Below are positions 1 through 33,599 of a stretch of DNA of 33,599 nt, one piece after another. The notes beneath the pieces were generated by a model. That model was not told where the DNA came from. It ran no database searches and worked only from the letters and a program-made list of their open reading frames with translations. Both the position numbers and the translations under genes were made by a program. Positions within the stretch are counted from its first letter, which is position 1. Every line of letters begins with the position of its first letter. The DNA is from Flavobacteriales bacterium (GTDB lineage Bacteria; Bacteroidota; Bacteroidia; Flavobacteriales_D; Sanyastnellaceae): assembly GCA_023264155.1 (NCBI GenBank), contig JALQTD010000008.1, positions 1-33,599 of the forward strand. The letters are read 5' to 3'.

Positions 1-1729
1 CATTCGTGGGGTCGCCGAACAAGCACCACGTGTCCATCATCTCCTCTCCTGCTCCTTGATACGCTTCGACCATCCCGCTGCACCCGTGGAAGTGGATGCC
101 GCCCAGCGTGTGCTCGGTGGGTACCCCGCCCTCCTCGGCGATGAGCGCGTTCATCTCGTCCTGCCCTTCCATCGGCGGCGCCCAGCTTTGCAGCACACTC
201 GAAAACGCCCCCCCGATTCCACCGGTTGCCTCGCCGTCGGCCTCCAACTTGCTCCACACCTCGCCAAAGCAATCGCCCGAACCGGTCGCCTCATCGAAAT
301 CCCCCACGCAGCAGCCTACGATGATGAAATACGGCCATTGTCCCGCATTGTGCAGGAGGTCCATGTCGTTGTTCGTGAAGCCGGTGGTGGCAATGCTGTT
401 GTGCGAGCCGTGACCGGTGTAGTTGATCAGCGAGGCCCCGGCGTTCACCGCGCTCGCAAACTGGTTGGGGCCCGGCGAGCCGTTCGCATCGGCGGTTGCC
501 CCGCCGGAAGGGGACGAACTGCCCTGGCTGCCGTCGTACAGTTCTTGGATCGAGGTGTACGTGAAATCGAGCAGTTGCGCCTTGATCGCGTTGTTGTGCT
601 GCCAATCGCTTTGGTTGTCATCCCCGATGCCCGCGCCCTCCGCACTGCCGATGGCGATGGCGCGGCTGAACCAGTCGTCGCTCGTGTCCGGCTCTTTTTC
701 ATAGGCCAAATTCCGCTCAATCACGGTCACCAGCTCCGCCTCGTTGTGCGCCAGCATCCGCCCCACGAGCAGTTCCGGGTAGTGGTCGTCGCCGTCGATG
801 AACCCGTAGCACGGGTCGCAGTAGCCCGCGCCACCGCCGTTCACCACCAGTTCCGAAGGCACGGCCTCTTCATCGCCCGCAAGGACGAGGTAGCTGTAGC
901 CGAACTCGGCGTAGGCCGCATCGATGTAGGCGCCGATTTCGGCCGGGGTGTTCCCCGCCTCGGCGACATCCACGACGTCCACGAGGTAGCCCTTCTCGCG
1001 CTTCCATTGCACCCACGGCGCGAGGGCCGCGAAGTATTCAGCAGGACCGATCACGAGGATGCGCCCGTACTCGTCGAGGGCGTCGTAGCGGTCCGCGCCG
1101 ACCGGGTTGAGGAACCTCCGGCCTTGCAGCGAGGCAAACACCGCGGACTGCGGGGCGCTCGGGCGAACGGGCAGGCCCGGGTTGGGCGTAAAGCGCACGG
1201 TCAGGTGGGTGTAGCGGCGGACCGTGGCGTCAGCGGGACGGTAGGCAATGGGATGCAGGGACAGGGTTTGGCCTGAAATGCCGCGCCAGTTGAACGCGTC
1301 CCCCATCGCCAAGGGATCCGCAGGCCAGAAGCCCTCCTCCGCGTAGACCGCCCCGGGTACCCGGGGCACCGATGCCGGGTCCACGTCGCGGTAAAGGTTG
1401 CCGCGCGAGGCCACCACTTCCACACCCGTCACGTCTTCGAACGCAGCAGATTCCACCTCCCAGCTCCAGCCCGTCACCGTCTCCCAAGCGAGGGATGTGG
1501 TGAACCGGCACAAATCGGGCGCCCCCGCCTCCAAGAATGGCGTGGCATCCGCGTGGCGAAAAATCGCCCCTCCCGGCACAGGTTGCCGCTCCACGCTGGG
1601 CACGCTCCAATCCAACAAATACGAACCGTCCGCCTGTGCGGTCCACGTCAGCCCGGGGATTTGGGCCATCAAAACAGGCGCCCCTGCGAGGAGGCTGATC
1701 AGCCCGAAGGCCCAAGATTTCAATGTCAT
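1..1729 (-). CDS. Gingipain-type C25 cysteine peptidase, secreted (3' end outside window)
   Basis: This gene is absent from the ORF track because it has no stop inside the window; I translated it by hand. The start MTLKSWAFGLISLLAGAPVLMAQ gives a clear signal peptide. The C25 catalytic dyad is visible: His440 in YTGHGSHN and Cys473 in IVGCCVGDF. Their 33-residue spacing matches the His/Cys spacing I recall for gingipain R. A preceding segment (RILVIGPAEYFAALAPWVQWKREKGY...YLVLAGDEEAVP) is the usual C25 Rossmann-like subdomain. The reading ends in FGDPTN, another family motif. At least 576 residues are present, and a T9SS C-terminal sorting domain is expected beyond the edge. The start lies 4 nt after the stop of the upstream T9SS-tailed gene, so the two form an operon. 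Predicted role is a secreted or surface endopeptidase exported by the T9SS; substrate unknown. Confidence 0.9.
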   Translation of the reverse strand, partial: MTLKSWAFGLISLLAGAPVLMAQIPGLTWTAQADGSYLLDWSVPSVERQPVPGGAIFRHADATPFLEAGAPDLCRFTTSLAWETVTGWSWEVESAAFEDVTGVEVVASRGNLYRDVDPASVPRVPGAVYAEEGFWPADPLAMGDAFNWRGISGQTLSLHPIAYRPADATVRRYTHLTVRFTPNPGLPVRPSAPQSAVFASLQGRRFLNPVGADRYDALDEYGRILVIGPAEYFAALAPWVQWKREKGYLVDVVDVAEAGNTPAEIGAYIDAAYAEFGYSYLVLAGDEEAVPSELVVNGGGAGYCDPCYGFIDGDDHYPELLVGRMLAHNEAELVTVIERNLAYEKEPDTSDDWFSRAIAIGSAEGAGIGDDNQSDWQHNNAIKAQLLDFTYTSIQELYDGSQGSSSPSGGATADANGSPGPNQFASAVNAGASLINYTGHGSHNSIATTGFTNNDMDLLHNAGQWPYFIIVGCCVGDFDEATGSGDCFGEVWSKLEADGEATGGIGGAFSSVLQSWAPPMEGQDEMNALIAEEGGVPTEHTLGGIHFHGCSGMVEAYQGAGEEMMDTWCLFGDPTN

Positions 1730-1733
1730 CGCT

Positions 1734-2405
1734 TCAATGCTTGATGATCCTGACCGGTGGTTGGCCAGGAATTGCAGGTGTAAATAAGTAAGGTCCCGCC
1801 GGAGCGGAATGCAGGTCGGGAAGTTCGGGGAACCGGCCAGATTGCACGACAGCGCCCGATGCGGCGTGGACGTGCCAGGTGCCGGAAGCGGGCAGTTCGC
1901 CCCGCCAATGTACTGCGCCGGATGTGGGATTCGGGTAGAGCACCGCCTCCGGGTCAGCCGCTTCTGGGACGGCCGTCGGGCCGGATGAGAAGGTGAAGTG
2001 CAGGGTGAGGTGGTGTTGGATTTGGCCTTCAGGGAACACCCAAAACGTGCCTCCCCCCTCCCCCGGGATGCCGCGTGAAGAAATGAGGAACTTCAGGAAC
2101 GACGGGGTATCCGGCGCGAGGGGCAACTGAACCGCACTCGTCGGCACCCCCGTGTGGCACACGGTCGGGTCGCACAGATCGGCCTGCCACCCGGCCGGCA
2201 AATCCCACGCCACGCGCTTCCAAGCCCACACCACCGAATCCACCGCCGCCGCATCGCCGTATTCAATCTGCGCCACGGTGATGGTGCTGTCCAGCGGGAG
2301 CTCAAGGGCCAGCACGGTATCCGGCGCCACCCACCACGTGGGCGCTTGTGCCGAGGCAATGAGGGGACCAGTGAAAGCCACGAAAAGGAACAAGGCGCGG
2401 AACAT
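1734..2405 (-). CDS. Secreted protein with T9SS type A sorting tail
   Basis: A 223-residue protein with signal peptide MFRALFLFVAFTGPLIASAQ. The middle (residues about 22-145) is beta-rich and not recognised. The C-terminal ~75 residues begin with LYPNPTSGAVHWRG and end in a short basic tail (VRIIKH), which is the classical T9SS sorting domain. Such proteins cross the outer membrane through the T9SS and are released or anchored. It is the first gene of a unit with the downstream C25 peptidase (4-nt gap), so it may be a partner, inhibitor or chaperone of that peptidase; this is inference from context only. The start is supported by a -7 element whose first T lies 12 nt before the ATG. Confidence 0.85.
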   Translation of the reverse strand: MFRALFLFVAFTGPLIASAQAPTWWVAPDTVLALELPLDSTITVAQIEYGDAAAVDSVVWAWKRVAWDLPAGWQADLCDPTVCHTGVPTSAVQLPLAPDTPSFLKFLISSRGIPGEGGGTFWVFPEGQIQHHLTLHFTFSSGPTAVPEAADPEAVLYPNPTSGAVHWRGELPASGTWHVHAASGAVVQSGRFPELPDLHSAPAGPYLFTPAIPGQPPVRIIKH

Positions 2406-2409
2406 GCAA

Positions 2410-2417
2410 GCAATTTA
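2410..2417 (-). promoter_or_regulatory. -7 promoter element (TAAATTGC) for the T9SS/C25 unit
   Basis: TAAATTGC resembles the Bacteroidota -7 consensus TAnnTTTG. Its first T is 12 nt upstream of the ATG at 2405, the spacing shared by nine other genes here, which implies a leaderless transcript. Confidence 0.5.
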
Positions 2418-2460
2418 CGCACGAACCCAGGATGGTCTTGGCCGCGCGCCTGGGGCTGCG

Positions 2461-2468
2461 TAATTTGC
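2461..2468 (+). promoter_or_regulatory. -7 promoter element (TAATTTGC) for the metallopeptidase
   Basis: TAATTTGC is a TAnnTTTG-like element 27 nt before the ATG at 2488. It shares the 82-bp gap with the divergent promoter of the T9SS/C25 unit. Confidence 0.4.
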
Positions 2469-2487
2469 TGCTCCCAAATCACATGCC

Positions 2488-5022
2488 ATGCGCGCAATCG
2501 CTCTCCTCCTTGCGGTGTTGATGACCGCTACCTTTTCACATGAAGCCCATGCCCAGCGCCGCAAGCGAAACGAGGGCAAGACGGAACAAGCCCCTAAAGG
2601 GAAGGGCAAGAACGATGTGAAAACCATGGAGGAGGTGGTCGCCTCTGCGGAGGAGTTTGCCGGGTTGCTCACACTCTACCGGGATACGGTGACCGGTGAG
2701 GCCTATGTGCTCATCCCGGATTCCATGCTGGAGCGCGAGCTGATTTACTTTTCCCAAATCACGGACGGAGTGGCCGAAGCCGGCATGACCCGGGGAAGCT
2801 ACCGGGGCTCCAAGGTCATCACGCTGCACCGGCATTACGACCGCATTGAAGTGCACGCGGAGAACACCGGCTACTATTTCGATCCGGAATCGCCCCTGAG
2901 CCGGGCGGCACAAGCGAATTTGAACACCCCGGTTTTGGCCAGCGTGAAAATCACCGCCCAAGACAGCCTGCGCGGCTACCTCGTCAGCGGCGACGAGCTT
3001 TTCCTGACGGAGGACATGCAGATGGTGAAGCCGCCGAGCCGCGGGAAGGATGTGCTCGGCAAGTTGAACAAGGAGAAAACGAAGATTGGCCAAATCGACA
3101 ACTACCCCGCCAACACCGAGATCGCCGTGGAATACGTGTACGACAACCCCAAACCAGCGGCCGGGGGCAGCGCCGTAGTGGACGGGCGCGTCATCACCAT
3201 CGGCGTGCGGCACGCCCTCATCGAAGCCCCTGCTCCGGGGTTTGAACCGCGGCGCGATGACGAGCGGGTGGGCTACTTCACCACCCGGGTGGAAGACATG
3301 ACGACCGATGCGCCCTTTCCTTGGGCCGATGTCATCCACCGGTGGCGGCTCGAGAAAACGGACCCCGATGCGCCGGTGTCGGACGTGGTCGAGCCGATTG
3401 TTTGGTGGATGGAAAACACGACCCCGATGGAATACCGGGAGTACATCCGCACGGGGGTTGAGAAGTGGAACCAAGCGTTCGAGGCCATCGGCTTTCGCAA
3501 CGCCGTGGAAGTGCGGATGCAGCCGGACACTGCGACTTGGGACGCCGGGGACATCCGGTACAATGTGCTGCGGTGGACCTCCTCACCCAGGCCACAGTAT
3601 TCGGGGTACGGCCCGAGTTTCGTCAACCCCCGAACGGGCGAAATCATGGGCGCCGACATCATGCTCGAATGGGGCGGCATGGTGGGCCGCCTGTGGCGCG
3701 CAGAGGTCTTTGAATCGGCGGGCATGATGGACCATTCCGCGCGGGAATCCTTTGCAGAGTGGATGCACCGGTGCGACGCCGGAGCCGTGCAGAGCCAACA
3801 AACCCTGCTCGGGGCGGCCGTCATGCGGGCAGCGGGATTGACCGATGAGTTGAAAGAGCAGTTCACCCGCGAAACGCTGCACCGTTTGGTCTTGCACGAA
3901 GTCGGCCACACCTTGGGATTGAGCCACAACATGGCCGGCACGACCCTGCACACCTTCGATGAATTGATGGACCCGGAAGTCGTGCGCGCCTCAGGCCTGA
4001 GCAACAGCGTCATGGATTACCCCGCCATCCACTTCACGGGGGACCCGGCCACGCACTCCAAATTTTACGACGATGCGCCCGGTCCTTATGACCTGTGGGC
4101 CATCGCCTACGGGTACTCGCCGGACGCAGAAGGACTCGATGCCCTGCTCGCACGTTCGACCGACCCCACGTTGCGCTTCGGGAACGACGCCGACGACATG
4201 CGCCGGCCCGGTGGGGGGATGAACCCGGATGTGAACATTTACGACTTGTCGAGTGACCCGGTGGCCTACGCCGCGGCCCGGTGCGACTTGGTGGCGCGCA
4301 TTTTGCCCACTTTGCCGGCGACGTATGCCGGGGAAGGCGCTGAAAACCATGCAGAAGTGCGGAAGGCATTTTTGACTTTGACAGCAGAATACGCCACGCA
4401 ATTGGGCATCATGACACGCCAAATCGGGGGCATCCGTTACCACCGCGCCCGACCGGATCAGCTCGACGGCGCCCCCCTGCAACCGGTGGCACGGGAGGAC
4501 CAAGAAGCCGCCCTGTCCGCCTTGCGGACCTACGCATTCGGTCCGGAAGCGTTCAGCGCAGAAGCGGAGGTGTACGCCTACCTGCAGGATCAGCGGCGCG
4601 GCTTCGGATATTTCGGAGCGCCCGAAGACCCGAAAATCCACGCACGCGCGCTGACGGCGCAAAAGCGGGCCCTCGATCACTTGCTGCACCCGCGGGTGTT
4701 GCAGCGGATGATTGATGCCGCGGCGTATGGCAATGAATACGCTTTGGACCGCTACCTCGACGACTTGAAAGCCGCCATCTTCGAAGACGATTTAAATGGT
4801 TCTGTGAATACCTTCCGTCAACAGCTGCAAAGCGAATTCACGCGGCGGTTGATTGCCGTTTACGAAGATGAAAAGCGCTACGACCCCATTGCTCGGGCGC
4901 AGGCGTTTTACGTGCTGACTCAACTGAAGCGCGAACTCCTCAGCGCACCGCGGGCGGATGGCATGACCACCGCGCACCGAGCGCATGTCGTGCATTTGAT
5001 TGAGCGGAGCTTGACTCCGTGA
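2488..5022 (+). CDS. Secreted zinc-dependent metalloprotease (DUF5117/DUF4953-type met-zincin)
   Basis: An 844-residue protein with signal peptide MRAIALLLAVLMTATFSHEAHAQ followed by a Lys/Glu-rich linker (residues 23-45). The catalytic zinc motif HEVGHTLGLSHN is at residues 470-481 (His470, Glu471, His474, His480), and the Met-turn SVMDYP contains Met509. The N-terminal ~45-250 region has the look of DUF5117, followed by the catalytic domain and an alpha-helical C-terminal region to residue 844. This architecture is common in Bacteroidota exported peptidases, usually annotated zinc-dependent metalloprotease. Localisation is periplasmic or extracellular; I see no T9SS tail. ATG 2488 was chosen because it begins the signal peptide directly. 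The gene appears monocistronic. The natural substrate is unknown. Confidence 0.9.
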   Translation: MRAIALLLAVLMTATFSHEAHAQRRKRNEGKTEQAPKGKGKNDVKTMEEVVASAEEFAGLLTLYRDTVTGEAYVLIPDSMLERELIYFSQITDGVAEAGMTRGSYRGSKVITLHRHYDRIEVHAENTGYYFDPESPLSRAAQANLNTPVLASVKITAQDSLRGYLVSGDELFLTEDMQMVKPPSRGKDVLGKLNKEKTKIGQIDNYPANTEIAVEYVYDNPKPAAGGSAVVDGRVITIGVRHALIEAPAPGFEPRRDDERVGYFTTRVEDMTTDAPFPWADVIHRWRLEKTDPDAPVSDVVEPIVWWMENTTPMEYREYIRTGVEKWNQAFEAIGFRNAVEVRMQPDTATWDAGDIRYNVLRWTSSPRPQYSGYGPSFVNPRTGEIMGADIMLEWGGMVGRLWRAEVFESAGMMDHSARESFAEWMHRCDAGAVQSQQTLLGAAVMRAAGLTDELKEQFTRETLHRLVLHEVGHTLGLSHNMAGTTLHTFDELMDPEVVRASGLSNSVMDYPAIHFTGDPATHSKFYDDAPGPYDLWAIAYGYSPDAEGLDALLARSTDPTLRFGNDADDMRRPGGGMNPDVNIYDLSSDPVAYAAARCDLVARILPTLPATYAGEGAENHAEVRKAFLTLTAEYATQLGIMTRQIGGIRYHRARPDQLDGAPLQPVAREDQEAALSALRTYAFGPEAFSAEAEVYAYLQDQRRGFGYFGAPEDPKIHARALTAQKRALDHLLHPRVLQRMIDAAAYGNEYALDRYLDDLKAAIFEDDLNGSVNTFRQQLQSEFTRRLIAVYEDEKRYDPIARAQAFYVLTQLKRELLSAPRADGMTTAHRAHVVHLIERSLTP

Positions 5023-5062
5023 TGCCACAGCAGTCACCGGATGGGTGATTCCCGAGGTTGCG

Positions 5063-5102
5063 ATAAAAAGAATGGAGCGTCGGCCGTTGCCAACACTCCA
5101 TT
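5063..5102 (-). terminator. Rho-independent terminator of the small RNA
   Basis: The minus-strand stem AATGGAGTGTTGGC / GCCGACGCTCCATT has 14 bp including two G-U pairs and the loop AACG. It is followed by CTTTTTAT. It is the only convincing intrinsic terminator I found in the window. Confidence 0.7.
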
Positions 5103-5151
5103 ACGATTCACAACTAGGTCCTCCATGAACTCGCGTTCACTGACCCAGTTG
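5063..5151 (-). ncRNA. Candidate structured small RNA on the minus strand
   Basis: Read on the minus strand, CAACTGGGTC (5151-5142) pairs with GACCTAGTTG (5120-5111) over 10 bp. It encloses the hairpin GTGAAC-GCGA-GTTCAT, which has a GNRA tetraloop. A second hairpin, 14 bp with an AACG loop (5102-5071), is followed by C-TTTTT-AT. All four non-Watson-Crick positions in the three stems are G-U pairs on the minus strand and would be A-C mismatches on the plus strand, so the RNA should be read from the minus strand. A -7-like element TACATTCG lies directly upstream (5152-5159). By the local 12-nt rule it would start the RNA near 5147, leaving a 6-bp closing stem; the alternative TATATTTC (5180-5187) would start it near 5175. 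No minus-strand gene follows, so it looks like a free-standing sRNA of about 80-110 nt. I do not recognise the family. Confidence 0.6.
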
Positions 5152-5159
5152 CGAATGTA
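5152..5159 (-). promoter_or_regulatory. -7-like element (TACATTCG) upstream of the small RNA
   Basis: TACATTCG fits the TAnnTTCG form used at several gene starts in this window. It abuts the 5' arm of the structured RNA. A second possible element, TATATTTC, lies at 5180-5187 on the same strand. Confidence 0.4.
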
Positions 5160-5293
5160 AGCCATATTCCAACCGAACAGAAATATAATTCGACAAAACG
5201 AGTTATTATTTAGCTGACTGATTACTCAATCAAAACACCATGAACCTGTTAGCAACCCCCGCACGTTCAGCGGCAGGGCAATGGGCTTCGCTA
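5160..5293 (+). other. AT-rich non-coding stretch between the small RNA and the LysM operon
   Basis: This stretch is visibly richer in A and T than its surroundings. I see no supported ORF in it. It should contain the upstream promoter regions of both the minus-strand RNA and the plus-strand LysM operon. Confidence 0.5.
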
Positions 5294-5301
5294 TAAATTT
5301 G
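5294..5301 (+). promoter_or_regulatory. -7 promoter element (TAAATTTG) of the LysM/SGNH/MBOAT operon
   Basis: TAAATTTG is an exact match to TAnnTTTG. Its first T is 12 nt before the ATG at 5306, leaving only GCAC between the element and the start codon, so the mRNA is predicted to be leaderless. Confidence 0.75.
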
Positions 5302-5305
5302 GCAC

Positions 5306-6661
5306 ATGCAGTCCTTGTTCACCCGTACGGCACGCATCAACGGCCTCGTCGGTGCCCTCGCCGTCGGACTGTCCCTCGTCACTTCGGCCCAGCCCGATTT
5401 AAAGCGGTGGGTGCAATTGATCGATGACCGAAGCACCTTCCCGGACTTCGTGGCATTTCAGCAAGCACATCCGGAGGCTTTCGAAGCACATGCGGTGCCG
5501 CATTTGGCCCAAGAAATAGCAGCATTCGATGCCTTGGAGGAAGCGCTCCTCGCGTGGGAGCATGACCCTGAGCTTGAGGACCGGACCGTGCAGGCGCTCC
5601 TTGGAGAAGGCATGCGCCGGTGGCAGGTGTTGTGCGTCCTTGCCGATTTGTATATGCCGGAGCTTGCGCCGCAGGTGGAGGCCGCTGGGCTCGCGCCTTC
5701 ATTCGCTTGGCTGCCCGCGATGTTGACCGGGTTCGACTTTGCGTACGAAGGGCCGGGGGACCGGGCGGGGTTGTGGGCATTGGATTGGCCCTTGGCCCAA
5801 ATCCTGTTGGACACCTCCAACCCCGGCATCGATGAGCGGATGTTCGTGGTCCCCTGTACCGAAGCTGCCGTGACCCAACTCGCCGCCCTGAGCGAGCGGT
5901 TCCCCGGTGACCCGTTGCGCGTGTTGGTGGCGTACGCAAAGGGGGCCGGGTACGCCAACAACTGGGGCGGGCGGCCGGGCGAGGATGCGCGGCTGGACGA
6001 ATGGTTGACGCTGTACCGCGTGGTCGCTCGGTTGTGGGAGAACTTGGAACGCGAGCGGCAAACCGTGGAGTGGCTGGCCGATTTTTCAGCTTGGGAACCG
6101 GTGCCTTGCCCCGGCCCGGTGGACCGCGTGGCGCTCGTGGAATGGGCGGGGTTCGATCGCCGGGCGCAGCGGACGTACTTGCCTTGGTGGACCAATGGGG
6201 CAATCGATTGCGCGGCTTGGGAGGCGGTGGGGGTGAAGATGCCGCGGGATTTGGCCCGTCAACTCGCGGAAGTCGACTGGAGCAACTGGACCCCGCACAG
6301 CTTCGGAGATTACAGCCAATCGAGCACCATCGACCACCGGGTGGGAAGCGGCGAAGTGCTCGGCATCATCGCACGGAAATACGGGGTGACGGTCAGCGAA
6401 ATCAAAGCATGGAATGGCCTGACGAACGACCTCATCCGCATCGGACAAGTGCTGGAAATCCGCGGGGTGTTGAGCACTTCCGACGCCTCCCCCTCGCCGT
6501 CTGAAGCGTCACGTTACATCGTGCACACCGTGGCGGCTGGCGAAACCCTCTGGTCCATCAGCCAACGCTATCCAGGTACAACGGTGGACGACTTGATCCG
6601 CCTGAACCCGCAAGCCGAACCCCTGCAGGCGGGCGCCACCCTGCGCATTCCCCAACGATGA
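5306..6661 (+). CDS. LysM protein with a degenerate lytic-transglycosylase (SLT) domain
   Basis: A 451-residue protein with signal peptide or anchor MQSLFTRTARINGLVGALAVGLSLVTSAQ. Residues about 105-220 follow the MltD-type SLT fold: FAWLPAMLTGFDFAY, GLWALDWPLAQILLD, DERMF, CTEAAVTQLAALSERFPGDPLRVLVAYAKGAGY. These parallel the family's LPxxES.F, GLWQ, DER, ST.AA and LA.AYN.G motifs. The catalytic Glu of the ES motif appears to be replaced by Leu140 (MLTGF), so the domain is probably catalytically dead. Two LysM repeats (about 344-387 and 405-448) should bind peptidoglycan. It is the first gene of an operon and overlaps the next by ATGA. Likely role: a peptidoglycan-binding scaffold or targeting subunit for the SGNH and MBOAT proteins that follow. 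The fold call is by eye. Confidence 0.8.
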   Translation: MQSLFTRTARINGLVGALAVGLSLVTSAQPDLKRWVQLIDDRSTFPDFVAFQQAHPEAFEAHAVPHLAQEIAAFDALEEALLAWEHDPELEDRTVQALLGEGMRRWQVLCVLADLYMPELAPQVEAAGLAPSFAWLPAMLTGFDFAYEGPGDRAGLWALDWPLAQILLDTSNPGIDERMFVVPCTEAAVTQLAALSERFPGDPLRVLVAYAKGAGYANNWGGRPGEDARLDEWLTLYRVVARLWENLERERQTVEWLADFSAWEPVPCPGPVDRVALVEWAGFDRRAQRTYLPWWTNGAIDCAAWEAVGVKMPRDLARQLAEVDWSNWTPHSFGDYSQSSTIDHRVGSGEVLGIIARKYGVTVSEIKAWNGLTNDLIRIGQVLEIRGVLSTSDASPSPSEASRYIVHTVAAGETLWSISQRYPGTTVDDLIRLNPQAEPLQAGATLRIPQR

Positions 6662-8265
6662 ATTCCCCGCAATCCCCCCACAGCATCGGGCGCACCTTGC
6701 TTTATTTGGGCATGGTCGGTGGAGCAACGGCGCTGCTTTCTTGGGCAAACGTGCGGTGGGAAGTGGGGGGAGTTCAGCTCGTTTCGTTTCCGGATTGGCC
6801 CCGCGCAACGCACGTAGAAACGCGGGTGGAGCCCGAAGCCGTGGAAGCGCTGCTCGCCGAGTACGAAGTGGAGGAGCCTGAGGTCGCTGACACGTTAGTG
6901 GGGTTGGCGCCACCCGTGCTGGCGGATTGGGTTGCCCTGCCGAACGTGGCGGCTGCGGCAACGGGATGGGACACTTCGGGGGTGCCTTTGGGCAGGGTGC
7001 CGGCAACATGGGCTGCCGAACGGGCCGCCCAGATCCGGGTGCCGGACAGCTTGCACCCCAACTTGCGGTTGGTGGGGGATTCGCTTGCGTTTCAAGGGCT
7101 CTGGGGGTTCTTTGAGCAGGCCTCACACCGCCTCGTGACGGGCGGCCCCGCCCTGCATGTGCTGCATTTCGGAGATTCCCAAATAGAAGGCGACCGCATC
7201 ACCTCGGAGTTGCGCCATGGCTTTCAGCAGCGCTGGGGCGGTCGCGGGCCGGGTTTCGTGTCCGCCGTTCCGCAGGCCCAAGTGCCCGGATTTGTGCAAA
7301 CAGCTGTGGGTTGGAACCGGTATACGGCATTTGGCAAAAGCGACTCCACCTTGGGACACCAGCGCTACGGACTGCTGGCCACGGTCGGACGCGCGGACAC
7401 TTCCGATACAAGCGCCTGGACCGCGCCCATCGCCTTCCGAAAGCGCAACATGGGCCACCGAAGCAACCGGGTGTGGGATGCCCTGCATGTGCTGGCCTCT
7501 CCCCTGCCCGATTCCAGCGGCGTCTGGATCGATTGCGATTCCGTGCGCTACCAAGCGCAATGGTCAGTGGACAGTGTGCACGCCTCCCTGCATGCCTCCC
7601 TCCCGCCTTCCTGCGAAGACCTGGCCATCCGGTTCGCGGCCCCGGGCCCTGACCTGAATGCCGTAGGTTTTTACGCGGATTCCGGAGTGGTCGTCCACAA
7701 CATTCCGATGCGCGGGAGCTCGGGAACGATTTTCCGCAAAGCCGAACGCGCCCATTGGGTGGCCCAGTTGACCGACCTCGACGTGGGCCTGGTGTTGCTG
7801 CAATATGGCGGCAATGCGGTGCCGTACATTGAAGATGAAGCCGAAGCCCGGCAGTATGCGCGGTGGTTGGCCTCCCAAATCAAACTGTTCCAAGCCACGC
7901 TGCCCGAAGTGCCCATCGCCCTCATCGGTCCCTCCGACATGTCCACTAAAGACGGACTGGACTTCATCACTTATCCCCAACTGCTGCACGTCCGAACGGC
8001 TCTGCAGGAAATGGCATGGGAACACCATGTGCTGTTTTGGGACCTGTTCCAAGTGATGGGAGGGGCGAACGCCATGCCGGCTTGGGTGGCCGCAGACCCA
8101 CCGCTCGCCGCTGCCGACCACATCCACTTCACCAACCGCGGAGCACGGCGCGTCGGGGCGTTGCTCAGCGAGTCGTTTGCATCGGAATTCGAATTATGGC
8201 GGTCGGGTCTCGTGCCGGTGGCTGCGCCGGATTCCATACCAACCAAGTCCGAAGCAGCCCCATGA
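6658..8265 (+). CDS. SGNH/GDSL-family hydrolase or acetyltransferase, membrane-anchored
   Basis: A 535-residue protein whose N-terminal segment (residues 11-30, GRTLLYLGMVGGATALLSWA) is a membrane anchor, followed by a long low-complexity region and a C-terminal SGNH domain. Catalytic blocks are visible: HFGDSQIEGD (Ser174), QYGGN (Asn386) and DHIHFTNRG (Asp487, His490). SGNH proteins beside MBOAT acyltransferases usually transfer or remove O-acetyl groups on alginate, peptidoglycan or other surface polymers (AlgJ/AlgX, PatB/Ape types). The start ATG overlaps the LysM stop (ATGA), and its own stop overlaps the next start in the same way, indicating translational coupling. Periplasm-facing. 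Whether it is an esterase or a transferase cannot be told from sequence. Confidence 0.85.
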   Translation: MNSPQSPHSIGRTLLYLGMVGGATALLSWANVRWEVGGVQLVSFPDWPRATHVETRVEPEAVEALLAEYEVEEPEVADTLVGLAPPVLADWVALPNVAAAATGWDTSGVPLGRVPATWAAERAAQIRVPDSLHPNLRLVGDSLAFQGLWGFFEQASHRLVTGGPALHVLHFGDSQIEGDRITSELRHGFQQRWGGRGPGFVSAVPQAQVPGFVQTAVGWNRYTAFGKSDSTLGHQRYGLLATVGRADTSDTSAWTAPIAFRKRNMGHRSNRVWDALHVLASPLPDSSGVWIDCDSVRYQAQWSVDSVHASLHASLPPSCEDLAIRFAAPGPDLNAVGFYADSGVVVHNIPMRGSSGTIFRKAERAHWVAQLTDLDVGLVLLQYGGNAVPYIEDEAEARQYARWLASQIKLFQATLPEVPIALIGPSDMSTKDGLDFITYPQLLHVRTALQEMAWEHHVLFWDLFQVMGGANAMPAWVAADPPLAAADHIHFTNRGARRVGALLSESFASEFELWRSGLVPVAAPDSIPTKSEAAP

Positions 8266-9644
8266 AGCAGTTCCGACCGATTCACGGCATCCTGGGAGTG
8301 GCCTTTGCTTGCGCGGCATTGCTGCTCTCGAGTGCATCGCCGCGGCAGGAAGGCCGGACGTGGGAGGTGGCGCGTGGCGGATACGACACGCTGTTCCACA
8401 CCCTGCCCCTGCGGCCCCAAGGGCTGCAGTTTCCCGGTGGGCGGCAGGCGTTCGAGCGGTTCCATGAACGGTTGGCGGCTCCGATGGTGGATGGGCATGG
8501 TGCGGTGCGCGTGGTGCACATCGGTGGGTCACACGTGCAGGCCGGTTGGATGGGCGACCGCATCCGGGAACGGTGGCTGGAGGGGCCGGGGAGCGCTTGC
8601 AGCCGTGGCTTGATTGCGCCCTACCGGATGGCCGGAACGAATACGCCGCCCCGGGTGCGGACCGAGTTCACACGGCATTGGAATGGCACGCGGTGCTCCC
8701 GAAGCCGGCACCAAGGTCCTTTCGGCGGTGTGGGGTTGAGCGCTGTGACGTTCGATTCCGCCGCCACCTGGTGGCACGCCGTCACGCGTTCCGACTCGAG
8801 CGCGTACGCCACAAGCCGCATCACCGTGCTCGCTGACGCACAGGGCCTGCTCCCGGTTTGGGACGGCGCGGACAGCACGGTCCGCGTTCGACGCACCGCG
8901 CTCGAACACGGAGCCGGCTGGGTGCTCGAACTGACGCCGGCGGTGGACACGTTGTTCCTCGGGTTGGAGCCGGACAGCGTGGGCGGGGATGCACCGCGGT
9001 GGTTCCGGTTGCACGGTTTGGTCGCCGAACAACCCGAATGCCCGTGCGAAGGGCTGGTGTACCACGAGATCGGGAACAACGGAGCGAGTACCGCCAGCGT
9101 GTTGCGGGGGGCGGGAGACGCAGCGTTTCACCGGGACTGGGCGGTGTTGGATCCGGATTTGGTCATCTTCGGTCTCGGCATCAACGACGCCCACGGGCCG
9201 GCCACGCGCTTCGACCCCGAGGGATTCACCGCCCGGTATGACAGCCTCATCGGGCTGATCCGGCAGACGCAACCCGATGCCGCATTTCTGTTCCTCACGA
9301 ACACGGACAGCTTCTACGGCAGGCGCCCGAATCCTTCCGCGTTGGCGGTGCGCGAGGCCATGTTCGAGGTGGCTGCCCGCCACGGTGCGGCGGTCTTCGA
9401 TTTGTTCGATGCGATGGGCGGCTTGGGGGCGATGGAGGTCTGGCGCGAAGCGGGCTATGCGCGCAGCGACCGCATCCATTTCACGCGGGAGGGCTACCGG
9501 GTGATTGCCGACTTGTATTGGGACGCGTTGCTCTGGGATTGGGCCAAATCCCAAGCCGTATCCCGCCGGCGCATCCAAATCCCATCCCCTGCACGTGGCC
9601 GTGAATTCACCCCGCCAACCGATTCGACCGCATGGAAATCCTAG
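8262..9644 (+). CDS. Second SGNH-family hydrolase or acetyltransferase of the operon
   Basis: A 460-residue exported protein. The ORF track begins far upstream, but I chose ATG 8262 because it starts a hydrophobic signal segment (MKQFRPIHGILGVAFACAALLLSSA) and overlaps the previous stop by ATGA. SGNH blocks: VHIGGSHVQAGW (Ser90; GGSH replaces the usual GDSQ), FGLGINDAHG (Asn308) and RSDRIHFTREGY (Asp403, His406). It is divergent from the first SGNH protein, so the operon carries two different SGNH enzymes. Its 3' end overlaps the MBOAT gene by 13 bp. Likely periplasmic partner of the acyltransferase in O-acylating an envelope glycan; the acyl donor and acceptor are unknown. Confidence 0.85.
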   Translation: MKQFRPIHGILGVAFACAALLLSSASPRQEGRTWEVARGGYDTLFHTLPLRPQGLQFPGGRQAFERFHERLAAPMVDGHGAVRVVHIGGSHVQAGWMGDRIRERWLEGPGSACSRGLIAPYRMAGTNTPPRVRTEFTRHWNGTRCSRSRHQGPFGGVGLSAVTFDSAATWWHAVTRSDSSAYATSRITVLADAQGLLPVWDGADSTVRVRRTALEHGAGWVLELTPAVDTLFLGLEPDSVGGDAPRWFRLHGLVAEQPECPCEGLVYHEIGNNGASTASVLRGAGDAAFHRDWAVLDPDLVIFGLGINDAHGPATRFDPEGFTARYDSLIGLIRQTQPDAAFLFLTNTDSFYGRRPNPSALAVREAMFEVAARHGAAVFDLFDAMGGLGAMEVWREAGYARSDRIHFTREGYRVIADLYWDALLWDWAKSQAVSRRRIQIPSPARGREFTPPTDSTAWKS

Positions 9645-11338
9645 ACGCCCTCATCGACTGGCTGCGGTTCGATCCGCGCGCACCTTTGACGTTTACTCGC
9701 GTGGGGTTTTGGGCCTACCTCGTGGTGGTGCTCGTAGGATTCGCTACGCTTGAGCGCAAAATCGCCGTGCGGAATGCGTACCTGTTCGGCATGAGCTTGC
9801 TGTTTTACTGGAAAACCAGCGGGTGGTTCTTCCTGATCTTGTTGTTTTCCACGGGATCGGATTGGTGGATTGGTCAGCGGATCGCCGCACACGAGGGCGG
9901 AGCGCGCAAGGGGTGGCTTGCCCTGAGTTTGACCATCAACCTCCTCGTGCTGTTTTACTTCAAGTACGCCTACTTCTTTGTCGACAGCCTGAACCCCATC
10001 CTCGGCACCCATTGGCAGCCCACGCACGTGCTCGGTGAATGGAGCAACGCGGTGCTCGGCACGAGCTTCCGGGTGGACCGCATCCTGCTGCCGGTGGGCA
10101 TCAGTTTCTACACGTTCCAGACCATGTCCTACGCCATCGATGTGTTCCGGCGGGAGATTGAGCCGGTGAAAAACCCGCTCGATTTCGGTTTTTACGTCAG
10201 CTTTTTTCCGCAGCTCGTGGCCGGCCCCATCGTCCGTGCACGGGATTTCATTCCGCAGCTGTACCGGCCGTATGCCTTGACGCGGGCGGGGTTTGGTATG
10301 GGCTTGTTTTGGGTGCTCAACGGGCTGATCAAGAAAGTGTGGCTCGCCGACTACCTCGCCCTCAACTTGGTGGACCGGGTGTTTTCCCGGCCCGAAGCGT
10401 ATTCGGGCTTTGAGAACTTGCTGGGCTTGTATGCCTACAGTTTGCAGGTGTACGCGGATTTCAGCGGGTACACGGACATGGCGATTGGGATTGCGATTTG
10501 GCTTGGCTTCCGCTTGCCCCAAAACTTCAACGCACCGTACAAGGCGAAAAACGTCGGGGAATTCTGGAAGCGGTGGCACATGAGCCTGTCCACCTGGCTG
10601 AAGGACTACTTGTACATCCCCATGGGCGGCAACCGCAAGGGCTCCGTTTTTACGGCCATCACTTCCTCCTTCATCTTGCTGTTCTTCGCCTTGCTCGTGC
10701 CGAACATCGGGGTGCTCCTCGTCGTGGCAGGTACGTTGTGCTTGGCCATCGGGGCGGCCCTGTGGTTCCCGGCGTTCAAGCGTTGGTCGGTCACGAACAT
10801 CAACGTGATGCTGACCATGCTCATCGGTGGGTTGTGGCATGGGGCGAGCTGGAATTTCGTACTGTGGGGCGGGTTGAACGGGCTTGGCATCGTGGTGTAC
10901 AAGCTGTGGCGCAAGGTGAGCCCGTGGGAGGGGTACGACAAATGGTGGAAGGCGCTGGTGGGCGGGTTGTTGACGTTTCACTTCATTACCGCTACCCGGA
11001 TTTGGTTCCGGTCAGGCAGCAAGACCACATGGGAATCCCTGGAGGAAGGGCACAACTTGCTGACGGAGTGGTTCACCGCCAATGCCATGATCCGGCAGCT
11101 GGGCCAAATCCCGAGCAGCCCCTTCGCCGACATCGTTCGCGGTTACGCACCGCTGCTCGCCCTGATGGCCGCGGGATACGCCATCCACCTCCTGCCCGAT
11201 CGCTGGAAACAGGGGTACCGCGAAGCGTTCAGCCGCGCGCCGCTGTGGGTGCATGTCGTGGCCGGCGTAGCGGGCATCAGCTTAGCGTGGCAGGCCATGC
11301 GGGCCGGCCTTCAGCCGTTCATTTACTTCCAGTTCTGA
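9632..11338 (+). CDS. MBOAT family membrane-bound O-acyltransferase (AlgI-like)
   Basis: A 568-residue polytopic protein. Family motifs are GPIVRARDFIPQL (198-210), YADFSGYTDMAIG (274-286), FWKRWHMSLSTWLKDYLYIPMGGNRKG (311-337, with conserved His316) and GGLWHGASWNFVLWGGLNG (399-417, with His403). In AlgI-type proteins the two His regions are closer together; here they are separated by an extra hydrophobic stretch of about 45-50 residues (about 341-380), probably two additional membrane helices. It would pass acyl groups from the cytoplasm across the inner membrane to the two SGNH partners. It overlaps the upstream gene by 13 bp and is the last gene of the operon. Confidence 0.92.
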   Translation: MEILDALIDWLRFDPRAPLTFTRVGFWAYLVVVLVGFATLERKIAVRNAYLFGMSLLFYWKTSGWFFLILLFSTGSDWWIGQRIAAHEGGARKGWLALSLTINLLVLFYFKYAYFFVDSLNPILGTHWQPTHVLGEWSNAVLGTSFRVDRILLPVGISFYTFQTMSYAIDVFRREIEPVKNPLDFGFYVSFFPQLVAGPIVRARDFIPQLYRPYALTRAGFGMGLFWVLNGLIKKVWLADYLALNLVDRVFSRPEAYSGFENLLGLYAYSLQVYADFSGYTDMAIGIAIWLGFRLPQNFNAPYKAKNVGEFWKRWHMSLSTWLKDYLYIPMGGNRKGSVFTAITSSFILLFFALLVPNIGVLLVVAGTLCLAIGAALWFPAFKRWSVTNINVMLTMLIGGLWHGASWNFVLWGGLNGLGIVVYKLWRKVSPWEGYDKWWKALVGGLLTFHFITATRIWFRSGSKTTWESLEEGHNLLTEWFTANAMIRQLGQIPSSPFADIVRGYAPLLALMAAGYAIHLLPDRWKQGYREAFSRAPLWVHVVAGVAGISLAWQAMRAGLQPFIYFQF

Positions 11339-11354
11339 GAAAGGGGCACGCCTG

Positions 11355-11513
11355 TTATTCCGTGCACGCCGGCACTTCCTCGAGGTCGCCGTACGCGCTG
11401 CATTGCGCGTGCCGCGTACCGCAGCTCGTAAGGAGAACGGCGAAGAACAACGTACCGAGTGCGGCGATGATGAGGCGCTGGATGTTCGTGTGGTCAAGTG
11501 GGCGTGATGTCAT
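11355..11513 (-). CDS. Small lipoprotein, 52 residues (missing from ORF track)
   Basis: Hand translation of the minus strand from ATG 11513 gives a 52-residue protein: a short N-terminal region (MTSRPLDHTNIQR), a hydrophobic stretch LIIAALGTLFFAVLLTS and a lipobox Cys31 (LLTS-C-G). The mature part has only 22 residues with three cysteines (CGTRHAQCSAYGDLEEVPACTE). I favour it as real because the order charge, hydrophobic core, lipobox and short mature tail is what small Bacteroidota lipoproteins look like, and it fills most of an otherwise empty 269-bp gap. I see no clear -7 element close to its start. Function unknown; envelope location inferred. Confidence 0.6.
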   Translation of the reverse strand: MTSRPLDHTNIQRLIIAALGTLFFAVLLTSCGTRHAQCSAYGDLEEVPACTE

Positions 11514-11582
11514 GGCTCAAGCAATTGTGGTCGGTACGCATAACGTGCGGCTGCCCAATTTAGTGCATCTTCGCCTTCGATT

Positions 11583-11590
11583 TACTTTTG
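11583..11590 (+). promoter_or_regulatory. -7 promoter element (TACTTTTG)
   Basis: TACTTTTG is an exact TAnnTTTG match 25 nt before ATG 11608. The short leader contains one copy of the over-represented decamer GGCCAAATCC (11593-11602). Confidence 0.6.
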
Positions 11591-11607
11591 CAGGCCAAAT
11601 CCCGCCC

Positions 11608-11940
11608 ATGCCCACCTCCCCTTCCCCCCGCCGAACCATCGCCCTGACCTTGCTCATCCTGCTCGCTTTGCACACCGTATTCCTGTTGAACCACGTGTAC
11701 ACGGGGCCGGTGCCGGACTGGCTGGCCCAAGCGGATGCTGGGCTCGGCGAACACCGCGCAGTGCTGATGATCCTCGAGGCCTTGGCCGCCGGCGTGGTAT
11801 TCGTGGACCTGATCACCCGGTTCGACGAACTGGACAAGCGGGTGCGCCCCGCACACGTCCTGCTCGTCGCCCTCGCGGTCGTGGGGTGGCTCGCCCAGGT
11901 CTTCGTGTTCTTCTTGGATTCGGCCTTGTCTTTGGCCTGA
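11608..11940 (+). CDS. Small hypothetical membrane protein
   Basis: A 110-residue protein with three predicted membrane helices: residues about 10-27 (IALTLLILLALHTVFLLN), 51-69 (AVLMILEALAAGVVFVDLI) and 84-105 (HVLLVALAVVGWLAQVFVFFLD). No family recognised. The ORF track joins it to a long upstream extension, which I reject because a good promoter element sits just before ATG 11608 and the extension lies over the MBOAT gene in another frame. Its stop is one base from the stop of the convergent downstream gene. Confidence 0.65.
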   Translation: MPTSPSPRRTIALTLLILLALHTVFLLNHVYTGPVPDWLAQADAGLGEHRAVLMILEALAAGVVFVDLITRFDELDKRVRPAHVLLVALAVVGWLAQVFVFFLDSALSLA

Positions 11941-11941
11941 A

Positions 11942-12694
11942 TCAATCCAAATGGTATTGGTAATCGCCCTCATCAAGGCGCGATGGCAGCGTGCTGAACA
12001 GCCGAAACCGTTGCTTCACGTACTGGATGAATTCGTATTGTGACCAATTCTGGAGCATCTCGTCCCCCGGATCGCAGAAGGCAATGAAGGCATCGAATTC
12101 CGGCTCTTCCAAGTCGATGATTTCGTAATCAACGTACTTCACGAACAACTCCCGGAGCAGGTTGCGGCGGCGGTCGTCGTTCTCCATGCGCGCCACCTCG
12201 CGCTTGGACTGCTCTTGCCGGCTGAACATTTGGTACAAAAACGTGATCGGGCTGCTGAACGCGTCCACGGACGAGACCCGGTAGTCCGTCTCGTCGTAAC
12301 CGAGGGATTCAATGTCGTGGAGGATCGCTTGCAACTCGCGCGGGGCGACGATTTCGGCGATGCCGACTTGAACGGCAAGCCGCTGCAGCTTGATTTGGAC
12401 CTCATCGGAAGGCGAAACGGAAGGCACCACCCAATTCCGCGTGTGGAAACCGATGGCCCCGATGGCGAGCGTATCCCCCGGCTGCGCGGACACCACGAAG
12501 TCCCCATTCGCATCGACGAACAAGCCGCCGCCCAACCCACTTCGGTTCACGACCATCGCCGCCGGAACGTAGCCCCCGTTCGCATCAGTGACCTTGCCCG
12601 CGACCAACACCCGCTCCGGTTGCTGTCCCCAAGCCGCTCCCGCCCACAGCAGGCCACTCCACATCCACGTTCTCATGCGCATAATTCGAGTCAT
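11942..12694 (-). CDS. Secreted carboxypeptidase-regulatory-like domain protein
   Basis: A 250-residue protein from ATG 12694 (the ORF track start at 12799 overlaps the divergent meaB). The signal peptide is MTRIMRMRTWMWSGLLWAGAAWGQ; internal ATGs at residues 5 and 7 are alternative starts. Residues about 28-100 (VLVAGKVTDANGGYVPAAMVVNRSGLGGGLFVDANGDFVVSAQPGDTLAIGAIGFHTRNW) match the CarboxypepD_reg-like beta-sandwich found in many Bacteroidota envelope proteins. The C-terminal ~130 residues are charged and helical, ending FSTLPSRLDEGDYQYHLD. Likely periplasmic; function unknown. Confidence 0.75.
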   Translation of the reverse strand: MTRIMRMRTWMWSGLLWAGAAWGQQPERVLVAGKVTDANGGYVPAAMVVNRSGLGGGLFVDANGDFVVSAQPGDTLAIGAIGFHTRNWVVPSVSPSDEVQIKLQRLAVQVGIAEIVAPRELQAILHDIESLGYDETDYRVSSVDAFSSPITFLYQMFSRQEQSKREVARMENDDRRRNLLRELFVKYVDYEIIDLEEPEFDAFIAFCDPGDEMLQNWSQYEFIQYVKQRFRLFSTLPSRLDEGDYQYHLD

Positions 12695-12699
12695 CGCTG

Positions 12700-12708
12700 C
12701 GAAAGTTA
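12700..12708 (-). promoter_or_regulatory. -7-like element (TAACTTTCG)
   Basis: A 9-nt variant of the -7 element, its first T 14 nt before ATG 12694. It lies back to back with the meaB promoter in a 41-bp divergent gap. Confidence 0.4.
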
Positions 12709-12723
12709 CGGTCTGAAAAGCGC

Positions 12724-12731
12724 TAATTTCG
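12724..12731 (+). promoter_or_regulatory. -7 promoter element (TAATTTCG) of meaB
   Basis: TAATTTCG has its first T 12 nt before the meaB ATG with only AAGC between, so a leaderless mRNA is predicted. Confidence 0.6.
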
Positions 12732-12735
12732 AAGC

Positions 12736-13812
12736 ATGGCGCCAACTTCTGCCAAATCCAACGACGCGAAAGCGGCTGCCCGCGCAGCTGCACAAGCACG
12801 CATCCGGGCGGCTTCGGCGCGCCACCGCTCCCCGGAAGATTGGGCGCGCGCCATTGCCGCTGGCGACCGCGATGCGCTCTCGCAGGGCATCACCTTGGTA
12901 GAAAGCCGTTCGGCGCAGGACCGGCCGCTCGCTGAAGCCCTCCTGGCCGCTGCACTCGCCCTCCCTCAATCAACCGTTGCGTCTGCGCGCATCGGCATCA
13001 CAGGCATTCCAGGCGTGGGCAAGAGCACGTTCATCGAGCGTTTGGGCCAAACCCTGATTGCCGCCGGCCACCGAGTCGCTGTGCTCGCCGTGGACCCCAC
13101 CAGCCAACGATCTCACGGCAGTTTGCTCGGCGATAAAACCCGCATGGAACACCTCGTTCGGGAACCCGATGCGTTCGTGCGGCCGAGTCCCGCCTCCGAC
13201 GCCTTGGGAGGCGTGAACAGGGCCACTTCGGAGGCCATGGTGCTGTGCGAGTTGGCAGGGTTTGACCGGATATTGGTGGAAACGGTGGGGGTTGGACAAT
13301 CTGAGACCGCCGTGCGGCAGATGACCGACATCTTCATGCTATTGCTCATCAGTGGGGCGGGCGATGATTTGCAAGGGATCAAACGCGGCATCATGGAAAT
13401 GGCGGATTTGGTTGTCATCAACAAGGCCGATGGTCCGCTGGTGCATGCGGCGGAGCAGACGGCCAAAGAATGTACCGGCGCGCTGCACCTGATGCCCCCG
13501 CACCCACACGGGGAGCCCGTGGAAGTGCTGCTCGCGAGCGGGTTGGAGGGACACGGATTGGACGCAGTCATCGCGCAGCTCGCGCGCTTGCAAGCCGCTT
13601 TCGAGGCCTCCGGGTGGTGGGCTGCGCAGCGCACGGATCAATTGCAACAGCGGTTCGATGCCTTGGTCCGCGATCGCGTCCTCGAAGTGGCCCTCGGACG
13701 GGACGGTGCGCAGTCCTTGTGGCAACGCTTACAAACTGAGGTCCTACATCGGCAAATTTCCCCGTACGCGGCGGCCAGAATCTTCGTGAATAACGTAGAT
13801 TCGTCTAAATGA
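12736..13812 (+). CDS. meaB: Methylmalonyl-CoA mutase-associated G-protein chaperone MeaB
   Basis: A 358-residue P-loop GTPase. Walker A is GIPGVGKST (90-98); the family signature VDPTSQRSHGSLLGDKTRM (119-137) parallels the MeaB/ArgK DPSS..GGSILGDKTRM motif. VETVGVGQSE (181-190) is the switch region and VINKADG the base-recognition motif. MeaB protects methylmalonyl-CoA mutase and gates its adenosylcobalamin cofactor, so the organism probably has the B12-dependent propionate/succinate route. The mutase genes are not in this window, which is unusual enough to note but not rare. The N-terminal 30 residues are Ala/Arg-rich. It overlaps the next gene by ATGA. Confidence 0.93.
   Translation: MAPTSAKSNDAKAAARAAAQARIRAASARHRSPEDWARAIAAGDRDALSQGITLVESRSAQDRPLAEALLAAALALPQSTVASARIGITGIPGVGKSTFIERLGQTLIAAGHRVAVLAVDPTSQRSHGSLLGDKTRMEHLVREPDAFVRPSPASDALGGVNRATSEAMVLCELAGFDRILVETVGVGQSETAVRQMTDIFMLLLISGAGDDLQGIKRGIMEMADLVVINKADGPLVHAAEQTAKECTGALHLMPPHPHGEPVEVLLASGLEGHGLDAVIAQLARLQAAFEASGWWAAQRTDQLQQRFDALVRDRVLEVALGRDGAQSLWQRLQTEVLHRQISPYAAARIFVNNVDSSK
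13796..13803 (+). promoter_or_regulatory. -7-like element (TAGATTCG) inside the 3' end of meaB
   Basis: TAGATTCG has its first T 13 nt before ATG 13809. It may give the LytS-like gene its own transcript in addition to read-through from meaB. Confidence 0.35.
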
Positions 13813-14678
13813 AAATGAGTTTCGTCTTTTTATTGATGCATTTCTCGGCGGGCGCCGCATGGGGCGCCATGGTGTGGGGGTTGCCGTGGGAATTGCTCAA
13901 AACCTGGGGCATTGCTCCCGGGAGGGTGCTGCTTGCTTGGGTCGGAGCACTGGCCGCTGGGTGGTACCTGCCGGAGGTGATGGCGTCGGTGGTGTTCCTG
14001 GCAGCCACCTTGCATACGTTGCTGTCCGTCTATAAGACTTGGAACCACTTGAATAAATGGGGCGTACAAGACCGCGCTCAAACCAGCGAACAACAAGCGC
14101 AATTGATGGACTTGCGAGCGCAATTGGCTCGGCTGCATGAACAAGAACGCATGGCCATCCGCATCCAACAAACCGAGACGGAGACCCAGGTATTGGGGGA
14201 TGCTTTTCGCCGATTCGACGCCATGCTATTGACCATCGAGAACCACTTGGCCTTGGGAGACGAAGCCCGGGCCGAGCGATTGATCACCCTTTTCGGCAAA
14301 CATTTGCGCGGCATCCTCAACGAAGCGAGCTCCCCCTTCATTCGCTTGCGCGACACCTTGGAAGCCATCCGGAATTACCTGACGTTGATGGAGGCCTTGA
14401 CGGATGAACGCCTATTGATTGACCTCGATGATGGGATGATAGAGCCCGAACACCACGGGCGAATGACACGGAATTTGGCCATCACACCGTGGATAGAGGC
14501 CCAGACCTGGCCGCTGTTCGAAGCGGTGGAACTGCAGAGCAATGTGGCTGCCCCGCATTTGATTACGGCAGACCTCGAAGGCGGCGAAGTGGTGTTCCGC
14601 CTGGACGAAAAGGAGTCGTTTCGGCTGAAATTGATGGGGGCTCCTGACCCCGCACTCCGCGTGCACCAGCGCGCTTGA
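13809..14678 (+). CDS. LytS-type sensor-like protein lacking kinase catalytic motifs (pseudokinase)
   Basis: A 289-residue protein with two N-terminal hydrophobic segments (about 4-24 and 38-72), a coiled-coil-like Gln/Glu/Arg-rich stretch (88-127) and a region 133-206 that aligns by eye with the dimerisation domain of LytS-type kinases. Compare FDAMLLTIENHLALGDEARAE here with FNVLTGIQHLIMQGDTERAS of the intact kinase at 19547. The phospho-acceptor motif NPHFLFN is replaced by GDAFRRFDAM, and the ATP-binding N-box and G-box are missing: the protein stops soon after ITPWIEAQTWPLFEA. It therefore cannot be an ordinary kinase. It might heterodimerise with a true LytS kinase or sense a membrane signal. 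Coupled to meaB by ATGA. Confidence 0.7.
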   Translation: MKMSFVFLLMHFSAGAAWGAMVWGLPWELLKTWGIAPGRVLLAWVGALAAGWYLPEVMASVVFLAATLHTLLSVYKTWNHLNKWGVQDRAQTSEQQAQLMDLRAQLARLHEQERMAIRIQQTETETQVLGDAFRRFDAMLLTIENHLALGDEARAERLITLFGKHLRGILNEASSPFIRLRDTLEAIRNYLTLMEALTDERLLIDLDDGMIEPEHHGRMTRNLAITPWIEAQTWPLFEAVELQSNVAAPHLITADLEGGEVVFRLDEKESFRLKLMGAPDPALRVHQRA

Positions 14679-16061
14679 TCAATCCGTCCGCCAGTTGGAC
14701 AAGTGCGCGATGAGGGCGGAAGGCGCCACGCGGTCCTCCCGCCTGCGCGCCATGTCCTTGATGGCGACCACCCCTTCTGCGCGTTCCTGTTCTCCCGCAA
14801 AAACGACGAAATCGGTTTGGGTGTCGGACGCAAACTTCAGTTGCTTTTTTAGTTTGGCCACTTCGGGGTAGAGCACCGTCCGGAAGCCGCCCGCGCGCAG
14901 CTCATCCACCAAGGCCAAATCCCCTGCCGTTCCCTGCTCATCCATGCGCAACACCAACACATCGTGCGCCGCCTCTTGCCCTTCCGGGAACAAGCCGAAA
15001 TGTTCGCAGACGTCATAGATGCGGTCGGCGCCAAAGCTGATGCCCACCCCGCTAACGCCCGGCCAACCGAAGATGCCGGTCAAATCTGCGTACCGTCCGC
15101 CCCCGCAGATGCTTCCTACAGGCGCTTCAGGTACCCGCACCTCGAAAATGGCGCCCGTGTAGTAGTTCAATCCGCGCGCAAGGGTCGGGTCGAATACGAT
15201 GTGTTGCGCTGCCGGGCGGCCGCTGCACCAATTGAGCAAGGTCCGCATGTCGTGGATGCCGGCTTGGGCTTGCGGGACTTCACCGGCGATGGCAGCGGTG
15301 GCCTCGAGCCGAAGGCGTGCGTCGGATTGAGTCGTCAATTGCACCACGCGCTGCACACCTTCCCGCACGGCTTCGGAGAAACCGCGATCGGCGAGCTCCT
15401 TGTCAACGCCTTCGGCGCCCACCTTGTCCAGCTTGTCCATGGCCACGGTGAGGTCGGTGAGCCGGTCGGCCACGCCCCACGATTCCGCGAGGCCCGCCAG
15501 GATGCGGCGATCATTGACGACCACTTCGAAACCGGGAATGCCCAATTCCTGCAGGACTTCGGTGAACAGCTGTATCAAATCGAATTCACTGACCAAGCTC
15601 TCCGAACCGATGATGTCGGCATCGCATTGGGTGAATTCTTGGTAGCGCCCGCGCCCGGGGCGATCTCCACGCCAAACGGTTTGGATTTGGTACCGGCGAA
15701 AAGGAAAGCTCAATTCGTTCCGAGCCATCACCACAAATCGGGCGAACGGCACGGTCAAATCATAGCGCAACGCCTTCTTCGCAATCGAAGGGGTCAAAGC
15801 CTTGCTGTTGCCCTCCGCCAGCGCGGTTTCATCCGCTTTCGCTAAGTAATCGCCGTTGTTGAGGATGCGGAAGATGAGCTGATCCCCTTCCTCCCCGTAT
15901 TTGCCCGTGAGCGTGGACAAATTCTCCATCGCCGGCGTCTCCACAGGGGCCATGCCGTGCCGCTCAAAGCCGCTCCGGATGGTATTCAAAATCCAATTCC
16001 GCCGCGACATGACCACCGGGCCAAAATCGCGTGTTCCTTTAGGGATGCTCGGCTTGTTCAT
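14679..16061 (-). CDS. hisS: Histidine--tRNA ligase
   Basis: A 460-residue class II aminoacyl-tRNA synthetase that charges tRNA-His in the cytoplasm. Visible motifs: KGTRDFGP near the N-terminus, RYDLTVPFARFV (99-110), motif 2 FRRYQIQTVWRGDRPGRGRYQEFTQCDADIIG (121-152), the histidine-A motif RGLNYYTGAIFEV (about 287-300), GSICGGGRYADLTG and GVGISFGADRI (motif 3). The C-terminal anticodon-binding domain includes VLVLRMDEQGTAGDLALVDELRAGGFRTVLY. Length is typical. The start is fixed by a perfect -7 element 12 nt upstream. Its stop directly abuts the stop of the convergent LytS-like gene. Confidence 0.96.
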   Translation of the reverse strand: MNKPSIPKGTRDFGPVVMSRRNWILNTIRSGFERHGMAPVETPAMENLSTLTGKYGEEGDQLIFRILNNGDYLAKADETALAEGNSKALTPSIAKKALRYDLTVPFARFVVMARNELSFPFRRYQIQTVWRGDRPGRGRYQEFTQCDADIIGSESLVSEFDLIQLFTEVLQELGIPGFEVVVNDRRILAGLAESWGVADRLTDLTVAMDKLDKVGAEGVDKELADRGFSEAVREGVQRVVQLTTQSDARLRLEATAAIAGEVPQAQAGIHDMRTLLNWCSGRPAAQHIVFDPTLARGLNYYTGAIFEVRVPEAPVGSICGGGRYADLTGIFGWPGVSGVGISFGADRIYDVCEHFGLFPEGQEAAHDVLVLRMDEQGTAGDLALVDELRAGGFRTVLYPEVAKLKKQLKFASDTQTDFVVFAGEQERAEGVVAIKDMARRREDRVAPSALIAHLSNWRTD

Positions 16062-16065
16062 GCCG

Positions 16066-16073
16066 CAAAATTA
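16066..16073 (-). promoter_or_regulatory. -7 promoter element (TAATTTTG) of hisS
   Basis: TAATTTTG is an exact TAnnTTTG match; its first T is 12 nt before the hisS ATG with only CGGC between. A leaderless hisS mRNA is predicted. Confidence 0.75.
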
Positions 16074-16187
16074 CCGCTTGTTCTGCAACCGCTTTTTGAC
16101 GAATGCAAAAACCAAGACCACAGCCGTTGCTAACCAAATCCACATCATGACGCACACACATTACTTTGCCGCAACATTGCGGACCGC

Positions 16188-16195
16188 TAACTTCG
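16188..16195 (+). promoter_or_regulatory. -7-like element (TAACTTCG) of the WD40 gene
   Basis: TAACTTCG lies 16 nt before ATG 16204. It supports a start well downstream of the ORF-track start. Confidence 0.45.
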
Positions 16196-16203
16196 TGATT
16201 TCG

Positions 16204-17148
16204 ATGCAACCTTCAGCGCCACATACCCTGTTTTCTGGTCACAACGGAGCCGTGTATGATGCCGTCCATTGGAACGCAGCAGGAAAGTGGGTGACGGCGG
16301 GCGGCGACGGGGTGGTGGCGAGCTGGTCCGATGATGGCCAAGGCACGGCGGAGTTGCATCACCAGCAGGCTTTTTTCAGCGTGGCGGCCGTGGGCCCGCA
16401 ACTGGTCGCTGGCACCGCTTCTGGCGAGTTGATGATCAAAGGAAAAGGGGCGGAACCGCAGCGCATTCAGGCGCACGAGGGGGGCGTGTTCGCACTGACC
16501 GTGGCCGCCGATGGCACCTTTTATTCAGGCGGAGGGGCGGGCCAAATCCACCACTGGCACCCCACCACCGGCCCCTGGCAATTGCACCGCAGTTTCGTCA
16601 CCCCCGATCGTTCCAAGGTCCGCACCCTCCTCCCCACGGCCCGGGGCCTCCTCGTCGGCACCAGCGCCGGCTGGCTCGGCACCCTGGAGGACGGGCAGTT
16701 CCATCGGTTCGAAGCCATGCCGGTCACCGGTCATTACGCCGCGGTCCCCATCCCGCGCCGGAATGCTTGGCTCGTGGCTTGCGGCGACGGCCACCTCCGC
16801 GTGGTCAGCTTCGCCGGCGAGGTCGTGTACAGCTTTCCGGCACACCAGGGCCCGGTGTATCGTCTGGTCGTGACGGGCGATGTAATTTGGTCCGCCTCCA
16901 GGGATAAATCGGTCAAGGCGTGGCACATAATCGACCTCTCACCCGTAGACAAACTCGTGTTCAAAGGCGGCGGACACACCCGCTCAGTCAACGCCTTGGC
17001 TGCGCATCGCACCCGGGACGGCTGGGCCTTGCTCAGTGGCGGCGACGACCGTTCTGCGCGGGAATTTGTGCTCAACGATTCGGGATACCGCGCCACCAAT
17101 CCACCGGTGGACGGCCGTGCTGCTCAAGCCAGCGGTTCGCCTGACTGA
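16204..17148 (+). CDS. WD40-repeat beta-propeller protein
   Basis: A 314-residue protein from ATG 16204 (MQPSAPHTLFSGHNGAVYDAVHW). I reject the ORF-track start at 15901 because that region belongs to the divergent hisS. Repeats of about 40 residues can be followed: FSGHNGAVYDAVHWNAAGKWVTAGGDGVVASW, IQAHEGGVFALTVAADGTFYSGGGAGQIHHW, FPAHQGPVYRLVVTGDVIWSASRDKSVKAW and GGGHTRSVNALAAHRTRDGWALLSGGDDRSAREF. Several lack a strict WD ending. There is no signal peptide, so it is probably a cytoplasmic scaffold. Partner unknown. The last 77 bp overlap the convergent ung gene on the other strand. Confidence 0.85.
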   Translation: MQPSAPHTLFSGHNGAVYDAVHWNAAGKWVTAGGDGVVASWSDDGQGTAELHHQQAFFSVAAVGPQLVAGTASGELMIKGKGAEPQRIQAHEGGVFALTVAADGTFYSGGGAGQIHHWHPTTGPWQLHRSFVTPDRSKVRTLLPTARGLLVGTSAGWLGTLEDGQFHRFEAMPVTGHYAAVPIPRRNAWLVACGDGHLRVVSFAGEVVYSFPAHQGPVYRLVVTGDVIWSASRDKSVKAWHIIDLSPVDKLVFKGGGHTRSVNALAAHRTRDGWALLSGGDDRSAREFVLNDSGYRATNPPVDGRAAQASGSPD

Positions 17149-17779
17149 ACGGACGGCTTCCGAAAAAGCCGCGGTGAGCCGACAACGGGCTGGGATGTGG
17201 GGCCTCCAAAACGAGGTGCTCTGGACGCCGCACCCAGGAGGCAAAGGCCGCTGCGGGCCTGCCCCACAACAAAAATACGCGGGCGCCTGGTGCATCGGCG
17301 AGGCCTTTGATCACCGCCTCCGTCAAGGCCTCCCACCCCTTCCCTCGGTGCGAACCTGCCTTGCCCGACGCAACGGTCAACGCGGTATTGAGCAGCAAGA
17401 CGCCTTGTTCGGACCAACCCGAGAGCAGTCCATCCCCCGCAATTTCCTCGCGCCACCTCACTGACGGGACGTCCGTTGCCAGTTCCTTCAACATGTTCCG
17501 GAGCGATGGGGGAACCTGCACGCCATGCCGCACAGAAAAGGCCAACCCGTGGGCTTGGCCTGCGCCGTGATAAGGGTCCTGCCCGAGGATCACCACCTGA
17601 ATGTCCTCCGGCGCGAGCGACGCGAAGGCAGCAAAGACGTCCTGTCGGGCGGGAAAGACGTTGGGTTGGCCCACCACCTGCTCCCATAAATGGGCGACCT
17701 GCGCGTCCTCCGCGGCAGTCAGCTGCGGTTCCACCCACGCGCTCCAACGCGCCCCCATGGCTTCCTTCCAAGTTTCCAC
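17072..17779 (-). CDS. ung: Uracil-DNA glycosylase, family 1
   Basis: A 235-residue enzyme that removes uracil from DNA at the first step of base excision repair. Motifs: GQDPYHG (66-72, catalytic Asp68), AFSVRHGVQVPPSLRNMLKEL (80-100), LLLNTALTV (128-136) and HPSPLSAHRGFFGSRPFSQANRWLEQ (195-220, catalytic His195 region). The C-terminus PPVDWWRG matches the usual Ung ending, so the overlap with the WD40 gene is a real gene end and not an over-extension. The start is GTG, supported by a -7-like element exactly 12 nt upstream; an in-frame ATG seven codons later is an alternative. Confidence 0.95.
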   Translation of the reverse strand: METWKEAMGARWSAWVEPQLTAAEDAQVAHLWEQVVGQPNVFPARQDVFAAFASLAPEDIQVVILGQDPYHGAGQAHGLAFSVRHGVQVPPSLRNMLKELATDVPSVRWREEIAGDGLLSGWSEQGVLLLNTALTVASGKAGSHRGKGWEALTEAVIKGLADAPGARVFLLWGRPAAAFASWVRRPEHLVLEAPHPSPLSAHRGFFGSRPFSQANRWLEQHGRPPVDWWRGIPNR

Positions 17780-17782
17780 GCG

Positions 17783-17791
17783 CGTAATTTA
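17783..17791 (-). promoter_or_regulatory. -7-like element (TAAATTACG) of ung
   Basis: A 9-nt variant whose first T is 12 nt before the GTG start. It supports GTG over the downstream ATG. Confidence 0.4.
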
Positions 17792-17893
17792 GCCAAAACT
17801 TCCGCCACACGGCCATCGAAATGTTCACAAGCCGCGCGGAAAAAACATCGGGAATTCAACCGTTTTTTACGTGCGCTTCCGCGATTCGGTGGG

Positions 17894-17901
17894 TACTTTT
17901 G
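17894..17901 (+). promoter_or_regulatory. -7 promoter element (TACTTTTG) of the helicase
   Basis: An exact TAnnTTTG match 63 nt before ATG 17957. It lies inside the ORF-track extension and so argues against that earlier start. Confidence 0.6.
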
Positions 17902-17956
17902 CACCTTCCAATCCACCCAGCCCGTGCTGACCCCACCTGAATCCCCCGCCTCCCCC

Positions 17957-19459
17957 ATGCCGGTCAAGTCGTCGAAAACGCTCTACCACTACCAAGAATC
18001 GGCCATCGAAAAGTTGATGGCGCGCATGCGCAAGTTCCCGGAGCATTACAACCTGCTCTTCCAATTGCCCACAGGTGGAGGTAAGACCGTCATCTTTTCT
18101 GAGCTCACGCGGCGCTTCATTGAGGAGACGGGCAAGAAAGTTTTGATCCTGACCCACCGGATTGAATTGTGCGGACAGACCAGCCGAATGCTCAAGGAAA
18201 TCGGGGTCCCGAACAAGATCATCAACAGCAAGGTCAAGGAACTCGAAAAGGACCACGACCATGTTTGCTTCGTGGCCATGGTGGAGACGTTGAACAACCG
18301 GCTCAACGACGAGCGCATCGGGTTCGACGAACTGGGGTTGGTCATCATTGACGAGGCGCACTACAACAGTTTCCGGAAGTTGTTTGGGTATTTTGAAAAC
18401 CAAATCATCCTCGGAGTGACCGCCACACCCCTGAGCAGCAACATCAAGCTGCCGCTCAAGGACAACTACAACGAGCTCATCGTGGGCGAATCGATCAGCT
18501 CCTTGGTCGAGCAAGGCTTTTTGGCCGAAGCCATCACCTACTCCTACGACGTGAACCTGCGCTCGCTCAAGGTGGGCATCAGCGGGGACTACACCGTCAG
18601 CAGTTCGGAACGGCTCTATGGCAATTACCTCATGCAAGAGAAGTTGCTCTATGCGTATGAGGAAAAAGCGAAAGGAACGAAAACGCTCATCTTCAACAAC
18701 GGCATCAACACCTCCAAGCAGGTGCAGGCCATGTTCGCTGAAGAAGGGTACGAGTGCATGCACCTCGACAACACCCACAGCGAGAAAGAGCGGGAGGAAA
18801 TCTTGACCTGGTTTGAGAACAAGCCCGACGCCATTTTGTCATCGGTTTCCATCTTGACAACGGGGTTCGATTCACCTTCGGTAGAGACCATCATCTTGAA
18901 TCGGGCGACCAAGTCCTTGACCCTGTATCACCAAATGATCGGTCGGGGCTCCCGCGTGTTGCCGAACAAAAAGAAGTTCAACGTCATTGACTTGGGGAAC
19001 AATGCGCGCCGTTTCGGATTGTGGGACACGCACATCAATTGGGCGGAAATCTTCAAGGCGCCCAATGCCTACATCGAAGGGCTCTACACCGACGAGGAAA
19101 TCGAAGAGGAGTTCGTCTACGAGTACGATGAGGAAATCCTCAAGCGGCTTGAGGGTGGCCCTTCCATCGAATTCGACATCGCTGAGGCCTACGTGGAAGT
19201 CACCCGCAACGGGGATCGTCCTAAGCTGGTCATCGACCAAAGCATTGCACAACACGTGAGCGTTATTCGCTACTTGTGTGAGGATTTTTGGGACGCTTCT
19301 GATTTTGTCAAAACCATCGAGGGGGACATCAGTTTCCGCGTTCGGCAATACGCCAAGTGCATTGCCAAAACCACGGAAAACTACAAGAATTGGCTGCAGG
19401 AGGACTACACCCGGAAGCTGATGAGCGCCCTGCGGCAAGCTTACGCGGACGACGAATAA
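17957..19459 (+). CDS. DEAD/DEAH-box superfamily 2 helicase
   Basis: A 500-residue protein from ATG 17957 (MPVKSSKTLYHYQESAIEKL). The Tyr-Gln near residue 12 resembles a Q-motif-like YQ found in RadD/YejH and type III restriction-like helicases. Walker A is LPTGGGKT (37-44), Walker B is DEAH (132-135), motif III-like VTATP is at 154-158, and motif VI is QMIGRGSR (326-333). The C-terminal ~150 residues are acidic (DEEIEEEFVYEYDEEILKRLE). No nuclease or methylase partner is adjacent, so it looks like a stand-alone housekeeping DNA or RNA helicase and not a restriction subunit. The exact subfamily is uncertain. Confidence 0.88.
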   Translation: MPVKSSKTLYHYQESAIEKLMARMRKFPEHYNLLFQLPTGGGKTVIFSELTRRFIEETGKKVLILTHRIELCGQTSRMLKEIGVPNKIINSKVKELEKDHDHVCFVAMVETLNNRLNDERIGFDELGLVIIDEAHYNSFRKLFGYFENQIILGVTATPLSSNIKLPLKDNYNELIVGESISSLVEQGFLAEAITYSYDVNLRSLKVGISGDYTVSSSERLYGNYLMQEKLLYAYEEKAKGTKTLIFNNGINTSKQVQAMFAEEGYECMHLDNTHSEKEREEILTWFENKPDAILSSVSILTTGFDSPSVETIILNRATKSLTLYHQMIGRGSRVLPNKKKFNVIDLGNNARRFGLWDTHINWAEIFKAPNAYIEGLYTDEEIEEEFVYEYDEEILKRLEGGPSIEFDIAEAYVEVTRNGDRPKLVIDQSIAQHVSVIRYLCEDFWDASDFVKTIEGDISFRVRQYAKCIAKTTENYKNWLQEDYTRKLMSALRQAYADDE

Positions 19460-19489
19460 ACGTCGCTTAAGCAACGAATATGAATTCAC

Positions 19490-19514
19490 CGCCGACGTTC
19501 ATGAACTCTCGGCG
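19490..19514. promoter_or_regulatory. Dyad-symmetric site, possible operator
   Basis: CGCCGA-c-GTTCATGAAC-tc-TCGGCG: a perfect 10-bp palindrome flanked by 6-bp inverted arms. It lies between the helicase stop and the promoter of the histidine kinase (element at 19535). No U-tract follows, so an operator is more likely than a terminator. Confidence 0.35.
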
Positions 19515-19534
19515 CGTGAGAACAGCGGGTGGTG

Positions 19535-19543
19535 TAATTTTCG
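19535..19543 (+). promoter_or_regulatory. -7-like element (TAATTTTCG) of the histidine kinase
   Basis: A 9-nt variant of the -7 element; its first T is 12 nt before ATG 19547. Confidence 0.45.
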
Positions 19544-19546
19544 GTC

Positions 19547-20602
19547 ATGCCCGTCTCATCGGCCTTTTGGTCCCTCGAAAACGCCTTCCAACTGGTGTTC
19601 ATGGTCAGTGCCACTGGTGGCGTGGTGCTGTGGATCATGCAATGGCACCACGCGAAACGCTTGCCCAAACCCTTTCCGGGGTGGCTGCATGCTTTGACGG
19701 GGGCCTACGCGGTGTTTGCGTTGGGGAATTGGATTTGGTCGTGGGGACCGACAGGCAATTGGTTTGAAGCCGCTCCGTGGATGGTGGTGGCATCGGCCGC
19801 CGCGCTGGCCGTGATTTTACCGTTGCACCACCGTGGCATGCAACGGATTTTGGGCCAAACCATTCCGAGCACCGATGGGCGGTTCATCGAAGAAATCATC
19901 TTGAGTCAGAGCCTGCTCCAGATTTCCAAAAACAAGGCCCTTCAGGATACCCTGCGGAAATCCAAGCGCGAGCACTTGCGCACGCAAATGAACCCGCATT
20001 TTCTGTTCAATGTCCTTACGGGCATCCAGCACCTCATCATGCAGGGCGATACGGAACGTGCATCGGAGCTCTTTCGCCGGTTCCGTCACTTGCTGATGCA
20101 GGGTTTCTTGTCCGCTGAAGACCATGTGGGCACCTTGGAGCAGGAGCTTCAACACGTGGAGAGTTACCTGGATCTTGAATCCGTGCGGGTGTCCCACCGC
20201 ATCAGTTGGGATTTGGATATTGCGGCGGATGTTGATCCGGGCACGACACCTTGCCCCTTGTTCATCGTGCAGCCGTTGGTGGAAAATGCCATTTGGCACG
20301 GATTGGGCGGTGGAACGCTAGCCGACCCACGGATCCGCATCGTTGTCCGATGGGGGCTAGACGATGACCTCGTCATCCAGGTCAGCGACAACGGTCGGGG
20401 CATGGAAGCAGCCGCTGCTGTGCGCGAAAAGAAACACCAATCACGTGGCACCAGCATCATCAAAGAGCGGCTCTCACTGCTCAGCCATGGCGGGCAACTT
20501 AGCATGGACGAGCAACTCCCCCCTCCCCTGTTGCAGGGCGTAACCAGCACCTTGCGGTTGCACCATTGGCGGGGCTATGCCCACCACGCGGCCGGGGCGT
20601 GA
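19547..20602 (+). CDS. LytS-type (PF06580-like) sensor histidine kinase
   Basis: A 351-residue membrane sensor kinase. Hydrophobic segments lie at about 14-31, 48-66 and 78-93, followed by a coiled-coil linker. The phospho-acceptor motif MNPHFLFN (148-155, His151) and ATP-binding motifs VENAIWHG (245-252, N-box with Asn247) and VSDNGRGM (279-286) are intact. LytS-type kinases normally phosphorylate LytTR response regulators, but none is adjacent, so it is an orphan here. The sensing domain is too short to suggest a ligand. Its stop codon directly abuts the tsaD stop on the opposite strand. The LytS-like pseudokinase at 13809 is a probable paralogue. Confidence 0.93.
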   Translation: MPVSSAFWSLENAFQLVFMVSATGGVVLWIMQWHHAKRLPKPFPGWLHALTGAYAVFALGNWIWSWGPTGNWFEAAPWMVVASAAALAVILPLHHRGMQRILGQTIPSTDGRFIEEIILSQSLLQISKNKALQDTLRKSKREHLRTQMNPHFLFNVLTGIQHLIMQGDTERASELFRRFRHLLMQGFLSAEDHVGTLEQELQHVESYLDLESVRVSHRISWDLDIAADVDPGTTPCPLFIVQPLVENAIWHGLGGGTLADPRIRIVVRWGLDDDLVIQVSDNGRGMEAAAAVREKKHQSRGTSIIKERLSLLSHGGQLSMDEQLPPPLLQGVTSTLRLHHWRGYAHHAAGA

Positions 20603-21606
20603 TTAAAACGGGAGGCGCGGGTCGGCAGCCGTCGCAAGCGTGCCGCGCACGCCCGCTTCAAACTGCAACAGCCCGGCCACGCCGATCATCGCTGCATTGT
20701 CGGTGCAGTAGGCGAAGGGCGGGATGTGCACCTTCCACCCCAAGGTCGTTTCGCGCTCCAGGAGGGCGGAGCGAAGCCCCGAGTTGGCGCTGACCCCGCC
20801 GGCGATGGCCACTTCTTGAATGCCGGTCTGCTCACAAGCCTGCTCTAGCTTGGCCATCAAAATGCCGACGATGGTGTGCTGCACGGATGCGCAAATGTCA
20901 TCAAGGCGTTCGGCAACGAATTGGGGATTCGAAGCGAGGTGCTTTTGAAGAAAATGCAGGATTTGGGTTTTCAACCCGCTGAAACTCATGTCCAATCCGG
21001 CGATGCGCGGGTGGGTGAATGGAAACGCCTCGGGGTTGCCTTGTTGGGCATGGCGATCGATGAGCGGGCCGCCGGGGTACGGGAGGCCCATGAGTTTGGC
21101 CACCTTGTCAAACGCCTCGCCTGCGGCATCATCCAAGGTGGTGCCCACGACCTGCATGTCATTCGGTGCCTTGACCAGCACGAGCTGGGTGTGCCCCCCG
21201 AAACGGTGAGGCAGATAAAGGGCAATTCGGGAGCGGGACCGGGCTCGAGGAAATGGGCCAGCACATGTGCGTGCATGTGGTGCACGGGGACGGTGGGCAG
21301 GCCGTTCGCCCAGGCCCACGCTTTGGCAAAAGAACTGCCGACGAGCAAGGAGCCCAGCAGGCCGGGCCCTTGGGTGTAAGCCACGGCGTCGAGCTGATCA
21401 GCGGTCACGCCTGCGTCCGCCAACGCTGCCTCTACTGTGGGAATCAAATGGGCCGCATGGGCCCGAGAAGCGAGCTCCGGCACCACTCCTCCAAACCGCG
21501 CATGGACTGCTTGGTTCGCCACACGATTTGCCAAGACCTCCCGATCCCGAACAATGGCAACGCCCGTGTCATCACATGACGATTCAAAAGCAAGCAGGGT
21601 CGGCAT
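20603..21606 (-). CDS. tsaD: tRNA N6-adenosine threonylcarbamoyltransferase TsaD, with a one-base frameshift
   Basis: TsaD makes the universal t6A37 modification of ANN-decoding tRNAs and is normally essential. The N-terminal part (MPTLLAFESSCDDTGVAIV...) and C-terminal part (HTQLVLVKAPNDMQVVGTTLDDAAGEAFDKVAKLMGLPYPGGPLIDR...) lie in two different frames. The break falls inside VSGG-HTQLV, at a run of six C (plus strand 21194-21199; six G in the mRNA). One extra G restores the family sequence exactly. Other motifs are intact: HHMHAH, SFSGLKTQ, GGVSANSGLR and YCTDNAAMIG. ATG 21606 is preferred; GTG 21615 is an alternative. A sequencing or assembly indel is the simplest explanation. Confidence 0.9.
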
Positions 21607-21625
21607 GGCATTCACAATTGGTGTG

Positions 21626-21633
21626 CAAATTTA
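21626..21633 (-). promoter_or_regulatory. -7 promoter element (TAAATTTG) of tsaD
   Basis: An exact TAnnTTTG match 27 nt before ATG 21606 (18 nt before the alternative GTG 21615). It is divergent from the tamB promoter. Confidence 0.6.
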
Positions 21634-21657
21634 ATCGGCCCTCCACATAGAAACCCG

Positions 21658-21666
21658 TACTTTTTG
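21658..21666 (+). promoter_or_regulatory. -7 promoter element (TACTTTTTG) of tamB
   Basis: A 9-nt variant whose first T is 12 nt before GTG 21670. It overlaps the TTG at 21664 used by the ORF track, so TTG cannot be the start if this promoter is used. Confidence 0.55.
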
Positions 21667-21669
21667 AGC

Positions 21670-24600
21670 GTGAATCCACTGTGGTCCCGGTTGCTTCGAT
21701 TTTTCGGATATGCACTTGCGTTGTTGGTCCTGATCAGCGCCCTCTTGCACGTGCCCGCGGTGCAGCGGCCACTGGTGAAGGCAGCAGGCAGTTGGGCAAC
21801 CGCATCATCGGGCTTAAACATTGAACTGCAACGCATTGCCATTCATTGGTGGAAGGGCCGGGTGGCGGTTGAAGGCATTGAGGTTCGCGATGAATTGGGA
21901 AGGCCGATGGCGCAAATTGCAGCCTTGGAAATCGGAGGGACGATGCGGATTGGTGGAACGTGGCACGTGCATCAAGTCCATCTGCAAGGTGGCCAAATCG
22001 AGGTTCCCGCTTGGCAAAATTGGTCCGCCCAGCGGCCGCCCTCGCCCTCCCCTGCCGAATTCCCACACATCACCGTGCACCGGATTGACTTGAACGATGT
22101 GCGGGCCTCCCTCCCCGCCGAGTGGGCTGGCGGTTCTGTGCAAGTCAATGTGCAAGGGGGGGCGATGGAGTTGGACGCCGGAGGCTGGCAGTCCCAAGCA
22201 GGACACCTCTTCATGGCATGGGATGAAGGCCAAACCCCTTCCCTCCTGCGCCCCGCCGGCACACTCCAAGCCCATGCCCCCAAGGCCGCACATTCCGAAG
22301 GCGTGCTTCGGCTCAGCGTTGACTCCCTGGACGGATTGGGATGGCACCTCGAAGGCAACGCCCAGTGGCGCGGGGGCGATGTCCCCATCGAAGCGGCCGC
22401 GCTCCGATGGGAATATGCGCCGGCTGATTTCGATGCTTGGTGGGCACGCATCGCTCCCCCGGATTTTGCCGAATGGACGCACGTGCGCACCACAGGGCGC
22501 CTTTCCCTTGCCGGGCAGGAAGTCACCGTCAGCGAGGCCCACCTGGGCGAGGCCATCGCGGTTGAATCGCCTTTCACCTTGACGTGGCTCCCGGGTAGCG
22601 CCTGGCCACAAGCCGAGGGGCGCCTGCTTTTGAATTGGGACGCTGTTCAGCAGCTGCCGGGGATGGACACCTTAAACGTCCCATGGGATGAGCTCACGGC
22701 ATGGACCGGTGAACAGGCAGCCCTCGCCTGGGAAGGCGGGTGGGAAACGGCCTCGCAGCTCACGGTGCATGGAACAGGCGGTCAGGCCCGGGGCGCCTTG
22801 ACGCTCTCGGAAGGCTGGAACCGAGCCGAAGGGGACCTCTTTGGGGTGGACTTGGGGCAAACTGGGCAATTGCAATCGGCGCACTTCAGCATGGAGTCGG
22901 CGGAGGCGTTGACGCAATTGACCACATGGAACTGGAGCGTGGCCTGTGACGTCGACGCAGGCGCAGGACTGCCTGGTCGCCTTGAAGGAAGCGGAACGGT
23001 AGCTTGGGAAGACGCATCGGCTCAAGGCAATCTGCTTACCGCTGGCAATGGATGGCCCGGCGATTTGGCCATTCAAGCCCGCTGGAAGCCCGAAGATACC
23101 CGGGTTCAATTTGCCGGTCAGCTCCTCGGCCTGCAGCCACTCGACCGGCCGTGGAACCTGCACGCGGGCCTCGAGGGGGAGTGGCGAAAGATCCGCGGGG
23201 ACTCCAGCCGTGCGCGCGTGTCGCTCAGGAACATGGTGCTCCTTGATGGTGGCCGCCCCACCACGTTCGAGCGGCTGGATGCCTGGTTGCTGCTCGGAAC
23301 GTCCCGAGCGCAGCTCAGGTGGGAGTCGGATTTGGGCACGGGCGATGTGATCAGCAGCACGGATTGGGACATTTGGCAAAGGTGGTGGCAAGGGGTGCAA
23401 ATGCGGAATCCGGCCGCCGCAACCCCAGCACTCCAAGCCGACATCCAGGTCCGGCGGTTCAGCCCCATCGCCCAGTTGCTGCAATGGCCGGTTGAACTGG
23501 CCGACGGCAGCCGCATGCGGGCCACCGTGGGACAAGACGGCGTGGAAGTCCGGTTCAATTCGGCCCGCTGCAGCGTGGAAAACTGGACCATTGAAGGCCT
23601 GCAGCTGGCCGTGGACGGCTGGGAAACAGAAGTCTATGCGAACGCCTATGTGGAGGAAGTCGCGCTGGACGCCGAGGTGCTGGCGCGTGCTTGCGCCCTC
23701 GATTTGCATGGGGATTCCCTGTGGGCAGCGGACATCGAGTGGCTCGGTTGGGGCGATCAGCCCACGCGTTTTCGGGCGGAGGCAGGCCAAAACCAGGGCA
23801 ACTGGGACGTGTTCGTTTACGAAGCTGGCGTCCCTTGGCTCACCGAGCGCTTGGAATTGGCGAACGTTCCCGCACGCTTGAGTTGGTACCCCGAAAGTGA
23901 TTCCCCGTGGTCCCTAAGCGGTTTCCAATGGCAAACCCCCGGGGCACGCCTCGACATCCATGGTTCCATCGGAAACCGCGGGGAGGCCAATGTGCGCCTC
24001 GACCTCGAACTGGACGGCTTGCCTCGGTGGGGGGGGGTGGACGCTTGGCCCGTCGATTTGGCCTTTGCACAAGCGAGCGTCGAGCTCTGCAACTTGCTCG
24101 AAACGCCCATGGTTTCCACCACCGGGTACGTCGAAGGGGTGCAATGGGGGGAAGGCGCCCTCGAGCGCATTGAATGGCAGGCGGACGGCGACCAAGGCGG
24201 CTTGCAAGCCAGCTGGGCAGGCAAGCATCAAGGCCAAACCACCTTGCGCGGAAGCGGCTTCATCCCGCTCACTCCCGACCAAGAATGGAACCATGAAGTG
24301 GCCATTCAGGCGCTTCCATTGGAGTGGATCAACCCGCTGATGCCCGCCGGCACCGTGGACTTGCTCGGGACCATCGCGGGCCGCGCGGAGGTGCGGGGGC
24401 CGCTCGCCGAACCTCGGCTGAACGGGCAGTTATACACGGACTCGGCCCGCGCCCGGATCGATTACCTCGGAGTCGACGTGTGGTTGAGCGGATCAGCGCA
24501 GTTGGCGCCTGAACTCATCGCGCTGGACCGGTGGACCATTCGGGATGATCAAGGCCGGGCGGCTTGGTTGACGGGGACCATCCTCCACCAATCCTTTGCC

Positions 24601-25854
24601 GATTGGAACTTCGATTTGAGTTTGGATGCCAACACTGCGCCCTTTCACCTGATGTCACTCGGCCGGAACGACAACGATTTGTTCTATGGCGAGGCTTATG
24701 TGACGGGCGATGCCAACGTGTCGGGGTACGCGAACAATTTGCGGATGGAGGCGCGGCTCCGGACCGAGAAGGGAACGACGTTCGCGCTGCCGTTGGACGC
24801 GGCGAGCGATGCGCGATATGCCGACTTCATTGTGTTCCGGCAGGAGGAGGTGGCGGAGGAGCAACCGGTGCAGGATTTGGCCCGGATGCGAATGGATTTG
24901 GCCCTCGACATCACCTCAGACGCGACCGCCCGCATCATTTTCGATGAAGCCCTCGGCGATGAGATCACGGGGGTCACGCAAGGTGCCATCAACCTGACCA
25001 TCGATGACTTTGAGCGGTTCAACATGACGGGACAACTGGAGGTGCTTGAAGGCGGCTACCTGTTCACCCTCCAAAACATCATCAACAAGCAATTTGACGT
25101 GCGGCCCGGGGGAACGGTCACGTGGTACGGAGATCCCTATGCCGCCGAAATTGACCTGAACGCGCTGTATGGGCTGCGCACCGGGCTCGACCCCTTGCTC
25201 CCTTCGGAGCCGGAATTGCCCGGTAGGACGAAGGTGGAATTGAACATGGGCCTGAAGGGCAACCTCATGCGGCCGGAAATCGGGTTTGACATCGCTGTCC
25301 CGGAAGTCAATACGCGGTTGCAAGCTTTGGTCGAGAGCGCTTTGATCAACGAGGAAGAGCTGAACCGGCAAGTCATGTCGCTGCTTGTTTTGCAGCAATT
25401 CCTCTCACCGGATCCGACATCGGCGGTGGGAACCACGGGGTTGCAAGAGCGCAGCACGGAATTTTTGGCCTCGCAAATTGGCTTCTGGCTTTCCCAAATG
25501 ACGCAGGATGTCGATGTGGGGGTCGATTATGGCACCGATGCCACAAGCGGGGAGCAGGCCTTAGCGGTGGCCTTGAGTGCACAACTGCTCGATGATCGCT
25601 TGCACGTGGAGGGCGCTGTGGGCACGAACCATTTGTTCGGCGGGACCACTGAAGATTTGCAGGTACAAGATGTGCGCGTCCGCTACGATTTGCCGCCCGA
25701 TGGCATGTTTCAACTGACAGGTTACTCCACCACGAATCCTGCCGTCACGGGGCAAACCGGCACCTCCACGCAAGGTGTGGGCATTTTGATGCACGCCGAG
25801 TTCAACACGTTCCGTGAATTTTGGCAACGCGTTTTCGGACGAGAACCGGATTGA
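21670..25854 (+). CDS. tamB: Translocation and assembly module protein TamB
   Basis: A 1394-residue protein from GTG 21670 (MNPLWSRLLRFFGYALALLVLISALLHVPAVQ), with one N-terminal membrane anchor. The long middle is the repetitive beta-strand region typical of AsmA/TamB bridge proteins that span the periplasm and pass lipids, or assist outer-membrane protein insertion. The last ~400 residues match the TamB (DUF490) domain: LNGQLYTDSARARIDYLGVDVWLSG, INLTIDDFERFNMTGQLEVLEGGYLFTLQNIINKQFDV, and LLVLQQFLSPDP, ending FWQRVFGREPD. Divergence from tsaD is, from memory, a common arrangement in Bacteroidota. The ORF track's TTG start two codons earlier is rejected on promoter grounds. A run of nine G occurs within the gene but leaves the frame open. 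Confidence 0.93.
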   Translation: MNPLWSRLLRFFGYALALLVLISALLHVPAVQRPLVKAAGSWATASSGLNIELQRIAIHWWKGRVAVEGIEVRDELGRPMAQIAALEIGGTMRIGGTWHVHQVHLQGGQIEVPAWQNWSAQRPPSPSPAEFPHITVHRIDLNDVRASLPAEWAGGSVQVNVQGGAMELDAGGWQSQAGHLFMAWDEGQTPSLLRPAGTLQAHAPKAAHSEGVLRLSVDSLDGLGWHLEGNAQWRGGDVPIEAAALRWEYAPADFDAWWARIAPPDFAEWTHVRTTGRLSLAGQEVTVSEAHLGEAIAVESPFTLTWLPGSAWPQAEGRLLLNWDAVQQLPGMDTLNVPWDELTAWTGEQAALAWEGGWETASQLTVHGTGGQARGALTLSEGWNRAEGDLFGVDLGQTGQLQSAHFSMESAEALTQLTTWNWSVACDVDAGAGLPGRLEGSGTVAWEDASAQGNLLTAGNGWPGDLAIQARWKPEDTRVQFAGQLLGLQPLDRPWNLHAGLEGEWRKIRGDSSRARVSLRNMVLLDGGRPTTFERLDAWLLLGTSRAQLRWESDLGTGDVISSTDWDIWQRWWQGVQMRNPAAATPALQADIQVRRFSPIAQLLQWPVELADGSRMRATVGQDGVEVRFNSARCSVENWTIEGLQLAVDGWETEVYANAYVEEVALDAEVLARACALDLHGDSLWAADIEWLGWGDQPTRFRAEAGQNQGNWDVFVYEAGVPWLTERLELANVPARLSWYPESDSPWSLSGFQWQTPGARLDIHGSIGNRGEANVRLDLELDGLPRWGGVDAWPVDLAFAQASVELCNLLETPMVSTTGYVEGVQWGEGALERIEWQADGDQGGLQASWAGKHQGQTTLRGSGFIPLTPDQEWNHEVAIQALPLEWINPLMPAGTVDLLGTIAGRAEVRGPLAEPRLNGQLYTDSARARIDYLGVDVWLSGSAQLAPELIALDRWTIRDDQGRAAWLTGTILHQSFADWNFDLSLDANTAPFHLMSLGRNDNDLFYGEAYVTGDANVSGYANNLRMEARLRTEKGTTFALPLDAASDARYADFIVFRQEEVAEEQPVQDLARMRMDLALDITSDATARIIFDEALGDEITGVTQGAINLTIDDFERFNMTGQLEVLEGGYLFTLQNIINKQFDVRPGGTVTWYGDPYAAEIDLNALYGLRTGLDPLLPSEPELPGRTKVELNMGLKGNLMRPEIGFDIAVPEVNTRLQALVESALINEEELNRQVMSLLVLQQFLSPDPTSAVGTTGLQERSTEFLASQIGFWLSQMTQDVDVGVDYGTDATSGEQALAVALSAQLLDDRLHVEGAVGTNHLFGGTTEDLQVQDVRVRYDLPPDGMFQLTGYSTTNPAVTGQTGTSTQGVGILMHAEFNTFREFWQRVFGREPD

Positions 25855-25867
25855 TTTGGAATTTAAC

Positions 25868-25875
25868 TAACTTCG
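25868..25875 (+). promoter_or_regulatory. -7-like element (TAACTTCG)
   Basis: TAACTTCG has its first T 13 nt before ATG 25881. The T9SS cargo gene therefore probably has its own near-leaderless transcript after tamB. Confidence 0.45.
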
Positions 25876-25880
25876 ACACC

Positions 25881-26927
25881 ATGAAATTGCTTTGCCTGAT
25901 CGCGTGTTGTGCGCCGCTCACTGTTTGGGGCCAAATCACCTTGACCGCCAACGACTTGCCACAAGCAGGGACCTCCTATCCCCTGGTTGACGCAGCGCCC
26001 CCCATCCTCACGGACCTCGAAGCAGCAGGTCCCGATGCCACGTGGGACTTTGCCGATTTGATGCCCTTGAACGATGCCCCGCAAGTCCCCCAACCGATCA
26101 GCGCCGCGTCGGTCACCGCCATGTTCGTCTTCAACAACCCGTTCAACTCCGCGTACCAGGCCGACTTCTTTTTGCCCACCGCCTTGCCTGACTTCGGTGT
26201 GGATCTCAGTGGGATCATTCCCGTTGACGGTTTCAGCAACTTTTACAAAACGGACGGGGACGCGTATTCCATCGTAGGGCTCGCCTTGGGGGCAGCAGGA
26301 TTCGATGTGCCGGTGCCTTATGCCGATGTCGATGAGTTGTTTCCTTTGCCGTTGACGGCCGGGACGACGTTTGCAAGCACGTCCTCCATTGAAATGGACA
26401 TTCCCGAGACCTTCGGGTATTGGTCCGATGCCGAACGCCAAGTGGAAGTGGACGGTTGGGGCACGCTCATCTTGCCCGACGGTCCGCATGAAGTGCTTCG
26501 GGTTCGGACCGAAATCACCGCCGACGACAGTGTGTACATCCCGCAAATCGGAACCCCCTTCGCTTTCGAACGGTCGCAGGTGGTTTACCAATGGTACGGC
26601 CAAGGTCACGGTTTCCCCTTGCTCGAAGTGAATGCCTTCTTCGGCATCCCGTCGACCGCCCGCTACCTGAACCTCGTCCCGCCTTCAAACGATGTCGCCC
26701 AGGTGGAAGGCACCCCATTGAACCTCCACCCCAACCCGGTTGTGGCCGGAACTCCCCTTTCCTTGGAAGCCCCATCGGGCACGGTGTTCACTTGGTTGAA
26801 CGCCCTAGGCGAGGTCGTCTCCGAAGGCCAGACGACCGGCCCCGTGACCCGCCTGACTACCCCGGAAGTGCCCGGCATGTACTTCTTGCACTGTGGCGGG
26901 GCGACCAAGCAGGTGGTGGTGCAGTAA
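25881..26927 (+). CDS. Secreted protein with T9SS sorting tail
   Basis: A 348-residue protein from ATG 25881, whose signal peptide MKLLCLIACCAPLTVWGQ fixes the start (the ORF-track start lies in the end of tamB). Residues 19-270 are beta-rich and unrecognised; this kind of sequence (ITLTANDLPQAGTSYPLVDAAPP...) is common in T9SS-exported proteins with a short sorting domain. The C-terminal ~80 residues begin NLHPNPVVAGTPLSLEAPSG and end GMYFLHCGGATKQVVVQ, the T9SS type A tail. It should be secreted or surface-attached. Function unknown. Its stop lies 4 bp from that of the convergent STAS-like gene. Confidence 0.8.
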   Translation: MKLLCLIACCAPLTVWGQITLTANDLPQAGTSYPLVDAAPPILTDLEAAGPDATWDFADLMPLNDAPQVPQPISAASVTAMFVFNNPFNSAYQADFFLPTALPDFGVDLSGIIPVDGFSNFYKTDGDAYSIVGLALGAAGFDVPVPYADVDELFPLPLTAGTTFASTSSIEMDIPETFGYWSDAERQVEVDGWGTLILPDGPHEVLRVRTEITADDSVYIPQIGTPFAFERSQVVYQWYGQGHGFPLLEVNAFFGIPSTARYLNLVPPSNDVAQVEGTPLNLHPNPVVAGTPLSLEAPSGTVFTWLNALGEVVSEGQTTGPVTRLTTPEVPGMYFLHCGGATKQVVVQ

Positions 26928-26931
26928 GGGG

Positions 26932-27390
26932 CTACTCGGCGTCGGTCGTTTCCGTGCGCAATTCGGGACCGAATGCATCGATTTCGTGGCCGAGGCGCTG
27001 TTCGTACCAAGAATCCAAGACCCACGATTTAGCGACTTGCGGATTGCGGAACACCCTGAACGAAATGGCGGGGCGGAACAAGGCCCAACGGATGCGGTCG
27101 CGCAAAACTTGAATCGAAGACGGGACCACCACCGCTCGCGAAGGAACCCCGCGCATGGCCTCGTCCGAACTCATCCACACCAAGGCCTCCTGGTCGACCA
27201 AGGCGATGCTCGAAGGAATCAAGACGAGCACGGGATTGTCTGCATCGGGCAGCAAGTCGCGTCGCGCAGCCTCCACGCGTTTGGCTTGGGCCAAATCAAG
27301 CACGACGTCCGGCCGAAACCGGACCACAAACAAGCCCATCGACAACTCGATGGTCGCCGCAGGCAACTGGATTTGTAGGGTGGGTTGCAT
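26932..27390 (-). CDS. Small STAS/SEC14-like (DUF7793-type) protein
   Basis: A 152-residue cytoplasmic protein without signal peptide. The pattern IELSMGLFVVRFRPDVVLDLAQAKRVEAARRDLLPDADNPVLVLIPSSI, then MRGVPSRAVVVPSSIQVLRDRIRWALFRPAISFRVFRNPQVAKSWV, resembles small STAS-fold proteins of Bacteroidota: a strand, an acidic helix, a hydrophobic strand, an Ala-rich helix, then F..F.N...A..WL. The family call is by pattern memory and moderately sure. It starts 26 bp after the DUF4249-like lipoprotein gene with no promoter element seen, so the two may be co-transcribed. Function unknown. Confidence 0.6.
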   Translation of the reverse strand: MQPTLQIQLPAATIELSMGLFVVRFRPDVVLDLAQAKRVEAARRDLLPDADNPVLVLIPSSIALVDQEALVWMSSDEAMRGVPSRAVVVPSSIQVLRDRIRWALFRPAISFRVFRNPQVAKSWVLDSWYEQRLGHEIDAFGPELRTETTDAE

Positions 27391-27416
27391 GGTTGTGAAT
27401 CTGGGTGCGTGAACAC

Positions 27417-28526
27417 TCAGTCACAATAATAGTCGCTAAATGGGTTCGCTGAACAGAAATTCAATGCAGATGTCAACTCCCCATTGATCAATTCTTCCAC
27501 CGAGTCGGTGGTATAGCCGATGCCGAAAACCCCCTGCTGTCCGCGCGAGGCGAACAACCCCAATCCACCGACCACATTCGTGTACGAAGGGCGCTCCTGG
27601 ATGATGCCGGTCACCGGGGCCGTGATGTCCAGGTAAGTGGCCAGTTCGTCGTTCGCGATGGTGAGGACGAAGTCGAAAGCGCGGGCGATTTGGTCCACCT
27701 CATCCCATGTCCCCAGCACCCGCGTCATGTAAGGATCCTCCTCCAATTGCGCCGCCATCAGCCGATAAAATTGCTCGGCCTCCAACTCCAGTTGCATGGA
27801 TTCCCCGCCCTCGATGTCGTCCGTGGTCACGCTGCCGATGTACCATTCGATGACCCGCTCCCGCTCTTCTGCGAGCACGGTGTGTGCCAAATCCTCCCAC
27901 ATCCGCTCCACCACATGCACCCGCATGGAAGCATCGTACCTCCGCGCCCCCGGGGCACTGGACCACTTGAACGTCAGGATGGGGTAGTTCGTGAAGCTCG
28001 GGCCGATGTTGGCAAAGCTGTATTTGAAATTCGAAACCCCGGGAGGCGGTTGAGTGATGTTGCCCGCAATCGCGGCAATCATGTCCGTTTCGGCCTCCGC
28101 CTCATCGCCGTCTGCCAACTCGAGCACCAAGCGGTACGTGGCGTTGAGGTCCAAACCGGATGGGGTGGGGAAATACCAAGCTTGGTGCTCTGGGGCGAAG
28201 AAAATACCGGGCTCCTTGTTCTGCAGCGTGGTGTCTTGCAGGGAAAAGGTTTGGGCCACTTGCCCCCCCGACCACTGCTCGACGTAGGCCACCACGTCCT
28301 CCGGCGCGTACTCACTGCTGTCGGCCACCAACGCAGCATCGTATTGATTCCCATCGCCGAGCCACGTGTGATTGATGCGCACCCACTGCGTGTCCTGAGC
28401 GGCATCCAACAGGCCAAACACCACCGGCGTCCGGTCATGCGGCGCATTCAACTCCACCTCGGTGCTGCACGCCCCCAAGGCCACCACGAGCGCAGCGCCC
28501 GCAACCGCTTTCAACATTCCTTGCAT
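27417..28526 (-). CDS. DUF4249-like outer-membrane-associated lipoprotein
   Basis: A 369-residue lipoprotein with signal peptide and lipobox MQGMLKAVAGAALVVALGAC (lipidated Cys20). The following TEVELNAPHDRTPVVFGLLDAAQDTQWVRINHTWLG is typical of the start of DUF4249 proteins, which in many Bacteroidota are encoded beside TonB-dependent receptors. No such receptor is visible here. The rest is beta-rich. The start is fixed by a -7 element 12 nt upstream. It is probably anchored in the periplasmic or outer leaflet of the outer membrane. The C-terminus (FCSANPFSDYYCD) carries two cysteines. Family assignment is moderately sure. Confidence 0.7.
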   Translation of the reverse strand: MQGMLKAVAGAALVVALGACSTEVELNAPHDRTPVVFGLLDAAQDTQWVRINHTWLGDGNQYDAALVADSSEYAPEDVVAYVEQWSGGQVAQTFSLQDTTLQNKEPGIFFAPEHQAWYFPTPSGLDLNATYRLVLELADGDEAEAETDMIAAIAGNITQPPPGVSNFKYSFANIGPSFTNYPILTFKWSSAPGARRYDASMRVHVVERMWEDLAHTVLAEERERVIEWYIGSVTTDDIEGGESMQLELEAEQFYRLMAAQLEEDPYMTRVLGTWDEVDQIARAFDFVLTIANDELATYLDITAPVTGIIQERPSYTNVVGGLGLFASRGQQGVFGIGYTTDSVEELINGELTSALNFCSANPFSDYYCD

Positions 28527-28530
28527 GCCA

Positions 28531-28538
28531 CGAAGATA
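28531..28538 (-). promoter_or_regulatory. -7 promoter element (TATCTTCG)
   Basis: TATCTTCG has its first T 12 nt before ATG 28526, separated by TGGC. A leaderless lipoprotein mRNA is predicted. Confidence 0.65.
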
Positions 28539-28541
28539 CGC

Positions 28542-29585
28542 CTAACTTAATCCAACAAGAAACGCCAAAGTGTCCCGCCCATCAGCATAATCCCAAGGCA
28601 TCGGGCATTGCGCCTTGCCGAAGGCAATCACCGGGACGGGGGCATCCACCTTTCGCCCTTGCCGCACTCCCACGCATTGCAGCCCCTCCGCGTTGCTGCG
28701 CACAGCCTCCCAAGCCTCCGCCTCGTCGTCGAAATACGCCACGAACAGCGTCCCCACCGGACTCGTCCAGCCCGCGTCCTCTTTCACCAGCAGGAACCCG
28801 TTCTCGATGAGCGATTCCCGGTTGAGCAGCCACAGCGCCTTGTGGTAATCGTAGTTGTTCGCGTATTTGTTGTTCAAGGCCAAATCCCCCCACTCCACCC
28901 AAGCCCCGAACAACCGATCCAGATCGAATCCCCGCGGCAAAAACAGCTTGGTCGTGCTCCGGCATCCCAAACCGTAGTGCGCAAAGACGTCGGATCCGAG
29001 CGCCTTCAAATCCGCCTCCGTCTCCAAGCCGTCCAAGACCGCCACACTGGTCCGGTTTCCTCGGATGATGCGCGGAACGTGCTTGAAATAGTGGTCGAAG
29101 TGCCGGGCGGTGTTGCCCGAGCCGGTCGCAATCAAGGCGTCCACGTCCGTCATGCGGGCATCCGACAGGGTGATGCGGGCGGCGTCTTCCGGGGCCCAGC
29201 GGCGGAGCGCATCGAGGGCGGCCGGGATGAGCACGGCATCGTCGGTGGCGCATTTGGCCTGCCCCAAATGACCGGAAATCAGCACGCACAGCACATCGTT
29301 CCACCCCACCATCGGCAAATTTCCGGCGAGCACCATCCCCACTTTACGCGGCGCCTCGACCGGCAAGCCCGCGGGCATGCGCCGTTCCCAATCCGCCAGC
29401 ACCTCTGCGCGCAGGGCCTCCCCGTGGGCGCGCATCGCCGCCCGCACATTGTCAGCCGTGAACCAGCCGTTCCTCGCCTCGGCCATCCGGAGCAGCGCAG
29501 CGTTGTTGGCCCCTTCCTCGGGCACCTCTCCGCGCAACCAAGCGCCCAAATGAACCAAACCTTGTTTGAGGGTGTTCGAAATCAT
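28542..29585 (-). CDS. Acyl-CoA reductase (LuxC-like, aldehyde dehydrogenase fold)
   Basis: A 347-residue enzyme from ATG 29585 (MISNTLKQGLVHLG). The ORF track extends it to 30323 across the divergent ferredoxin, which I reject. Motifs: nucleotide-binding ATGSGNTARHF (153-163), catalytic Cys208 in HYGLGCRSTTKLF (203-215) and KVGMVLAGNLPMVGWNDVLCVLISGH (81-106). LuxC-type enzymes reduce activated fatty acyl groups to aldehydes with NADPH. No luciferase genes are near, so bioluminescence is not implied. From memory, Bacteroidota often keep this gene divergent from a dicluster ferredoxin, as here. Physiological role uncertain. Confidence 0.85.
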   Translation of the reverse strand: MISNTLKQGLVHLGAWLRGEVPEEGANNAALLRMAEARNGWFTADNVRAAMRAHGEALRAEVLADWERRMPAGLPVEAPRKVGMVLAGNLPMVGWNDVLCVLISGHLGQAKCATDDAVLIPAALDALRRWAPEDAARITLSDARMTDVDALIATGSGNTARHFDHYFKHVPRIIRGNRTSVAVLDGLETEADLKALGSDVFAHYGLGCRSTTKLFLPRGFDLDRLFGAWVEWGDLALNNKYANNYDYHKALWLLNRESLIENGFLLVKEDAGWTSPVGTLFVAYFDDEAEAWEAVRSNAEGLQCVGVRQGRKVDAPVPVIAFGKAQCPMPWDYADGRDTLAFLVGLS

Positions 29586-29591
29586 GCGTCG

Positions 29592-29599
29592 TATCTTCG
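29592..29599 (+). promoter_or_regulatory. -7 promoter element (TATCTTCG) of the ferredoxin gene
   Basis: TATCTTCG lies 36 nt before ATG 29628, in a 42-bp gap that also holds the opposite-strand promoter of the reductase. Confidence 0.5.
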
Positions 29600-29602
29600 C
29601 GG

Positions 29603-29610
29603 CAAACTTA
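29603..29610 (-). promoter_or_regulatory. -7 promoter element (TAAGTTTG) of the acyl-CoA reductase
   Basis: An exact TAnnTTTG match 25 nt before ATG 29585. It is only 3 bp from the plus-strand element of the ferredoxin, so the two promoters must exclude each other. Confidence 0.55.
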
Positions 29611-29627
29611 CACCCACTCAGACGGAC

Positions 29628-29975
29628 ATGGCCATCATCATCACCGACGAATGCATCAACTGCGGGGCATGCGAACCTGAATGCCCGAACAACGCCATCT
29701 ACGAAGGAGGCGCTGAATGGAAATTTGCCGACGGAACGGGCTTCCGGGGAACCGGTGAACACCCGACCGCAGGCACGGTGGAATCGGACGCCGAACAAGC
29801 GCCCATCAACATGGACGTGTACTACATCGCGCCGGACAAGTGCACCGAATGCGTTGGCTTTCACGACGAACCCCAGTGCGCCGCGGTGTGCCCAGTGGAT
29901 TGCTGCGTGGACGACCCCGACCACCGGGAATCCGAGGAAACGCTGTTGGCGAAAAAAGCCTTCATGCACCTCTGA
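29628..29975 (+). CDS. 4Fe-4S dicluster ferredoxin
   Basis: A 115-residue electron carrier. The first cluster is C9xxC12xxC15xxxC19P (ECINCGACEPECP); the second is C72xxC75-x8-C84xxxC88P (KCTECVGFHDEPQCAAVCPVDC), with Cys92 as the cross ligand. The long spacer between the motifs (about 50 residues, GGAEWKFADGTGFRGTGEH...) and the longer second-cluster loop are typical of YfhL/Alvin-type ferredoxins with very low potentials. The start ATG is clear. It is divergent from the acyl-CoA reductase; the ORF track covers it with a longer antisense-spanning frame. Redox partner not known from this window. Confidence 0.93.
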   Translation: MAIIITDECINCGACEPECPNNAIYEGGAEWKFADGTGFRGTGEHPTAGTVESDAEQAPINMDVYYIAPDKCTECVGFHDEPQCAAVCPVDCCVDDPDHRESEETLLAKKAFMHL

Positions 29976-30015
29976 GCCGCACGCACGAATCGCGTCCGCC
30001 GCGCGTTTATTGAAC

Positions 30016-30891
30016 GTGAAGTTCCTGCTTTCCCTTGGCTGCCTTGTTTTGAGCCCGATGACCTGGGCCCAAAACCTATCCCCAGACGCCTGGGCCAATC
30101 TGCTGCGCTCCGGCCACGAACAGCTTGCCTCAGCTAGCACAGACGCGGAACGCCTCAGCTTGCACGACTCCTTGCTCACGTGGTGGAACGATGCGCTGGA
30201 AGCCGGACTCGGCCAGCATCCGGCATTGGCCTTGCTCGAGGGCAAACTGGCCCTGCCCACCGCCGGCCGCGGGGACGAATGGGTGCGGGTCATCAGTTGG
30301 AACGTGGAGCTGACGGATCGCACACAGCGTTATGGCGGCTTCATTTTGGCAGCGGACGGCAAAGGCCAAACCCACATCACACCCCTGCAGCAATCCCGCC
30401 GTTCCAAGGCCTGGACGCCCCAGGGACGTGTCCAACCGGACGATTGGCCCGGCGCCATCTACTACGATGTCATCCTCACCCACCACCGCAAGACGCCCTA
30501 TTACACCTTGCTCGGCTGGGACGGCGCGGATGCACTGGTGACCCAAAAAATCGTCGAGCCCCTGCACATCAAGCGCGGCCGGATCCGGTTCGGTGACCGC
30601 ACCCTCATCGGCCCTGACGGCACCACCAGCCGCATCATCCTGACCTACGCCGATGATGCCGTGGTGGCCCTCCGACACGAACCGGCGAGCAAGCGCATCG
30701 TGATGGACCACCTCAGTCCGTTCGCCCCGCACTTGAAAGGGGTGCGGTCGTTCTACGGACCGGACATGAGCTACGACGCATTGGTTTGGCGCAAGGGCCA
30801 TTGGCTGTACGAGCCGGACGTGGAGGTAGCCGACCCCAACATCAAGGCCCCCTACAACGCGCCGCCAAGCACGCGCCGCCGCCGCGGCTAA
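30016..30891 (+). CDS. Secreted protein of unknown function, GTG start
   Basis: A 291-residue protein. GTG 30016 is chosen because it opens an ideal signal peptide (MKFLLSLGCLVLSPMTWAQ when the GTG is read as Met); the in-frame TTG two codons earlier is possible. The ORF track's longer version begins inside the ferredoxin. The mature protein has a helical N-terminal region (to about 75) and a beta-rich rest with many aromatic residues (WPGAIYYDVILTHHRKTPYYTLLGWDG, GVRSFYGPDMSYDALVWRKGHWLYEPDVEV). It ends in an Arg-rich tail (PPSTRRRRG). No family recognised. It follows the ferredoxin by 40 bp, so it could be co-transcribed. Probably periplasmic. Confidence 0.75.
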   Translation: MKFLLSLGCLVLSPMTWAQNLSPDAWANLLRSGHEQLASASTDAERLSLHDSLLTWWNDALEAGLGQHPALALLEGKLALPTAGRGDEWVRVISWNVELTDRTQRYGGFILAADGKGQTHITPLQQSRRSKAWTPQGRVQPDDWPGAIYYDVILTHHRKTPYYTLLGWDGADALVTQKIVEPLHIKRGRIRFGDRTLIGPDGTTSRIILTYADDAVVALRHEPASKRIVMDHLSPFAPHLKGVRSFYGPDMSYDALVWRKGHWLYEPDVEVADPNIKAPYNAPPSTRRRRG

Positions 30892-30896
30892 GCCCC

Positions 30897-30904
30897 TATC
30901 TTCG
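30897..30904 (+). promoter_or_regulatory. -7 promoter element (TATCTTCG)
   Basis: TATCTTCG has its first T 12 nt before ATG 30909, separated by CACC; leaderless transcription is predicted. Confidence 0.65.
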
Positions 30905-30908
30905 CACC

Positions 30909-31598
30909 ATGAAACGCGCCGTGCACGCTTTGTTCGGGATGTGTTTGGGCACCACCCTTTGGGGCCAAACCGATCGCTCAGCCCTCGACTCCCTCTTCTG
31001 GGTTCCCCTGCCCGCGGACTCGATGGTGTTGGAGCAAGCATGTTGGGTGGAGCGGCATGGCGCTTTGCCATCGGACTCAACGGTGGGGCTGTTGTTGTGG
31101 TCTGAACACGATTGGGCTTGGCAGCCGGACACCGCGTCCGTCGACTGGATCTTTCGATGGGGCAGTCATGATCGGCTTTGGTCGGTGGACCTCGCATTGA
31201 AAGAAGGCCGGGTGGACCGAATGGTGAAGCCGCCTGCGGGCGCGGCGTGGTCCGTCACCCGCGATGAAGGCAAACACGAAGGTCAACGCTACCGGGTGTT
31301 CGAATCGGGCGGCGACCGCCTGCACGTCATCGCGGCCGGCGCGCTCCCCACCCCTACCGCCGAGCGGATGGTCGAATGGCACCTTGCTTCAGGCGCCAAC
31401 TCTCGGACGTTGGAACCGTTGCCCGGTCGCGTCGTTCCCGTGGAATATGCCCCCCCTGCCGGCGGCGGATGGCGGTTGAAAGGCTGCCGGAACGAGCAAC
31501 GCGTCCTCGAATTGCAGGAGGTGTGGGCCTTCGACCCCAACCGCTCATTGATCGACGTGGTCCGGGAACGAAAAGCCACCGAGGATGATCAACGTTGA
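30909..31598 (+). CDS. Secreted protein of unknown function
   Basis: A 229-residue protein from ATG 30909 with signal peptide MKRAVHALFGMCLGTTLWGQ. The rest is Trp-rich (WVPLPADSMVLEQACWVERHG, EHDWAWQPDTASVDWIFRWGSHDRLWSVDL) and without motifs I recognise. The start is fixed by both the signal peptide and the -7 element 12 nt upstream; the ORF-track start at 30786 lies in the preceding gene. The last 10 bp overlap the end of the convergent Smr gene. Probably periplasmic or outer-membrane associated. Confidence 0.75.
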   Translation: MKRAVHALFGMCLGTTLWGQTDRSALDSLFWVPLPADSMVLEQACWVERHGALPSDSTVGLLLWSEHDWAWQPDTASVDWIFRWGSHDRLWSVDLALKEGRVDRMVKPPAGAAWSVTRDEGKHEGQRYRVFESGGDRLHVIAAGALPTPTAERMVEWHLASGANSRTLEPLPGRVVPVEYAPPAGGGWRLKGCRNEQRVLELQEVWAFDPNRSLIDVVRERKATEDDQR

Positions 31599-32197
31599 CC
31601 GCTACGGCTGCTTGAGATGTTGATCTCGGTGGCTCCTGAACCGAACCTGCGGGGATCGGCATAGCGGCAACTGCATTCGGGGTAGTAGCGATCCACCCGC
31701 TGCCAGATTTCATGCTTCAGCGTGCCTTGCCCCACCCCGTGGATGAACACAATGCGTGGGGTCCGCTGCTCGATGGCTACGCGCAACATCCGCTCGAAAT
31801 GGGCCAATTGAAGTTCAAGGATGGTGGCCGCGTCAAGTCCCGCTTGTGAATCCACCAACTCGTGGGCGTGCAAGTCCACCTCCACGCTCCCCTTCCCGCT
31901 CCAGGTGGTCGCGGCTTCTTGGTAACGTGCCTTGAACGACTTTTCCATTGCCCGCTGCCGCTGGGGATCCACCTCCTGTTGCAAGATAGCCGCAACAGAG
32001 GGCAAATGACGCGCGTACGACTGCGCCTCATCCCGGTCCACCATCGGCACCAAGGACGCAATGGCGTGTGGCCGCTCGAAGCCGGTCTCGTCTTCCACCA
32101 TGGCTTCGGTTTCGGAAAGGATGGCCGTGACCGTGCCCTCCCCCACTTCATCAAGGAAGCGCACGTGTTGGCCTACACGGATGGCATCAGCTTTCAT
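31589..32197 (-). CDS. Smr-domain protein with N-terminal DUF2027-like region
   Basis: A 202-residue cytoplasmic protein. The N-terminal ~55 residues (IRVGQHVRFLDEVGEGTVTAILSETEAMVEDETGFERP) form the SH3-like start seen in Bacteroidota DUF2027/Smr proteins. The C-terminal Smr domain shows VDLHAHEL (107-114), the nuclease-associated HGVGQGTLKHEI (153-164) and the closing GSGATEI (187-193). Smr domains bind or nick nucleic acids; the free-standing Bacteroidota forms have been linked to RNA or ribosome-related roles, but the function of this one is unknown. The protein is shorter than the DUF2027 proteins I recall from Bacteroides. The start is fixed by a -7 element 12 nt upstream. Confidence 0.85.
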   Translation of the reverse strand: MKADAIRVGQHVRFLDEVGEGTVTAILSETEAMVEDETGFERPHAIASLVPMVDRDEAQSYARHLPSVAAILQQEVDPQRQRAMEKSFKARYQEAATTWSGKGSVEVDLHAHELVDSQAGLDAATILELQLAHFERMLRVAIEQRTPRIVFIHGVGQGTLKHEIWQRVDRYYPECSCRYADPRRFGSGATEINISSSRSGQR

Positions 32198-32201
32198 GCC
32201 T

Positions 32202-32209
32202 GCAAGATA
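32202..32209 (-). promoter_or_regulatory. -7 promoter element (TATCTTGC) of the Smr gene
   Basis: TATCTTGC has its first T 12 nt before ATG 32197, separated by AGGC. It is divergent from the hydrolase promoter 20 bp away. Confidence 0.5.
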
Positions 32210-32228
32210 AGGTCGGAAGGGGAAGCCG

Positions 32229-32236
32229 TACCTTTG
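32229..32236 (+). promoter_or_regulatory. -7 promoter element (TACCTTTG) of the serine hydrolase
   Basis: An exact TAnnTTTG match 33 nt before ATG 32262, so this transcript would have a short leader. Confidence 0.6.
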
Positions 32237-32261
32237 CCGGACTCACCACATTTTTTCCACG

Positions 32262-33599
32262 ATGCGCTCCATTTTGACCTGCATGCTTGCCGCCATGAGC
32301 CTCCCGCTGTTGGCCCAAGTCTCCCCCAAAACCGTAAGCAAAGCCCTTCGGGACCTCGAACCGGCCTTCGCGCAAAGCATTGCGGACTACCACATTCCGG
32401 CGCTCGGCGTGGCGGTGGTGCACAACGGCCAGGTGGTTTTCGCGGAGACATTCGGTGTCGCAGACGCGTCGAAGGAAACGCCTGCGGACGCCAACACGTT
32501 GTTCGCCGTGGCCTCGAACACCAAGGCGTTCACCGCGGCCGCCCTCGCGCAGCTGGTGGATGACGGGCGGGTGAATTGGGACGATCCCGTGCGGAAGTAC
32601 CTTCCGTGGTTCACGTTGTACGATCCGTTTGTGAGCGAGGCGATGACCGTTCGGGATTTGCTGTGCCACCGAAGTGGACTGGCGACGTTCAGCGGGGACT
32701 TGCTCTGGTATGGCACCGACCATTCGCGGGAAGACGTGTTGCGCGCGATGCGGCATTTGGAGCCGACTTCGGGGTTTCGGACGGAATTTGGGTACTCGAA
32801 CCTGATGTACATGGCGGCGGGTTCGGTGGTGGAAGCGGTCACGGGCGAGCCGTGGGCGGATCGCGTGAAGCGGGAGTTGCTGCAGCCGTTGGGCATGGAG
32901 CGATCGGTGCTTTCGACGCGGGATTTGGGCCAAACCGACAACGTCGCCGCCCCGCACAACTGGCAAGGCGACCACAACGCCCCCATCGACTGGGTGAACT
33001 GGGACAACGTGGGCCCGGCGGGCTCCCTGATTTCCTCGCCGGCAGACATGGCGCGGTGGATGCAAGTTCAGCTCGACAGCGGGCGCATCGCGGGCACCTC
33101 GGAACGCCTGTGGTCGGAGGCCCGCACCCGCGAGATGTGGACGATGCACACGCCGCAACCGGTGTCGCCTTGGTGGAATGCGAACATGCCGAGCGTGCAC
33201 TTCCGCGGCTACGGCTTGGGCTGGGAACTGTATGACTTGGAAGGGTACCAAATCGTGGCCCACAGCGGCGGCTACGACGGCATGATCTCCCGCCAAGTGC
33301 TCGTTCCCGAAGCCGAGCTCGGCATCATCCTCCTGACCAACAACAACAACAGCTTGCCCTGGGCGTGGGGCTTCGATGCCATCACGCGGCTGCTCGGGTC
33401 GGATGCGCCAACGGATTTGGTCCCCCTGCTCCTGGAATACCAACGCGAAGAGGAGGCCCACCCGTCCGACCCCCTGCCGGAGCAAATTGCGGACGCTCCC
33501 GCTTCCCGGTCGCTCGCTGATTACGCCGGCACGTATGTGGACCGGATGTATGGCGCGGTGGAGGTGCAGTGGACCGGGGAAGAATTGCTCATCGACTTC
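32262..33599 (+). CDS. Serine hydrolase, class C beta-lactamase fold (3' end outside window)
   Basis: Hand translation, as the gene has no stop in the window and is not in the ORF track. Signal peptide MRSILTCMLAAMSLPLLAQ. Active-site motifs of the AmpC/esterase/penicillin-binding family: S85-N-T-K88 (FAVASNTKAFT), Y178-S-N180 (FGYSNLMYM) and H334-S-G-G (IVAHSGGYDG) in the place of KTG. The 446 residues present contain the whole catalytic domain; the end (SLADYAGTYVDRMYGAVEVQW) begins a DUF3471-like C-terminal domain. Such proteins are usually esterases, peptidases or peptidoglycan-remodelling enzymes; beta-lactamase activity should not be assumed. Exported to the periplasm. Confidence 0.92.
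   Translation, partial: MRSILTCMLAAMSLPLLAQVSPKTVSKALRDLEPAFAQSIADYHIPALGVAVVHNGQVVFAETFGVADASKETPADANTLFAVASNTKAFTAAALAQLVDDGRVNWDDPVRKYLPWFTLYDPFVSEAMTVRDLLCHRSGLATFSGDLLWYGTDHSREDVLRAMRHLEPTSGFRTEFGYSNLMYMAAGSVVEAVTGEPWADRVKRELLQPLGMERSVLSTRDLGQTDNVAAPHNWQGDHNAPIDWVNWDNVGPAGSLISSPADMARWMQVQLDSGRIAGTSERLWSEARTREMWTMHTPQPVSPWWNANMPSVHFRGYGLGWELYDLEGYQIVAHSGGYDGMISRQVLVPEAELGIILLTNNNNSLPWAWGFDAITRLLGSDAPTDLVPLLLEYQREEEAHPSDPLPEQIADAPASRSLADYAGTYVDRMYGAVEVQWTGEELLIDF

Follow-up and report, generated by a model that had tools for sequence, protein, structure and literature searches.

The locus and its predicted transcript

In the stretch of Flavobacteriales DNA analyzed here (the window; 33,599 nt), a first-pass annotation made from the letters alone had pointed to an uncharacterized structured small RNA with an intrinsic terminator on the minus strand, between two protein-coding genes. 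Is this element a gene in its own right, and what might its RNA act on? The features that we distinguish at the locus are listed below by their positions in the window.

2488..5022, plus strand: convergent flanking gene for a DUF4953/DUF5117 met-zincin (Pfam), outside the RNA
5064..5148, minus strand: predicted sRNA transcript of ~80 to 85 nt, start ± 3 nt, placed by the distance to the −7 box, the start of the hairpin, and the U tail
5065..5070, minus strand: U-rich terminator tail CTTTTT, from the sequence and the terminator scan
5071..5102, minus strand: intrinsic terminator stem-loop with an invariant GC(AACG)GC apex, from covariation and the terminator scan
5102..5114, minus strand: invariant single-stranded seed GUUGUGAAUCGUA, 13 nt, from its identity across the family, its unpaired state in the folds, and its complementarity to a leader
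5116..5146, minus strand: 5′ hairpin with a conserved 5-bp stem GGGUC/GACCU and an inner GAAC/GUUC stem, from folding every member singly
5152..5159, minus strand: putative −7 promoter box of the TAnnTTTG type, TACATTCG, with the 5′ hairpin 5 nt downstream, from the sequence
5180..5183, minus strand: −33-like element, degenerate in the window (TTTC) and TTG in most relatives
5306..6661, plus strand: divergent flanking gene for a LysM/SLT transglycosylase protein (Pfam)

The minus strand from 5190 to 5050 folds at −59.6 kcal/mol, whereas dinucleotide shuffles give −36.0 ± 3.5 kcal/mol (z = −6.8; none of the 200 reached the real value), and the U tail and the G-U pairs suit this strand only, which bears out the initial description. 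The terminator (5102-5071) has 14 pairs, an AACG loop, and the CTTTTT tail. Our scan agrees with the annotation that it is the only strong intrinsic terminator in 33.6 kb; the other matches have 5 to 7 pairs each, and their number equals the shuffle expectation. Neither a tRNA nor a tmRNA was found at the locus. The −7-like box noticed at the 5′ edge is present (5159-5152) and kept in relatives, and its fixed distance there, together with a covarying terminator of the RNA's own, argues for the independent transcription unit that had been suspected. An RNA of ~80 nt would be transcribed from its own sigma-ABfr-type promoter on the minus strand, and the length predicted from the sequence signals fits the size anticipated by the annotation.

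Family and distribution

The annotation had left open whether the element was a known motif, with flavo-1 as the first candidate, or new. It belongs to a previously undescribed sRNA family without an Rfam match: searches of the window and five relatives against Rfam 15 at the gathering threshold, including flavo-1, 6S, tmRNA, and SRP, gave 0 matches, and at a relaxed threshold (E up to 5) none was obtained for positions 4900-5400. The seed sequence was also not found printed in the literature searched.

When 100 relatives were searched at the DNA level, the element turned up in the sister genome as well as in other genera within the same bacterial family. Two models were used further, a covariance model (R1) and a later seed-plus-terminator model (R2). 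R1 matches the window at 5068-5146 with an E value of 4.6e-23, the window sequence being among those from which R1 was built. The sRNA-bearing genera are labeled g1 (the window's genus, with genomes G000 and G001), g3, g5, and g10, and a single locus is found in 2/2, 11/11, 21/22, and 15/17 of their genomes, respectively (49/52 in total); the misses in g5 and g10 are incomplete genomes. These four genera belong to one Flavobacteriales family of uncultured aquatic bacteria known from metagenome-assembled genomes (MAGs). Among 399 genomes of the order, the R1 and R2 searches gave no convincing match outside the four genera. Weak matches in g9, g14, and g16 and at another locus in g3 resemble ordinary terminators, and an AACG apex is seen in several of them. 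AACG appears to be a favored terminator tetraloop in these Flavobacteriales; several unrelated terminators of the bacterial family (L082, L083, L066, and L060-L062) have a GC-AACG-GC or C-AACG-G apex.

On a larger scale, 85,462 species genomes contain 50 stretches that match GTTGTGAATCGTAR-N7-14-GCAACGG exactly, and 49 of the 50 fit the family. Nearly all of the fitting matches come from MAGs titled Flavobacteriales, Bacteroidetes, or Bacteroidia, three of them Crocinitomicaceae. The remaining match, titled "Lysobacterales" (L120), lacks the structure and fits chance. The four carrier genera may form one clade, and the members, including the 15 target orthologs described below, are therefore not to be counted as independent events.

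Two hairpins and an invariant open seed

Each distinct member, folded alone, forms two hairpins that leave the 13 invariant bases GUUGUGAAUCGUA between them unpaired. The seed is identical in all family members, and its accessibility in the folds is conserved along with its sequence. Compensatory changes in relatives, which had been named as the support to look for, are seen. Over the first 12 sequences, 7 of 22 pairs have changes on both sides, and the covariation score of 0.29 (0.19 ± 0.02 in shuffles) lies above all 500 shuffles and all slid controls. For the terminator alone, 7 of 13 pairs are changed on both sides, with a score of 0.51 against 0.29 ± 0.02, which was reached by 0 of 500 shuffles. 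The 5′ stem reads AGGUC/GACCU or GGGUC/GACCU in g1, g3, and g5 and GUGGUUGAC/GUCAACCAC in g10, where pairing is kept, and the loop of this hairpin varies freely in sequence.

It is at this hairpin that the first-pass annotation has to be revised. The 10-bp stem CAACUGGGUC/GACCUAGUUG with its inner GAAC-GCGA-GUUC hairpin is present in the window, but it is peculiar to the window's genome. The GNRA cap and the full stem are not defining features, since neither the outer 5 bp nor the GCGA loop is conserved; going outward, these outer pairs form in only 14, 10, 11, 22, and 5 of 30 members of this branch. The outer arm of the window's stem reaches into the region from the −7 box to the RNA start. 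Furthermore, GUUGUGAAUCGUA, which had been placed partly in a stem, is in fact unpaired and is the family's invariant core.

Of the distinct members, 45/45 have a TAnnTT −7 box 4 to 8 nt upstream of the hairpin, and 33/45 have TTG 15 to 27 nt upstream of that box, with fewer cases in g10, where a shorter stretch was examined. The published sigma-ABfr promoter has TAnnTTTG at −7 and TTTG near −33 (PMC7366714), and because the boxes of the sRNA fit it, we call its promoter sigma-ABfr-type. As judged from the sequences, the element is a free-standing gene with a promoter and a terminator of its own and with no common host gene.

A candidate target in the leader of an SprB-repeat protein

The mRNAs of an orthologous SprB-repeat surface protein secreted by the type IX system have a short leader that contains the seed complement (C)GATTCACAAC. 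The lead came from a search of eight genomes for 9-mers of the seed complement shortly before an ATG, which led to the start sites of secreted proteins that are related to each other across genera. In a genome-wide pattern search of this kind, chance matches of 9 to 10 nt are expected, and weight is therefore placed on conservation. Orthologs were then collected by protein search from one of these proteins, independently of the seed. Of the 15 leaders from sRNA-bearing genera obtained in this way, 12 were not among the matches to the seed pattern, which had returned just those of G003, G010, and G046. The 100% agreement inside GATTCAC stems from the search pattern, and thus the leaders of the seed-independent orthologs weigh more. 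The target proteins (one each from g1, g3, g10, and g5) carry SprB repeats and a Por_Secre_tail, the type IX C-terminal sorting domain, and four full-length orthologs are 802 to 818 aa long.

Sites of the GATTCAC(AAC) type occur in the ortholog leaders of all four carrier genera. Between a TATATT(TG) box and the ATG, the leaders of g3 and g10 contain CGATTCACAAC or close variants; those of g5 have GATTCAC followed, after a small bulge, by AACTA, pairing with UAGUU-GUGAAUC, and those of g1 have shorter forms of the site. Between genera, most of the flanking leader columns agree in only 20 to 60% of comparisons, showing that the flanks have diverged. C-to-T changes in g10 leaders retain a G-U pair, and g5 leaders retain pairing across the small bulge.

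Complementarity to this unlinked mRNA is conserved where the sRNA is present: the median energy of the seed-leader duplex is −13.9 kcal/mol for the 15 orthologs from sRNA-bearing genera and −5.8 kcal/mol for 9 orthologs from genera without it, with no overlap (Mann-Whitney p = 3e-5). Likewise, the mean of the 15 real leaders (−13.4 kcal/mol) was reached by 0 of 2,000 shuffled seeds (mean, −6.1 kcal/mol). When full-length sRNAs are used, the best duplex includes the seed in 35/35 genomes, although many of these duplexes are, taken singly, no better than those with shuffled leaders. Several g5 sites have only 7 to 8 contiguous pairs before the bulge, and the weakest site is that of the window's own genome (AATTCAC; −8.7 kcal/mol; p = 0.07 against shuffled leaders).

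Two observations on these leaders and proteins may be recorded here. In g19, where no sRNA was detected, the ortholog leader L384 contains TGAATCACTAACC (core GAATCAC), a single-base variant of the g5 site GATTCACTAAC. Moreover, sRNA-bearing genomes contain ~20 to 40 matches each to an N-terminal domain of secreted proteins with a T-T-Y-R-V-Y motif (e.g., L331-L360); Pfam gave no match for this domain, although SprB repeats and the type IX tail were identified in the proteins tested.

A model of translational control and its alternatives

With a probability of roughly 0.7, we propose that the RNA is encoded in trans and acts by base pairing: it would bind the SprB-repeat protein mRNA at its leader, most likely blocking translation. 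The comparative evidence supports the RNA, its structure, its seed, and the predicted target site, whereas we infer that the RNA is transcribed, that it binds in the cell, and that its effect is to repress and not to activate. In our model, an sRNA made from a sigma-ABfr-type promoter (minus strand, 5148-5064) would end at its intrinsic terminator, and the terminator and the 5′ hairpin, the sequence of which is free to change, would flank the open invariant seed. The seed would pair with (C)GAUUCACAAC, ~15 to 25 nt before the start codon, in the leader of the mRNA for the ~800-aa SprB-repeat protein, and pairing would lower the amount of this type IX-exported, adhesin-like surface protein. A block of translation is the most likely outcome because the site is in the very region of Bacteroidota mRNAs on which ribosomes have to load. 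These mRNAs have no classical Shine-Dalgarno sites and are enriched in A at −3, −6, and −11 to −15 (cited in PMC7366714), and therefore, a duplex at the site should hinder ribosome loading. Repression would be preferred over activation or stabilization by roughly three to one.

The strongest competitor, which we consider improbable, accepts the small RNA as real but has its invariant stretch bind a protein or another RNA, in the manner of 6S or a protein-titrating RNA, the leader match then being a motif with another purpose or a coincidence. Indeed, 13 invariant bases and an invariant terminator apex are more than one target site of 7 to 11 bp needs, and the matched leader element directly follows the start site, a position that other elements can also occupy. 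However, that element is antisense, not sense, to the sRNA, so that a protein site common to both could be shared only as the reverse complement; orthologous leaders in genera without the sRNA lack the element; and the C-to-T changes in g10, which preserve G-U pairs, and the pairing across a bulge in g5 are also at odds with this explanation.

A cis-acting leader or attenuator of a downstream gene on the same strand is very unlikely. In g3 and g5, the gene of what we take from its sequence to be an SRPBCC-like protein does begin ~50 nt past the terminator on the same strand, but the gene that comes first in g10 is usually another one (presumably RNase H-like, again judged from the sequence) or unrelated, and the window and its sister genome have no close same-strand gene downstream. 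The downstream gene is thus not the same across members, although the neighborhood is otherwise syntenic across genera: the ortholog of the DUF4953 met-zincin lies ~0.6 to 1.2 kb downstream of the sRNA in relatives, and the LysM/SLT ortholog holds the equivalent position in g5. The strong terminator is, moreover, kept throughout, and the adjoining seed is unpaired and has no alternative stem. The annotation had concluded from the lack of a following gene that the element is not a leader; the conclusion holds, but relatives often have such a gene, and the argument now is that this gene differs between genera and is absent in the window's own genus.

A good terminator is certainly present, and it could in principle end transcription of the convergent protease gene, or of a transcript that arrives from upstream on the minus strand, and be nothing else. 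We regard this as still harder to maintain: the U tail and G-U pairs do not suit the plus strand, the upstream gene is divergent and, therefore, no gene reads into the terminator, and the terminator is accompanied by the invariant 13-nt stretch, the 5′ hairpin, and the promoter box. Least credible is a tiny coding gene, suggested by a GGAGG followed 8 nt later by GTG AAT CGT with ribosome-site-like spacing in g1, g5, and most g3 members, since in four g3 genomes the frame is shifted by a 1-nt insertion that leaves the stem intact, GGAGG is missing in these four genomes and in g10, there is no conserved stop, the third positions of the first codons are invariant, unlike in coding drift, and Bacteroidota mRNAs are devoid of classical Shine-Dalgarno sites (PMC7366714). 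As read from these sequence features, the element is a non-coding RNA.

Further candidate targets

For the base-pairing sRNA, the 13 invariant bases exceed what the SprB-repeat target needs, and other partners therefore probably exist. In g3, a gene that we take from its sequence to encode a STAS-domain-like (anti-sigma antagonist-like) protein starts right after ACGATTCACC or TACGATTCATC, which are complementary to the seed (L466, L467, and L254); TACGATTCACCATG and variants of it are found at this gene in three genomes, with some conservation. In g5, the leader of a gene whose sequence we read as mreB carries TATATTTGGGTGATTCAC, partly complementary to the seed, in four genomes (L464, L465, L469, and L470). 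It is a tentative and rather doubtful idea that the sRNA is the hub of a small cell-surface regulon comprising the SprB-repeat type IX cargo, the start of the STAS-domain regulator (g3), and the start of mreB (g5). Such a hub, if true, would tie the output of the surface adhesin to cell shape and to a switch of the anti-sigma type, and complementarity between seed and leaders would have been maintained from genus to genus.

Among 30 loci, the real 9-mer gave ~8 start-site matches, whereas a control 9-mer matched to it in dinucleotides gave 2, a suggestive difference that comes from a hand count of plausible genes; a reversed-pattern control looked depleted and was left out of the comparison. 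A search of 18 genomes with the 11-nt seed complements ACGATTCACAA returned only the sRNA itself in G000 and most g10 genomes, and no shared start-site gene. Start-site matches at genes for a C25 peptidase (G029), SppA (G001), PDH E2 (G010), and a TPR lipoprotein (G003) each occur in a single genome and are not claimed.

In both g1 genomes, ATTCACAAC and TTATTCACAA stand in tandem just after a glmS-like gene (G000 C46:4964-4984, L212; G001 C36:114207), possibly near the replication origin. As a target, this pair was rejected, as it reads as DnaA boxes. Separately, the start of a DUF7793 gene in the window (26932-27390, minus strand) is preceded by ATTCACAACC, and the same is seen in the sister genome (L236 and L237).

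Relation to known systems

Textbook control by sRNAs rests on Shine-Dalgarno sites, which Bacteroidota mRNAs lack, and to our knowledge, very few sRNAs of this phylum have a known seed or target. An invariant 13-nt seed with a phylogenetically matched target leader offers a directly testable case of sRNA control of a type IX-secreted surface protein, in aquatic bacteria known mainly from metagenomes. With flavo-1 and the other Bacteroidota motifs in Rfam, the RNA shares the character of a structured non-coding RNA of the phylum, although none of them in Rfam 15 matches it.

Closer in presumed function is Rfp18 of Flavobacterium psychrophilum, a conserved structured sRNA with predicted pairing to the mRNAs of secreted proteases and a secreted adhesin; its deletion lowers two protease mRNAs, and pairing proceeds through its third stem-loop (PMC9723704). 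Both are conserved structured sRNAs of the same order with predicted secreted-protein targets. Compared by description, however, our RNA consists of two hairpins with an open seed between them, and R2 gave no convincing match in the order sample outside the four genera, which argues weakly against homology. GibS of Bacteroides thetaiotaomicron represses its targets by pairing at translation initiation regions (PMC7366714) and is, like the RNA proposed here, a trans-encoded base-pairing sRNA. It differs in its seed, which is a long open 5′ portion, in its metabolic targets, and in genus, sequence, and structure.
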